Source: Chloroflexota bacterium (GTDB taxonomy: Bacteria > Chloroflexota > Limnocylindria > Limnocylindrales > CSP1-4). From it: a DNA stretch of 64,000 nucleotides. A program made the translations under genes and the position numbers. Each line of letters starts with the position of its first letter. Position 1 is the first letter of the stretch. The stretch lies in contig PLMA01000058.1 in the NCBI GenBank assembly GCA_003141455.1, positions 41,214 through 105,213 on the forward strand, in the 5' to 3' direction. The notes below the pieces were generated by a model. That model made no database searches and had not been told where the DNA came from. It worked only from the letters and a program-made list of their open reading frames with translations. Shown here in pieces: positions 1 through 64,000 of this stretch.

Positions 1-246
1 GCCCGCCAGATCGTGCGCCTGCCCGAGGTCGTGGAGGACGCGGCCGCGAGCGAGGAGACACACGGCATCACGACCTACGCCACGGAGCTGGCGACCACGT
101 TCCACGCGTTCTACCGCGACGCCAGGGTTGTGGACCCGGACGAGCCGGAACGCTCGGCGGCACGCCTCGCCCTCGTGGCAGCCACTAAGACGACGCTCGC
201 CAACGCCCTGGGCTTGCTGGGGATCTCCGCCCCCGAGTTGATGTAG
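1..246 (+). CDS. argS: Arginyl-tRNA synthetase, C-terminal (DALR) fragment, truncated by window start
   Basis: Frame open from base 1; C-terminus ITTYATELATTFHAFYRDARV...ARLALVAATKTTLANALGLLGISAPELM matches the ArgS DALR end. Confidence 0.85.
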   Translation, partial: ARQIVRLPEVVEDAAASEETHGITTYATELATTFHAFYRDARVVDPDEPERSAARLALVAATKTTLANALGLLGISAPELM

Positions 247-253
247 GCGGGCC

Positions 254-1543
254 CTAGAGGGGCGGCCGGCAGGGCGCGAAGGCTTCCAGCGCGGTCACGT
301 TCGAGGCCACGTACAAGGCCACCCCGCTTGCGTCGGCGCACACGATCGCCGGACCCGGCAGCTGTCCCGTCTTCGAGGTCGCCGCACTCTGGAATGCCGC
401 CTTGCCGGCGGCGGTACGCCAGGAGGTGCGCAGGACGACGGCCCACGTGCCGTTGGGGCCTTCGTACAAGCCGACCCGGTCGCCGCCCCAGTCGGACGTG
501 GCCGCAGCGGCCGCCCGGGATTGGGCGGCTGAAGGCGTCTCGCCTTCGAGCCATATCCGAAGCTCCAGCTCACCCAGCGTGTCCTGCATCGTCAGCTTCC
601 AGCCCGTCAGGGATGCCGGGATCGCCGGGACCGTCACCTCCACCGGCTTGACGTGCGCGGTGTACAGGTCCGGGTGCAGGATCTGCGAGGTCGAGTTGGG
701 CAGATTGGCGTACAGGGCGTTGACGGCTTCCCATCCGCCCGCGTGGTAGATGCTCTGGACGAAGCTGAGGCCGGCCTCGTACGGGAACGTCAGTGTCTCG
801 CTCAGGATCCGCGGTGCCTTTGCCAGCTGGTCCGCTTGGGGCCCGATCAGAGACTCGCCGGCGACCTGCGCCATCTCGATCACCGACATGTGCTTGATCA
901 TCCATTGGCTCATCAGTTCGGTCGCGTCGCCCTCGGGGACCGCGAGGCGAGCCAGGTCGCGGTCGCTCTGGTCGGGCGCGTCGAGGGCCAGTTTGTCGAG
1001 CCCAAAGTTCTGATCCTGCAGGGCGTGGGTGTATTCGTGCGAGAAGGTGAGCTTCTCCATGCCACCCACACCACCCGATTCGGAGAGCACGTACAGGCCC
1101 TTCGAGTCGGTGTCGTAGAAACCGATCACCTGGCCGGCCTGGAGATCGATCTCCATCTGTTCCAGCGATGAGCCCTCCGGCAACAGCCCGAGATGGATGA
1201 AGAGCCTGCTCTGGTTCGCCATCGCCTGGTGGTCGGTCTGGGCCGCGTTCGCTCTCGTGAGCCAGTCTCGGACACCCTGCGAGTCGAGCAGGACGGGCGT
1301 GACCGGACTCTTGGCCGTGAGACCGCGGAGCGCCTGGACCTGGGTCTCGATCTGAGCGTAGACCGCAAGGTCGGCTGGATTGGGCGATCCGCCCGACGGA
1401 GCCGCGGTACTGGACGCGGACGGCGGCGAAGTGGCGGTCCCGATTGCCGGTGACGATCGCGCCGGCCATCCGTTGGCCGGGCCGCACGCGGCCAGAAGGA
1501 AGGCCAGGGCCACGAGCAAGGAGGGGCGACCGCGGACGTTCAC
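254..1543 (-). CDS. Secreted lipoprotein with HExxH metallopeptidase-like motif
   Basis: Lipobox LLAACG after a signal peptide; motif LTFSHEYTHALQDQNF; GTG starts at 1543 or 1549. Confidence 0.7.
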   Translation of the reverse strand: MNVRGRPSLLVALAFLLAACGPANGWPARSSPAIGTATSPPSASSTAAPSGGSPNPADLAVYAQIETQVQALRGLTAKSPVTPVLLDSQGVRDWLTRANAAQTDHQAMANQSRLFIHLGLLPEGSSLEQMEIDLQAGQVIGFYDTDSKGLYVLSESGGVGGMEKLTFSHEYTHALQDQNFGLDKLALDAPDQSDRDLARLAVPEGDATELMSQWMIKHMSVIEMAQVAGESLIGPQADQLAKAPRILSETLTFPYEAGLSFVQSIYHAGGWEAVNALYANLPNSTSQILHPDLYTAHVKPVEVTVPAIPASLTGWKLTMQDTLGELELRIWLEGETPSAAQSRAAAAATSDWGGDRVGLYEGPNGTWAVVLRTSWRTAAGKAAFQSAATSKTGQLPGPAIVCADASGVALYVASNVTALEAFAPCRPPL

Positions 1544-1770
1544 ACGCACATTCTGCCAGGCCCCGGGTAGTGGCGCGGTCGCGCGTGTCGGCCGTCGGAG
1601 ATCACCGCCGCGCAGGCGCCGCGGACGAGCCGCCAGCCTCGTTCCCCCCATCGGATCACTTGGTTGCGGTTTCTTAATGAACTAGCTTGTTCCGCGTTCA
1701 CGATGAACGGCTACCGTACGTATAGGAACACGGGAAGATAATCCTGAACGTTCCATCCTCCCTCCCTCCG

Positions 1771-1812
1771 ACCGGAGGTGCCGATTGGGCAGGCGCCTCC
1801 GGTCCTCTTTTT
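1771..1812 (+). terminator. Candidate intrinsic terminator (orphan, + strand)
   Basis: ACCGGAGG (1771-1778) pairs with CCTCCGGT (1796-1803), followed by CCTCTTTTT. Confidence 0.5.
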
Positions 1813-1916
1813 GCGGCGCAGCGTGGGGACCGCGAACGGGAGGTGCGGCCAGATGGGCGGCGATGGATGAGCCGCGTGATAAGCGGCGCCTTCGTCACCT
1901 GTGCAAGAATCCATTC

Positions 1917-2591
1917 ATGGAACTCACCTGGTACGGGCGGACCTGCGTCCGCATGCGCGGCAAGGAAGCGGTCGTCGTGGCCGATGCCTATCAATCGATC
2001 GTGGGTCCTACGGGACGCGGCATCACCGGCGACATCGTCACCTACAGTCACCCGGACGACGCGCCCCACCCAAGAGCCAAGGGCCACGTTTCGCGCGACG
2101 GCTCGACTCTGCTCCCGAGCAGCCTCGAGGAGGCGTTCTGCCTCGATGGGCCGGGCGAGTACGAAGTGAAGGACGTCCTGATCACCGGCGTGAAGACCTT
2201 CCGCGACGAGAACCGCGGCGACGAGCGCGGGCGGAACGTGGCTTTCATCGTGGAACTCGACGGCGTCCACGTGATCCACCTCGGCGACATCGGCCACCTC
2301 CTGACCGAGGACAAGCTGACCGACATCGGTCCGGTCGATGTGGCCTGCATCCCCGTCGGAGGCACGCTTTCCGCCACCAGGGCAGCCGAGCTCGTGGCCC
2401 AGCTCGACGTCAAGGTGGTCGTGCCGCTGCCGGTCTGCGAAGACGACGATTCGGCCGAGGCCCTGGACAAGTTCCTCCATGAGATGGGGGTCTCTGCGGC
2501 TCCGGTGCCGCAGTCGAAGCTGGCTCTCATGCCGTCCACGCTCCCAGCCGAAGTCACGACCGTGCTCCTGGAGCAGCGCGGCAAGGTCTAG
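1917..2591 (+). CDS. MBL-fold metal-dependent hydrolase
   Basis: MELTWYGRTCVRMRGKEAVVVADAY...; typical UlaG-like/MBL-fold small hydrolase pattern with HVIHLGDIGH. Confidence 0.75.
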   Translation: MELTWYGRTCVRMRGKEAVVVADAYQSIVGPTGRGITGDIVTYSHPDDAPHPRAKGHVSRDGSTLLPSSLEEAFCLDGPGEYEVKDVLITGVKTFRDENRGDERGRNVAFIVELDGVHVIHLGDIGHLLTEDKLTDIGPVDVACIPVGGTLSATRAAELVAQLDVKVVVPLPVCEDDDSAEALDKFLHEMGVSAAPVPQSKLALMPSTLPAEVTTVLLEQRGKV

Positions 2592-2671
2592 GCTTCGGAC
2601 TCGGGCAGAGGGAAAGGGACAGAGAGCTGCCGGCCTTGCACAGGCGGCGGATCGAGACTCACTTTGCCGAC

Positions 2672-4000
2672 TCAGGCGCGCGACAGGACCGTGGCGCCGC
2701 GCTTGATAACCGTCTGGATTCGATTCGAACCGAGCCAGTAGGGGATCTGCTCGAGCGTGGGTACGTCCCAGATGACCAGGTCCGCCTGCTTGCCCGGTTC
2801 GATCGAGCCGATCTCGGAGTCGAGCCCCAGTGAGTGGGCCGCGTTGATCGTGACCGCGGCCAGGGCCTCCGCTGGCGTCAGGCCCATCTCCACGCAGGCG
2901 ATGGACATCACGAGCGGCAGGCTCACTGTCGGGCTCGTGCCGGGGTTGAGGTCCGTGGCGAGAGCGACGGGGATGCCGGCGTCGACGAAGCGGCGCGCCG
3001 GGGCGAAGTGGTGCTGACCGAGGAACCAGCTCGTGGCGGGAAGCAGCGTGGCAACCACCGGATGCCCCGAGTCGGCGACCCGAGCCAGAGCCGCGATTCC
3101 ATCCTCGGACACTGCCGCGAGATGGTCGGCCGAAAGGCAGCCCATCTCCGCCGCCAGCTCCGCCCCGCCCGATGGAGCCAGTTCGTCGGCGTGGATGCGG
3201 CGCGCCATGCCGTGGCCGGCGGCTGCCCGCAGGATCAGGCTCGTCTGGCGGGCGTCGAAGACTCCCGTTTCGCAGAAGACGTCGCAGAAGCGGGCTATCC
3301 CTTGCCGGGCGACCGCTGGGAGCTGGTCGTCGACGACGCTGGCGACGTAGGAGTCGGTGCCGTCGGGGCGGTCGCGATATTCGGCCGGGACGGCGTGAGC
3401 GCCCAGGAACGTCGGAACGAGCTGCACCGGCCCCTCACCACCCAGCCGGCCGATCACCTCGAGCAGCCGCAGCTCCGTCGCCACGTCCAGCCCATAGCCG
3501 GACTTGGCCTCCGCCGTGGTGGTGCCGTTTGCCAGCATCTCGGCCAGGCGGCGGCGCGCTCCGGCGAGTAGCTCCTCGTCCGAAGCGGCGCGCGTAGCCG
3601 CCACGGTGGAGAGAATCCCCCCGCCGGCGGCGAGGATCTCCAGGTAGCCCGCGCCGTGGGTCCGCATCTGCCACTCGGCCTCGCGCGTGCCGGCGAATAC
3701 GAGGTGTGTATGAGCGTCGATGAGACCGGGCGTGATCAGTCCACCGGCCGCGTCCAGACGGTCGAAGGCCTCGAGCGGGTAGCCGTCGGCCGCGATCTGG
3801 CGGTGGACGTCGTCGCGCGACCCGACGGCCAGGATCCGGCTCCGCCACGCGGCCACGGCGAGGCCGGTGCCGGTCAGCGCGGCGGCGTCGGCCTGGGCGG
3901 TTCCGTGGCGCAGGCCACCCGCCAGAGTGGCAACCGACCCGGCGCCCTCGATGAGGAGGCCCGGCATGTCGTCGCGGGCCGCGGCCGTCTCTCGCGTCAC
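2672..4000 (-). CDS. hutI: Imidazolonepropionase
   Basis: LITPGLIDAHTHLVFAGTREAE, GTTTAEAKSGYGLD, HADELAPSGGAELAAE motifs. Confidence 0.95.
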   Translation of the reverse strand: MTRETAAARDDMPGLLIEGAGSVATLAGGLRHGTAQADAAALTGTGLAVAAWRSRILAVGSRDDVHRQIAADGYPLEAFDRLDAAGGLITPGLIDAHTHLVFAGTREAEWQMRTHGAGYLEILAAGGGILSTVAATRAASDEELLAGARRRLAEMLANGTTTAEAKSGYGLDVATELRLLEVIGRLGGEGPVQLVPTFLGAHAVPAEYRDRPDGTDSYVASVVDDQLPAVARQGIARFCDVFCETGVFDARQTSLILRAAAGHGMARRIHADELAPSGGAELAAEMGCLSADHLAAVSEDGIAALARVADSGHPVVATLLPATSWFLGQHHFAPARRFVDAGIPVALATDLNPGTSPTVSLPLVMSIACVEMGLTPAEALAAVTINAAHSLGLDSEIGSIEPGKQADLVIWDVPTLEQIPYWLGSNRIQTVIKRGATVLSRA

Positions 4001-4004
4001 GCTC

Positions 4005-4967
4005 TCACCCTCCCCGGGCCGCTTGGAGCCGCAGCTCCAGCGCTTGCAGCGGCGAGAAGTCGCGCAGCTTGAGAAATCGCGCCGCGCCCGCCAGTCGCTC
4101 GGACTGGGGAAGCTCCTCCGAGACGCCGCTGTGGTCGGCTACGTCCAGGAGTGCCTCCAGCGGAGCGAGCCCTATCAGCTCGGACTCGAGCAGGTGGACG
4201 CCATCTCCGGCGGCCTCCGCCCGGACCGATTCCCAGGCGAGCCAGAGCGGGGTCGTCCGGTAGTCGAGCAGGTTCATCGACACCTGCGCCCGGCCGATCT
4301 CCTCGATCCAGAAGCCCTTCGCCTGCACCCGGGGCAAACCGCCGCTCGACTCCCTGATCCGGCGCGCGATCCGCTTGGCCAGCTCGACGTCGCTGCTGTC
4401 GAGGTTGATGTTGTAGGCGATCAGGAACGGGCGGGCGCCAACGGCCATGGCCCCGGCCGTGGCATGGAGCCGGGTCGGACCGAAATCGGGCTCCCGGCCC
4501 GGTTCGCCGATTTGCGCCTTGAGGCCCTCATACTGGCCCCGCCGAACGTCCGCCAGGCGCCGCCGCGACGGCGACGTCGCCGCTTCGCCGAACAGGTAGA
4601 CGGGGATGCCGAACCGATCGGCCACCGTGGCTCCGAAAGTCCGCGCCAACTCGATGCAGTCGGCCATCGTGGCCCCGGCTAGAGGCACGAAAGGGACTAC
4701 GTCGACGGCTCCGATGCGCGGGTGTTCGCCTGCCTGGTTCTCCATGTCGATCTCGGCCACGGCCACGGCTACCGTCCGCTCCAGGGCCTCCAGGATCGGG
4801 GCCGTCTCGCCGGCCAGGGTCAGGACAGTCCGGTTGTGGCTCGCGTCGCTGGTTCGGTCGAGCAGGTGGGCGCCGGGCACGCTCTCGACGGTCGAGACCA
4901 GCCTGTCCACCACATCGAGCCGCCGGCCCTCGCTGAAGTTGGGGACCGATTCGACGAGCTTGGTCAC
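4005..4967 (-). CDS. Glutamate formimidoyltransferase
   Basis: TKLVESVPNFSEGRR, GAHLLDRTSDASHNRTVLTLAG, HPRIGAVDVVPFVPL; GTG start at 4967. Confidence 0.93.
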   Translation of the reverse strand: MTKLVESVPNFSEGRRLDVVDRLVSTVESVPGAHLLDRTSDASHNRTVLTLAGETAPILEALERTVAVAVAEIDMENQAGEHPRIGAVDVVPFVPLAGATMADCIELARTFGATVADRFGIPVYLFGEAATSPSRRRLADVRRGQYEGLKAQIGEPGREPDFGPTRLHATAGAMAVGARPFLIAYNINLDSSDVELAKRIARRIRESSGGLPRVQAKGFWIEEIGRAQVSMNLLDYRTTPLWLAWESVRAEAAGDGVHLLESELIGLAPLEALLDVADHSGVSEELPQSERLAGAARFLKLRDFSPLQALELRLQAARGG

Positions 4968-5101
4968 GCTTCCTCCGTCTGCCTTGTCGCCCTTGGCTCC
5001 GCGGCGCCGACTTCCGTATCGTGGCACACGGGCAATGCGACGGGTCGCCTAATGCCCGATCCGATCGCCGCGGATAGCATGCCGCGAATGAAGGAACAGG
5101 T

Positions 5102-6394
5102 ATGGCCTCGCTAGCCCGACCGTCCGTGTGGCGGCACCGAGATTTCGTGAAGCTCTGGTCCGCGGCGACCGTGTCGGTGCTCGGCAGCCAGGTGACGGTG
5201 ATCGCCCTGCCATACATCGCCCTGACCATGCTCGGGGCGAGCGTCCTGCAGGTCTCGGCTCTCGCGGCCGTCGAGATGCTGCCGTTCCTCCTGTTCACCC
5301 TGCCTGCCGGCGCGTGGCTGGATCGCACCCGACGGCGCCCCGTGCTGATCGCCGCCGACATCGGCCGGGGGGTGGTCCTCCTGTCCGTTCCCGTGGCGTA
5401 CGCGCTCGACGCGCTGAGCCTGTGGCAGCTCTACGCCGTCGCCTTCGCAACCGGGACGTTGACGGCCTTCTTCGATGTGGCCGACCAGTCGTACCTGCCG
5501 GAGATCCTGGACCGCGACGCCCTGGTCGACGGCAACGCCAACCTGCAGATCAGCGCCTCGGTGGCGCAGATCGGCGGCCCGGTCCTCGGCGGAAACCTGA
5601 TTGCCATCGCGACCGCGCCGTTCGCGATCGCTTTCGACGCCCTGAGCTTCTTCGTCTCCGGCGGGTTTCTGAGTTCCATCCGCCGGCGCGACGAGAAGCC
5701 AGGGCGGCGCCTCGACGCAGACGGCCGCCCGACTTCGATACGCAGCGACATAGCCGAAGGGCTCAGGTATGTCCTGGGACACCGCTACCTGCGGCCGATC
5801 GCTGCCTGCACCGGCACGTCGAACCTGTTCTCGGCTGCCCTGTTCGGCATCTTCCCCGTCCTGATCTGGGATGAGCTGCGGCTGCCGCCCGCGTTCTTCG
5901 GGACCGTGATTGGACTGGCCAGCTTAGGCTTCCTGGTCGGTGCCGCTCTCTCGAGCCGGCTGCCCCGGGCCATCGGCCTGGGTCGCACGATCGTGATCTC
6001 GGCCGCGCTCAGCTCTCCGGCAATGCTGCTCGTGGCACTCACGCCCGCGGCGCTCGACTGGGCCGCCGTGACCCTCTTCGTCGGCTGGTTCTTCACCGGT
6101 CTCACCCAGGTGGTCTACAACGTGGCCCAGGTCAGCCTGCGTCAGGCAATCACGCCGCTCGACATGCAGAGCCGGATGAACGCGACGATGAGGTTCATCG
6201 TCTGGGGCACGATCCCGATCGGCTCGCTGATGGGCGGCGTCATGGCCTCGGTCATGCCGGTGAGGTCGGCCCTGATCGTCGCCGCGTTGGCCACGTTCGC
6301 GTCGGTGCTGCCGGTGCTGATATCACCGGTCAGATCGCTGCGCGAGATACCGCGGGAAGCCGGCCCGACTCGCGGCCAGGCTGCCGCGGGCTGA
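5102..6394 (+). CDS. MFS transporter (EntS/macrolide-exporter-like)
   Basis: 12-TM pattern; RDFVKLWSAATVSVLGSQVTVIALPYIAL; LDRTRRRPVLIAADIGRG. Confidence 0.88.
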   Translation: MASLARPSVWRHRDFVKLWSAATVSVLGSQVTVIALPYIALTMLGASVLQVSALAAVEMLPFLLFTLPAGAWLDRTRRRPVLIAADIGRGVVLLSVPVAYALDALSLWQLYAVAFATGTLTAFFDVADQSYLPEILDRDALVDGNANLQISASVAQIGGPVLGGNLIAIATAPFAIAFDALSFFVSGGFLSSIRRRDEKPGRRLDADGRPTSIRSDIAEGLRYVLGHRYLRPIAACTGTSNLFSAALFGIFPVLIWDELRLPPAFFGTVIGLASLGFLVGAALSSRLPRAIGLGRTIVISAALSSPAMLLVALTPAALDWAAVTLFVGWFFTGLTQVVYNVAQVSLRQAITPLDMQSRMNATMRFIVWGTIPIGSLMGGVMASVMPVRSALIVAALATFASVLPVLISPVRSLREIPREAGPTRGQAAAG

Positions 6395-6456
6395 CGCGGC
6401 GCTGCCGGCGCGGCTGCGGCCCCTCGGCTGTATCCCGGCTACTCGGTCTGCCCGGT

Positions 6457-7170
6457 CTACTCGGTCTGCTCGCGGCGCGCTCCCGCGGCCCGGTCCCAGA
6501 CGCTGTGGTCCATCCGTTCGTTGGCGACGAGCCAGAGCGAGCCGATCGGGCCGAAGCTCATCGTGCCGATGCCGAGCATCTCGACGCCCGGGGCGAAGCC
6601 GTGGATTTCCGCGACCACGTTCCCATGCAGCGGGTAGCCACCCGACAGCCGCTCGGGCTCAAGCACCGTGGCCTTCGGTATCAGCGACAGCTCCTCCGGG
6701 GCGCGGGGCATCTCTTCGTCCGGGTCGTTCTTGGAGTAGGGTTGGATCATCAGCGCGCCCGCTTCCCACCTCATCAGGAACCGCTCGATGGTGTCGCCGA
6801 TGACGGAGACCCCTTCCGGAGTCGCGATGGCCGCGAAGTCGAGCCCTTGGTCGTCCGAGAGAAAACCCAGCGCGGTCTGGTCCAGCAGCTTGGCAATCGC
6901 GGCCGTGGCGGTCAGCCACGGAGCCTGTTCGAAGGGCTGTTCCTCACTACCGAGCACGCGCAGGGCGTCGACGTAGCTCGGCGCGAGAGGTCTGGCGGCG
7001 CGGATCGCGGCGCGATCCCCCGGCTTGAGCGCCGGCAGGTCCAGGTCGAGAAGCCACAGCTCGCGACCGACCATTTCGAAGAGCTTGTAGCCGTGCCGGC
7101 GCTGCAACTCCGGCAGGGCGGCCTCGCTCGGCCTCTGCTTCAGCAGCACTCCCTGGATTCTGTGCGCCAC
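6457..7170 (-). CDS. Hypothetical protein
   Basis: Coherent 237-aa ORF with good codon usage; no family recognised. Confidence 0.6.
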   Translation of the reverse strand: MAHRIQGVLLKQRPSEAALPELQRRHGYKLFEMVGRELWLLDLDLPALKPGDRAAIRAARPLAPSYVDALRVLGSEEQPFEQAPWLTATAAIAKLLDQTALGFLSDDQGLDFAAIATPEGVSVIGDTIERFLMRWEAGALMIQPYSKNDPDEEMPRAPEELSLIPKATVLEPERLSGGYPLHGNVVAEIHGFAPGVEMLGIGTMSFGPIGSLWLVANERMDHSVWDRAAGARREQTE

Positions 7171-7224
7171 AGGGTTCTTCCCCTCACAGAGGTAGTAATG
7201 GACCAGAGCGTAACCGGCCGTGGC

Positions 7225-8922
7225 CTAGCTTGTTGAGTCCTCAGGATCGAGCATAGGGAGTCTAATGCCTCGCTCCCGGGCGACCTCGATAGCACTTTCG
7301 TACCCGGCATCGGCATGACGCATCACGCCCGTGCCCGGATCTGTGGTGAGCACCCGCTCCAGCTTCTGCGCCGCAAGGTCCGTGCCGTCGGCGACGACCA
7401 CCATCCCTGCGTGCTGTGAGTAGCCGATCCCCGTCCCGCCGCCGTGGTGGATCGACACCCAGCTGGCACCGGCCGCGGTATTCACCAGGGCGTTGAGAAG
7501 CGGCCAATCGGCGATCGCGTCGGACCCGTCGCGCATCGACTCCGTCTCGCGGTTGGGCGAGGCCACCGAGCCCGAGTCGAGATGGTCGCGGCCGATGACG
7601 ATCGGGGCGGCGACGGCGCCCGACCGAACCAGCTCGTTGAACGCCAGCCCCGCTCGAGCTCTCTCGCCGTAGCCGAGCCAGCAGATGCGGGCCGGCAGGC
7701 CCTGGAACGGCACCCGGGCCTCGGCCATCTCGATCCATCGCCGCAGCGACGCGTTGTCGGGGAACAGCTCCAGGATGGTTCGGTCCGTGGTGCGGATGTC
7801 GTCTGGATCGCCGGAGAGCGCGGCCCAGCGGAACGGCCCCTTGCCCTCGCAGAAGAGCGGCCGGATGAAGGCGGGCACGAAGCCCGGGAAGTCGAACGCG
7901 TTGGCCACGCCGGCGGCTTGAGCCTGGGCGCGGATGTTGTTGCCGTAGTCGAAGGTCACGGAGCCGGCGGCCCGGAAGGCCAGCATCGCCCGGACGTGGT
8001 CGGCCATGGAGGACATAGCGCGGCGTACGTACTCGTCCGGGTCCCGGCTCCGCAGGTCGGCCGCGCCGGCCACCGATACCCCCGCCGGAACGTAGCCGTT
8101 CAGGGCGTCGTGGGCGGAGGTCTGGTCCGTGACGATGTCGAATCGCTCGCCCCGCCGGACCAGGTCGGGCTCGAGTTCCGCGGCGTTGCCGACCAGCGCG
8201 ATCGACTCCGCACGCCCGGCGGCCGCAGCCTCACGCGCCCAGCGGAGGGCCTCGTCCGGCGCGTGCGTGAGCCGGTCCACGTACCCGATCTCCAGACGCC
8301 GCGCCGCCCGAGCTTCGTCCACCTCGATCACCAGGGCCACGCCGCCGTTCATCGTGACGGCCAACGGCTGAGCGCCGCCCATCCCGCCCAGGCCCGCCGT
8401 GAGCGTGACGCGCCCGTGGAGCGACCCGCCGAAGTGCTGGCGAGCGAGCTCCGCGAATGTCTCGTAGGTGCCTTGCAGGATCCCCTGCGTCCCGATGTAG
8501 ATCCACGATCCGGCGGTCATCTGGCCGTACATCGTCAGGCCGGCCCGCTCGAGCTCCCGGAACGTCTCCCAATTCGCCCACTTGCCCACCAGATTCGAGT
8601 TGGCGATCAGGACACGCGGCGCCCATTCATGCGTTCGGAATACCCCAACCGGCTTGCCCGACTGCACGAGCAACGTCTCGTCGTTCTCCAGGCGGCGCAG
8701 CTCGCGAACGATCGCGTCGAAGGCGGCCCAGCTTCGGGCGGCTCGGCCGGTGCCGCCGTAGACCACGAGATCCTGAGGGCGTTCCGCCACATCCGGATCC
8801 AGGTTGTTCATGAGCATGCGCAGGGCGGCCTCCTGGGCCCATCCCTTGCAGCTTCGCGCGGGACCGCGAGGTGCGCGGACGGTCCGGGGTCCCGGCCTGG
8901 CGGCGCTCGTCTCGATCGCCAT
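7225..8922 (-). CDS. hutU: Urocanate hydratase
   Basis: [65 protein letters not shown]; start at 8922 inside a longer ORF. Confidence 0.96.
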
Positions 8923-9026
8923 CGAAACCTCCGAAGAACTGCCCGAGCCTCGCTCGGGCGTCACGACTGCAGTGTGCGCCGGTTCGGGCGAGGCGTCATG
9001 CGGCAGGTCGGGCGGGCACCAACGAT

Positions 9027-9686
9027 CTAGTGCAGGCTCTCGATGAGCTTGCGGCCGAGGTCTCGAGGACCCAAGCCGTACATCGACAAGAGCAGTCCGT
9101 CCCCCAGCGAGAGCGTGTACACGATCGGGCCGCCTTTGCACGTCGAGACGTCGACGAGCCTGTCGTTGATGGTCGGCTGGCTGGAGCCCGAGACGCCGTC
9201 TGCCTGCGAGCACGCGCCGGTCGCGTACTCCTCCACCCAGGCCGTGTAGAAGTCCGCGTTGTTCTGCTTGTCCGGCTTGAGGCGGCCGATCGCCACGTAT
9301 AGCCAATCGGGATCTCCAAGACTGCCGATCGATGCGGCCGCATAGCCGTCGAACGAGTTGGCCAGGTCGGCGTCGCCCAGCACCTGCGTCTCGATGCCCG
9401 GGTTCTCCACGAGGGCCAGCGCCCCAACCGAGGCCGGCAGTTTGCCCATGAGGCTCGGGTCGATCCGCAGGCCGTAACGGCCGACCGTCCCGCTCGGCCA
9501 GACCGTGGGGCCGATGGGAACGGCCGTGTATTTCGGAGGCGCGACCGTGGGCGGATTGATCCCGCAAGCGGCGACGCAGACCACGACGGCCGCGAGCAGG
9601 GCAGCTGCGGAGCGACGGGCCGTGGCGGCGCGTGGGGCGCCGCGCGACTCAGAGCTCACGGCGGAGGACCGGGTATCGCTCGTCAT
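9027..9686 (-). CDS. Hypothetical lipoprotein
   Basis: Signal peptide and lipobox [11 protein letters not shown]; start may be downstream of 9686. Confidence 0.6.
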
Positions 9687-10458
9687 CTACGGCCAGGCGG
9701 AAGCCTGCCTTGATCCAGAACTCGGGCCGTGCCGCCGGCGTCGAGTCTTCCTTGGCCCGCACCTCCGGATATGCCTCCACGGCTGCGAAACCCCGGCCGG
9801 CGAGATCCCCGCAAACCTCCTCGACGAGGCGCAGGGCATGCCCTCCACGCCGCGCCGCCGGCGTCGTGGCGATGCATGTGATTACCGCCGGAAGGGGCGC
9901 GTCCGGGAGCTGTGGGTAGAGTTCGCGGAGCCGCAGTGCCCGCGGATATGCGGACAGTGGCCCGAACTGGCAGTAGGCGACGGCATCGCCGTCGGCCAGG
10001 AGCAGCTTGGCATAGCTACCGAAGACGGCCAGGCCACGACCGAGGAGATGCAGCTTGCGGGGCGCCTCGGCTGCGATGGCCGGGCGGGCCAGCCGCTGCG
10101 GCACGAACGGGTTGTCGTCGGGCGGCCCACCCAGATCGTCGAGGAAGGGGTTACGGGCCGCGACTTTCGGAGGCGGGGCGAACGGATTGGCCGAAGTCCG
10201 GGGTGGCGGGGCGAAGGGATTCGCATCGGGTCCGGGTGGCGGCGCGAAAGGATTGCCGGCGGCCGCGCCGGAGGCAGCGGTCGAACCGGCGGTCGAGTCG
10301 GCCCTGGACGGCAGCCAGCCCGGCCTGCCGGCCTTCGAGCCCCGATCAGCGTCCTCCCAGTAGTCGCAGGTGCGGTGGTCGAACGATGGATCCGCGCAGG
10401 GCGGAATCATTCCAAAGCGGGCTTCGTCCGTGACGTCGACTATCTCGATGCGTGCCAT
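9649..10458 (-). CDS. GNAT-like acetyltransferase with internal NPFAPPP repeats
   Basis: C-terminal GNAT-like LPAVITCIATTPAARRGGHALRLVEEVCGDLAGRGFAAVEAYPE...[23 protein letters not shown]; central NPFAPPP repeats. Confidence 0.65.
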   Translation of the reverse strand: MARIEIVDVTDEARFGMIPPCADPSFDHRTCDYWEDADRGSKAGRPGWLPSRADSTAGSTAASGAAAGNPFAPPPGPDANPFAPPPRTSANPFAPPPKVAARNPFLDDLGGPPDDNPFVPQRLARPAIAAEAPRKLHLLGRGLAVFGSYAKLLLADGDAVAYCQFGPLSAYPRALRLRELYPQLPDAPLPAVITCIATTPAARRGGHALRLVEEVCGDLAGRGFAAVEAYPEVRAKEDSTPAARPEFWIKAGFRLAVDDERYPVLRREL

Positions 10459-10566
10459 GGACTCCAACTTTACGGCACTGCGGCTGCTCGGGGCGAACCG
10501 GGTGCCGGCTCTGGGCCGCCAGCCGGGCATCGGCTGGCGCCGCGTCCCAGTAGACTCGACGTCGCG

Positions 10567-11904
10567 ATGACCCCGTCCATTCGATCCGAAGGCACTTCCT
10601 CCGGCGGCCCGCGCTGGCGACGAGCGCTGACGCGAGGTATCACCCGCAACGTCGTGGCGCTGGGTTTCGTGAGCCTCTTCACGGACATCTCGAGCGAGAT
10701 GCTCGTCTACGTCATTCCGCTCTTCCTCGCCAACGTGCTGCTGGCGCCGACCGCGGTGATCGGCCTGATCGAGGGTGTGGCCGAAAGCACGGCCTCTCTC
10801 CTCAAGCTGATCAGCGGCGCGCTCTCGGACCGGCTCTCACGACGGCGATTGCTGGTCGGGATCGGCTACACCACGTCCGTTGCGTCGAAGGGTTTGTATC
10901 TGCTGGCCACCGTCTGGCCGGTGGTCCTGCTGGGCCGGGTCGGCGATCGGTTCGGCAAGGGAATTCGAACCTCACCTCGGGACGCACTGATCGCCGATTC
11001 GACCGCCCCGGAGCATCGCGGAGTGGCGTACGGCTTCCATCGGGCAATGGACACGACGGGCGCCCTCGGCGGCGTGCTCGTGGCGGCCGCGGTCATCTGG
11101 GCAGTCGAGGGCAACGCGACTCGCCTCACCGCCGACGCGTTCCGAATCCTCGTGCTGCTGGCGCTGATCCCGGGCATTCTTGCGGTGGCCACGATCGTGG
11201 TGGGGGTCCGAGACGTACAGGGCATTCCGACCGCCGGGGAGGGGACCGCGGCCGCCAAGGCAGATGCGCCCGCGGCAGCCGAACCAGCGCCCATCTCCGC
11301 CGGCGAGCTCGTCCACCGCATTGTCGGCAGCGTCGCCGAGTGGCGCCGCTTCCCCAGGCCGTTCTGGTTCTTCATCGCGGCCAACACCCTCTTCACACTC
11401 GGCAACTCGAGCGATGCGTTCCTGGCCCTGCGGTCGCAGAACCTTGGGCTGTCGCTGCTGGCCCTGCTGCTGGCGATCGCCGCGTTCAACGCGACCAACG
11501 CGATCGTGGCGTGGCCGGCCGGAGCGCTCTCGGATCGAATCGGTCGTCGCGGCCTCATCGCCCTGGCCTGGATCATCTACGCCGCGTGCTACGCCGGCTT
11601 CGCCCTGGCGACCTCCGCCATCTGGGTGGCGCCGTTGTGGATCGCCTACGGGACCTACTACGCCCTGAGCGAGGGCGTCGGCAAGGCGATCGTAGCCGAC
11701 CTGGCGCCGGGCGAGCTTCGCGCCACCGCCTTCGGCATCCTCAACGCGGTCCAGGGGACGATGATCCTTCCGGCATCGGTGATCGCGGGTGTGCTGTGGA
11801 GCGCGGTCGCTCCGCCAGCGCCCTTCTGGTTCGGGGCGGCGTGCGCGGCCGCCGCCACGGTACTTCTACTGGCCACGGTCCGGCTCCCCGCCAGAGAGAA
11901 GTAG
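10567..11904 (+). CDS. MFS transporter
   Basis: RNVVALGFVSLFTDISSEMLVYVIPLFLANVLL...DRLSRRRLLVGIGY; ATG 10567 inside a longer open frame. Confidence 0.9.
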   Translation: MTPSIRSEGTSSGGPRWRRALTRGITRNVVALGFVSLFTDISSEMLVYVIPLFLANVLLAPTAVIGLIEGVAESTASLLKLISGALSDRLSRRRLLVGIGYTTSVASKGLYLLATVWPVVLLGRVGDRFGKGIRTSPRDALIADSTAPEHRGVAYGFHRAMDTTGALGGVLVAAAVIWAVEGNATRLTADAFRILVLLALIPGILAVATIVVGVRDVQGIPTAGEGTAAAKADAPAAAEPAPISAGELVHRIVGSVAEWRRFPRPFWFFIAANTLFTLGNSSDAFLALRSQNLGLSLLALLLAIAAFNATNAIVAWPAGALSDRIGRRGLIALAWIIYAACYAGFALATSAIWVAPLWIAYGTYYALSEGVGKAIVADLAPGELRATAFGILNAVQGTMILPASVIAGVLWSAVAPPAPFWFGAACAAAATVLLLATVRLPAREK

Positions 11905-11925
11905 CGGGCGTTAGCGCGGCCCGAT

Positions 11926-12836
11926 CTACATCGTCGCGGCGCCGTCCACGGTCTCACCGGTACCGGCGTCCAGCCAGACCATGCTCGCGCGGGATTCGTC
12001 GTTGTCCTTCCGCGTGTAGTCGATCCGCCAGCAGAGCTGGAGCCGCGCACCTGGCGTCAACGCGGGAGCATGCCACTCGAGCTTGGCGGCGCAGGTTTCG
12101 ACGAGTCCGTTGGGCCCTCCGGAGCTGTTCCGACAGAAGGGAGTCTTCGCCAGTGCCGCGGCCTCCGAGATCGTGCTGGCCGGTGCGGGAGCGACCGGCG
12201 TCTCGGTATACAGATACGAGACGAAGGCGCCGTCGGGGTCCATTACCACTCTGGTGCCGTCGCTCGGCACCGGCACGCCGCCCACGTCCCGATTCCACAG
12301 CGCTTCCCAATATGGTCCCGCGGCCTGGTAGGCGAGGCTATCTGGCGCCCCGAGCGCGATGCCGAGACGCGTCAGGTAGTCCACGACCCGCAGGCGGGCC
12401 TCGGCTTCGGAGACGGCCTTGCCTGGAGCCGGCGTGGCGGAGGAGCGGACACTGACTACGTTCAGCAGGCGTCCTGCCGCATCCCACCGGACGAGCCAGT
12501 CGCCGATGTTGACCCAAGTCCAGGCTCGCTGTCGGGCCCTGAGGACCGCACCGAAACGGCGGCGTCCGCGGCGGTCGAGCCTCCCAGCGCTCCGATGAGT
12601 CCGATCGCGCGGTTCACAAGGGCGGCGTCGGCGGACGAAACCGTCGGCCCGGGAGTCGGCGGCGGAGTGGGTTCGGGCGTGAAGGACGGCACCGTGGCCG
12701 CGGTCGCTAGCGGGCTACCCACCCGATTCGCCGGAGAGCCGGTGCGTGGGGCTGTCTGTTGAGCGGCGGCGCAGCCGCCGAACAGCCACGCCAAGACCAT
12801 AACCAGCAGAACATGACCAACCCGATTGCGCCCCAT
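11926..12836 (-). pseudogene. Lipoprotein gene split by an apparent frameshift near 12540-12550
   Basis: N-terminal frame (from ATG 12836): MGRNRVGHVLLVMVLAWLFGGCAAAQQ...AADAAVSVR. C-terminal frame, extended by me upstream of the listed 12384 start: RAWTWVNIGDWLVRWDAAGRLLNVVSVRSSATPAPGKAVSEAEARLRVVDYLTRLGIALGAP... Confidence 0.65.
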
Positions 12837-13151
12837 GTCGACACCTGTTCGAATTGACCGGTCCGTGACGCCGGGAGCCGGTTCCAAGTTACACGCCGAG
12901 CCGCATGGATGGCGCGCCCGCGCGCATAAGGGGCGCCCACCCATGCCGCCGAGACGGCGGGGTGGGGAGCATCGATGACCACCCTGCGGAACTGGCGCTT
13001 CGTGCTGTTCCCCCCTGCGCGACCGTCCACGAGGAGGATGGGCGAAGCGGTAACGTGAAGGTCGAGACGCCCAACCGGCGGGGAAGTGGCCGGAAAGGGG
13101 GTACGTCCGTCATTCGGCCGCGGGGAAGGCCGCGCACACGAGAGGTGAAGC

Positions 13152-13958
13152 ATGGGGCCACTTGACGTCCGCATCGAGGCCGCGCTGAGGGCCTACGACG
13201 AGGACTGTCGGTGGGACTTGATCGATGGCATCGTGGGCGAGTGTCCCGATGACGTCGTCGAGGCGGCCACGAATCTTCTTCGCGGCGAGAGTGAGCGCTC
13301 GCGGACGCTCGGCGCCGACATCCTGGGTCGCCTGGTGGGGACTGAGCCCGAAACCCGAACCGTCGTCCTCGAAGCGCTACTCCAGGCACTCGGCCCCGAG
13401 AAGGCGGCGGCTCCCCTGGCCTCCATCGTTGCAGCGATCGGGCACGTCGGCGATGCAGGGGCTCTCGGCCGGGTCTTTCCGCTGGCCGTGAATGAGAGCG
13501 CGGAGGTGAGGCTTGCGGTCGCCTTTGCGGTGGCCACGATGAGTCCCCAGCCTCTTTCCCCGGAGGCTCGGGCGGCGCTGATCAGCCTCTCTCGCGACGC
13601 CAATCCAGAGGTCCGCGATTGGGCCACGTTCGGTCTCGGGACGCTCTCCGACGCCGATGGCCCGGACGTGCGGGCGGCCCTGCTGGCACGGGCCGAGGAC
13701 GCCTACCGCCAGACTCGAGCGGAGGCTCTCTTCGGTCTGGCGGTCCGGCGGGAGACACGGGCGGTGCCACACCTGATCCGTGCGCTGGAGTCGCTCACGG
13801 CTGACGGTCTCGAGGTGGACGCGGCCGCGGCCTTCGCGGATCCGCGCCTGTTGCCGGCGCTGTGGGCTCTGCAGCGGGCGGGGGGAACGGACGAAGACCG
13901 CCTGCGCCGGGCAATCGACCGCTGCTCCGGGCGAGACCGCCCCTCTCTGCCCTCCTAG
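13152..13958 (+). CDS. HEAT-repeat protein
   Basis: Repeated helical units, e.g. PEVRDWATFGLGTLSDADGPDVRAALLARAEDAYRQTRAEALFGLAVR. Confidence 0.8.
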   Translation: MGPLDVRIEAALRAYDEDCRWDLIDGIVGECPDDVVEAATNLLRGESERSRTLGADILGRLVGTEPETRTVVLEALLQALGPEKAAAPLASIVAAIGHVGDAGALGRVFPLAVNESAEVRLAVAFAVATMSPQPLSPEARAALISLSRDANPEVRDWATFGLGTLSDADGPDVRAALLARAEDAYRQTRAEALFGLAVRRETRAVPHLIRALESLTADGLEVDAAAAFADPRLLPALWALQRAGGTDEDRLRRAIDRCSGRDRPSLPS

Positions 13959-15637
13959 CCGGCCGTCGTCGCCAGGTCGACCAGGGCCCCGTCGCGGACC
14001 AGTGTGAAGGCAGCCTCGATGTCGGCCGTCTGGAGGCGATCGCGATCCAGATGGGCAACGACCGATCGAATCCGAGCGTGTGCCTCCGCGACCCCGGCGC
14101 CCGGGCGAACCTGCCGCCCCTCGGCCAGGCTTTGCGCCAACCGGAGATCGAGGGCCTGGGCGGCGACCAGCAGTTCCATCGCGAGGATTCGCTGGACGTT
14201 CGTGACCACCGCCATCGCATGTCGGGCGGCGACCGAGCCCATCGAGACGTGATCCTCCTGGTTGGCCGAGGTGGGAATCGAGTCGGCGCTGGCCGGATGG
14301 GCCAGCACTTTGTTCTCCGACGCCAGGGCCGCTGCCGTGTACTGAAGGAGCATCATCCCCGACTCGAGGCCGCTGCCGTGCGAGAGGAACGGCGGCAGGC
14401 CGCCGTTGAGGCGCGGATCGACGAGAAGTGCGATCCGCCGCTCGGAGATCGCGCCGAGCTCGGAGATCGCGAGCTTGGCGAAGTCCAGGGCGATCGCCAC
14501 CGGCTCGCCGTGGAAGTTCCCGCCGCTGATCACGAGTCCACCGCCGGTCGCCGCGGCCGTGGCGTCGGCTACTCCGCCCTGGGGGAATATCAGGGGATTG
14601 TCCGTGGCCGAGTTCAGCTCGATGTCCAGGACGCCGCTCAGGTACTCCAGGGCATCGCGGACGGCGCCGTGGACCTGCGGCACGCAGCGCACCGAGTAGG
14701 CGTCCTGGACCTTGTGGACCGAGGCATGGTGGCTGGTCATGAGCGTGGAGTCGCGCAGCAGCCAGCGCATCTCCGCGGCGACGGCGATCTGGCCGGGGTG
14801 CGGACGGGCCAGCTGGTAGGCGGCCGCGTATGCCACGTCAGTGCCCAGCAGCGCTTCGCAGCTCAGCGCCGCGGCCACGCTCGCCGTGTAGGCGAGTCGG
14901 GCGGCGTCGGCGGAGACGAGCGCCCCGATCGCCGACATCATCTGCGTGCCGTTGAGCAGCGCAAGACCCTCCTTGGCCCGCAGCTCCAGCGGCTCGATGC
15001 CGGCAGCCTCGAGAGCGTCCGCGGCATCCTGGATCCGACCGCCCACCTCCACCGGTCCTCGACCGGTCAGCGGCAGGGCCAGATGGGCCAGCGGCGCCAG
15101 GTCCCCTGACGCTCCGACGGATCCCTGGGATGGCACGACCGGGTGGATGCCGAGACGAAGCAGGTCACAGATGCGGTCTGCAATCTCGGGTCGACAACCG
15201 GAGTGACCCAGGGCCAGCGTGTTGGCTCGCAAGAGCAGCATCGCCCGGACCACGTCGCGCGGCAGGGGATCGCCCACGCCTACGGCATGGGACACCAGCA
15301 AGTTCTCCTGGAGTCGGGCCGAGTCGGCCGGGTCGATGAAGGTCGTAGCCAGGTCCCCGAATCCGGTGGTCACGCCGTAGACGATCTCCCCCGCCGCGAC
15401 CAGGCGCTCCACAACCTCACGCGCCTCGATCATCCGGGCCCGCGCATCGTCGCCCAGCCTGACGGGCTGCCCGCGCCGCGCCACCGCTTCCACGTCGGCG
15501 ATGGAGAGGTCCGCGCCGGTCAGGACGATCTCCGCCTCGGCGGGCAGTGGCTGGCGGAGCCGCTGCGACTCGGGCAGATGCCGGTGCGATCCGCGCCCCG
15601 CAGGCGCAAGGTCGGGGGACCCGGGCGTGTCGCTCAC
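13955..15637 (-). CDS. hutH: Histidine ammonia-lyase
   Basis: MIO motif GSVGASGDLAPLAHLAL; YGVTTGFGDLA. Confidence 0.95.
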   Translation of the reverse strand: MSDTPGSPDLAPAGRGSHRHLPESQRLRQPLPAEAEIVLTGADLSIADVEAVARRGQPVRLGDDARARMIEAREVVERLVAAGEIVYGVTTGFGDLATTFIDPADSARLQENLLVSHAVGVGDPLPRDVVRAMLLLRANTLALGHSGCRPEIADRICDLLRLGIHPVVPSQGSVGASGDLAPLAHLALPLTGRGPVEVGGRIQDAADALEAAGIEPLELRAKEGLALLNGTQMMSAIGALVSADAARLAYTASVAAALSCEALLGTDVAYAAAYQLARPHPGQIAVAAEMRWLLRDSTLMTSHHASVHKVQDAYSVRCVPQVHGAVRDALEYLSGVLDIELNSATDNPLIFPQGGVADATAAATGGGLVISGGNFHGEPVAIALDFAKLAISELGAISERRIALLVDPRLNGGLPPFLSHGSGLESGMMLLQYTAAALASENKVLAHPASADSIPTSANQEDHVSMGSVAARHAMAVVTNVQRILAMELLVAAQALDLRLAQSLAEGRQVRPGAGVAEAHARIRSVVAHLDRDRLQTADIEAAFTLVRDGALVDLATTAG

Positions 15638-15818
15638 GGCATGAGGATAGCGGGCCGCGCCGAATGCGGCCGCCAGGCCGCGCGTCCGTGGCGCCGCAGC
15701 CGCGAGACGTGCCTCCGTGGCGCTGCGGCGGGCGCAGCCCCGACGCCTCGGGTATCCTGCGCAGAGCCTGCGCGCGGCACGATCCGCCCTGGCGTCCTAC
15801 CCAAGCTAAGAGGCTCTC

Positions 15819-16490
15819 GTGTTCGCCATCATCGACACGGCCGTCATTCCGTTCCTGAACAGCCTCTATGGCGCCGTCGGCTATCTGGGCGTATTCATCG
15901 CCATGGTCATCGAGTCGACGCTGCTGCCACTACCCTCCGAGCTGATCCTTCCCTACGCCGGCTTCCTGGTGGTAGACCCCAATGCTGTCGAGCCGCTCAC
16001 CCACGGCCCGTGGAACTTCTGGGTCGTCGTCGTCATCGGGACGGCCGCGAACACAACCGGCTCGATCTTCGGGTATTACCTGGGCGCCAAGCTCGGCCGA
16101 CCGTTTCTCGATCGGTGGGGCCGGTTCTTCCTGATCCGGAAGCACGAGATCGACCAGGCCGAGACGTTCTTCGCTCGGTGGGGCTCGCCGACGGCGTTCT
16201 TCAGCCGCCTGCTGCCGGGCGTTCGCAGCGTCATCAGCTTCATCGCCGGCGTGGCTCACATGCCCGTCGGTCGGTTTATCGTCTATTCGACCCTGGGCGC
16301 CATCCCGTGGACCATCGCCCTGGTCTACGCAGGCACCGTCCTGGGCTCCAACTGGACTCAGATCCGGGATACGCTGCGGCCGTTCGACACGCTCATCCTG
16401 GTCGCATGCCTGGCCGCCGTCGTCGCGTTCGTCTGGTGGCGCCTCGGTCATCCGGGCGTCCGGAGAGGCCCGTCGGAGGCCCAGGGCTGA
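15819..16490 (+). CDS. DedA family membrane protein
   Basis: GVFIAMVIESTLLPLPSELILPYAGFL; FFSRLLPGVRSVISFIAGVAHMPVGRF. Confidence 0.9.
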   Translation: MFAIIDTAVIPFLNSLYGAVGYLGVFIAMVIESTLLPLPSELILPYAGFLVVDPNAVEPLTHGPWNFWVVVVIGTAANTTGSIFGYYLGAKLGRPFLDRWGRFFLIRKHEIDQAETFFARWGSPTAFFSRLLPGVRSVISFIAGVAHMPVGRFIVYSTLGAIPWTIALVYAGTVLGSNWTQIRDTLRPFDTLILVACLAAVVAFVWWRLGHPGVRRGPSEAQG

Positions 16491-16726
16491 GGGCGGAGGG
16501 TGCTCCCGACGCGGGAACGCCGGACGAGCCGCGACGCGCCGAATCGGCCTCGCGTGCACCAACGGGCCATCCCGTGGCAGACTTAGGCCACAACCAGGGG
16601 GCGTCCAGGGTGGCCGCCGAAGCTACGGGTAAGGCAGATGCGCAGTAGACCAACTCGCGTCCAGTTGCAGGCGCTGAGCATCGACGAGAATGGACGGCGG
16701 GGAGCCGGCCCCAACGCTGGGACCGC

Positions 16727-18022
16727 GTGAGCACGGCTGGAGACCGCTCGAAGCCCCTCCGGGCAGCCGAGTCTGTCGGGGTCCGGCTCGGACCCATGGC
16801 CCATCCCGATCCGAAGGTTGCCCTGACCAGCCGGCGCATGGCTCACCGGACTCGTCGCGGGCCGCTGCAGATGCTGGCCGGCCTCTGGAGGACGATCGTC
16901 CCGGCGTCGTGGCGAGATCGATCCGGCGCGAATGAGCCGATGGCCGCGACCGACCCATCCGACTCTGCCCGCACGTCCGACTCAATCTCCGCGGCCGGCT
17001 CCGCGAGCCTCGTCAGTTCGGCTGGATCGTCGGAAGCAGGCGAGGTCGCGCGGCCTACCCGGAGGCACTCCGCCACCGCGACGGAGCGCGGCCGGACCTC
17101 CGGCGCCCGCGAGGATGGAGCGGCCGGCGGCCTCGGGCATTTGGGCAGGCGCTTCATACCGAGGGAACCGCATCGGCGCGAATTCGCGGCCGTGCTGGTC
17201 CTGGTTCTGGTCGCGTGCACCCTCTCCGCGAGCCTGCCGGGCGTTTGGGCTGCGCACCCCGGCTCGTCCGATCCGGGCGACCAGCCCGCCGCTTACCTCG
17301 ACCCCTCGGCCGACCCGACGGCTTCCGCCTCGGACCCGATCGAGAGCTTCGAGCCGCTGCCCACGGACAACCCGACCTACACACCCCCCGCTGCATCGGG
17401 CGCTACCCCGAATAGACCCACGCCCGTACCCACGCCAACGCCCACCAAGGCGCCGAAACCAACCCCACGGAAGGTGTACACGTTCGTGGCCCTTGGCGAT
17501 TCGCTGACGTCCGGTTACGCGGATCCCGGACCGTCCTGGCCGACTCGATTGGACACCCAGGATCCCTACCTGCGCCTGCTCCACAACGCCGGCGTTCCGG
17601 GCGACCTGACCGCCGATATGCGGAACCGCCTGAGTAGCGACGTGCTCGCCTACAAGCCGGACGTGCTGTTCGTCATGGGCGGCACGAACGACATCGGCCA
17701 CTACGTCAGCACGGCGACGACGATCGCGAACCTGCGGGCGATCATCGTGGCGGCGAAGGCCAAGGGTATCACGGTGGTCATGATGACCATCCCGCCGGAT
17801 TCGTACCCAGCCTGGGCCGGCCAGATCAACTCGCTCAACTCGCAGATAGTCCATCTCGCCAACAGCTACGTGCTAGCCGTCGTAGACGTCCACGCCGCGC
17901 TGTCGACATCCGACGGCATCTACGTCGGCAAGTTCACGGTGGACGGGGTCCACTTCAGCGCGCTGGGCGCCCAGACGGTGGCGAACACGGTCCAGGCCCG
18001 CGTCAAGCGATACGGCTGGTAG
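16727..18022 (+). CDS. SGNH/GDSL hydrolase with Pro/Thr-rich linker and membrane segment
   Basis: FVALGDSLTSGY, VMGGTNDIG, VDGVHFSALG blocks; PTPVPTPTPTKAPKPTP linker; true start uncertain. Confidence 0.85.
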   Translation: MSTAGDRSKPLRAAESVGVRLGPMAHPDPKVALTSRRMAHRTRRGPLQMLAGLWRTIVPASWRDRSGANEPMAATDPSDSARTSDSISAAGSASLVSSAGSSEAGEVARPTRRHSATATERGRTSGAREDGAAGGLGHLGRRFIPREPHRREFAAVLVLVLVACTLSASLPGVWAAHPGSSDPGDQPAAYLDPSADPTASASDPIESFEPLPTDNPTYTPPAASGATPNRPTPVPTPTPTKAPKPTPRKVYTFVALGDSLTSGYADPGPSWPTRLDTQDPYLRLLHNAGVPGDLTADMRNRLSSDVLAYKPDVLFVMGGTNDIGHYVSTATTIANLRAIIVAAKAKGITVVMMTIPPDSYPAWAGQINSLNSQIVHLANSYVLAVVDVHAALSTSDGIYVGKFTVDGVHFSALGAQTVANTVQARVKRYGW

Positions 18023-18072
18023 CGAGTCGGGACAAGGCGCGCCCTCGAGGGGTGCGCTCGACCGCGTTCGGT

Positions 18073-19377
18073 CTACGGAGTCCGGTCGACGGGGCGCGGT
18101 AGTTGCTGCGCCCCCGACCCCACGCTCTCGGGCAGCCGCCTGGTTGCGGGGAGGACCGCCAGGGCGATCAGGACGATGGCGATCGCTCCAAGGCAGGCAG
18201 AGACCGCGTACAGCCCGCGGATCGTGAGCCAGCTCGCGAGCACGCCGCCCAGCCCGGATCCGATGATCGACGACATGCTGAGCGTGACGCCGTTGAGGAT
18301 CCCCTGGGCTGTGGCTGCCGTTCCTTTCGGCGCCTCGCGGGACACGAAGGCTATCCCGCCGATCAGCAGCAGGCCGTAGCCGGCGCCCTGCACCAACGAG
18401 AACCCGATGAGGAGCGATGGGTCGGTGACGATCACATTCGCCACCTGGCGGGCGACGAGAATCGCCATGCCCAGCACGATGAGGCGCTCCGTTCCGAAAC
18501 GGCGCGCCAGCTGCGGGAAGAAGAGCATGAACGGGATCTCGAGCGCGGCGCCGAACGACCAGGCCCATCCGACCGCCTCGCTGGATCCGCCGAGTTGGCG
18601 GACGTAGATCGAGAAGAAAGCGAGCTGCGAGTAGACCGCGGTCCAGCCGGCCAGCGCGCCGATCAAGAACAGGGCGATGGGCCGATGGCTCAGGACACGG
18701 CCCGGCGCCCGTCGAAGACTGGCACCGCGCACACCCATCGACCGCCCCGGCAGCAGCGTGGACGCAAGACCGCCGAGCAGGACCATCGGGACGAACACGA
18801 GGAAGAGGGCGCCATAGCCGTCGGCGCGGACCAGAACGCCGATGATCGGGGCGGCGATCATGAAGCTGAACGATCCCCACATCCGAACGCGGGCGTAGCG
18901 GGTGCGATCCGAGCCGATCATGTCGAGCACCCGGACGTCCATCATCGGGGCCATGCCGGACATGCCGAACGCGAAGGCCGCGGCGGACACTACCAGCAGC
19001 GGCGACGCGCCGACGTTCGCGAGCCCCACGCCACCCGTACCCGCGAGGACGGCGGCGGCGGGAATGAACAAGCGTGCCGTGGGGAACCGGTCGTGGAGCA
19101 TGCCCCACGTCGGCGCGCCGAAGAGGGCCACCGCCGAGGTGAACGCCGCGAGAGCGCCGATGCCCCCGAACCCGATGCCGAGGCTCTGGTAGTAAAGGGA
19201 CAGGTAGGGCGCGTAGGCGGCGACCGACGCATACAGAATGACGTAGGCGATCGATGCGCGAGCCAATTCCAGATCACTTCCCTGCTTGGTCGTCCGCCCG
19301 TTCCGCTCCGCCCCTGCTCTGCAGTCTGCCACCTGGCGCCTCAGTACGCTGAGTGGCACGCATCCCGTGGCCGCCAC
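18073..19377 (-). CDS. MFS transporter
   Basis: 12-TM; LARASIAYVILYASVAAYAPYLSLYYQSLGIGFGGIGALAAFTSAVALFGAPTWGMLHDRF. Confidence 0.85.
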   Translation of the reverse strand: MAATGCVPLSVLRRQVADCRAGAERNGRTTKQGSDLELARASIAYVILYASVAAYAPYLSLYYQSLGIGFGGIGALAAFTSAVALFGAPTWGMLHDRFPTARLFIPAAAVLAGTGGVGLANVGASPLLVVSAAAFAFGMSGMAPMMDVRVLDMIGSDRTRYARVRMWGSFSFMIAAPIIGVLVRADGYGALFLVFVPMVLLGGLASTLLPGRSMGVRGASLRRAPGRVLSHRPIALFLIGALAGWTAVYSQLAFFSIYVRQLGGSSEAVGWAWSFGAALEIPFMLFFPQLARRFGTERLIVLGMAILVARQVANVIVTDPSLLIGFSLVQGAGYGLLLIGGIAFVSREAPKGTAATAQGILNGVTLSMSSIIGSGLGGVLASWLTIRGLYAVSACLGAIAIVLIALAVLPATRRLPESVGSGAQQLPRPVDRTP

Positions 19378-19390
19378 CCGCCGCCGCGAG

Positions 19391-20101
19391 CTAGCCCCAG
19401 GGCGCCTCGCCGGGCGAGCGAAGGTGGCTGACGTCGTTGGCGAGGATCAGCTGGGCTCCGCCCGGGCCGTCCCCGTGCTCGTAGCGCAGGACCGTCAGGT
19501 TCGTGTTCCCCTGGACGAAGCGGAGCCGGTAGTCCCGCACGGGGATGCCGAGTGCGAGACACAGCAGGATGCGAATGAGAGTGCCGTGGGCGACGACCAG
19601 GACGCGGCGCTCGCCCTCGGACTCGGCCGGGCGGCCCGCCTCGGGTGAGCCTCGGTGGGTTGACGCCAACCCATTCGGGCCTGCCACTTCGGACGCAAGC
19701 AGATCGACTAGGAAGCTCAGCGCTCGTGCCGCTACCTCGTCGCCCGATTCTCCACCGGGCGTTGGCGTGGCAGCCGGATCGCGATCCCAGCGCTCCAGAA
19801 GCTCCGGATCGCGGGCCTCGATCTCCGCGTTTGTCAGGCCCTCCCAACGCCCGTAGTCGCGCTCGATCAGCCGGTCGTCCACTTCCACCGGCCGGCCTGT
19901 CGCGACGATCTGGGCCGTTTCCAGCGCGCGAAGCATCGGGCTGGAGAAGATGCGGTCGATTCGAACGCCGGCCAGCCGATGCGCCAGAGCCTCCGCCTGA
20001 CGGCGGCCCTCCGGCCTCAGCGCTACGTCGAGCTGACTCCCAAGCCAGACGTCCTGGCCGGCGTCCGGGAGACCATGTCGGGTGAGCAGCAGGTTGAGCA
20101 T
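19391..20101 (-). CDS. Histidine phosphatase family (phosphoglycerate mutase-like)
   Basis: LLTRHGLPDAG...DVALRPEGRRQAEALAHRL; LVVAHGTLIRILLC. Confidence 0.9.
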   Translation of the reverse strand: MLNLLLTRHGLPDAGQDVWLGSQLDVALRPEGRRQAEALAHRLAGVRIDRIFSSPMLRALETAQIVATGRPVEVDDRLIERDYGRWEGLTNAEIEARDPELLERWDRDPAATPTPGGESGDEVAARALSFLVDLLASEVAGPNGLASTHRGSPEAGRPAESEGERRVLVVAHGTLIRILLCLALGIPVRDYRLRFVQGNTNLTVLRYEHGDGPGGAQLILANDVSHLRSPGEAPWG

Positions 20102-20111
20102 GGCGCCCAGC

Positions 20112-21839
20112 CTAGAACAGGCCGACGATGTTCCCGTCCGCGTCGATGTCGATCGACTCGCCGGCCGGGTGCGAGGGCAGGCCCGGCATAGTGCGCATCT
20201 CGCCGAGCAAAGGCGTGATGAAGCCGGCTCCGGCAGATAGATGAACTTCGCGGATGGGAACCCGGAAGCCGGTGGGCCGGCCCTTCAAGGACGGATCGTG
20301 GCTCAGCGAGAGGTGAGTCTTCGCCATGCAGACCGGCAGCTTCCCGTAACCCAGCTCCTCGTACAGCTTCAAGGCCTTCGTGGCGGCCGGCAGCTCGTCA
20401 ACGCCCCGGGCGCCGTAGATGCGCACCGCGATCGTCTCGATCTTCTCGCGGAGCGGGGCGTCGTCCGGGTAGAGGAACTGGAAGTCCGGCGCCCCAACCT
20501 GCGCCGCGGACCAGACGGCACGGGCCAGGTCCTCCGCGCCCGCTCCCCCGTCGGCGAAGTGGCGGCTGACGACGACCTCGCGCGCGCCCGCGGCCAGAGC
20601 CACTTCCCGAATCGCGGCAGCCTCCGCCTCCGTGTCGGTGGGGAAGTGGTTGATGGCCACGACCACCGGAACGTTGAAGACGCGCACGTTCTCGATCTGG
20701 GCGGCCAGGTTGGCCGAGCCGCGCCGGACCGCCTCCACGTTCTCTTCCTCGAGAGCCGGATCGAGCGGCTTGCCGGCCACGATCCGGCCGACGCCGCCGT
20801 GCATCTTGAGCGCCCTGACCGTCGCCACCATGACCGCCGCGTCCGGCCGCAGCCCGCTCTGGCGGCACTTGATGTCGAAGAACTTCTCGGCGCCCATGTC
20901 GGCACCGAAGCCGGCCTCGGTGCACGCGATCTCGCAAGTGGCCAGCGCCAGCCGATCGGCCAGGACGCTGTTGTTGCCGTGGGCGATGTTGGCGAACGGG
21001 CCGCAATGGACGAAGGCGGGCCCGCCCTCGAGGGTCTGCAGAAGGTTCGGCTTGATCGCGTCGAGCAGCAGGACCGTCATCGAGCCCGCGCACCGCAGGT
21101 CCTCGGCGGTGATGCGGCGGCCGTCGAAGGTGGTGGCGACGACCATTCGACCGAGTCGCGCCCGCAGGTCGTGGATGTCGGAGGCGAGCGCGAGAGCCGC
21201 CATCACCTCGCTGGCGACTGTGATCTGCCATTCGGTCTCGCGCGGGTAGCCGTTCTCGCGACCGCCCATCCCGACGATCGCCTTTCGGAGAGCCCGATCG
21301 CTGATGTCGACGACCCGCGGCCACAGGACGCCCAGCGGGTCGATGCCGTGCGGGTTGCCGTGGGTCAGAGAGTTGTCGACGAAAGCCGCGAGCAGGTTGT
21401 GGGCCGCCCCGACGGCGTGGTTGTCGCCGGTCAGGTGGAGGTTGAAGTCCTCCATCGGGATCACCTGGCTGTAGCCACCGCCCGCGGCGCCGCCCTTGAT
21501 CCCGAAGACCGGGCCGAGCGAAGGCTGGCGGATGCAGACCGCCGCCTTGTGTCCGAGGCGGTTCAATCCCTGGACCAGGCCGATGTTCGTGGTTGTCTTG
21601 CCCTCGCCGAGAGGCGTTGGCGTGATCGCGGTCACGACGACGTACTTGCCGCGTTTGCCCTTGGCCGCGGCTTCGGCCTCCAGCCGCTCGATCCCTTCGA
21701 GGCGAACCTTGGCCTTGAAGGGTCCGTACAGCTCCACTTCGTCGTCGCGCAGCCCGAGCTCTCGGGCGAGGTCCATGATCGGCCGCGGCGAAACGGAGCG
21801 GGCGATCTCGAGGCTGCTGGGCATACCACCGCCGCTCAT
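20112..21839 (-). CDS. fhs: Formate--tetrahydrofolate ligase
   Basis: TPTPLGEGKTTTNIGLVQGL; RQPSLGPVFGIKGGAAGGGYSQVIPMEDFNLHLTGD. Confidence 0.96.
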   Translation of the reverse strand: MSGGGMPSSLEIARSVSPRPIMDLARELGLRDDEVELYGPFKAKVRLEGIERLEAEAAAKGKRGKYVVVTAITPTPLGEGKTTTNIGLVQGLNRLGHKAAVCIRQPSLGPVFGIKGGAAGGGYSQVIPMEDFNLHLTGDNHAVGAAHNLLAAFVDNSLTHGNPHGIDPLGVLWPRVVDISDRALRKAIVGMGGRENGYPRETEWQITVASEVMAALALASDIHDLRARLGRMVVATTFDGRRITAEDLRCAGSMTVLLLDAIKPNLLQTLEGGPAFVHCGPFANIAHGNNSVLADRLALATCEIACTEAGFGADMGAEKFFDIKCRQSGLRPDAAVMVATVRALKMHGGVGRIVAGKPLDPALEEENVEAVRRGSANLAAQIENVRVFNVPVVVAINHFPTDTEAEAAAIREVALAAGAREVVVSRHFADGGAGAEDLARAVWSAAQVGAPDFQFLYPDDAPLREKIETIAVRIYGARGVDELPAATKALKLYEELGYGKLPVCMAKTHLSLSHDPSLKGRPTGFRVPIREVHLSAGAGFITPLLGEMRTMPGLPSHPAGESIDIDADGNIVGLF

Positions 21840-21879
21840 AGAGCAGCCTCCGGGCTGTTGGGCGTGGGCGCGGCCGGGT

Positions 21880-22803
21880 TCATCGCGGTGCGCCCTGGGC
21901 GACCGCGGTACCCAGCTCGGCCTGGTCCGTGGCGGCCCGCAGCAAGTGGCTGAGCAGCAGAGCGTTGGTGAGCGGCCCGACGCCGCCCGGCACCGGAGTG
22001 ATGGCCGCAACCACGTCCTTCGCCGACTCGAAGTCCACGTCGCCTACGAGCTGCTCGCCCACCACGTTGATCCCCACGTCCACGACGACGACTCCAGGGG
22101 AGAGCATCTCCCCGGTAACGAGGCCCGGGCGGCCGGCGGCTACGATCAGGATCTCGGCGTCACGGGTGTGATGGCCCAGGTCCCGGGTCTTGGAATGCAG
22201 CACCGTGACGCTGCCGTGCTCGCGCAGCAGGAGCAGCGCCGCGGGCTTGCCGACCACGTTCGACCGCCCGATGACGACGACGCGCTTGCCGGCGATCTCG
22301 ATCCCCGAGCGCTTCAGGATCTCGACCGAGGCCTGGGCCGTGGCCGGCAGGAAGCCTTCATAGCCCAGGGACAGCAGTCCTGCGTTGCGGGGGTGGATAC
22401 CGTCGATGTCCTTGGCCGGATCGATCGAATCGATGACCGTTCGCAGCGGGATGTGCGCCGGCAGCGGCATCTGGACGATGATCCCCGCCACGGCCGGATC
22501 GGCGTTTAGGCGTTCGATCTCCGTGCAGAGCGCGTCGGCCGTCACGTCCGCGCCGATCTCGACCAGCCGACCGTTGACGCCGACCTTCTCGCACGTGCGA
22601 AGGATCTGCCGCAGGTACACCGCCGACGGGGCGTCCGCGCCGACGAGAACGATCGCGAGACTCGGCGAGTAGCCCCAGCGCACCTTGAACCGCGCGAAGC
22701 CCTCGGTCAGGCTCGCCCGAATCTCGGCCGCGATCGGGCCGCCCGCCAGCAGCCGCGGACCGGCTTGGGCCGGGGCGATCGCTCCCTCTCCGGGGGCGGT
22801 CAT
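21880..22803 (-). CDS. folD: Methylenetetrahydrofolate dehydrogenase/methenyl-THF cyclohydrolase
   Basis: SAVYLRQILRTCEKVG; GIIVQMPLPAHI; GRSNVVGKPAALLLL; TPVPGGVGPLT. Confidence 0.95.
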   Translation of the reverse strand: MTAPGEGAIAPAQAGPRLLAGGPIAAEIRASLTEGFARFKVRWGYSPSLAIVLVGADAPSAVYLRQILRTCEKVGVNGRLVEIGADVTADALCTEIERLNADPAVAGIIVQMPLPAHIPLRTVIDSIDPAKDIDGIHPRNAGLLSLGYEGFLPATAQASVEILKRSGIEIAGKRVVVIGRSNVVGKPAALLLLREHGSVTVLHSKTRDLGHHTRDAEILIVAAGRPGLVTGEMLSPGVVVVDVGINVVGEQLVGDVDFESAKDVVAAITPVPGGVGPLTNALLLSHLLRAATDQAELGTAVAQGAPR

Positions 22804-23468
22804 TCGTCCTCCGGATCGCGGACCTTACCGGAAAGCACGGTCTCGCGAGTCCGCGCCGCCACGGCCGCGATGTCGTGGAGGGCCTCGTCGAGCTGACGGC
22901 TCATTGTCTCGTTGTAGCCCTCGTCGCCGGTGGAGGGCAGGTTGATGTTGACGTTCTCAGCGGCACCGCGCGCGGCCGCCTCGCCCAGGAGCGCCGCCAC
23001 GAGGACGTCGCTCGCCGCGTTGACGTTGCTGCGGCCCGCCAGCGCGTCGGCGGCGTTGACAAGGGCGACGCATGCCTTCACGCATTCCCATGGCGCATCG
23101 GACGCAGCTCGCGCCGCCGTCTCGATGGCCGCCTTCCGGGCCGCCAGCTGCGTCTCGGTCTCGCGGGGCAGCTTGAGAGCGGCCGCGTAGCCGGCGTATG
23201 CCTCGGCGTCTCTGTCGGCCAACCGCAGGAACTCGGAAGCCAGGGTTCGACCGCCTTCGCCACAACGGGCGAGAGTCATCTCATAGGCTGCGTACTTGGC
23301 CCGGCCGGTCGAGAGGCTCGCGACCATCGCCACGAGCGACGCCCCTAACGCTCCCGCCAGTGCCGAGGCCGCTCCTCCTCCGGGAACAGGCTCAGCCGAC
23401 GAAAGGCTCTCGGTGAACTGGCGAACCGTCAGATCCGCGAACGATTCGGGCTTGGATGCTTGGTCCAT
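22800..23468 (-). CDS. Cyclodeaminase/cyclohydrolase family (formimino-THF cyclodeaminase-like)
   Basis: FTESLSSAEPVPGGGAASALAGALGASLVAMVASLS; 4-nt overlap with folD. Confidence 0.85.
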   Translation of the reverse strand: MDQASKPESFADLTVRQFTESLSSAEPVPGGGAASALAGALGASLVAMVASLSTGRAKYAAYEMTLARCGEGGRTLASEFLRLADRDAEAYAGYAAALKLPRETETQLAARKAAIETAARAASDAPWECVKACVALVNAADALAGRSNVNAASDVLVAALLGEAAARGAAENVNINLPSTGDEGYNETMSRQLDEALHDIAAVAARTRETVLSGKVRDPEDE

Positions 23469-23550
23469 GGCGCGATTGTAGGCACCCGGCCGGCTCGCGC
23501 GTTTAGGTTTCGGGTTTCTCTCCGGATGCCGGGTTCCTTCCGGGCCGGCC

Positions 23551-23820
23551 TCAGTCCCAACAAACCTCGTCGTCCACGCCGTCGACCGTCCAGCGGCGCG
23601 ACCAATGCTGGAAGCTCAAAGCCAGGCGAGCGCCGGGCGTCTCGACCTCGAAGACGGTTCGGGGCCCTACGGCGGCTTTGTAGGCCGAGTGTTCTCGACG
23701 AACGGCAGTGAGCCGTCTCACCGGCAGGCGGACCTGGCCCCAGGTGATCTCGCGCGGGGTGCCGTCGAACCAGTCGGCTCGAACGCGCACATCCACAGGC
23801 TCCATGCGGACGATGGCCAT
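23551..23820 (-). CDS. Small DUF6504-like protein, predicted LexA-regulated
   Basis: 89 aa, VDVRVRADWFDGTPREITWGQVRLPVRRLTAVRRE...WTVDGVDDEVCWD; family call from memory of pattern, moderate. Confidence 0.6.
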   Translation of the reverse strand: MAIVRMEPVDVRVRADWFDGTPREITWGQVRLPVRRLTAVRREHSAYKAAVGPRTVFEVETPGARLALSFQHWSRRWTVDGVDDEVCWD

Positions 23821-23877
23821 TGTGGTTGCTCCTCTTGCCTTTGGCGGGCCGTCGCTCGCTCGGGCATTGAGCGGGAT

Positions 23878-23930
23878 GAACGGACGTTCTATTACTAACC
23901 AAATCTACCTGAACGGATGTTCTATGTCAA
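23878..23930 (-). promoter_or_regulatory. Promoter with two LexA-type SOS boxes upstream of the 89-aa gene
   Basis: Minus strand TTGACA (23925-23930) - N17 - TAGATT (23902-23907); GAACGGATGTTC (+, 23911-23922) in the spacer and GAACGGACGTTC (23878-23889) downstream; box centres 33 bp apart. Confidence 0.7.
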
Positions 23931-24079
23931 GGTTTGACGTTTCGAACGTCCGGTCATGGCAAGAGGATCGCCGGCGCGGGTGACAGCTAGCGTGGCACGG
24001 CGGAGGCGTCGCTCGGGTCGACTTATCGCAGCGCCCTCCGCCCGGTCTGGAATACGGGCGGCCAGTCGGGCACGGGCGC

Positions 24080-25033
24080 CTAGTCGGACGCGATCTCCGG
24101 CGCCCTCCCCCGGCGTGCCAGGGCCGCGACGGCCGCGCGCAGTCGGCCTTGGGCAACGGCGACGCCCAGGAGGACCACCAACGCCCCGACCGGCTCGTTC
24201 CAGGCGACCCGCTCGCTCAGGAACGCCACACCCACGACGATCGCGAAGAGCGGTATCAAGTACGTGACCATGCTCGCGGTCGACGGGCCGGCTTCCCTAA
24301 CGATCTGATAGCTGAAGACAAAGGCGATCCCCGAGCCGAGCGCACCCAGGCCGAGCATCGCCAGGACCGGGTCCAGCGCGATCGGGCCGGGCAGGGGACC
24401 AGCGGCTATGGCAAGCGGCAGGAGCACTGCCGCGCCGCACGCGACCTGTCCCGTGGCGAGCCCGATGCCGCTCTCCGGCAGTCCGGTGAGGTGGCGGCGC
24501 ACGTAGGGGTAGGCAACGCCGTAGCAGGTCACCGCCCCGACGCACGCGGCAATGCCCGTCCACTCCCCCGCGCCCAGCCCCTCCCAGACGCCGACGACGA
24601 CGAGGATTCCGAGGAAGCCGACAAGCAGGCCAACGACGCGCTCGGCGTTTGGCTTCTCTTCCGGAAAGGCGAGAAGGATCACGGCCAGCGTGGTCAGCGG
24701 CGTGGCTGCGTTGATGATGCCGGCCAGCACGGACGAGACGTGCGTCTCGCCGATGGCGAAGAGCGTGAACGGCACGCTGTTCATCAGCATCGCCACGACG
24801 AAGAGATGGCGCCAGGTCGAGAGGCCGCGCGGCAGCCGCGCTCCGGTGATGACCGACAGCACGACCAGCGCGCTCGCCCCGATAGCCAGTCGGACGAACG
24901 CCACCTGCACCGGCGCGAGCATCTGCAGCCCGAGCTTGATCCACCAGAAGGAACAGCCCCAGGTCGCGGCCAGCAGCACGAACACAACCTGCCAGGGCAG
25001 GAGGTGTTGGCGGCTGCGGCCGGTCGAGGTCAT
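24080..25033 (-). CDS. EamA/DMT family transporter
   Basis: 10-TM EamA pattern; FVLLAATWGCSFWWIKLGLQMLAPVQVAFVRL. Confidence 0.88.
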   Translation of the reverse strand: MTSTGRSRQHLLPWQVVFVLLAATWGCSFWWIKLGLQMLAPVQVAFVRLAIGASALVVLSVITGARLPRGLSTWRHLFVVAMLMNSVPFTLFAIGETHVSSVLAGIINAATPLTTLAVILLAFPEEKPNAERVVGLLVGFLGILVVVGVWEGLGAGEWTGIAACVGAVTCYGVAYPYVRRHLTGLPESGIGLATGQVACGAAVLLPLAIAAGPLPGPIALDPVLAMLGLGALGSGIAFVFSYQIVREAGPSTASMVTYLIPLFAIVVGVAFLSERVAWNEPVGALVVLLGVAVAQGRLRAAVAALARRGRAPEIASD

Positions 25034-25174
25034 GGCGCGATCCTCTCTGCTGGTCTCATTCGGCGGAGGTTACTCGCACGCGGCGATTCCTTCTTCCGGG
25101 CTTGTGGTTTGCCTCGCCAGGCCAAAACCGAAGGCCGGAAGCCATGCCATCCCAAGGCCGCTATTCTCGGTGGC

Positions 25175-26392
25175 ATGAATGCAGTGGAGCGTTTCGCGGC
25201 CGTTGGGCGGCTCGCAACGGACGCCGAGTGGGCGGCCGTCTCGGCACGCCGCGCGGCCAGGCCTTTCCTCTTCCTCGTGACGAGCACCGGCATCCTGTGC
25301 ACGCCCGGCTGCCCGGCCCGGACCCCGAGTCGGGACCGCATTCGCGTGGTGACGGGCCCAGCCGATGCCCTGGCGGCCGGCGCTCGGGCGTGCCTTCGCT
25401 GCCGACCGGATCGACTCTTCGGCTTCGAAACGAACGGGCCGGCAGCGGCCACGGCCGCGGGTGCAGCGACGCGCGGGCCGGTCGAGGACGCCACAGCCCG
25501 AATCGCCGCGGCGCTGGATGCAGGCGACGACCTGCCGAGCGACCGAGAGTTGGCCGGGCCGCTCGGCCTCACCGAGCGCAGGCTCCGAGAGATCTTCCGG
25601 GAGAGGCTCGGCGTGACGCCCCGGGCGTGGGCCGTGGCCCGGCGCGCGGAGCTACTCCGGTCGCGACTTGCCGGCGGCCAGCCGGTGCTGCCCGCGCTCT
25701 TCGACGCGGGCTACGGCTCGGCGAGCGCCGCCTACGAGGCCGCGAACGGCGAGCTGGGGATGGCGCCGGGACGGTATCGAACCGGGGCTGCGGGCGAGTC
25801 GATCCGCTGGACGATAGCCCCGATCCCCCAGGGAGTGGCGCTGGTCGCGGCCACGGAGCGGGGACTGTGCTCCATTCTCATGGGCCACGAAACGGAAGCC
25901 CTCGCCACGGAGCTTCAAGCCGAGTTCCCGCGGGCGGCCCTCGCCCGCGACGACGCCGCGCTCACCGGCGTGGCCGGAATCGTGTCCGACCTGGCTGCGG
26001 GCCGGCGGCGCCCGGAGGCGGACGCGCTGCCGCTCGACGTCCACGCGACGGCGTTCCGGCGCCGGGTCTGGGAGGCTCTGCGGCGCATCCCCGCCGGCGA
26101 GACGCGCTCCTACGGCGAAGTCGCCGCGGCCGTGGGCGCTCCACGGGCGGCTCGGGCGGTGGGCACGGCCTGCGCCACGAACCCGGTCCCCATCGTGGTG
26201 CCGTGCCACCGCGTCGTCGGCGCGCACGGCTCACTCGGCGGTTACGCTGGGGGCCTGGCTCGAAAGCGTCAGCTCCTCGATGCCGAGGCCGAGGCCGGTG
26301 GCACCAGACAAGGCTCAACGGAGCCGCGAGTTGAGCTGCGGCCCCGTCGGCTGAGGTTGCATATTGCGGCCGCCAAGCGGCAGCACTATTGA
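25175..26392 (+). CDS. ada: Ada-like bifunctional regulator / O6-methylguanine-DNA methyltransferase
   Basis: Ada zinc domain (TGILCTPGCPARTP...ACLRCRPD), AraC-type HTH, MGMT domain with PCHRVVG. Confidence 0.9.
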   Translation: MNAVERFAAVGRLATDAEWAAVSARRAARPFLFLVTSTGILCTPGCPARTPSRDRIRVVTGPADALAAGARACLRCRPDRLFGFETNGPAAATAAGAATRGPVEDATARIAAALDAGDDLPSDRELAGPLGLTERRLREIFRERLGVTPRAWAVARRAELLRSRLAGGQPVLPALFDAGYGSASAAYEAANGELGMAPGRYRTGAAGESIRWTIAPIPQGVALVAATERGLCSILMGHETEALATELQAEFPRAALARDDAALTGVAGIVSDLAAGRRRPEADALPLDVHATAFRRRVWEALRRIPAGETRSYGEVAAAVGAPRAARAVGTACATNPVPIVVPCHRVVGAHGSLGGYAGGLARKRQLLDAEAEAGGTRQGSTEPRVELRPRRLRLHIAAAKRQHY

Positions 26393-26401
26393 GTCGAGCG
26401 G

Positions 26402-27604
26402 CTACCGGATGGGCCGCTGCTGTCGGTTGACGAGCAGTAGCGCTCCGCCGATGGCCACGATCAATCCGATCGGCAGCAACCAGACGGAGGAGTTCGGCTC
26501 GTCCGAAGAACCAGAGGCGCCCGCAGTGGTCGGTGGCGGCGTGGCCGGCCGGGGCGTGGGGGTCGGCGTCGGCGTGGGGGTCGGCGCGGGCGTCGGCGTG
26601 GGAGTCGGCCCCGGCCCCGGCGTCGGCGCGGGGGTCGCCGCAGGCGCGACGACCGCTACGTCCGCCTTGGCCGCGACGCATTGCACGCCATACGCGGCCG
26701 GCCCTGCCTCAAGGGACGGAGCGGCCCCGTAGTCCACGCAGCCATGGCCAAAAGCAGTGCCGGGAGTCCCAGCGTCCGTCAGGGCCGGAGACGCCGTTCC
26801 GGTGAAGGTCACCGTGATCGGGTTCGAGTCTGGGGTAACGAGGGCGCCGGAGCCGGACAGGACGTTCGCCAACGAGCAGTCGGCAATCTGAGACGAGCAG
26901 GCCACCGCCGTCACGGCGAACCAGGACGGCAGCGGGTCCATTCTCACGGTCCAGACGGCAGCCGCAAGGTTCGGTTTTACGTTCACGCTTAGGGTTTGGC
27001 CGGGCCCATAGGTCGGGAAGACGATCGTCTCGGTCAGAGCGAGTGCAGTGCTCGAGCCGGCGACAATCTGCGGCTTGTCCCACTGGACTGTAGTTGTCTG
27101 CGGATCGACGTAGGTCTTGAAGGCGAAGTCCTGGAGCTCATAGCCGGTAGCGCCCCAGTTCGTCCCCCCGTACCGCAGAGCCTCGCCGCCCGAGTAGGCG
27201 TCGCCCGAGCCCCACATCATCAGATTGCCCCGCATCTCGAAGACGATCGCGTACTTTTCTCCGGCGGTCACTCGCGTCCACCCAGTGGAGAAGTCGACCC
27301 AGCCGGTAGGGCTCGTAACAGTATTTTGGGAAAGAAACAGGACGACGCCCGTTGGAAGCCCGCCACTCGTCGTTTCGATGCTGAAGTCGACCGCGCCGCC
27401 GCTTTGGGTCAGGTAGAGCTCGACGTCCTTCAGCAGCCCGGTCTTGCCGGCGGTGAACGTCTGAGCCATACGGGTGAAAGTACCGCCGTATGTGAGGCCA
27501 CCTGGGTCGGTCGACTGATCGACGACGGCAGCGGCCAGCGTCGAACCCGGCAGAAGCGCCAGTAGCAGGATGCCCGCGGCTAGCGCGAGCACGGGGCGTT
27601 TCAT
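26402..27604 (-). CDS. Secreted, C-terminally membrane-anchored protein with Pro/Thr linker
   Basis: Signal MKRPVLALAAGILLLALLPGSTLAA; linker TPTPTPAPTPTPTPTPTPRPA; C-terminal TM plus basic tail NRQQRPIR. Confidence 0.75.
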   Translation of the reverse strand: MKRPVLALAAGILLLALLPGSTLAAAVVDQSTDPGGLTYGGTFTRMAQTFTAGKTGLLKDVELYLTQSGGAVDFSIETTSGGLPTGVVLFLSQNTVTSPTGWVDFSTGWTRVTAGEKYAIVFEMRGNLMMWGSGDAYSGGEALRYGGTNWGATGYELQDFAFKTYVDPQTTTVQWDKPQIVAGSSTALALTETIVFPTYGPGQTLSVNVKPNLAAAVWTVRMDPLPSWFAVTAVACSSQIADCSLANVLSGSGALVTPDSNPITVTFTGTASPALTDAGTPGTAFGHGCVDYGAAPSLEAGPAAYGVQCVAAKADVAVVAPAATPAPTPGPGPTPTPTPAPTPTPTPTPTPRPATPPPTTAGASGSSDEPNSSVWLLPIGLIVAIGGALLLVNRQQRPIR

Positions 27605-27632
27605 CTGATCGTCCTCTTCTTCGTCTCGGATG

Positions 27633-27750
27633 AGCCCCGCGCCGCCGGGGCTGTCGTGCGCAATCGCACGCCGGAGCAGACGGTGGAGGACGCAGCGCAC
27701 CGTGGAAGCAGTGTCGCATGTCCCCACCAAAAGGGTAGGCGCGCACTGCT
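27633..27750 (-). promoter_or_regulatory. Candidate structured 5' leader of the secreted protein gene
   Basis: AGCCCC/GGGGCT (27633-27652), CGTGCG/CGCACG (27655-27670), and AGCAGTG/CACTGCT (27707-27750) enclosing a CCTACC/GGTGGG hairpin. Confidence 0.3.
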
Positions 27751-27810
27751 GCCCCGACCCGCGCCTGAAGCAGGCACCCGTCGACGCCACCAGCCCGCCC
27801 GCGGACGTCT

Positions 27811-27926
27811 GGCTAGCCCTCGTCCTCGACTTTCGGCACTCCGACGCGACCCTCCACCGCTGAGGCGGGATCGCGCTCGAAGGGTGCCGGCAGCGGCCGA
27901 TGCAGCAGGCTGGCGCGGGTGACGGC
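27811..27926 (-). pseudogene. Partial duplicate of the dinB 3' end
   Basis: 116 bp matching 30028-30143 at 113 positions; encodes VTRASLLHRPLPAPFERDPASAVEGRVGVPKVEDEG* identical to the DinB C-terminus. Confidence 0.85.
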
Positions 27927-28145
27927 CGGCCGGGGCACGATGACTCGGCGCGAGGCGGCTACGGCGTCCAAACTCGAGACAGCCTGAGTGGCTGCGCGAG
28001 CGGGCGACCCCAAGTTGCGGTGGTCGCTGGCTGGCCACGGCCGGGGTACATGGCCAAAGTGGGCGCGCGGTGCGTGAGGGCGCCATGAAGGCTGTTTCAT
28101 GAGACTTGGAACGAATCGGTTGCCGCTCTGCATCTAGTAGGTGTG

Positions 28146-28679
28146 ATGTCCCTCAAGCGAGATCTGGTCACAGCCGCCCGCAATGGCGATCGGGACGCAT
28201 TCGCATCTCTGGTTCGGTACGAGTCGCAGGAGGCCTACCGGCTCTCGCTCGCCATCCTCCGAGATCCGGCCGAGGCAGAGGACGCCGTCCAGGAAGCCTT
28301 CATTCGAGCGTGGACGGAGTTGCCGACCCTGCGCGATCCCCAGCGCTGGCTGCCCTGGTTCCGGCGAGTGACGGTCAACTCGGCCCTGGAGCTGAACCGC
28401 CGGCGCGGCAACGGCCACGCCTCGATCAGCCTTGACGAACACGAGCCTGAGGCGCACCCGGACGGGTCGGCGGGGCTCGCCTTGAGGGATCAGATTCAGC
28501 GATTGGTCGGCTGCTTGGGGCCGTCCGATCGAGCCCTTCTGGTGCTGCGTTTCGGCCTGGATCTCGAACTTCCCGACGTCGCGGCGGCGCTTGGCATCCC
28601 ACTCGGGACCGCCAAGTCGCGGTTGCATCGGGCGCTCGCACGTTTGCGCGCCCAGATGGAGGCCACCGATGGAGATTGA
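28146..28679 (+). CDS. ECF-type RNA polymerase sigma factor
   Basis: SLAILRDPAEAEDAVQEAFIRAWTELPTLRDPQRWLPWFRRVTVN; sigma4 LELPDVAAALGIPLGTAKSRLHRALARLR. Confidence 0.92.
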   Translation: MSLKRDLVTAARNGDRDAFASLVRYESQEAYRLSLAILRDPAEAEDAVQEAFIRAWTELPTLRDPQRWLPWFRRVTVNSALELNRRRGNGHASISLDEHEPEAHPDGSAGLALRDQIQRLVGCLGPSDRALLVLRFGLDLELPDVAAALGIPLGTAKSRLHRALARLRAQMEATDGD

Positions 28680-29982
28680 AGAGCTGCTTCGAGACGCGCT
28701 CGATCTGAAGCGTATAGACGGCGAGCCGAGCCATGGGCTGGAGGAGCGGGTGATGCGGGCATTGCCGGATCGCCGAGGGCGGCGGCGTTCGGCCTACGCC
28801 GCGGCTTTCCTGGCCGTCGCCGCCGCGATAGCTCTCGTTGCGGCGCTCGTGCCCTGGTTTGCGGGCAGGCCATCGGCAATCGTGGGCGGCCCGAGTGCCT
28901 CGTCCAGCAATACGGCCCCGATCACACCCGAACCGAGCGCGACCGCCATCCCGCTCGCCCACGCTCAAAAGTGGGGCCTGAGCTTCGACTACCCGGCCGC
29001 ATGGCAGGTCAACGACGCGCCCGCGCTGCCGGCCATCTCCTCGCCGAGTCCGCCTCCGGGAATGCGTTTGGAGTCGCTCTACCTGGGCCAGGTCCTGGGA
29101 TACGTGGGCACTCAGACGCCCCAGACCGCCTGCACGCCGGCCGTCACCAAGCCGTTGACCTCTGGAGGCTGGAGCATCAGCGATGGCGTCTGCGCCAGCA
29201 TCTGGTCGCTGCATCCCAGCGATGTGTCGATCCGCGTTCAGGTCGGGCCCGTTACCGGGGCCAATCTGGTCGCGGGACAGCGGATCCCGAGTACCGGCGA
29301 GACGAAGGTCGGCGGCCTGCCCGCTCTGTTCGAGCGGACCGAAGGCGCCAGCGTACCCAACTACGGCCCGGACATGACTTCACCCGGCTTCGTGACGGCG
29401 CCGTCCATCGAATCTGCCATCGGAGCTGACGCGATCCTGACCTGGTACCTGCCCGGCAACGCGGCCCAGCCCATCAACCCGAACGACGTCGGCCCCTCGT
29501 ATCGAATTACGGCCGCGCTCCGCGGCCCCGACACTGCCGCGCTTGAGGCTCAGGTTCAGGCGGTGATGGCCAGCATGCAGTACGACCCGGCGGTGATCTC
29601 ACTGCCGGCCGATCCGGTTGAGCTGGCAGCGCTCGAGAAGACGGCCCTCGCCGCAGGAGTAGCCGAGCGACCGGCCCAGGACGCCGCGAACACCTGCTTC
29701 CCGCATACGGCCGGGTCGGTTACGAGCACGATCATCGTCACGCCTATGGACGCCACGCTCGGCAAGCCGCTCCCGGTGGTCTGCACTGCGGCCATCGAAC
29801 CAAACGCGATGCAGGGCTGGACGATCACGCTGACGGTCAGCTGGTCGGCTTCGGCGGATCGCCAGGCCGGCACCTGGACTGAAGTCAGGTACACAACGAG
29901 CGACGGCCGTACATGGGGGACCGTCGGGACCTGGCCCCTAGTATCGTTCCCGTACGAAGTCGGCTCGGGGAAGCCGGGCTGA
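28669..29982 (+). CDS. Putative membrane anti-sigma factor / extracytoplasmic sensor
   Basis: Overlaps the sigma stop by 11 nt; short cytosolic N-terminus, one TM (AAFLAVAAAIALVAALVPWF), about 370-aa exterior domain. Confidence 0.65.
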   Translation: MEIEELLRDALDLKRIDGEPSHGLEERVMRALPDRRGRRRSAYAAAFLAVAAAIALVAALVPWFAGRPSAIVGGPSASSSNTAPITPEPSATAIPLAHAQKWGLSFDYPAAWQVNDAPALPAISSPSPPPGMRLESLYLGQVLGYVGTQTPQTACTPAVTKPLTSGGWSISDGVCASIWSLHPSDVSIRVQVGPVTGANLVAGQRIPSTGETKVGGLPALFERTEGASVPNYGPDMTSPGFVTAPSIESAIGADAILTWYLPGNAAQPINPNDVGPSYRITAALRGPDTAALEAQVQAVMASMQYDPAVISLPADPVELAALEKTALAAGVAERPAQDAANTCFPHTAGSVTSTIIVTPMDATLGKPLPVVCTAAIEPNAMQGWTITLTVSWSASADRQAGTWTEVRYTTSDGRTWGTVGTWPLVSFPYEVGSGKPG

Positions 29983-30029
29983 GAAGGCACACTCTCGGAC
30001 CGCTCTGTGGCGGACCCATGAGCCGCCGG

Positions 30030-31277
30030 CTAGCCCTCGTCCTCGACTTTCGGCACGCCCACGCGGCCCTCCACCGCTGAGGCGGGATCGCGCTCGAAGG
30101 GTGCCGGCAGCGGCCGATGCAGCAGGCTGGCGCGGGTGACGGCGCGATCGCCGAAGCGCCGCCGGACCGCGTCCGTCGCGGCGACCACGCGCCGCTGCCT
30201 GGATTCCACGACCTCGAACATGGTCGTCTGCTCGGGCTGGCCGAGCTGAGTCGCCGCGACCCCGAGAAGCCGGATCTTCTTGCCGCGGACCTCGGGCCGG
30301 GTCAGCTCGAGCGCCGTCCGCCAGATCGGCTCCGTCAGGTCCGACGGCTCGGGCAGATGCTTCTGGCGGGTGACCGTCCGGAACTGCGAGTCGCGGATCT
30401 TGACCGCCACCGTCCCGGCGCGCAGGCCGGCGGCTCGCAGCCGGGCGGAGACCCCCTCGGTCAAGGCGAGCAGCGTGCGCTCGATTTCGGCCGGGTCCGT
30501 CACGTCGACCGCGAAAGTGGTCTCGTGGCTCACGGATTTCGCCGCTTCGCCGCCGCCGACCACCGGATCCGCGTCGATGCCCAGCGCTCGATCGTGCAGT
30601 GTCCCCCCGTGATCGCCGAGAGCGCGCGCCAGCGTCTCGACCGGCAGCGCCGCCAGTTCGCCGATCGTTCGAATCCCGAGTCCGTGCAGCCGCTCGGCCG
30701 TCTTGGGCCCGATTCCCCAGAGCCGCCGGATCTCGAGCGGGGCCAGGAAGGCCGCCTCCTCGCCGGGCTGCACGACCACCAGGCCGTCGGGCTTGCGCAG
30801 GTCGCTGGCCACCTTGGCGATCAGCTTGTTGGTCGCCACGCCGACCGAGACGGTGAGCTCCGTGGCCGCGACCACCTCGGTCTTGATACGGCGGCCGATC
30901 TCCGGCGCGGTCCCGAAGAGCGCCTCCGAACCGGCGACGTCCAGGAAGGCTTCGTCGATCGAGACCTGCTCGACTGCCGGCGTGAAGCGCCGCAGCACGG
31001 CCATCACCTCGCGGCTGACGCGCTGGTACTTGGCCCCGTCGACAGGCAGGAAGATCCCCTGCGGGCAGAGCCCGAGCGCCGTCCGGAGAGGCATGGCCGA
31101 ATGCACGCCGAACCTGCGAGCTTCGTAGCTGCAGGTGCTCACGACGCCGCGGGACCGCGGGTCGCCGCCGACGATCACCGGCTTGCCGCGCAGCTCGGGG
31201 CGGTCGCGCTGCTCCACCGCGGCGAAGAAGGCGTCCAGGTCCACGTGGATGATGTGGAGGCGGCCGACCGTGGTCAT
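30030..31277 (-). CDS. dinB: DNA polymerase IV
   Basis: IIHVDLDAFFAAVEQRDRPELRGKPVIVGG; YSRV-like and SIDEAFLDV motifs. Confidence 0.95.
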   Translation of the reverse strand: MTTVGRLHIIHVDLDAFFAAVEQRDRPELRGKPVIVGGDPRSRGVVSTCSYEARRFGVHSAMPLRTALGLCPQGIFLPVDGAKYQRVSREVMAVLRRFTPAVEQVSIDEAFLDVAGSEALFGTAPEIGRRIKTEVVAATELTVSVGVATNKLIAKVASDLRKPDGLVVVQPGEEAAFLAPLEIRRLWGIGPKTAERLHGLGIRTIGELAALPVETLARALGDHGGTLHDRALGIDADPVVGGGEAAKSVSHETTFAVDVTDPAEIERTLLALTEGVSARLRAAGLRAGTVAVKIRDSQFRTVTRQKHLPEPSDLTEPIWRTALELTRPEVRGKKIRLLGVAATQLGQPEQTTMFEVVESRQRRVVAATDAVRRRFGDRAVTRASLLHRPLPAPFERDPASAVEGRVGVPKVEDEG

Positions 31278-31345
31278 GGCGGAATGATGGCTCGGCCGGC
31301 GGGTCGTGGCGAGGGGTCTCGGCGCGGAAACTCTATTCTTCGGCC

Positions 31346-32206
31346 ATGCAGTTCGCCATCGACATCCCGAACTTCGGCGCCTTCGCCGATCCGCATCTCA
31401 CCGCGGACGTGGCGCGCGACGCCGAGGCCGCCGGCTGGGACGCCGTATGGGTCTGGGACCACACTCTGCGGGACCGCGGCGTGCCCTACGCCGACCCGTG
31501 GATCCTGCTCGCCGCGATCGCCATGGCGACCACGAGGGTCCGCCTGGGGCCGATGGTCACGCCGCTGCCACGCCGCCGGCCGTGGAGCGTGGCGCGGGAA
31601 GCGGTCACGCTCGATCACCTATCCGGCGGGAGGTTCACGCTCGGGATCGGGCTCGGCAATCCGCCGCGCGAGTTCAGCGCCGTCGGCGAGGAGGCAGACC
31701 CCAAGATTCGGGCCGCCAAGCTGGACGAAGGGCTGGCGATCGTGGCGCAGTGCTGGACCGGAGAGACGTTCAGCTTCCACGGCCAGCACTACCGGCTCGA
31801 TGACGTCGAGTTCCTGCCCAGGCCCTTGCAGCAGCCGCGGATTCCCGTCTGGCTGGCCGCCACATGGCCGATCCCCGCCCCGTTCCGGCGGGCGGCGCGC
31901 TGGGACGGCGTCTGGCCCCTCCGGCGCAATCCGGACGGAATCACCATGACACTGTCTCCTGAAGACGTGCGCGACGTGCTCGAGACGGTCGCACAGGATC
32001 GCGCCGCAGCCGGGCGCCCGGTCACGGACCCGTTCGACGTGCTCATCCACGGCACTACGCCTGCCGACGATCCGGCCGAGGCGGCCGCCATCACCCGCCC
32101 CTACGCCGAGGCCGGCGCCACGTGGTGGACCGAGCGCATCAATCCGTCGCGCGGTTCGCTCGAACAGATGCGCGAGAGGGTTCGCAAGGGGCCGCCCCGC
32201 TTATAG
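31346..32206 (+). CDS. LLM-class flavin-dependent oxidoreductase
   Basis: VARDAEAAGWDAVWVWDH; LDHLSGGRFTLGIGLG. Confidence 0.9.
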   Translation: MQFAIDIPNFGAFADPHLTADVARDAEAAGWDAVWVWDHTLRDRGVPYADPWILLAAIAMATTRVRLGPMVTPLPRRRPWSVAREAVTLDHLSGGRFTLGIGLGNPPREFSAVGEEADPKIRAAKLDEGLAIVAQCWTGETFSFHGQHYRLDDVEFLPRPLQQPRIPVWLAATWPIPAPFRRAARWDGVWPLRRNPDGITMTLSPEDVRDVLETVAQDRAAAGRPVTDPFDVLIHGTTPADDPAEAAAITRPYAEAGATWWTERINPSRGSLEQMRERVRKGPPRL

Positions 32207-32263
32207 CCGGGCCGGGGTTGGCCGGATCGCCCGCAAATCGAGGTGCATGAGGAGTCAGGGCCG

Positions 32264-33304
32264 ATGACCGATGTCTCGCGGGAACGGATGGCGGCCCAGC
32301 TTCTCACCGGACCTCCCGCCTCGGCCGCGGTAGATGTCGTGGAGAGGCTGCTGGCCGTTCAGGCACAGGATCCTCGTGGAGCGCGCCTGGCGATTCGAGC
32401 CCGGAGTGTCGGCCTCGTGGCCGGCGACGTGGACCGGGAGCTGACCCAGGACCGCGCCCTGGTGGTTTCGTGGCTGAATCGCGGCACGCTCCATCTGGTG
32501 CGCCGCGAGGACTATCCCTGGCTGCAGCAACTCACGACGCCGCAGCTCCTCAGCGGCAATACCCGCCGCCTGGCGCAGCTGGGCGTCACGCTCGACGCGG
32601 CCGATCGAGGCGTGGCCGCGCTGGGTCGAGCTCTCGAGGACGAGGGTCCGCTCACCCGGGATCAGCTCCGCGTGCGCATCTCCGCGGCCGGCGTCCGCAC
32701 CGAAGGCCAGGCGCTGGTTCACATCCTGGCGCTCGCGAGCCTGAGGGGCATCATCGTCCGTGGCCCGATGGTCGGCCGCGAGCAGGCGTTCGTGCTCGTG
32801 CGAGATTGGCTGGGGGAGATCGAGGCGGTCGATCGCGAACGTGCCCTGGCCTGGATGGCGAGACGCTACCTGGCGGGGCACGGCCCGGCCGACGAGCGCG
32901 ACCTGGCGAAATGGGGCGGTCTGACGATCCGCGACGCGATCCGCGGGCTGCGGGCGATCGGATCGGATCTCGTTCAGAGAGACGACGGGCTCGTGGACCT
33001 TGCCCGGGCGGATTCGGCAGAAGAGATTCCGCCGCCGCGCTTGCTCGGGGCCTACGAGCCGCTCTTGCTCGGCTGGCGCTCCCGAGAGGGCTTCGTCCCG
33101 TCCCACAGGGAGCGGCTGATCGCCGACAACGGGCTGTTCCGGCCCTTCGCACTGGTGGGCGGTCGGGCGGCCGGCACATGGACCCTTCGAGGGGGCGCGG
33201 TCTCGCTCAATCCGTTCGAGCCGCTTGCTCCCGGCGATAGTGCCGCACTCGAGGCGGACGCTACGGATGTCGTCCGGTTTCTGGGAGGCGCCGCCCCGGG
33301 GTGA
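32264..33304 (+). CDS. Winged-helix DNA-binding domain protein (HTH_42 / AlkZ-like)
   Basis: ERLLAVQAQDPRGARLAIRARSVGL; WLNRGTLHLVRREDYPWL. Confidence 0.85.
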   Translation: MTDVSRERMAAQLLTGPPASAAVDVVERLLAVQAQDPRGARLAIRARSVGLVAGDVDRELTQDRALVVSWLNRGTLHLVRREDYPWLQQLTTPQLLSGNTRRLAQLGVTLDAADRGVAALGRALEDEGPLTRDQLRVRISAAGVRTEGQALVHILALASLRGIIVRGPMVGREQAFVLVRDWLGEIEAVDRERALAWMARRYLAGHGPADERDLAKWGGLTIRDAIRGLRAIGSDLVQRDDGLVDLARADSAEEIPPPRLLGAYEPLLLGWRSREGFVPSHRERLIADNGLFRPFALVGGRAAGTWTLRGGAVSLNPFEPLAPGDSAALEADATDVVRFLGGAAPG

Positions 33305-33319
33305 TGGGCGTCGTCCCCC

Positions 33320-34324
33320 CTAGTACGGCCGGCGCCGCCCCACCCAGAACAGCGCGAGTGCCCCGAGCGCGGCTGACCCGGCCAGCATGATCGCCGACTC
33401 GAGCGCCACGACCTGCCAGTAGTGGTCGCCGGTTACGACATACCAGGCCAGCTGCGGGCCAGGGTACGAGGGTCCGACGCAGGACTCCGCGCCATCCGTG
33501 AGCGTGCATGTCGTGTGGGCATTCCACCAGGCATCGAGATCCCCTTGCCATGGCTTGCCGTCCAGGTACAGGCCGCTGGACTCATAGACGAGCAGTTCGC
33601 CCGGCGAAGAAGCGCCGGGCATTTGGAGAACCGTCATGCCGCGGAGCACGTAGGCGTCCGTCAGCGGTTCCCAGGTGGCACGGGCAAAGAGGCACACGAT
33701 CAGAGCCACGACCACCACCGGCATCGTCCGGCCGAACAGCGCTCCCAGGGCCACGGAACCCATCAGCGCGGCTACTCCCCATAGAACGAGGAACACGCCG
33801 CGCGAAGTGAAGTAGTGGAACGAGGCGTGGGGATCGGTGCCAGGTGCCTGAGCGCCACGCAGAACGTCGGCTGCCAGACCGGCGATCAGCAAGAGCGGCA
33901 CGATCAGCAGCAGCGCCGCGAGGATCCTTCCCGCGAGCCACTTCCAACGTGCCCCGGCAAGAGACCAGGAAAGCGGCGCAGTTCCCTGCTCGAGCTCCCG
34001 GGCCACCAACGGCGCGCCCATCGCGATGCCGACAAAGAACGGCAGCACGTCGCCCAGCGACGACGCGATCCCCACGTCCAGGCTGGTCAACGCATCGGTG
34101 AACCGCTGGCTTGGCAGCTGGCAGGCACCCGGTATCCAGGATGCGTTCGAGGGTCCGTTCCAATAGGGCACGCCTCCGTCCACCAGGCACGAAGCCGGCA
34201 CGCCGACCGAGTTGAGGTGCCAGCTTGCCAGAAGCGCCCACGCCGCGGCCCCAAGGCACATGACCGCTACGGCCAATGTCTCGAAGCGCTGCTGCTTGTA
34301 GGTGAGCCAGATTCGATCGAACAC
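33320..34324 (-). CDS. ABC transporter permease (paralog 1)
   Basis: LTYKQQRFETLAV N-terminus; VARELEQGTAPLSWSLAGARWKWLAGRILAALLL; C-terminus WVGRRRPY. Confidence 0.8.
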   Translation of the reverse strand: MFDRIWLTYKQQRFETLAVAVMCLGAAAWALLASWHLNSVGVPASCLVDGGVPYWNGPSNASWIPGACQLPSQRFTDALTSLDVGIASSLGDVLPFFVGIAMGAPLVARELEQGTAPLSWSLAGARWKWLAGRILAALLLIVPLLLIAGLAADVLRGAQAPGTDPHASFHYFTSRGVFLVLWGVAALMGSVALGALFGRTMPVVVVALIVCLFARATWEPLTDAYVLRGMTVLQMPGASSPGELLVYESSGLYLDGKPWQGDLDAWWNAHTTCTLTDGAESCVGPSYPGPQLAWYVVTGDHYWQVVALESAIMLAGSAALGALALFWVGRRRPY

Positions 34325-34345
34325 GTCGTCTCCCCGGCTCTCAGC

Positions 34346-35524
34346 TCAGTAGGGTCGGCGCCGGTCCACCCAGACAAAGGCGATTGCGCCGCAGAACAAC
34401 GATCCCAGGAGCAAGATTCCGGACTCCAGGCCGACGATCTGCCAGTACCACGACCCCGGAATGACGTAGGGGATCTGCTGGGGGAAGTGGCTCGGATCGA
34501 CGGTCGGTCCCTGACACGCTATGCCGCCGTTGCCCACCGTTGTTGGGTAGCCCGGCGTCGCCGGCGCACCCGGCGAGCTCGAGGCGCCCGGCGAATTCGA
34601 GGCGCCCGGCGAGCCAGCCTCGGCAGGAGACGTCGAGTCGCTCGGCGTCGGGATCGGCGTGCACACCATGTTCTGGGCGTACCAGTCATTGCGCTGGGCA
34701 TCGGTGACTTCCTTGCCATCGATGAACGTCTTGTAGTAGAGGTTCATATCGGCGTAGGCGGGGCCTCCCGGCCCGTAGACCACATAGCCGCCCTGCTGGT
34801 TCTGCTGGTCCTGCTGGACCTGCTCAACGGCGAACGACCTCAGGACGAAGTGGCTCATGCCGGAATCCCACGCAGCTCTCACGAAGAAACAGACAACGAG
34901 CGCGACGACCACAGCGGGCATGGTCCGACCGAGAAGGGTGCCCAGGGCAAAGGTCCCGGCGAACGCGGCCAGCGCCCAGAAGACATCGATGACGCCCCGG
35001 CCCAGGTAGTTCGAGAACGAGGCGTAGGGATTGAGGCCAGGGCTCAGTGCGCCTTCCAGCACGTTGGCGGCCAAACCCACCGCGAGCATCAGCGGCGCGA
35101 GAAGCACGACCCCTGCCAGAACCTTGCCCAGAAGCCAGCGCCGCCGAGAACCTGAGAGCGCCCAGGAGAGTGGCGCCGTCCCTTGTTCGATCTCCCTGGC
35201 CACCAGTGGCGCCCCCACGACGATCCCCGTGAGCAGCGGCGCGAACAGAAGCAAGAGCTGGACAAGGCTCATGTCCAGGCTTGACTTGGTATCGAAGAAC
35301 GACTTCGCGAGTTCGTTGCAATGCGCCTGGGCCGCGCTGATCGGCCCCTGCGACGGATCTGCGTACCCGAATTGATAGGTCTGCAGGCACGAGAGTGGCA
35401 CGTTCAGGGAGTTGAGCCGATAGGCCTCGATCAGGGCTGCGAGCGTCAAACCGACGCAGACGATCGTTACCGCGACGGTCTCGAAGCGGTGCTGCTTGAG
35501 CGTCAGGATGATCCGGGCTCGCAT
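34346..35524 (-). CDS. ABC transporter permease (paralog 2) with low-complexity SPGA insert
   Basis: LTLKQHRFETVAV; VAREIEQGTAPLSWALSGSRRRWLLGKVLAGVVLL; insert AEAGSPGASNSPGASSSPGAPATPG; C-terminus WVDRRRPY. Confidence 0.8.
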   Translation of the reverse strand: MRARIILTLKQHRFETVAVTIVCVGLTLAALIEAYRLNSLNVPLSCLQTYQFGYADPSQGPISAAQAHCNELAKSFFDTKSSLDMSLVQLLLLFAPLLTGIVVGAPLVAREIEQGTAPLSWALSGSRRRWLLGKVLAGVVLLAPLMLAVGLAANVLEGALSPGLNPYASFSNYLGRGVIDVFWALAAFAGTFALGTLLGRTMPAVVVALVVCFFVRAAWDSGMSHFVLRSFAVEQVQQDQQNQQGGYVVYGPGGPAYADMNLYYKTFIDGKEVTDAQRNDWYAQNMVCTPIPTPSDSTSPAEAGSPGASNSPGASSSPGAPATPGYPTTVGNGGIACQGPTVDPSHFPQQIPYVIPGSWYWQIVGLESGILLLGSLFCGAIAFVWVDRRRPY

Positions 35525-35533
35525 CTCGTCCCC

Positions 35534-36442
35534 CTAGTTGAGCTGCAGGCCGGTCGTGCCTCGCCCGGCGGCGAGGTAGCCCAGGACCACTTCTTCCAGG
35601 CTGGCCGGCTCGGTGGCGGCTGCCGCGCCTTCTCCCGCATCGGCCGGCACCCGCCACAACGTCAGCCGCGTGAGCCCCTTGCCCGCGAAAGAGCCGACCG
35701 CGATGCCTCCGGGCGGCGGCGACTTCGAATCCGTCAGCTTGTGCGCCTGCCGCGCCTCCTCCAGCGGGCAGTCGAGCAGGACCTTCCCGGCACCCAGGAT
35801 CACCAGCCTGTCGCAGGCCTCCTCCACGTCCGTGACGATGTGCGACGAGAGCAGGACCGTCGATCCGTCCGACCGAATCGCGTCGATGAGGACCTGGATG
35901 AACTCGCGGCGGGCCAGCGGATCGAGGTTGGCCAGCGGCTCGTCGAGCAGCAGAACCTTGGCTCGAGTTCCCAGCGCGATGGCCAGGCCGAGCTGCGCCG
36001 CCTGACCGCCGGAGAGTGTGTCGGCACGTTGATCGAGCGGGATGCCGAGCTGGTTCAGGCGCTTGCGAGCGTATTCGGCATCGAAACCGGAGTGCAGGCT
36101 GCGTGCCATCGCCAGGTGATCGTCGACGTCCAGACCGCGGTAGACGGCCGGGGTTTGCGGCACGTAGCCGACGCCGCGCAACGCCTCGCTGCGGTGCTTC
36201 CAGGGATCTACGCCGTCGACTTCGACCCGGCCGCCGTTCGGCCGCTCGAAAGCCATGCAGATCCGGATGAGAGTCGTCTTGCCGGCGCCGTTCGGGCCCA
36301 CGAGCGCGGTCACGCTGCCGGCGGGGACCGTGAGATCGATGGCATCTAGCGCGGTCTTCTTCCCGAACCGCTTGCTCAGCCCGTGAGCCTGAAGTGCGAC
36401 GCCGGTCGCCCGTGCCACCAGAGCCCCTGCGTCGGTCGCCAT
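35534..36442 (-). CDS. ABC transporter ATP-binding protein
   Basis: Walker A GPNGAGKTT; signature LSGGQAAQLGLA; Walker B VLLLDEP; alternative start at 36472. Confidence 0.93.
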   Translation of the reverse strand: MATDAGALVARATGVALQAHGLSKRFGKKTALDAIDLTVPAGSVTALVGPNGAGKTTLIRICMAFERPNGGRVEVDGVDPWKHRSEALRGVGYVPQTPAVYRGLDVDDHLAMARSLHSGFDAEYARKRLNQLGIPLDQRADTLSGGQAAQLGLAIALGTRAKVLLLDEPLANLDPLARREFIQVLIDAIRSDGSTVLLSSHIVTDVEEACDRLVILGAGKVLLDCPLEEARQAHKLTDSKSPPPGGIAVGSFAGKGLTRLTLWRVPADAGEGAAAATEPASLEEVVLGYLAAGRGTTGLQLN

Positions 36443-36530
36443 TCCCCACCTCCGGCTGTTCTCACGCGCCACGGCTTGTCCGACGGCTCCGGCCCCGAGT
36501 ATACGGGCCGACGCAGTCGCCCGAATCCCT

Positions 36531-37745
36531 CTAGAACGCCCAGTGACCCTCGACGAACAGGATCGTGAAGAGGCCCAGCAAGAGGACCGACGCCGCGAAC
36601 AGCGGCGGGCCGAGCCAGGGCCGCCGGCCCAGCCGCCCTCCCAGGATGAAGACCGGGAAGACGCCGAGGATGTACCGCGGCACGCTGATCGGCCAGTTCA
36701 AGGTCAGGAACGAAACCAGCGTCAGGAGGGTGTACACCGCGTACGACAGGCGGGACGCCCGGGAGAAGAAGCACCAGATCGCGGTCACGGCCAGAACAGC
36801 GAAGGCGAGGAGGGGCGCGACGTAAACGGTCAGCCATCCCTCGTTCATCGTACCGTTGAGGGCATTGTCCACGATGCCGGGCATCCAGTCCCACGGCGCG
36901 GCGTTCTGGACGTGGAAGTAAAAGCGCTGGGCCTCGACGAAGTACAGGGCGTTGCCGAATACCACCCAGTTGATGGCCACGTAGGAGAGCGGCCCCAGGA
37001 GCGCGACGGCGATCCAGATCGCGTCCCGATCGAGCCGCCTGGTCTGAAGCACGCGTTTCTGCACGAGGTACTCGACCGCCAGCGCGGGGATGAGGAACGC
37101 GCCCTGGATCCGGGTGGCTCCGGCAAGGGCTCCGGCAAGACCCGCTCCGGCCCAGTTCCCGCGTCGCGCGAACAGGAACGACCAGACGACCAGCGCCAGG
37201 AACAAGGACTCGGAGTAGGGGGCGACAAAGACGAACGCGGTAGGGAACAGGTTCATCGCGACAACCGACAGGCGGGCGGTGTCGCGGTCCGTGTCGAGCT
37301 GGGCGAGCAGGTACAGCCCGCCGGCCGCCAGCAGGCTGAACGCCAGCGCCAGGGCCATCGCCCCTGCGAGCGGCGAGACGATCCACGAGACCATCGCGAT
37401 CAGCAATGGGTACAACGGGAACAGGACTATCCGGGCCGGATCGGCCGACCAGTAGCCGCGCGCGGCGAGCTCGAGGAAGTGCGGCCCGTCCCAGTGATTC
37501 CACAGATTGAGCCCGTCCGATCCCTGGAGATTGTTGGGAACGAAAACGATGAGCGCGACGACGGCAAAGACCAGGAGGACGGCGTGGATCAGGAGGGTCG
37601 GGACGACCGCATCGACCCAGACCGGACCGGAGAGCCTGTGTAGATCGAGGGCAGGGAGACGGGCCCCGAACCGGCCCGCCCGCGGAAGAGCGAGTCCGTC
37701 TGGCGGGAGATCGTCAGACTGGCCGTCCGCCTCGATCGTCCGCAC
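36531..37745 (-). CDS. Integral-membrane mannosyltransferase (PIG-V-like)
   Basis: NHWDGPHFLELAARGYW...IVLFPLYPLLIAMVS; PYSESLFLALVVWSFLFARRGNW. Confidence 0.75.
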   Translation of the reverse strand: MRTIEADGQSDDLPPDGLALPRAGRFGARLPALDLHRLSGPVWVDAVVPTLLIHAVLLVFAVVALIVFVPNNLQGSDGLNLWNHWDGPHFLELAARGYWSADPARIVLFPLYPLLIAMVSWIVSPLAGAMALALAFSLLAAGGLYLLAQLDTDRDTARLSVVAMNLFPTAFVFVAPYSESLFLALVVWSFLFARRGNWAGAGLAGALAGATRIQGAFLIPALAVEYLVQKRVLQTRRLDRDAIWIAVALLGPLSYVAINWVVFGNALYFVEAQRFYFHVQNAAPWDWMPGIVDNALNGTMNEGWLTVYVAPLLAFAVLAVTAIWCFFSRASRLSYAVYTLLTLVSFLTLNWPISVPRYILGVFPVFILGGRLGRRPWLGPPLFAASVLLLGLFTILFVEGHWAF

Positions 37746-37754
37746 GGGCTACGC

Positions 37755-38201
37755 TCAGCCCTTGGGCTCGACGACGACCGTGACCTCGGGAGCCATGCCG
37801 GGGTACAACTTGACCGCGACCTTGTAGGTGCCGAGCGTCTTGAGCGGATCGGGCAGCTCGATCTTGTGGCGGTCCACGGTGATGCCGCGCCGGGCGAGGG
37901 CTTCCGCGATCTCCTTGGCCGTGATGGAGCCGTAGAGCTTGCCGCCCTCGCCCACTTTCACGCCCATGGTGAGCGTCGTGCTGCCGATGCGGGTGGCCGC
38001 GATCTCGGCGTCCTCGCGCTCTCGCTTGCGCTTCTCCTCGCGGCTGGCGATGTCGTGCTGCCAGGCGCGGTAAGCGCCACCGGCCGCGGGCACGGCGACT
38101 TTTCTGGGAATCAGGAAGTTCCGGGCATAGCCTTCGGCGACATCCTTCATCTCGCCGCTCTTGCCGAGCTTGTCGACGTCGGCGGTCAGGATGACCTTCA
38201 C
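37755..38201 (-). CDS. rplI: 50S ribosomal protein L9
   Basis: KVILTADVDKLGKSGEMKDVAEGYARNFLIPRKVAVPA; GTG start at 38201. Confidence 0.95.
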   Translation of the reverse strand: MKVILTADVDKLGKSGEMKDVAEGYARNFLIPRKVAVPAAGGAYRAWQHDIASREEKRKREREDAEIAATRIGSTTLTMGVKVGEGGKLYGSITAKEIAEALARRGITVDRHKIELPDPLKTLGTYKVAVKLYPGMAPEVTVVVEPKG

Positions 38202-38215
38202 TCGAAAGATTCCTC

Positions 38216-38719
38216 CTATGACGGTCGGCTCTGCCGAGCGTCCGTGATCCACGACCGAACGCGCGGTCCGATCCTGGTCTGGTTGACGAGCCGGCTTGCC
38301 TCGTCGAGCACATCCGGCAGCCGGTGAATGATCTTGCGCACGGGGGCGGGAGTAAGCCGGCGCACCTGGTCCATGTCGCGCCGGAATGCGTCGCGATCGA
38401 TCTCCAGCTCGTCGATCTTCTCCTGAAGGATCTCGTCCGGAATGCCGTCGAGGAATAGCTCGACCGCCAGGACGACCACGGCCAGGTCGTCGATGCCACC
38501 CAGGAACGGGATGTCGTCCGGAATGAAGTCTCGACCGATTACGACGTAGCCGGCCGCACCCACCAGGATCGCCTTGCGGCTGGCGGGAACCCGAGGGTCC
38601 GCCGCGAGCGCCCAGATGAGACGGGCATACATCGGTACGCGACCGGCGACCGGCACGAAGGCGAGCCAGCGGAGGGCGCGCAGGATACCGCCTTTGCGAC
38701 GCCGCCGACCCTTTGCCAC
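38216..38719 (-). CDS. DUF1232 (YkvA-like) membrane protein
   Basis: ILVGAAGYVVIGRDFIPDDIPFLGGIDDLAVVVLAVELF. Confidence 0.85.
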   Translation of the reverse strand: MAKGRRRRKGGILRALRWLAFVPVAGRVPMYARLIWALAADPRVPASRKAILVGAAGYVVIGRDFIPDDIPFLGGIDDLAVVVLAVELFLDGIPDEILQEKIDELEIDRDAFRRDMDQVRRLTPAPVRKIIHRLPDVLDEASRLVNQTRIGPRVRSWITDARQSRPS

Positions 38720-39075
38720 CGCCAGACTCCCGTTCGCCGTTCTCGGAATTGGCCCAACCGGCCCTCGCCGCGGGGCGGCCCGACTGGCCGGTCCGCTCCG
38801 GGGAATCGAGAGTCTATCAGGCGCGGCTCGCGACGGCGGGACCCACCCGAAGCGCAGGGTCGCGGTAGGCCGGCCCTTCGAGCCCGGCAGCCGGAGCCGA
38901 TAACTCCGTTAAGCGCCGCGATTGCCCCGCTCACCGCCCGCGGCCGGGACCGCGTGGCCGGGACCAGTCGCCGAATTGACTGTTGGCGACATGCCGGTAG
39001 TCCCATAGCCCGTCCGCCTCTGGGCTCCCCGGGGGGGTAGGATGATCACCTGCCGGGGGCGAGTCTGGGTGCTCA

Positions 39076-41649
<2,574 letters not shown>

Positions 41650-41782
41650 AGGACCTCGAGCCCGCCATAGGTCCGCGGGCCGGGCAAGCCCGCGGCAGGC
41701 TGGACAGGCGGCCGCCGAGACGTATCGTTGAGGCGCAACCTCCAGGGCTAACCGCCGCCGCTCCACGATTCGGAGGCCAAGG

Positions 41783-42607
41783 ATGTCCGCACCCGCTGCC
41801 GCTGTCGCCGTCGCGCCGGCTCGCGCCATTCCCGCCGATCGATCGACCATCCTGTTCCGCTGGAACGCCATCCTGGCGGCGCTCCATTTCGTCCAGGCCG
41901 CCGCGATTCTGGCCCTGTCATTTGCCAAGAGCCCCATCGTCACCTCGCCCGTTGTGGGCACCTACCTCCACTTCGACGAGACGACCAAACACCTGGTCAC
42001 CGCCCAGCGTTCCATCTGGGACATGCCGATCGGGCCGGCCGTGGCGCTGTTCTTCCTGATGAGCGCCTTCGCCCACTTCAGCATGGCCTTCCCGGCTCGG
42101 CGCTGGTATGAGGCCCACCTGGCCCGCGGCCAGAACCCCATCCGCTGGATCGAGTACGCCTTCAGTTCGAGCGTGATGATCGTCGTCATCGCCGCCCTCG
42201 CCGGCGTCCAGGAAATAGGCACCCTCATCGCTATCTTCGGCGCGAACGCGGCCATGATCATGTTCGGCTGGAGCATGGAGATCGCCAACGAGGGCCGCGA
42301 CCGGCCCCAATGGCTGCACTACGTCTTCGGCTGTATCGCCGGCGCCGTTCCATGGCTGGTCATCTTCGCGACCATCGTCATCTCGGCCACGGAACCCAAC
42401 TCCGCGCCCATCCCCGGCTTCGTGATCGCGATCTTCGTGACGCTCTTCGTCTTCTTCAACGTCTTCGCGATCAACATGGTCCTGCAGTACCGCAAGATCG
42501 GCCGCTGGCACGACTACCTCTACGGCGAGCGGGCCTACATGCTCTTCAGCCTCTTCGCCAAGTCGCTCCTGGCCTGGCAGGTCTTCTTCGGCACCTTGCG
42601 GCCGTAG
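41783..42607 (+). CDS. Heliorhodopsin
   Basis: 274 aa, 7-TM pattern; RWIEYAFSSSVMI (candidate counterion E124), AALHFVQAA, FAHFSMAF, TM7 SLFAKSLLAWQVFFGTL with Schiff-base candidate K260. Confidence 0.92.
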   Translation: MSAPAAAVAVAPARAIPADRSTILFRWNAILAALHFVQAAAILALSFAKSPIVTSPVVGTYLHFDETTKHLVTAQRSIWDMPIGPAVALFFLMSAFAHFSMAFPARRWYEAHLARGQNPIRWIEYAFSSSVMIVVIAALAGVQEIGTLIAIFGANAAMIMFGWSMEIANEGRDRPQWLHYVFGCIAGAVPWLVIFATIVISATEPNSAPIPGFVIAIFVTLFVFFNVFAINMVLQYRKIGRWHDYLYGERAYMLFSLFAKSLLAWQVFFGTLRP

Positions 42608-42677
42608 GCCGGTCGTTCCGATTCGGCGGTGTACGCTGGCCCCGCCATTCGCGCCCAATCGCCAGGGAGGGGTCGCA

Positions 42678-43193
42678 ATGCCGGCAAGAACGCGAGCTCG
42701 GGCGGTCGCCTGCGTTCTCGTTTCGATCTTCGTCGTCGCGGGCTGTGGCTTCGGGTTCGGAAGACCGGGCTACGGCGACAGCGTGAATGGGATCGCCTGC
42801 GACAAGGGCGGCAACGTATCGTTTCGAGCCAGCGTCCATCTGTGGCTGATCAAGAAGGACGGCCAGCGCGAGGGCCCAACGGGCCGCGTCGGTAGCAGCG
42901 GCTCGGCCTGCAGCTACTGGGTGCAGACGCAGGACGACGAGGGCGTCATCCACATCCTGGCACCGTATCCGGTGACCCCCAAGCTCATTACGTTCTTCAT
43001 GATCTGGGACTACGCCATCCCGGCGGGCTCGGGCAACTCGGGCCCGTTCCGCGACGCGTCCGAGCGCGGCCGGATCCTCGTCGACGGCACGCTGGTGGAA
43101 GGCGGGCCGGCGAGGGTCTTCCTGGTCGACGGCCAGACGATCGAGCTGTTCGAGCCCGATACCGACCCTCCGTCGCTCCTTCCCGGCATCTAG
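42678..43193 (+). CDS. Hypothetical lipoprotein
   Basis: Signal VACVLVSIFVVAGCG lipobox; 171 aa; no family recognised. Confidence 0.65.
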   Translation: MPARTRARAVACVLVSIFVVAGCGFGFGRPGYGDSVNGIACDKGGNVSFRASVHLWLIKKDGQREGPTGRVGSSGSACSYWVQTQDDEGVIHILAPYPVTPKLITFFMIWDYAIPAGSGNSGPFRDASERGRILVDGTLVEGGPARVFLVDGQTIELFEPDTDPPSLLPGI

Positions 43194-43226
43194 GCCGCCG
43201 CCTCTCGCGTCGTCGCCGCCCTCGGC

Positions 43227-43255
43227 TTGACAATCGAACGGGCGTTCTGTACCCT
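43227..43255 (+). promoter_or_regulatory. lexA promoter with embedded LexA-type box
   Basis: TTGACA (43227-43232) - N17 - TACCCT (43250-43255); GAACGGGCGTTC at 43236-43247 within the spacer. Confidence 0.75.
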
Positions 43256-43274
43256 CCTGTGGAAGGAGGCGCCG

Positions 43275-43925
43275 GTGACCAAGCACGACGCGGAACGCAA
43301 ACGCAAGATCCTGGACTTCATCGCCGCGACGCTTCGCACGCGCGGCTATCCGCCGTCCGTCCGTGAGATCGCCGTCGCCGTGGACCTGGCTTCCACCTCG
43401 GCGGTCCACCACCACCTCCAGATGCTCGAGCGTGAGGGCTACCTGGAGCGCGGGGCCGCTCAGTCGCGGGCCATCCGCCTGACGCCGCTGGCCGCCATGC
43501 GCCTCGGGCTCTCCGGCGAGCTGATGCCACAGTCCGTCGCCTCGGAGGCTCACGTCCTGCCGATCGTCGGCGAGATCGCCGCCGGTGGTCCTATCGAGGC
43601 CTACCAGGACGCGTCGGAGAGCATGGCCGTACCGGATCTGCTGGCGCCCTCCGGAGATGCGTACGTCCTGCGCGTCCGGGGCGATTCGATGATCAACGCC
43701 CACATCCAGGACGGGGACTTCGTCCTGATCCGGCCCCAGCAGACGGCCCGTGATGGGGACATCGTGGTGGCGCAGGTGGAAGAGAACGCCGTCACTCTCA
43801 AGCAGTTCTTCAAGGAGGCCGGGCGGATCCGGCTCCAGCCCGCCAACCCGGACTACCCGGCCATGTTCTACAACGACGTCCGGATCCAGGGGAAGCTCAT
43901 CGGGGTCATCCGCCGGCTGGACTGA
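43275..43925 (+). CDS. lexA: LexA repressor
   Basis: HTH REIAVAVDLASTSAVHHHLQMLEREGYLERG; S24 domain with GDSMINAHIQDGDFV; GTG start after GGAAGGAGG. Confidence 0.95.
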   Translation: MTKHDAERKRKILDFIAATLRTRGYPPSVREIAVAVDLASTSAVHHHLQMLEREGYLERGAAQSRAIRLTPLAAMRLGLSGELMPQSVASEAHVLPIVGEIAAGGPIEAYQDASESMAVPDLLAPSGDAYVLRVRGDSMINAHIQDGDFVLIRPQQTARDGDIVVAQVEENAVTLKQFFKEAGRIRLQPANPDYPAMFYNDVRIQGKLIGVIRRLD

Positions 43926-44034
43926 GGCCTATCCCCAGCCGACGCTGGGTTGTCCACGTGCTGCTCACAGTCGGCCCGCAGTTGGTGGAAAGAGTTGGTG
44001 GGTAAGCCGCTGGTTAGGGTCGTTCCCGCGCCCC

Positions 44035-45432
44035 ATGCTTCTCGGTAGAGACCAGCCGCAGAGGGAGCCCGCCCCGCCCGTGATCGACCGACTACCGCCC
44101 CAGAGCCTGGATTCCGAGCAGGCCGTGCTCGGCTCGATCCTGATCGATCGCGACGCGATCGTGGAGATCGCGGATTTCCTGCACCCGGAGGACTTCTACC
44201 GCCAGGCCCACGGCCGCGTCTACACGGCCATGCTGGAGCTCTTCGAGCGCAACGAGCCGATAGACGTGGTGACCGTTGCGGAGGGGCTGGAGCGGGCCGG
44301 CGAGCTCGAGGCGATCGGCGGGGCCAGCTACCTCTCCCAGCTCGGCAACGACACTCCCACCGCGGTCCACGTCGCCCAATACGCCCGCATTGTGGAGCGC
44401 AAGGCCGTTCTGCGCCGCCTCATCTCGGCCGCCGGGCGGATCGCGGCCATCGGCTACGAAGACGGCTCGGACATCCAGGAGTCGATCGACCGATCCGAAG
44501 CCGAGCTGTTCGCGGTCAGCCAGCGCCGCTCCAACGACGGGTTCAGTCCCCTCAAGGCTCTTCTCCACGATGCCTACGACCGACTTGACGAGCTGCACAC
44601 CCACCGCGGCGAGATCAGCGGCATCGCGTCCGGCTTCACGGACCTGGATCTCCTCACGACCGGCTTCCAGCCGAGCGACCTGATCGTCCTGGCGGCCCGG
44701 CCCAGCGTCGGCAAGACCAGCCTGGCCCTGAACATCGCCGAGCACGCCTCCGTGCGCGACGGCAAGACCGTTGGCGTCTTCAGTCTGGAGATGAGCAAGG
44801 ACCAGCTGGTCCTGCGCCTGATCTCAAGCGTCGCCGCCATAGACGCCAAGCGCCTGCGCTCGGGCTTCCTGGAGGAGATGGACTTCGCCCGGATCGCCCC
44901 GGCCATGCAGGAGCTTTCGGAAGCTCCGATGTTCATAGACGACTCGCCGTCCATCGGCACCATGGAGCTGCGGACCAAGGCCCGCCGCCTCCAGGCGGAG
45001 CGCGGGCTGGACCTGGTGATCGTTGACTACCTGCAGCTCATGCAGGGCAACGCCAGCAACCGAGACGCCAACCGGGTGCAGGAGGTCACGGAGATCAGCC
45101 GCGGGCTCAAGGCGCTGGCGCGCGAGCTTAAGGTGCCGGTGATCGCCCTCTCACAGCTGTCGCGCCAGCCGGAGATCCGCGGCGACAACGAGCCGCGACT
45201 CTCGGACCTGCGCGAGTCGGGCGCCATCGAGCAGGACGCGGACCTGGTCCTCCTGCTCTCGAACGAGAAGGGCGAGCCCGGCGAAGAGGCCTCCGGCGAC
45301 GGCCAGGTCGTGAAGCTGCACCTGGCCAAGCACCGCAACGGCCCAACCGGCTATGTCAAGCTCTGGTTCAAGAAGAGCCAGACCCGCTTCGTCGCCTTCG
45401 CCGCCGCCGAGCGCTACGCGGAGGCCGTCTAG
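44035..45432 (+). CDS. dnaB: Replicative DNA helicase
   Basis: LPPQSLDSEQAVLGSILID; ARPSVGKTSLALNIAEHA; VIVDYLQLM. Confidence 0.96.
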   Translation: MLLGRDQPQREPAPPVIDRLPPQSLDSEQAVLGSILIDRDAIVEIADFLHPEDFYRQAHGRVYTAMLELFERNEPIDVVTVAEGLERAGELEAIGGASYLSQLGNDTPTAVHVAQYARIVERKAVLRRLISAAGRIAAIGYEDGSDIQESIDRSEAELFAVSQRRSNDGFSPLKALLHDAYDRLDELHTHRGEISGIASGFTDLDLLTTGFQPSDLIVLAARPSVGKTSLALNIAEHASVRDGKTVGVFSLEMSKDQLVLRLISSVAAIDAKRLRSGFLEEMDFARIAPAMQELSEAPMFIDDSPSIGTMELRTKARRLQAERGLDLVIVDYLQLMQGNASNRDANRVQEVTEISRGLKALARELKVPVIALSQLSRQPEIRGDNEPRLSDLRESGAIEQDADLVLLLSNEKGEPGEEASGDGQVVKLHLAKHRNGPTGYVKLWFKKSQTRFVAFAAAERYAEAV

Positions 45433-45595
45433 AACGAGGTCGCGGGAGCGCCCGCCCCAGGCCACATGCTCGCCCGAACCACCCTCTGGCGTTTGTAATG
45501 GTCGCGGCGTACGCTGCCGCTGGAAGGATCTGCTGGGGGGCAGATTGGCTAGCCGGTCCCAGCGTCCCGGGGCCGGAAGAGATGGGGAGACTGAC

Positions 45596-47452
45596 GTGAC
45601 GCGCTCGGGACGCCTGCTGCTTTCGATTTTCGGCGCATTCACGATCGCGACCGCCGGCGTGGCGGGGGCGGCGGCTGCTCCGCTGGAACCATCGGCGAAT
45701 CAACCGGCTGCCCAGGCGGCAGCTCTCCCGACCGGCGGGACGCTCTCGCCCAATGTCGCCTTCTCGGTGACCCTGGCGGCGAGCGCCACTCCGGTCCTGG
45801 CCGGCGTAAATGTCACCATGACGGCTACGGCGAACCAGAGCGTTTCTCTTACGATCTACCGCATCGTCCTCCTGGACGGCGGCTCCGTCGTGGGGACGCC
45901 CTGCATTGGCTCGACGTGCGCTTGGACGGTTACGAGCGCCACACCAACGGCTGTCTCGTACATGGCCGCCATCGCACTACCGGACGGCACTTCACAACAG
46001 GCGACTTCAAACATCGTCACCGTGGTCTGGATGACGGTCCCGGGCGCCCCAGGCGACGTCACCGCCGTGGGCGCTCACAACTCGGCCGTCGTCTCCTGGA
46101 CCGGAGCGGTCTCCCTCGGCAGCCCCGTCAGCGCTTACACCGCTACGGCCGCGCCCGGCGGCAAGAACTGCACCTGGACGGCCGGACCGCTCACGTGCAC
46201 CATCTCCGGTCTCATCGACCGCGACACCTACTCGATCACGGTCACGGCCACCAACGCCTCCGGCACGGGGTGGCCCTCGAGCCCGGGTGTCTTTGTCGTG
46301 CCGCTCGCGGGTTCCACATACCACCCGCTCACGCCCGCCCGCATCCTCGACACGCGCAACGGCACAGGGTTGTCCGGGCCCTTCAGCAACCACGTGGCGC
46401 GCACGTTCCAGGTAACCGGTCGGGGTGGGGTGCCCTCGAACGCGACAGCTGTGACCGGCAACCTGACAGTGACCGCCCAGACCAGTAACGGATATCTGTT
46501 CATCGGTCCGAACGCGACCAACGATCCCACGAGCTCGACCCTCAACTTCCCGGTCGCCGACGATCGAGCCAACGGAGTAACCGTGGCTCTTGGTGCCGGA
46601 GGCACCCTGAGCATGACCTTCGTCGCCCCGCATTCGGGTCCGACGGCTCACGTGATCTTCGATGTCACCGGCTACTTCGTGCCCGACAACAGCGGCTCCA
46701 CCTACCTGGCGCTCAACCCGGCACGCATTCTGGATACCCGCTCAGGTACGGGTCTGGCCGGGCCATTCAGCAACCACGCGGCGCGTACCTTCGGGGTCAG
46801 CGGCCATGGCGGAGTTGCCGCCAACGCCACAGCCGTCACGGGCAACCTGACCGTGACCGGCCAGACAAGCTCGGGCTATCTGTTCATCGGTCCCAATGCG
46901 ACCAACGATCCCACGAGCTCGACTCTGAACTTCCCGGTAGGCGATGATCGAGCCAACGGAGTAACCGTAGCTCTTGGTGCCGGAGGCACCCTGAGCGTCA
47001 CCTTCGTGGCCCCTGCTCCGGGTCCCATCGCTCACGTGATCTTCGATGTCACCGGCTACTTCGTCCCTGGCACGAGCGGCGCCACCTACGTCCCGCTCGC
47101 CCCGGCGCGCATCCTGGACACCCGCAACGGCACAGGTCTGGCCGGGCCATTCAGCAACCACGCGGCGCGTATGTTCGGGGTCGTCAACCGTGGTGGAGTG
47201 GCTGCCAACGCCACAGCCGTCACGGGCAACCTGACTGTGACCGCCCAGACCAGTAACGGCTATCTGTTCCTGGGTCCCGTCGCGACGAACGACCCGACCA
47301 GCTCCACTCTCAACTTCCCGGTCGGCGACGATCGAGCCAACGGGGTGACCGTGGCTCTCGGCGGAGGCAACCTCGGTGTCACCTTCGTCGCTCCTGCTCC
47401 GGGTCCCACGGCCCACGTCATCTTCGATGTGACCGGCTACTTCGTGCCGTAG
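45596..47452 (+). CDS. Secreted protein: FnIII-like domain plus three 128-aa C-terminal repeats
   Basis: Signal peptide; PARILDTRNGTGLxGPFSNHxAR...HVIFDVTGYFVP repeated three times. Confidence 0.85.
   Translation: MTRSGRLLLSIFGAFTIATAGVAGAAAAPLEPSANQPAAQAAALPTGGTLSPNVAFSVTLAASATPVLAGVNVTMTATANQSVSLTIYRIVLLDGGSVVGTPCIGSTCAWTVTSATPTAVSYMAAIALPDGTSQQATSNIVTVVWMTVPGAPGDVTAVGAHNSAVVSWTGAVSLGSPVSAYTATAAPGGKNCTWTAGPLTCTISGLIDRDTYSITVTATNASGTGWPSSPGVFVVPLAGSTYHPLTPARILDTRNGTGLSGPFSNHVARTFQVTGRGGVPSNATAVTGNLTVTAQTSNGYLFIGPNATNDPTSSTLNFPVADDRANGVTVALGAGGTLSMTFVAPHSGPTAHVIFDVTGYFVPDNSGSTYLALNPARILDTRSGTGLAGPFSNHAARTFGVSGHGGVAANATAVTGNLTVTGQTSSGYLFIGPNATNDPTSSTLNFPVGDDRANGVTVALGAGGTLSVTFVAPAPGPIAHVIFDVTGYFVPGTSGATYVPLAPARILDTRNGTGLAGPFSNHAARMFGVVNRGGVAANATAVTGNLTVTAQTSNGYLFLGPVATNDPTSSTLNFPVGDDRANGVTVALGGGNLGVTFVAPAPGPTAHVIFDVTGYFVP
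46309..47452 (+). repeat. In-gene tandem repeat, period 384 bp, three copies
   Basis: Equivalent ILDT codons at 46343, 46727 and 47111, exactly 384 bp apart. Confidence 0.85.
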
Positions 47453-47481
47453 CCAAGCCCTACCACCGCGCGGCGAACCAT

Positions 47482-47505
47482 GAAAGGGCCCTTCCGGGCC
47501 CTTTC
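47482..47505. terminator. Bidirectional hairpin terminator between convergent genes
   Basis: GAAAGGGCCC-TTCC-GGGCCCTTTC, perfect 10-bp stem. Confidence 0.75.
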
Positions 47506-48079
47506 AGTTCCTCTGGGCCCGTCGATACTCGCCGCCCGTCCTCGTCATCAGACCCGCGCCCACCAGGTAACGGCGCAGCGCCGCCACATCCTCGTGGTAG
47601 GCCGCCAGCCGATCGTTGACCTCGCGCTCGGCATAGGTTCGGTCCTCGGCGAAGCAGTGCTCCATCAGGTAGCGGAGCACCGCTCCTCGCTTCCTCTCCT
47701 GGGCTGGTATCGACACGAGCTTCCCGTTGCGCAGGAATGCCCGCAGGACCTTGGCGTCGTAGGCAGGCAACGGCTCGCCCTCCGGGCCCGGCAGTTCGGC
47801 GCCAGCCTCGTCGGCCCGTTCGAGCGCTGCCAGCTGCCCGGACACCGCCTGCAGCCGATCGACCCGCAGTATGTACTCGACGTACGGACGGCGCGGCTTC
47901 GACTCGACCAGCCCTGCCGCCTCGAGCCGCTTCAGGTGGTGAACGACGGTCCCGGCCGAGAGGCCGCTCGCCGCGGCCAACTCCTCGACCGCCATGGGTC
48001 GACCGGCCAGAAGTCCAACCAGCCGAAGCCGTGAGGCATCGGCCAGGGCGCGCAGAGCCTGCAAAAGCTGCGGATCCAT
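47504..48079 (-). CDS. ArsR-type HTH regulator with DUF2087-like C-terminus
   Basis: ALADASRLRLVGLLAGRPMAVEELAAASGLSAGTVVHHLKRLEAAGLV; FLRNGKLVSIPAQERKRGAVLRYLMEHCFAEDRTYAEREVNDRL. Confidence 0.85.
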   Translation of the reverse strand: MDPQLLQALRALADASRLRLVGLLAGRPMAVEELAAASGLSAGTVVHHLKRLEAAGLVESKPRRPYVEYILRVDRLQAVSGQLAALERADEAGAELPGPEGEPLPAYDAKVLRAFLRNGKLVSIPAQERKRGAVLRYLMEHCFAEDRTYAEREVNDRLAAYHEDVAALRRYLVGAGLMTRTGGEYRRAQRN

Positions 48080-48085
48080 AGCCGC

Positions 48086-48117
48086 ATTGTAGACACGATT
48101 TGACAGTCGTCAAATCG
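48086..48117 (-). promoter_or_regulatory. Promoter/operator of the DUF2087-type regulator
   Basis: Perfect palindrome CGATTTGAC-AGTC-GTCAAATCG (48096-48117) over minus-strand TTGACG (48108-48113) - N16 - TACAAT (48086-48091); ATG at 48079. Confidence 0.65.
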
Positions 48118-48133
48118 ATGGTGAGCCCGGCAA

Positions 48134-48226
48134 ATGGCCGGATTCCCATTGGTCGTGGACCTGGCCATCGCGCTGGGCAAGCTGGTGGACCTGGTACGGG
48201 CTCAGGCAGCGAAGTTCAAGGCCTGA
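48134..48226 (+). CDS. Possible 30-aa small ORF
   Basis: MAGFPLVVDLAIALGKLVDLVRAQAAKFKA*; amphipathic; absent from ORF track because short. Confidence 0.3.
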   Translation: MAGFPLVVDLAIALGKLVDLVRAQAAKFKA

Positions 48227-48271
48227 GCAGGCGTTTCCCGGCGTAGCAGCCGACGCGAACCGCCGCGCCGA

Positions 48272-48613
48272 TCAGCGGCGCTTCTTGGAGTGGCAGTCGA
48301 CGCAGTCGAGGGCCCACGGCAGGGCCTCCAGGCGCTCCGGGGCGATGGGCTTGCCGCAGGTCTGGCACAGCCCGAAGGCGCCGGCCTCGATCCGCTTCAG
48401 GGCGGCCTCGATCTGGACCAGGTGCAGCTCCTCTCGCCCTCGCAGCTGCTGGCCGCGCTGGCTCTCGGAGACCTCGGTCGCGGCGGCGGTCTGGGCGCCG
48501 TGGGAGACGCGGGGATGCTCGACCTCTTCGGCAAGCTCGACTCGAAGGCGGTCGCGCTCGGACTCCAGCGCTCGGCGTACGCCTTCGATCATCTTGGGAT
48601 CCATGGGTGGCAT
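48272..48613 (-). CDS. DksA/TraR-family zinc-finger protein
   Basis: ALKRIEAGAFGLCQTCGKPIAPERLEALPWALDCVDCHSKKR. Confidence 0.9.
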   Translation of the reverse strand: MPPMDPKMIEGVRRALESERDRLRVELAEEVEHPRVSHGAQTAAATEVSESQRGQQLRGREELHLVQIEAALKRIEAGAFGLCQTCGKPIAPERLEALPWALDCVDCHSKKRR

Positions 48614-48778
48614 CGTACGCTGCTCGATGAGGTAGCGCGCGCCCTGAGCGCGCCCCCGGCGCACCGGCCAGCTCGCCGGGTGGGCGTTCGGGAGGAAGTG
48701 GCCTAAACTCGGACCGAGCGATTCGATGCCGAGCAACCGAATCGCGGAGCAAGACCGGCAGGCGGTCGAAGGAGCACC

Positions 48779-48946
48779 ATGGCGTACGCGAAGGATCCAG
48801 TTTGCGGAATGGAGGTCGACACCGGCAGCGACCTCAAGTTCGAGTACGAAGGCGAGACCTACTACTTCTGCAGCCGCGGCTGCAGGCTCGACTTCGAGGA
48901 GGATCCGGAGAAGTACCTCGATCCGAATTACGAGCCGCAGATGTAG
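48779..48946 (+). CDS. YHS-domain small protein (55 aa)
   Basis: MAYAKDPVCGMEVDTGSDLKFEYEGETYYFCSRGCRLDFEEDPEKYLDPNYEPQM; translated by me, absent from ORF track. Confidence 0.9.
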   Translation: MAYAKDPVCGMEVDTGSDLKFEYEGETYYFCSRGCRLDFEEDPEKYLDPNYEPQM

Positions 48947-49066
48947 CCCGGCGGTCCCGAGATCGCTCCGCTGAAAGCCCGCCGCGTGGTACGCTCAGGG
49001 CGAGCGTTCGGAGTGCCGCTGGGCCTCCAAGTCTGACGAAACAATCACGATTCCAGGAGAAGCCCG

Positions 49067-49354
49067 ATGGCCTACGTGATCGCCGAGCCCTGCGTCGATG
49101 TGATGGACCGCGCCTGCGTGTCCGTCTGCCCTGTCGACTGCATCCATGACGAGCCCGGTGTGGACCGCACTCTCTACATCGATCCGGACGAGTGCATCGA
49201 CTGCGGTGCCTGCGAGCCCGAGTGCCCGGTCAACGCCATCTTCACCGAAGACAGCCTCCCGGCCGAATGGACGAAGTACACGAAGATCAATGCTCTCTGG
49301 TACTCGGACAAGGACGCCGCGCGCAAGCTCGTCGACGCGGCCAAACCGGCCTAG
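49067..49354 (+). CDS. Ferredoxin (FdxA-like)
   Basis: CVSVCPVDCIHDEPG...DECIDCGACEPECPVNAIF. Confidence 0.93.
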   Translation: MAYVIAEPCVDVMDRACVSVCPVDCIHDEPGVDRTLYIDPDECIDCGACEPECPVNAIFTEDSLPAEWTKYTKINALWYSDKDAARKLVDAAKPA

Positions 49355-49455
49355 TTTTCCTCGGCATTCGAGCGGCGCCCGGCCGACCGGCCGGGCGCTT
49401 CGATTCCAGGACCGCGGTGAAGGGGCCAGCAAGTCCCTGCGGCTAGACTTGGCCG

Positions 49456-50361
49456 ATGCGAATCGTTTCCCTGTTTCCCGCGGCCACCGAGATCGTGTGT
49501 GCGCTGGGTTTGCGCGATCGGCTCGTAGGCATGAGCCACCGCTGCGACTACCCTCCGGAGATCGAGGGCACGGCAGTCGTCACCCGGCCGCGGACCGCCG
49601 ACGGTGTCGCGACGGCGTCCATGGCAGCGGCCCCGGGCGAGGAGATGGGCCCTACGGAGCTGGATCGGCCGGCCCTGCTTGCCAGTCAGCCGGATCTCGT
49701 GATCGTTCGCGAAGGCGGGCTCGGACCGAGCGCCGGGGTGGTCCGAGATGCCTTCGACGAGGCGGAGACCGCTCCATCGATCATCTCCCTGGGTCCGGTC
49801 AGCCTCGAGGGGATCTTCCATGCGATCACCTCGATCGGGGCGATGGCCGAGACCGAGGACGAGGCGATGGGCTTGATCGAAGTCCTGCGGGAGGAGATCG
49901 GCGAGATCGAGCAGGAGGTGGTGGTGCGCCACGACCAGGGCCTGGCTCCCAAGCGGGTCGTAGTCCTCGAGGCGCTCGAGCCGTTGCTGGCGAGTGGGCG
50001 CTGGGTTCCGGGGCAAGTGCATCGCGCCGGCGGCTGGGACCTGCTCGGCCGTGAAGGTGAACCCGCCTCGCCAACGAGTTGGGAGGCGGTCCGCGACGTG
50101 AATCCCGAGATGCTTATCCTGGCTCCGGCCGGGCTCAGCCTGCGGGAAACCCAGCGCGCATGGTCTCGGACCCGGAAGCCGGAATTCTGGGACGAGATCG
50201 CGGCCGTGCGCCGCGGCCAGGTCTTTGTCGTTGAACCGGTCTACTTCTGCCGGCCCGGGCCCAGGGTGGTCGATGGCGTCGGCATGCTGGCCGAGATCTT
50301 CGACCCGGAGGGCTTCGTCGACACCTCGCCGCCCAACAGCTGGACACTCCTCTTCGAGTAG
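49456..50361 (+). CDS. Cobalamin-binding protein (BtuF-like periplasmic-binding fold, no signal peptide)
   Basis: MRIVSLFPAATEIVCALGLRDRLVGMSHRCDYP; ALEPLLASGRWVPGQVHRAGG. Confidence 0.8.
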   Translation: MRIVSLFPAATEIVCALGLRDRLVGMSHRCDYPPEIEGTAVVTRPRTADGVATASMAAAPGEEMGPTELDRPALLASQPDLVIVREGGLGPSAGVVRDAFDEAETAPSIISLGPVSLEGIFHAITSIGAMAETEDEAMGLIEVLREEIGEIEQEVVVRHDQGLAPKRVVVLEALEPLLASGRWVPGQVHRAGGWDLLGREGEPASPTSWEAVRDVNPEMLILAPAGLSLRETQRAWSRTRKPEFWDEIAAVRRGQVFVVEPVYFCRPGPRVVDGVGMLAEIFDPEGFVDTSPPNSWTLLFE

Positions 50362-50531
50362 GCCTGGCCCTGTCCCGGCAGGTGGGCGGCCGCGTCACGC
50401 TACGGGCGCGAGGCTTGACAAGGTCGCGCCTCCATTTCAGGATTCGTTCAGCCTGAATAGTGAATATAGGCATCAGCTCCTTCCTCCCTCTCTCCTCCTT
50501 TCCTCCCTCCCGCGCAAGGACGAGATCACAC

Positions 50532-50562
50532 AGCCGGTCGTCAGCCCCCTCGACGACCGGCT
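50532..50562 (+). promoter_or_regulatory. Strong hairpin in the proC leader
   Basis: AGCCGGTCGTC-AGCCCCCTC-GACGACCGGCT, perfect 11-bp stem, just after a 35-nt all-pyrimidine tract (50477-50511). Confidence 0.5.
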
Positions 50563-50678
50563 CTCGTCTGTCATGGGCCGGTTTGACCGCCAGAATTGCC
50601 TGCCACTTCGCCCCACGGAGCGCAATTCCACGCAGGACCGGCCATCGCCGGCCTCCGAGCACGCCTATACTCGCCCGC

Positions 50679-51656
50679 ATGTCGCCGCTTTCGGACCGAA
50701 CCGTTGCCACAATCGGCTCTGGTGTCATGGCCGAGTCGATCATTGCCGGGCTGCTCCGCGGCAAGCTCGTGGGGCCCCGCCAGATCGTCGGCAGCGAACC
50801 TCGGCCGGAGCGCCGCGCGGAACTCGAGAGCCAGTACGGCGTGCGCATGGTCGCGTCGAACCTGGAGGCGGCGACCGAGGCAGACGTAATCCTGCTGTCG
50901 GTCAAGCCACAGACGCTGACCAAGGTCGGTCACGAGCTGGGCGGCCACCTGCGCCCGAACCAGCTGATCGTCTCGATCGTGGCCGGCGCGACCTGCAAAG
51001 TGCTGACCAGCCTGCTGGGCCACCGCGAGGTCGTCCGCAGCATGCCCAACACGCCGGCCCAGATCGGGCGCGGCATGACCGTTTGGTACCCAACGCCCGA
51101 AGTGACCGAAGAGCAGTGCGATCAGGCCCGGGTGCTGCTGCGCGCCCTCGGCGCGGAGCTGCAGGTCGAGGACGAACGGTTCGTGGAGATGGCTACGGCG
51201 GTCAGTGGAACCGGCCCGGCGTACGTCTTTCTCGTCATGGAGGCGCTCATCGACGCCGCCGTCCATCTGGGCTTTCCTCGCCACATCGCCCATGACCTTG
51301 TGATCGAGACGCTCGAAGGCAGTACGGCCTTTGCCAAGGCAACGGCTCAACATCCCGCCGTTCTCCGCAACATGGTCACGTCGCCCGGCGGGACCAGCGC
51401 CGCCGCCATCCATGAGCTCGAGTCAGGCCGGCTGCGGACCGTGCTGTCCGAGGCTGTCTGGGCGTCGTACCGGCGTACGATCGAGCTTGGCGCGGACCTG
51501 GAGAAGGGGCTGGGGCTGAACGAAGGCCGGAACGCCGACTGGACCGGCGAGGCGACGGTGGGCCGAGCCGTCGACGGCTCAACCGGCGTCGCGACCCGCG
51601 GCTCCCACGGTGGCGCACACCCGAAGACCCCCAGCGGCCGACGATCCGGTCGCTGA
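50679..51656 (+). CDS. proC: Pyrroline-5-carboxylate reductase
   Basis: VATIGSGVMAESIIAGLL; RSMPNTPAQIGRGMT; SGTGPAYVFLVMEALIDAAV; VTSPGGTSAAAIHELE. Confidence 0.95.
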   Translation: MSPLSDRTVATIGSGVMAESIIAGLLRGKLVGPRQIVGSEPRPERRAELESQYGVRMVASNLEAATEADVILLSVKPQTLTKVGHELGGHLRPNQLIVSIVAGATCKVLTSLLGHREVVRSMPNTPAQIGRGMTVWYPTPEVTEEQCDQARVLLRALGAELQVEDERFVEMATAVSGTGPAYVFLVMEALIDAAVHLGFPRHIAHDLVIETLEGSTAFAKATAQHPAVLRNMVTSPGGTSAAAIHELESGRLRTVLSEAVWASYRRTIELGADLEKGLGLNEGRNADWTGEATVGRAVDGSTGVATRGSHGGAHPKTPSGRRSGR

Positions 51657-51684
51657 CGTGGCTGGAACGAGCGATCCCGGTCCG

Positions 51685-52536
51685 ATGACTACGCCTCGCG
51701 GCCTGCTGGCGATCTTCGCCCATCCCGACGATGAGAGTTACGGCGCCGGAGGCGTAATGGCCCTGGCCGCAGCCGCAGGCAATCCCGTGTGGGTGCTGTG
51801 CGTCACCAACGGCGATCAGGGCGGGAAGCCCGGCGAGACCAACGTGGACCACTCGTTGGATCCGCAGATACGCCGCGAAGAGCTGCGCTGCGCCTGCGAG
51901 GCGATGGGGATCTCGGAGCCGATCTTCCTGGGCTACCGTGACTCCGGGATGGAGGGCTGGGGAGCTCCTCCAGGCTCGCTCAGCCTGGCCGATCCGAGTG
52001 AGGTCGTCGAGCGGATGCTGGGCGTCATCCGCCGGCTCCGGCCGGCGGTCATCGTGACATTCGATCCGGGCGGCGTGTACGGGCACCCGGATCACGTGGC
52101 TACCTCCGCCACCGCTACGGCCGCCTACAGGCAAGCCGCGGCCGAGCCGGGCGGACCGGTGGCCCTCTACCATCAGGCCCTGCCGCGCTCCCGGATTGCC
52201 GCGATGCGGGCCGGCATGGAGGAGGAGCGGAGGCGGTCCGGTGAGACGGAGCCTCCATCCGAGGACGATCTGCGCCAGCAGGAAGCCTTTGAGAGTCTCG
52301 CCCGGCCGGACGAGGAGATCACGACAATCGTCCGGATCGGTCCCGTCCTGGAGCGCAAGATCGCGGCGTTGGCCTGCCACGACAGCCAGATGCGCGGGCG
52401 CCGATGGGACGATCCCGAAACGCGAGCCCAGCTCGAGGCTATGTTCGGCACGGAGACGTTCGTGCGGGTTGATCCGGCTCCGAGCGCGGGCGAAACGGAG
52501 GATCGATTCAGGGCGCTGGAGTGGGGCACGCGGTGA
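51685..52536 (+). CDS. PIG-L/LmbE-family deacetylase
   Basis: LLAIFAHPDDESYGAGGVMALAAAAG; GVYGHPDHVATSATATAAY. Confidence 0.9.
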   Translation: MTTPRGLLAIFAHPDDESYGAGGVMALAAAAGNPVWVLCVTNGDQGGKPGETNVDHSLDPQIRREELRCACEAMGISEPIFLGYRDSGMEGWGAPPGSLSLADPSEVVERMLGVIRRLRPAVIVTFDPGGVYGHPDHVATSATATAAYRQAAAEPGGPVALYHQALPRSRIAAMRAGMEEERRRSGETEPPSEDDLRQQEAFESLARPDEEITTIVRIGPVLERKIAALACHDSQMRGRRWDDPETRAQLEAMFGTETFVRVDPAPSAGETEDRFRALEWGTR

Positions 52537-54617
52537 CGTATCGGCATACGGCACGAGGGGGTCCGGCGGGCGGGGGCCGGGTGGCGGAACTGCCCTGGTC
52601 CGGCCGCGCCTCCACGGAAGCCATCCGCCAAAACGGAGAGAACGGCCGCGTCCGTCGCTCGTCCCGCGACGGGCTGACCATCGAGCAAGCCGCCGCCGTA
52701 GAGGCCCCGCGCGAGTTCCGGCTTGCGCCGGATGGCCGTCGTGTCGCCTTCACCGCTGAAGTTGCCGGGGCCCGCCAGATCTTCCTGATGCCGGTCCGCG
52801 GCGGCTATCCCGAGCAGCTGACGGCCACCGAGAAGTCCGCCTCCGATCCACAGTGGTCGCCCGACGGCCGCCGCATCGCGTTCGTCCGTGACGAGGCGAT
52901 CTGGATGATCGACGTGGAGGGTTCGCATCAGGCTCTGGTCGCGCACCATCCGGGCGGCAACCGATCGCCGCGATGGTCCGCGGACGGCCACCAGATCGCC
53001 TTCGTTTCGCGGCGACGCGGCTGGGACCAGCTCTGGATCGTGGACGCCCCGGTGCCGCGCCGCGGTCGTCCGGCGACCCGACCGCGCTCTCCGGAACCGA
53101 CGCCGCTGACTTCGACGGGCGTGGACATCGACGACTACGCGTGGTCGCCGGACGGCCTCCGCATCGCGGTCACTTCGCAGAGACTGCCCAACCTGCTGAC
53201 CTCGCAGATCCACGTCCTGGACGTGGCCACTGGTCGCGAGCGGCTCGTCGCAGGGGAAGCGGCCTGGGAGACCGGGCCGCGCTGGCTGCCCGACGGGTCG
53301 GGCCTGCTGATGGTCACCGACCAGGACGGGTGGTTTCAGGTCGTGTGCCTCTCCTCGGATGGAGGCCGGCGCGACGTCCTGACCTCCGGCCGGCACGAAC
53401 ACGGCGAACCTGGCGGCGGCTGGGGATACGCCCCTCTACCCTCGCCGGACGGGCGGCGGTTCGTCCACGTCGAGATCCGGGAGGGGCTGGTCGATCTACT
53501 GGTCGGCGATTTGCCGACCGGGGGCGGTGCGGCGCCCACGGCGGGCCGGACATCGGCCGGCGCCGCGCCCAATCGCGGCACGGCGCCCGGCGCCACGCCC
53601 GCGCCCAGAGGGACCTCGCCTGTCGTTATCCCGTTCGAGGGCGTGTGGATGGCGATCGGCTGGCTGCCGGACTCGTCGGCCATTCTTGCGATCGGCAAGA
53701 ACGATCGGATGCCGGACGACCTGTGGCTTCTGCCGATGCCGGAAGCCGCGACCGAGGGAACGAAGCCTCGCCAGTTGACCCATTCCCTGCCGACGGTTGT
53801 CGACACCGCCCATTTTGCCGCGGGGACGCGCATCGCACTCGAGGCTCGTGACGGGCTGCGCGTCGAAGGGACGCTGTACCTGCCCGCGACCGCCGTCGGG
53901 GAGGAGGCAACGCGGGTTCCCTGCCTGGTCCACTCACATGGCGGGCCGACTCACCAGTCCTTCCGCGACTGGATGCCCTTCCGCCAGCTGGTCGTGGAGG
54001 CGGGGATCGCCTTTCTTTCGGTGGACTTCCGCGGCTCGACCGGCTACGGCCGCGAGTTCCGCTGGGCAAACCGTGGGGAGTGGGGCCACACTGACGCCTT
54101 CGATGTCATCGACGCGGCTCGTTGGGCGGCCGCTCAGCCTTGGTGCGACGGCCGCCTGGCCCACTACGGAGCTTCGTACGGCGGCTACATGACGCTCTGC
54201 GTCCTGACCGAAGAGCCGTCGCTCTGGAAAGCCGGGATCGATCTGTACGGCGACTCGGAGATCGCCGAGAGCTACCGCCACGCTGACCGGCCGGGCCGGA
54301 TCGATCTGGAGCGGATGATGGGCAGTCCGGACGATCCGGAGGCGGCGCCCGGGTATCGCCGCGGCTCGCCGCTCTACAGGGTGGAGCGCATTGAGGCTCC
54401 GCTGCTGATCTTGCACGGCCGCAGGGACAAGCGCGTGGCGCCGCTCATGACGGACAGAGTTGTCGAGGCGCTCGAGATCGAGGGCAAGCACTACCAGGTC
54501 CACTGGTACGACGAAGAGTCCCACGGCTGGCAGAAGCGCGAGAACCGTCGCGACGCCTGGAAGCGCTGCCTGGACTTCCTGCGGCGCCACCTCCTGGAGC
54601 AGCTCGACGAGGAGTAA
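52533..54617 (+). CDS. S9-family (prolyl oligopeptidase-like) peptidase
   Basis: WSPDGRRIAFVRD propeller repeats; catalytic region HYGASYGGYMTL; LLILHGRRDKRV. Confidence 0.92.
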   Translation: MTYRHTARGGPAGGGRVAELPWSGRASTEAIRQNGENGRVRRSSRDGLTIEQAAAVEAPREFRLAPDGRRVAFTAEVAGARQIFLMPVRGGYPEQLTATEKSASDPQWSPDGRRIAFVRDEAIWMIDVEGSHQALVAHHPGGNRSPRWSADGHQIAFVSRRRGWDQLWIVDAPVPRRGRPATRPRSPEPTPLTSTGVDIDDYAWSPDGLRIAVTSQRLPNLLTSQIHVLDVATGRERLVAGEAAWETGPRWLPDGSGLLMVTDQDGWFQVVCLSSDGGRRDVLTSGRHEHGEPGGGWGYAPLPSPDGRRFVHVEIREGLVDLLVGDLPTGGGAAPTAGRTSAGAAPNRGTAPGATPAPRGTSPVVIPFEGVWMAIGWLPDSSAILAIGKNDRMPDDLWLLPMPEAATEGTKPRQLTHSLPTVVDTAHFAAGTRIALEARDGLRVEGTLYLPATAVGEEATRVPCLVHSHGGPTHQSFRDWMPFRQLVVEAGIAFLSVDFRGSTGYGREFRWANRGEWGHTDAFDVIDAARWAAAQPWCDGRLAHYGASYGGYMTLCVLTEEPSLWKAGIDLYGDSEIAESYRHADRPGRIDLERMMGSPDDPEAAPGYRRGSPLYRVERIEAPLLILHGRRDKRVAPLMTDRVVEALEIEGKHYQVHWYDEESHGWQKRENRRDAWKRCLDFLRRHLLEQLDEE

Positions 54618-54642
54618 TCCCGTCGGGCGAAGGGGTAGCCGA

Positions 54643-55041
54643 GTGTTTCGTCGCAAGCCAAATCCTCTCGACAGTGACGAGTTGAACGCCTTCTTCGACG
54701 CCCTGGATCACCTGGACGAGGTCGAGTTGCTGCGCATGAGCGCGGCCTGGCGATCGGTGACAAGGTCGACCCACGAGGAAGCCTGGGCTACGGTTCGAGC
54801 CGTCGGCGCTCGCTACGGCCTCTCCAAGGAAATCGATTGGGTCCGCAAGCGGGCCATGGCCTGGGCGTCGCGCGGCAACAACTCGATCCCCTACATGATC
54901 AACAACAACGAAACATGGGCCGAGATCAAGCTGGACGCCGAGGAGGCAGTCGTCGACGTCGCCCTTGGCATCGCGCTCGGCGACCGGCTCGACGAACAGA
55001 CTCGCGCGACCTTGCTCGCGGCTTGGGACCGCGCCAAGTAA
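54643..55041 (+). CDS. Hypothetical protein
   Basis: 132-aa coherent ORF from GTG 54643; no family recognised. Confidence 0.6.
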   Translation: MFRRKPNPLDSDELNAFFDALDHLDEVELLRMSAAWRSVTRSTHEEAWATVRAVGARYGLSKEIDWVRKRAMAWASRGNNSIPYMINNNETWAEIKLDAEEAVVDVALGIALGDRLDEQTRATLLAAWDRAK

Positions 55042-55134
55042 GCTTCTCGCGGCTGCGCGGCACGACTGCCGCGGAGCGCGGTATTGCGAGTCCCTACGCC
55101 GGCCCGTTTCGGATGACCGATGTAGGCTGGCCGC

Positions 55135-55566
55135 GTGGCAGATCTACGTGTCGAGCTGCTGGCGATCGAGGATTGCCCTCACCTGGGGCAGGCGCAACGC
55201 GACCTGGAGAGCGTTCTGCACAAGGGGATCATCGAGACGCCGATCCAGCTGATCTTCGTCAGCGGCCCAGAAGATGCCGAATTCCTCGCCTTCCCGGGAT
55301 CTCCCACGATCAGGATCAACGGTGAGGACGTGGTCCCGCAGCCCGATCTGCCGGTCGCGCTCGGCTGCCGGGTCTATCGCGACGAGCAAGGTCGAATGGT
55401 GGGCTCGCCGCCGATCGAGTCGATCCGCGCCGCCGTCGATCTCCACCGTCGAGCCCGCCTGGAAGCTTTCCAGCGCCAGGAGGCCGGCCTGGTCGCCAAG
55501 TTCGCCCGAGAGGCCGCTGAGGCCGAAACATCGACCGATTCGGAAGACACAAGCGGCGAAGGCTGA
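55135..55566 (+). CDS. Thioredoxin-fold-like small protein (DF-family-like)
   Basis: VELLAIEDCPHLGQAQRDLESVL...FPGSPTIRINGEDVVPQ...CRVYRDEQGR. Confidence 0.65.
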   Translation: MADLRVELLAIEDCPHLGQAQRDLESVLHKGIIETPIQLIFVSGPEDAEFLAFPGSPTIRINGEDVVPQPDLPVALGCRVYRDEQGRMVGSPPIESIRAAVDLHRRARLEAFQRQEAGLVAKFAREAAEAETSTDSEDTSGEG

Positions 55567-55569
55567 CCA

Positions 55570-56544
55570 ATGGGCTTCGGCGAAACCGTCCGGGTCCTGC
55601 CCAATCGAACGATGCGGTCGCTCTTCATCTCGCTTTCGCATCGCCGGTCCCTCGCGCGGCTGGCCGTTCGCAGCCCGCTGACGAGGCCCGTGGTCGCGCG
55701 CTTCGTCGCCGGGGAGACGCTCGACGCGGCGCTACCGGCCATCGCCGCCCTCCGGAGCGCCGGCCTGCGGACCACCGTCGATGTCCTGGGCGAGTCGGTC
55801 ACATCGCCCGAGCTGGCTGCGGCCGCCGTCGAGCGCTACCTCACCACCGTCGCCGCACTCTCGGCCCGCGGCCTGGACGCCAACGTCAGCCTCAAGCTGA
55901 CGCAGATGGGCCTCGAGATCGGCCGCGAGCGGTGCCGGACCAACGTGATGCGCGTCGTGGAGGCGGTCAGGGGCGTCGATGGCTTCGTCCGATTCGACAT
56001 GGAGGATCACACCAAGACCGATGCCACCCTCGAGATCTGGCGGGCGGCCCACGACCGCTATCCGCAGGTGGGCGTGGTGATCCAGTCGGCGCTGCGGCGC
56101 AGCTCGGCGGACATCGACGCGATCACCGCCGCCGGCGGACGCGTCCGGCTGTGCAAGGGCGCGTATGACGAGCCGAACAGCGCCGCCTACCGGACCAAGC
56201 AGGCCGTCGATGCCAACTACGCACGCTTGATGGAGCGGCTGCTGTTGGCGGGCGCGCATCCTGCCCTGGCCACCCACGACCCCAGGCTCATCGCCGCGGC
56301 CATCCAGATCGTCGAGCGGGAAGGGATAGCACGCGACCGGTTCGAGTTCCAGATGCTGTATGGCGTCCGGCGCGACCTGCAGCGGATGCTGATCGATCGC
56401 GGCTACAACGTCCGGATCTACGTCCCGTACGGCAAGGAGTGGTATCCGTACTTCATGCGCCGCCTGGCCGAGCGACCCGCCAACGTCGGCTTCATGCTGC
56501 GGGCCGTTCTCCAAGAGGAGGCCCGGCGGCTACGGGGCCAGTAG
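55570..56544 (+). CDS. Proline dehydrogenase
   Basis: DANVSLKLTQMGLEI; VRFDMEDHTKTDATL; RLCKGAYDEP; FEFQMLYGVRRDLQ. Confidence 0.93.
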   Translation: MGFGETVRVLPNRTMRSLFISLSHRRSLARLAVRSPLTRPVVARFVAGETLDAALPAIAALRSAGLRTTVDVLGESVTSPELAAAAVERYLTTVAALSARGLDANVSLKLTQMGLEIGRERCRTNVMRVVEAVRGVDGFVRFDMEDHTKTDATLEIWRAAHDRYPQVGVVIQSALRRSSADIDAITAAGGRVRLCKGAYDEPNSAAYRTKQAVDANYARLMERLLLAGAHPALATHDPRLIAAAIQIVEREGIARDRFEFQMLYGVRRDLQRMLIDRGYNVRIYVPYGKEWYPYFMRRLAERPANVGFMLRAVLQEEARRLRGQ

Positions 56545-56631
56545 CGGCCTCGTCGCGGCTCGAGGGCGGCGGTTCGCTGACCTACCGCGACCCGGCACCG
56601 TCGCGGCCCAGACACACCACCGGCGCGACAG

Positions 56632-57141
56632 TCAGGCTCCGCCACCTCGAGAGGCCTGCGTGCGGTCCAGTGCGGCCGACATCTGTCGGCAGTGCTCCTC
56701 GATGTGGGCGGAGAGCATGACGTCGACGATCTGGCCCACCGTCATCTCGCCTCGCTGCTTGTTCAGCCCTCGCCGAGCCACCTGCCGCTCGTCCAGCTCG
56801 AGCAGCCGGCGCACGACTCGCTCGAGGGAGTTGTCGAGGCGCGTGTACAGCTCGGGGACGGGCAGGGTTCGGTCGCGGTCGACGGTCAGGAGGCGGATCA
56901 GGTCGCTTGGGGCGCGCCCGAACGGAACGGGCTCGACCTGGCCGGCCAGGACGCGCTCGATCTCCCCGAGCCAGTAGGGCAGCATCTCGTCGATGTGGGC
57001 GAGCACCTCGCGTCCGACCCACTCGCGACGGCGCGGCAGGTCGTCCGGTGGGAGGGGGCTCAGTTCGATGCGACTGCGGACTCGTACCAGATTGTCGCGA
57101 GCGACGCGCAGTCGTTCGACCTGTGCGTAGAGGGTTGCCAT
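56632..57141 (-). CDS. DinB-like (four-helix, DUF664-type) protein
   Basis: REVLAHIDEMLPYWLGEIERVL; GEMTVGQIVDVMLSAHIEEHCRQM. Confidence 0.65.
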   Translation of the reverse strand: MATLYAQVERLRVARDNLVRVRSRIELSPLPPDDLPRRREWVGREVLAHIDEMLPYWLGEIERVLAGQVEPVPFGRAPSDLIRLLTVDRDRTLPVPELYTRLDNSLERVVRRLLELDERQVARRGLNKQRGEMTVGQIVDVMLSAHIEEHCRQMSAALDRTQASRGGGA

Positions 57142-57274
57142 GAGTCGGGACTCGCTCCTGAACGGGGCCGGACGACGGGCCGGCAGTGTCACCGAAGAGC
57201 GTAGCGAAGTCCGCGGCGGCTGTGGTCACCCGGTCGCGTGGAGCGGGCGTTTGCGACGCCGGGGCAAGACGCGG

Positions 57275-58243
57275 CTAGGGCTCCTCTAGCACGATCGGTC
57301 GCGCTTCGGAGGGTGTGGCGACCTGGGCCAGGAGCACGCCCGCCAGGACGATGGCCGCTCCCAGGACCCGAATCGGAGAGAACGTTTCGTTCAGGAACGT
57401 GATTCCCAGGATGATCACGACGACGGGCTCGACAGTTGCCATCAGCGAAGCCTGCGCGGCGCCGATCCGGGCGGCCGACGCGTAGAACGCCTGGATCGCG
57501 ATGGCCGCAGCCACTATGCCGATCCCCAGGAGACCGGGCCACGCAGCCGCCGGTATCTGCGTGGGCAGCAGAGGCTCGCGTGCCACGATCCCGACTGCCA
57601 TCGTGGCGAGGAAGGTGCCGGTCATCATGACCGCGCCGGCCACCGGCGGGGAGACCTCCGCGCCACGGCCGCGCGAGCGCATGTCGGCTGTCTGGCCGGC
57701 CCTTTCGCCGGCCATCCACGCGGTCAGGACGATGTAGACGGCGTACGCGACCGGAGACAGCAACGCCAGCAGGATCCCCTCCCGGTCGGTGTCGGGCTTG
57801 ACGCCTCCGATGGTCAGGACGGTCCCCAGGATCACGATCCCGAGCGATCCCCACGCGAGCCGGCTCTGGAACTTGTAGCCGAGGCGGAGGCACAGGACGG
57901 CGACCAGTGCCGGGTAGGCGCTCATCAGAAGAGCGACGAGCGAGATGTCGATGCGCTCGATGGACGCGTAGTAGACGCTGGCGTTGACGACGAAGAAGGC
58001 TCCGGTGAACAGCAGCCGGACCACGGTCCTGCGGTCCAGCTCCCTCAGCTCGGCCCGGGCGCGCGGCTGCGACAGGAGCCATGCCCAGCTCACCAGCGTG
58101 GCGAAGAGGAATCGCCAGACCAACATGGCGATCCAGTCCACGCCGGCGGGGTGCACGTAACCCTTGAAGAAGAGAGGGCCGGTGCCGTAGGCAGCGCCTG
58201 CGAGGGCGCCCAGGGCGATCCCAACGATGCGGCGGCGATCCAT
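57275..58243 (-). CDS. EamA/DMT family transporter
   Basis: 10-TM pattern; GIALGALAGAAYGTGPLFFKGYV; SLMATVEPVVVIILGITFLNETFSPIRVLGAAIVLAGVLLAQ. Confidence 0.88.
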   Translation of the reverse strand: MDRRRIVGIALGALAGAAYGTGPLFFKGYVHPAGVDWIAMLVWRFLFATLVSWAWLLSQPRARAELRELDRRTVVRLLFTGAFFVVNASVYYASIERIDISLVALLMSAYPALVAVLCLRLGYKFQSRLAWGSLGIVILGTVLTIGGVKPDTDREGILLALLSPVAYAVYIVLTAWMAGERAGQTADMRSRGRGAEVSPPVAGAVMMTGTFLATMAVGIVAREPLLPTQIPAAAWPGLLGIGIVAAAIAIQAFYASAARIGAAQASLMATVEPVVVIILGITFLNETFSPIRVLGAAIVLAGVLLAQVATPSEARPIVLEEP

Positions 58244-58397
58244 TCGCGAAGGCTAGCAGGAGCCGGTTCGCGCCTGCCGAACTACGGCCCGAGTACCGAC
58301 ACATTGGTACGAGTGACTCATAGGCCGGGTCGATGCCCCCTCGTAGCATCGCATCATCAAAGCGGTCGAATGGCCGCCGTTCCTGAGGTCGGATGCG

Positions 58398-58655
58398 ATG
58401 ACTTCTCGGGCTCGCGAACGCTGCCCACGCTGCGGCAGACGTCTGGTGAGCACGCGCTTCGATACGACTTTCAGACTGCCCGATCGGAGCGAGCGTCTCT
58501 GCTTCGGCATTCCCGGCGGCCTGTGCGAAGACTGTCATCAGCTGTACATCGACCCGGAGCTGATAGAGCTGCTCGACCTGGGTCAAGGCCGCTGCGTCTT
58601 CGCCATCGAAAGCGACGTGGTCGTCCAGGAGCAAGCCTGGTCCAGCGCCGAGTAG
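58398..58655 (+). CDS. Small zinc-ribbon protein (YgiT-type-like)
   Basis: CPRCGRRLVSTRFDTTFRLPDRSERLCFGIPGGLCEDCHQLYIDPE. Confidence 0.7.
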   Translation: MTSRARERCPRCGRRLVSTRFDTTFRLPDRSERLCFGIPGGLCEDCHQLYIDPELIELLDLGQGRCVFAIESDVVVQEQAWSSAE

Positions 58656-58853
58656 TCTCGGCCGGTCGTCTCTCCGATCCGCCTGCGACCCGATGTGTGA
58701 GTTGTCTGCGTTCCGGTGAGGCACCCCGCCGCGTAGCGCGGACTCCTGGGCTCGCCAAGCGGTCCACGCGTTGTAGCCGATGACTGAGGGGGTTAGTGTG
58801 GCTGCCCGAGGCGCGACGATTCTTGCGCGGGACCGGCACCGAACGGATCGCAC

Positions 58854-59486
58854 ATGTACGAGCGTCCCAACGCATACTCCGACGACATCGACGAGCCGAT
58901 GGTTCGACCGGTCAGGCTCGAAATGAAGGGGCGTGGGCTGCCCCCTCCACCACTTGTGCCGCTGGTGGCCGTGCTGGGGATCGTCCTGGGACTGGGTCTC
59001 GGCTTCGGCTTCGCCCCGCATCCGGCGCCGGCCCCGACTCTGGCCCCCGTCGAGACGGCGGTGGTCGTGCGCCCGGCCGTGCCCGACGCGACGGCGGTGG
59101 CAATCGTTGGGCTGCCGAACGACGTGTTTCTGCCGCAACCCGTGCCGACCGACGGGCTTTCTCTTGTCCAGGCGTTGGGTGCGTTCGCGGAGGCCGGGAC
59201 CGGGATCCCGCCACACGATGTGCTGTCCGCCAGGGTTGTCCGGCTTGCGGACGTCTCGTCCTCGTCGTGGTCCGCTCCAGCCGGCTCGCAGTGGGTCTGG
59301 GCCATAAGCGTTCGACGACCCGAGTGCGCCGGAGCCCAGGGCGGAGGTCAAGCCTCGGCTGCCTCGGTCGCAGCGTTGCCCACACAGAACAACGCGGGCG
59401 GGGTGTGCGCGGGGGACACGACCAGACTGATCATCCTGGACTATTACTCGGGTGCGCATCTGGCGGCGTTCGACCCGGCTTCCTGA
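58854..59486 (+). CDS. Single-pass membrane protein, tandem paralog A
   Basis: MYERPNAYSDD...VAVLGIVLGLGLGFGFAPHPAPAPT...QWVWAISVR...LIILDYYSGAHLAAF. Confidence 0.75.
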   Translation: MYERPNAYSDDIDEPMVRPVRLEMKGRGLPPPPLVPLVAVLGIVLGLGLGFGFAPHPAPAPTLAPVETAVVVRPAVPDATAVAIVGLPNDVFLPQPVPTDGLSLVQALGAFAEAGTGIPPHDVLSARVVRLADVSSSSWSAPAGSQWVWAISVRRPECAGAQGGGQASAASVAALPTQNNAGGVCAGDTTRLIILDYYSGAHLAAFDPAS

Positions 59487-59510
59487 TCCGGCACCCTGAT
59501 CGCGCGAGCC

Positions 59511-59546
59511 CTGACCCGGCGCCTGACCCGGCGCCTGACCCGGCGC
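59511..59546. repeat. 12-bp tandem repeat, three exact copies
   Basis: (CTGACCCGGCGC)x3, preceded by degenerate copies. Confidence 0.85.
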
Positions 59547-59773
59547 CCGGTCCGAGTTGCCCTGCTGGCGGCGATCGTTGGCGCGCTGGCGGAGGGGACC
59601 CCGATTGGCCTATTGGCTCTTCTTCTCCGGATTCGGCAGAATGGTGTACGCGCCGGAAGATGGCGCAGCCAGGCGTCGTTTGTCGGCTCTCGATTCAGGG
59701 TGGGATCGGCGACCGGAAGGCAAGAGAGCGATGTCCTGTCTCTGACGGCTGGGCTCCAGCGGAAGGACCAAAG

Positions 59774-60388
59774 ATGGACGAGCGTCCGGACGCGTATCCA
59801 GATGCGTATGACACCCGGGTTGGGCGGGTCAAGCCCGTAATGAGCGGGAGGTCGATCGCGCTTCCGCCCATCGCACCAATCGTCGGCCTGTTCGGACTCC
59901 TGCTCGGTCTCGTAGCCGGCTTCGGCCTGGCACCGACCGCGGCCCCGGCTCCCACTCCCGGCCCGACTGTGATCGCGGCCGCTTCGCCCTCGTCCCCGGC
60001 CACTCCTTCGGTTGTCTCCGGCGATCTGATTGCGGGCGCCGGTCCCACTTTCGAGCTTCCGCCGGCCAATGGCCTCACGCTGGCCAAAGCGTTGGAGGGG
60101 CTGGGCACTCGGCTGACTCCGGAAGCTCCCGAAGTCGTCTCGGCCCGGGTCGCTCGATGGACGGAGGTGTGGTCGTCCCCCGCAGCCCCGCCCGACATTT
60201 GGGTCTGGGCCATTACCGTCCGCGGTGCCGTGCCTTTCTGGTGTAGGAGAGCGCCAGCTTCCGAGTCCGCGAGCCCGGTGCCAGAGCAATCGTCTCCTTA
60301 CCCGTGCTCCGGAGGGACGACCGAGATGTTCGTCTTCGATTACATGACGGGCGACTTCCTGGAGGCAATGAGCCCCGCCCGGCCCTGA
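59774..60388 (+). CDS. Single-pass membrane protein, tandem paralog B
   Basis: MDERPDAYPDA...VGLFGLLLGLVAGFGLAPTAAPAPT...IWVWAITVR...MFVFDYMTGDFLEAM. Confidence 0.75.
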   Translation: MDERPDAYPDAYDTRVGRVKPVMSGRSIALPPIAPIVGLFGLLLGLVAGFGLAPTAAPAPTPGPTVIAAASPSSPATPSVVSGDLIAGAGPTFELPPANGLTLAKALEGLGTRLTPEAPEVVSARVARWTEVWSSPAAPPDIWVWAITVRGAVPFWCRRAPASESASPVPEQSSPYPCSGGTTEMFVFDYMTGDFLEAMSPARP

Positions 60389-60427
60389 CCACCGGGCTTC
60401 TTGCGCGGCAGGCGCACAATCGACCGC

Positions 60428-61054
60428 GTGACTGAATCAGATCGCGCGCGGTCCACGGCGGACCGCGGCGCCCCGGCGCGACGTCCGGCTGCGGTATGCC
60501 ACGGTCCGGGCCACGTGGTGAAGTACGGCAATCCGGCCTTCGTGACCATCTTTGGGGCGCAGTGCGTGGGCCTGCCGGCACGTGAGGGTTTGCTGGACCT
60601 GCCTGCCGCCGCCTTCGCCCTGTTGGACGTGGTTCTGGCGCAAGGCCGCCCTCTTTCCCGCTGGTTGCGCCTTGGCGAAGTCGAGTGGCGGATGACCGCG
60701 GCGCCACGGGTAGATCCGGGCACGCATGAGGTCTACGGGGTGGCGTTCCATCTGCGGTCGCGCTCCGATCAGCGCGAACCCGGACGGCGCACCTTCTCGG
60801 CGATCCAGAGGCTGACTGCTGCCCGACGCCGAAGCTCGCTGCCACCCTCGCGGCTCTTGAGCGCGGCATCTAGCTCGAGGAGGCCCACGAGGGCGGCGTC
60901 CAGCTCTGGGAGCGCCCAGGTTCGGGCCTGTTCCGCCAAGCGCTCCGCGCGGTACGGGTTCAGCTTGAGCGTCCGCACCAGTGTCGCGGCAGGAGTTCCA
61001 GCTGCCAGGAGGTCGGCGATCTCGATCAATCCCCTGATGCGGCGATGCAGGTGA
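60428..61054 (+). CDS. PAS-like domain protein; 3' part antisense to holA
   Basis: GPGHVVKYGNPAFVTIFGAQCVGLPAREGLLDLP...GEVEWRMTAAPRVDPGTHEVYGVAFHL; credible only to about 60770. Confidence 0.55.
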   Translation: MTESDRARSTADRGAPARRPAAVCHGPGHVVKYGNPAFVTIFGAQCVGLPAREGLLDLPAAAFALLDVVLAQGRPLSRWLRLGEVEWRMTAAPRVDPGTHEVYGVAFHLRSRSDQREPGRRTFSAIQRLTAARRRSSLPPSRLLSAASSSRRPTRAASSSGSAQVRACSAKRSARYGFSLSVRTSVAAGVPAARRSAISINPLMRRCR

Positions 61055-61815
61055 ACGACCAGAACGGGGCCCGGGACGTCGGCCAGTCGTTCCGCTAGCT
61101 CGGCCGCCTCGCCCGCGCGGCGCATGCCGACCGCGTCCAGGAACGCCCACGTGGATCCGGGGACGGCGTCGGCCACCAGGGCTTTCACGTCCTCGGGACG
61201 AATCTGGTCGTCAAGGCGGTAGACGGCCAGTTTCTCCAATTCCGCCACAGCCAGCTCGCCCTGGCGCCTCCGGTCGATGTCACGCTCACGCACGTTCGCA
61301 CCCACCCGCTCCGCGAGCACGGCCGCGGCAGGCGGCGAGATGTTGATGCCCCGCTCCCTGGCGCGGTCCGCGATCCAGCGCGCCATCTGATCGCGGGTCG
61401 GCGCTTTGAACTCGTGGACCTCACCGCCGGCCGCCGCCACCGCATTGCGCAGCGTCTCCAGGGAGGCGGGTCGGCGAGCGGTACCGTCCACCGTGTCCAG
61501 GAATGCCAGGCCGTTGCCGGTGGCCACGGCGCCGAGCGTCTCGACCAAGCGTGCCGCCAGCGGTTTGGTGGCTATGAGCGGCGCCGGGTCGGCCACCACG
61601 ACGAGTGTCCCGCCGCCGAAGAGCGTTGCCGTGGCCACTCTCTCGGTAATCTCGTCGGCCGAGGTGGTGCCACCGGTCAGGCGCATCCGTTCCAGCGGGG
61701 GCCCATCGCCCGCCAGCCGAACGGCGAGAGCGTCCGGGCCGTGCCCCACACTGTATGAATCGTCGCCCCAGTAGTAGCCCAGTGGGGCGGTAGGTCCTGT
61801 CGCCACGTCAGCCAC
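60769..61815 (-). CDS. holA: DNA polymerase III subunit delta
   Basis: LGYYWGDDSYSVGHGPDALAVRL; HEFKAPTRDQMARWIADRARERGINISPPAAAVLAERVG; LARALxLNPYRAERLAEQAR-type region. Confidence 0.85.
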   Translation of the reverse strand: MADVATGPTAPLGYYWGDDSYSVGHGPDALAVRLAGDGPPLERMRLTGGTTSADEITERVATATLFGGGTLVVVADPAPLIATKPLAARLVETLGAVATGNGLAFLDTVDGTARRPASLETLRNAVAAAGGEVHEFKAPTRDQMARWIADRARERGINISPPAAAVLAERVGANVRERDIDRRRQGELAVAELEKLAVYRLDDQIRPEDVKALVADAVPGSTWAFLDAVGMRRAGEAAELAERLADVPGPVLVVHLHRRIRGLIEIADLLAAGTPAATLVRTLKLNPYRAERLAEQARTWALPELDAALVGLLELDAALKSREGGSELRRRAAVSLWIAEKVRRPGSR

Positions 61816-62434
61816 CCCTCGCGGATCGCAGGGCGCGCCCGGTCCAGGGCAGGCGGCGAACCTCGTCGGGAGCGACGCCGGCCAGCTCGCAGACCAGGAG
61901 CTCGAGCGTCTCGGCCCGGCGCCACACGGCCCCGAGCGTCTCGAGCGTCCAGCTGCCACGCGCCCGCCCGGCCCGAGCCTCCGGCGGGTAGCGGCGCTCC
62001 CATGACCCGAAACGCGCCGCCATCGATTCGAGCTGCTGGCCCGCGCGCTTGTCCGCGTAGGCGAGGATGAGCGCCTCCGGCGACGCCGTCTCCAGCCACC
62101 GCTCGAACCAGGCCGCGTCCGCCAGCCTCGACACCGGGTGCCCCACGATTACCGGCGCCAGCTCCGCGTGACCGTGCCGGACCAGCCAATCGGCCGATCC
62201 TTCACCATGAGGCAGCCCGCGGACCTCCGGCTTCACCGAAGCGAGCTTGTCCAGGTCATGGAGGAGCGCGGCCGACTCCACCAGGCGGCGATCGAGCGAC
62301 CGTCCAGCCGATACCGCCCGCCGTGCCAGCCATGCCGCCGTCTCGGCAACTGCCCGCGAGTGGCGAAGGTGCCAGGCAGGAGGCTCCAGCGAGAGGAGAA
62401 GGGCCGCGCTGTCGCGACGGTTGGGAATGGACAT
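61808..62434 (-). CDS. HD-domain phosphohydrolase
   Basis: WHLRHSRAVAETAAWLARR...LVESAALLHDLDKLA; VGHPVSRL. Confidence 0.85.
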   Translation of the reverse strand: MSIPNRRDSAALLLSLEPPAWHLRHSRAVAETAAWLARRAVSAGRSLDRRLVESAALLHDLDKLASVKPEVRGLPHGEGSADWLVRHGHAELAPVIVGHPVSRLADAAWFERWLETASPEALILAYADKRAGQQLESMAARFGSWERRYPPEARAGRARGSWTLETLGAVWRRAETLELLVCELAGVAPDEVRRLPWTGRALRSARGG

Positions 62435-64000
62435 CGGACGAATCGTACAGGAGCCCGGATGGCCTGACCGCGGCGACTTGAGCGGTGCCGTTGCCGGCTC
62501 CGCGCGACGAGGCGCCGTTACCGGCGGCGCTGTTACCGGCGGCGCCGTTGCCGGCGGTGACGGTCACCGCCGTCCGATCCAGCGTCGTCTCGACCGTGCC
62601 CGCCTGGTCCGTCCTCAGGGCGGTCTGGCTGTGGGCCCGGATCCGAGCCATCGTGCCCGCGTTCGGATGGCCGTACCTGTTGTTCGCCCCGACCGAGACA
62701 ACGGCCACGGACGGATGAGTCGCGGCCAGCAGATCGTCTGACGAGGCGGTCGCGCTGCCGTGGTGAGCAATCTTGAGCATGTCGACCGCCGGGAGGCCCC
62801 GGCCCAGCAGGATCGGGTCCACGTCGTCTTCGACGTCGCCGGTCAGGAGGAAGCGGCGCCCCTCGTAGTCGCCGAGCAGGACGATCGAGGCATCGTTGGC
62901 CTTGCGATTGTCCGCGGCGTTTGGGTCCAGGCCGCTGGGCCGGGTAGTGCCGTCGTCGGGCCAGAGGACCTGGAGCGTGGCGTCGTCCAGGCGCAGCGTC
63001 TGGCCGGCGGAGAGCCGCTCCGCCGGCAGTCCGTTCGATGACAGCGCGGCCTTCCAGGCTTCGTAGGTCGAGGTGCTGGCCGGCCAGCCGGACTCGAACG
63101 CGCGGCCGACTCGATACCGCTCCACGACGGCCACGAGACCGGCCACGTGGTCGTCATGAGGATGGGTCAAGACGATCGCGTCCAGGCGCCTATCCCACGA
63201 CGGCACGTATCGATCCAGGGCGGCCATGAGGACGTTCGCGTCCGGGCCCCCGTCCACCAGGACCCGGCTGCCGCGGTCGCCCTCGAGGAGTATCGAGTCG
63301 CCCTGGCCGACGTCCAGGACGATCACGTGGACGCTCCCGTCCGGGCGAGCCGCCACTACCGATCCTGCTGCGGCTATGACGAAGACCGCCCCCGCCAGCG
63401 CCCACCGCTGCCTGGTCCGGAACGGCGATCCGCGGGCACCGCTCGGGGGTCTCTCGGTTCCGATGGAACGCCTCCGTTTCCGGGCCTCTCGGGCATCGGG
63501 CCCGGAGAGCACTCGATGCATCCGCACCAGGAGCAAACCGGCCACGGCCGCCGCGACCACGTTCGCGGGGAATGGGAGCGTCTCGCTGGCGCCCGGGACG
63601 GAAGCGGCCAGTCGGACGACCGCCACGAGAGCGACGAGCAGAAGCTGCGCCGGCAGCGCGAGCAGCCCGGTCAGCCACACCGGGGCACCGGCAACCGCCA
63701 TCCAGCCAGCCACAAACGCGAGCGCCCCTGCCGCCATCGCCGGGGGAACGAGCGGGACCGCTACGAGGTTCGCCGCCGGAGCGATGAGAGACAGCCGGCC
63801 GAAAGTGAGCAGCGCGATCGGGAGTGTGGCGGCCTGGGCGGCTAGTGACACACCCAGGGTGTCGCGAAGACCGCCGGGCAGGCGCGGGAAGCGTTCCCCG
63901 ATCAGCCGGGTGAGTGGCGTAGCCCAGGCAACGAGCCCGGCCGTGGCCGCGGCAGAGAGCTGGAACCCGACGTCGCCGGCAGTCCCCGGGTCCAGCAGCA
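62256..64000 (-). CDS. comEC: ComEC/Rec2 competence protein, C-terminal part, truncated by window end
   Basis: AGDVGFQLSAAATAGLVAWATPL; VIVLDVGQGDSILLEGDRGSRVLVDGG; LTHPHDDHVAGL; LKIAHHGS; frame open to base 64000. Confidence 0.92.
   Translation of the reverse strand, partial: LLDPGTAGDVGFQLSAAATAGLVAWATPLTRLIGERFPRLPGGLRDTLGVSLAAQAATLPIALLTFGRLSLIAPAANLVAVPLVPPAMAAGALAFVAGWMAVAGAPVWLTGLLALPAQLLLVALVAVVRLAASVPGASETLPFPANVVAAAVAGLLLVRMHRVLSGPDAREARKRRRSIGTERPPSGARGSPFRTRQRWALAGAVFVIAAAGSVVAARPDGSVHVIVLDVGQGDSILLEGDRGSRVLVDGGPDANVLMAALDRYVPSWDRRLDAIVLTHPHDDHVAGLVAVVERYRVGRAFESGWPASTSTYEAWKAALSSNGLPAERLSAGQTLRLDDATLQVLWPDDGTTRPSGLDPNAADNRKANDASIVLLGDYEGRRFLLTGDVEDDVDPILLGRGLPAVDMLKIAHHGSATASSDDLLAATHPSVAVVSVGANNRYGHPNAGTMARIRAHSQTALRTDQAGTVETTLDRTAVTVTAGNGAAGNSAAGNGASSRGAGNGTAQVAAVRPSGLLYDSSDVHSQPSRQRGPSPLAGASCLAPSPLAGSCRDGGMAGTAGGIGWTVARSPPGGVGRAPP

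Follow-up and report, generated by a model that had tools for sequence, protein, structure and literature searches.

A small gene behind two LexA-type boxes

The 64-kb stretch of DNA analyzed here (the window) carries, on its minus strand, a gene for an 89-amino-acid protein (the target gene) and, 5' of that gene, two perfect GAACNNNNGTTC sites located 33 bp apart, center to center, both at the places where the original prediction had put them. Box 1 falls within the 17-bp spacer of a promoter reading TTGACA-TAGATT, again as predicted, with box 2 another 33 bp downstream. The relevant features are as follows.

23551 to 23820, minus strand: target gene, encoding an 89-aa ImuB-C/DUF6504-like protein, assigned from its orthologues, its dN/dS ratio, and its homology to imuB-linked DUF6504 proteins
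23829 to 23834, minus strand: RBS-like GAGGAG, 8 nt before the ATG, as read from the sequence
23878 to 23889, minus strand: LexA-type box 2, GAACGGACGTTC (minus-strand reading, GAACGTCCGTTC), past the -10 element, where the start site/leader is presumed to lie; kept in orthologues
23902 to 23907, minus strand: -10-like element TAGATT, 17 bp from the -35 element
23911 to 23922, minus strand: LexA-type box 1, GAACGGATGTTC (minus-strand reading, GAACATCCGTTC), inside the promoter spacer; kept in orthologues
23925 to 23930, minus strand: -35 element TTGACA, 2 bp before box 1
23944 to 23955, minus strand: possible third, imperfect box, GACCGGACGTTC, with one mismatch; weak
30030 to 31277, minus strand: dinB (Y-family DNA polymerase IV), without a box, assigned from PF00817 (E=2.6e-53) and its neighborhood
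43236 to 43247, plus strand: LexA-type box in the lexA promoter
43275 to 43925, plus strand: lexA, the presumed regulator (TIGR00498, E=3.5e-58; PF01726 and PF00717)

Among the upstream regions compared, a site similar to the imperfect third box was present in the nearest relative only. The promoter of lexA itself is organized much like that of the target gene, with a single box at nearly the same offset, as had been claimed: TTGACA (43227 to 43232) is followed by the box and, after a 17-bp spacer, by TACCCT.

Conservation of the paired boxes and predicted SOS regulon membership

Orthologues of the target gene were found in 133 of the 177 genomes of the class, the named relatives being metagenome-assembled Chloroflexi, mostly labeled as fen isolates, while no member of the family turned up in other classes when 251 genomes of the phylum were searched with a profile. 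For footprinting, we used 67 upstream regions, a few of them from the same species, with protein identities of 34 to 100%. Nearly all of these contain two exact boxes, and in the remaining few, one box is exact and its partner deviates at one position. The spacing between the boxes is 33 bp in the window, matching the predicted three or so helical turns, but ranges from 30 to 37 bp among orthologues (mode, 34), such that the exact phasing is not conserved; in one exceptional locus, with a spacing of 42 bp, apparently only a single box is promoter placed. Alignment of 64 promoters placed TTGAC(A) 2 to 4 bp 5' of box 1 in most cases, and TA-containing hexamers (e.g., TCTAGT or CATAGT) occupy the -10 position in relatives. 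This conservation in the upstream regions of relatives lifts the target boxes above chance. The gene itself is under purifying selection, with a dN/dS ratio of about 0.1 and changes mostly at third positions. One 4.3-kb contig (G034 C29, L102) carries the target gene twice, in inverted orientation, each copy with double boxes, reflecting either a duplication or an assembly artifact.

A survey of loci with the same gene neighborhood showed how specific the boxes are. The target promoter had two boxes in 48 of 52 loci and one in the other 4, and lexA was boxed in all 11 relatives (one box in 10, two in 1), whereas no box was found at the control neighbors dinB (0/42), fchA (0/46), folD (0/41), and fhs (0/30). 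The gene rplI was boxed in 4 of 22 neighborhoods, probably since rplI of family f2 shares a divergent region with the target gene. In a class-wide search, the paired pattern GAACRNNYGTTC-N15-30-GAACRNNYGTTC was present in 93 of 121 genomes, and its reversed control was present in none. Families f3 and f4 do not have the target gene, and their matches to the paired pattern stand at a different gene. These conserved double boxes (f4, L148 to L152, L155, and L156; f3, L154) lie beside a gene for a DEAD/DEAH-type helicase, which we take to resemble the MrfA/SftH helicases; since those examined mostly precede the helicase gene, we ruled them out as further copies of the target locus.

Motif counts were of less use. 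The window contains three exact boxes, against 0.66 expected, but since 3 of 100 shuffled sequences reach the same number, this count, taken alone, is weak evidence. The genome-wide scan proposed along with the original prediction did not reveal any enrichment of the bare motif, the 3.07-Mb assembly containing 41 palindromic GAACNNNNGTTC sites versus 35 for the reversed control (15 of the 41 fit the narrower form, GAACRNNYGTTC); a bare-core count this close to background is uninformative. Similarly, the expectation that recA would be among the hits failed for this genome: unlike ruvB, uvrA, lexA, and imuA, recA (G000 C27, L170) has no GAACNNNNGTTC box. Promoter-placed boxes of the same form are found in the window's genome at ruvB, at uvrA, and at the imuA-imuB-(DUF6504)-dnaE2 operon. 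The target gene thus has a promoter box that is conserved in its orthologues, in a genome that encodes a genuine LexA whose gene is itself preceded by a matching promoter box. On the basis of the footprinting, the unboxed neighboring genes, and the boxes at lexA, ruvB, uvrA, and imuA, the predicted membership of the 89-aa protein in the SOS regulon is strongly supported.

Elsewhere in the same genome, GAACATGCGTTC occurs approximately 180 bp 5' of the probable start of ftsZ (L087 1201-1212, G000 C68), which could be due to chance or could point to SOS control of division. Promoter-like GAACGGCCGTTC boxes were observed before an XRE-type HTH gene (L074 1201-1212, G000 C42) and before a small gene (L081 750-761, G000 C56).

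Relationship of the 89-aa protein to ImuB-C

Searched against Pfam and NCBIfam, the target protein gave no significant match. None of the family members tested reached the cutoff of 24.2 bits for PF20114 (DUF6504), the best score being 13.4 bits, and no DUF6504 protein was found in the window's genome at the E-value used. The label "DUF6504-like" in the original prediction consequently holds in the sense of remote homology, as established by profile comparison, and not in the sense of Pfam membership. With hhalign, the target family aligned to the imuB-dnaE2-linked DUF6504/ImuB-C proteins over 74 columns (93.3% probability; E=2.7e-7), and a comparison with a larger set yielded 90% with a score of 36.1, whereas none of 150 column-scrambled or reversed decoys scored above 21.9. 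An earlier comparison with a narrow DUF6504 set had given 13%; significance was reached after more diverse members had been added.

The window's genome also encodes, between imuB and dnaE2 (G000 C36), an 82-aa protein with a weak DUF6504 match (E=6.7e-4), found in 136 of the 177 class genomes. (At about L173 7719-7788, the dnaE2 gene of this genome shows an ambiguous base together with a frame break, probably reflecting an assembly gap.) Some DUF6504 proteins of other Chloroflexota are encoded directly 5' of a DnaE2-like gene, and the C terminus of Agrobacterium ImuB aligns to DUF6504 (E=0.012). Both observations fit the notion that DUF6504 corresponds to the ImuB-C domain of Aravind and co-workers, which would narrow the "unknown function" of the original prediction to that of a translesion mutasome module.

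Structure predictions point in the same direction. The AlphaFold models of the target protein (pLDDT, 85; strands E4-15, 22-27, 30-33, 36-43, 54-60, 65-71, and 76-83) and of its mutasome-linked paralogue (pLDDT, 91; strands E10-15, 21-26, 29-32, 34-43, 50-58, 63-69, and 74-81) are both all-beta, with seven corresponding strands in the same order, a likeness that refers to the strand layouts and not to superposed three-dimensional models. A Foldseek search of the PDB with the target model gave no significant match, and sequence searches of the PDB with either profile yielded no convincing solved chain; for the target, this fits the report that ImuB-C is a novel beta-barrel (PMC12926913). Across 45 target sequences, W77 and R41 are invariant and R54 is nearly so, and hallmarks of the ImuB-C superfamily are a highly conserved C-terminal tryptophan and at least two conserved basic residues (PMC3765255). 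Given the profile homology, a length of approximately 80 mostly beta residues, these tryptophan and basic residues, and the association with genes for a translesion polymerase and lexA, the target protein is best read as a diverged, standalone protein of the ImuB-C type.

A study from 2013 (PMC3765255) describes standalone ImuB-C proteins encoded next to dinB and lexA, and work from 2019 and 2026 (PMC6511836, PMC12926913) returned to these proteins. Like those of the Geobacter sulfurreducens GSU0042 type, found in lexA-imuB-C-polY operons (PMC3765255, PMC6511836), the target protein has about 80 to 90 residues, is beta-rich, contains the conserved C-terminal tryptophan and basic residues, and is linked to the SOS response, with dinB/polY and often lexA adjoining. 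Unlike them, it is too diverged for Pfam, is restricted, among the genomes sampled, to one Chloroflexota class, has its own promoter with two LexA boxes next to an unboxed dinB, and coexists with a second ImuB-C protein. With PF20114 DUF6504 proteins, exemplified by the mutasome paralogue, it shares a co-linear profile alignment of approximately 75 columns and the seven-strand layout, but it scores below the cutoff, has neither the Trp-Trp pair nor the LERLYD ending, and occurs in association with dinB. The UmuD'/YolD-type accessories of Y-family polymerases (PMC6511836, PMC12926913) are likewise small, SOS induced (as predicted for the target), and encoded beside a Y-family polymerase; however, the ImuB-C fold is reported to be different from theirs, the target has no autoprotease domain, and its polymerase gene is unboxed. 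Finally, the boxes share their GAAC-N4-G core with the Streptomyces venezuelae LexA operator, tCGAAC-N4-GNNCGa, and more than one LexA site is also found there at a translesion promoter, that of dnaE2 (PMC9380542); the paired boxes described here differ in serving a small nonpolymerase gene and in being kept across most of a class. New, then, are a class-specific, previously unrecognized branch of ImuB-C, a conserved double operator that this gene has and dinB lacks, and the co-occurrence of the branch with a mutasome-linked ImuB-C.

Proposed role in translesion synthesis

The usual gene order around the target gene, with some variation, is lexA, a YkvA-like gene, rplI, dinB, target, fchA, folD, and fhs. 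Of 52 loci, 45 have dinB upstream and in the same orientation, with gaps of 31 to 3,129 bp, and 3 have it in divergent orientation. The window keeps the usual order, with insertions that place dinB 6.2 kb from the target gene. Because of this distance, and because the gap varies within the genus, co-transcription of the two genes is unlikely in the window; rather, the target gene is served by a promoter of its own, and LexA control would be exerted on it and not on dinB.

We propose that a LexA dimer on the spacer operator, between the -35 and -10 elements, would block RNA polymerase and that a second dimer would bind some 34 bp farther downstream, close to where transcription presumably starts; with both operators occupied, basal expression is expected to be very low. 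Upon DNA damage, RecA-stimulated self-cleavage of LexA would free the promoter, and the product, a standalone, diverged ImuB-C-type protein with a seven-strand beta-domain, would act as a noncatalytic accessory of a translesion polymerase. Its first-choice partner would be the unboxed DinB (Pol IV), encoded beside it in most relatives, with the cell's own LexA-controlled ImuA-ImuB-DnaE2 machine as the alternative. To this reading of the target as a LexA-repressed, damage-induced ImuB-C-type polymerase accessory, in which the accessory role rests on the ImuB-C homology and the gene neighborhood, we assign a probability of roughly 0.7.

For standalone ImuB-C, the combination with dinB is the commonest one, often with lexA too (PMC3765255). 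The target protein may be physically linked to DinB. The C terminus of DinB in these genomes contains a clamp-motif-like stretch and, after it, a D-x-x-R-x-x-F-G-x-x-A segment, which recalls the RecA-NT motif of PMC6511836 and may serve as a lead. With dinB lacking a LexA box and the target doubly repressed, we tentatively speculate that the SOS response governs Pol IV via a small ImuB-C-type partner and not via more DinB, the doubly repressed protein being the switch to a mutasome-like damage-tolerance complex. ImuB-C has been called the least characterized module of bacterial error-prone polymerase complexes (PMC6511836), and a separately controlled, small ImuB-C beside an unboxed dinB offers a simple system for isolating its effect on the polymerase. 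Moreover, a LexA operator and several likely SOS targets are hereby documented in an uncultured Chloroflexota lineage for which we found no published SOS study in the literature searched.

The partner could instead be the ImuA-ImuB-DnaE2 mutasome, with the target serving as a second or alternative ImuB-C: its homology is to an imuB-dnaE2-linked protein, its own genome contains a LexA-boxed imuA-imuB-DUF6504-dnaE2 operon, and ImuB-C has been modeled as touching the PHP domain of DnaE2 and ImuA (PMC12926913). Since that operon already encodes an ImuB-C of its own, and since the conserved neighbor of the target gene is dinB and not imuB, we consider this possible but doubtful. We regard it as unlikely that the protein is no polymerase subunit at all but a damage-recognizing DNA-binding factor that recruits repair proteins, the role put forward for ImuB-C by Aravind and co-workers (PMC3765255); the conserved arginines R41 and R54 would suit such a role, whereas later structural modeling places ImuB-C at protein-protein interfaces (PMC12926913). 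Furthermore, the target sequence shows no known DNA-binding motif.

Small SOS proteins under tight repression often belong to the cell-division checkpoint type (cf. SulA, YneA, and SidA), and the target is of such a size and predicted regulation; nevertheless, its all-beta model without helix or membrane segment, its homology to ImuB-C, and its dinB neighborhood make a role in halting division very improbable. Finally, GAAC-N4-GTTC arrays with 21-bp steps before an ArsR-like winged-helix regulator in three genomes of the same genus (L157 2027-2080, L158 2039-2092, and L159 1984-2058) indicate that the core is not unique to LexA and may be shared by another regulator, but we see hardly any chance that a repressor other than LexA binds the target boxes, as these agree in sequence with the boxes of lexA, ruvB, uvrA, and imuA and, in promoter placement, with that of lexA, which was boxed in all 11 relatives.
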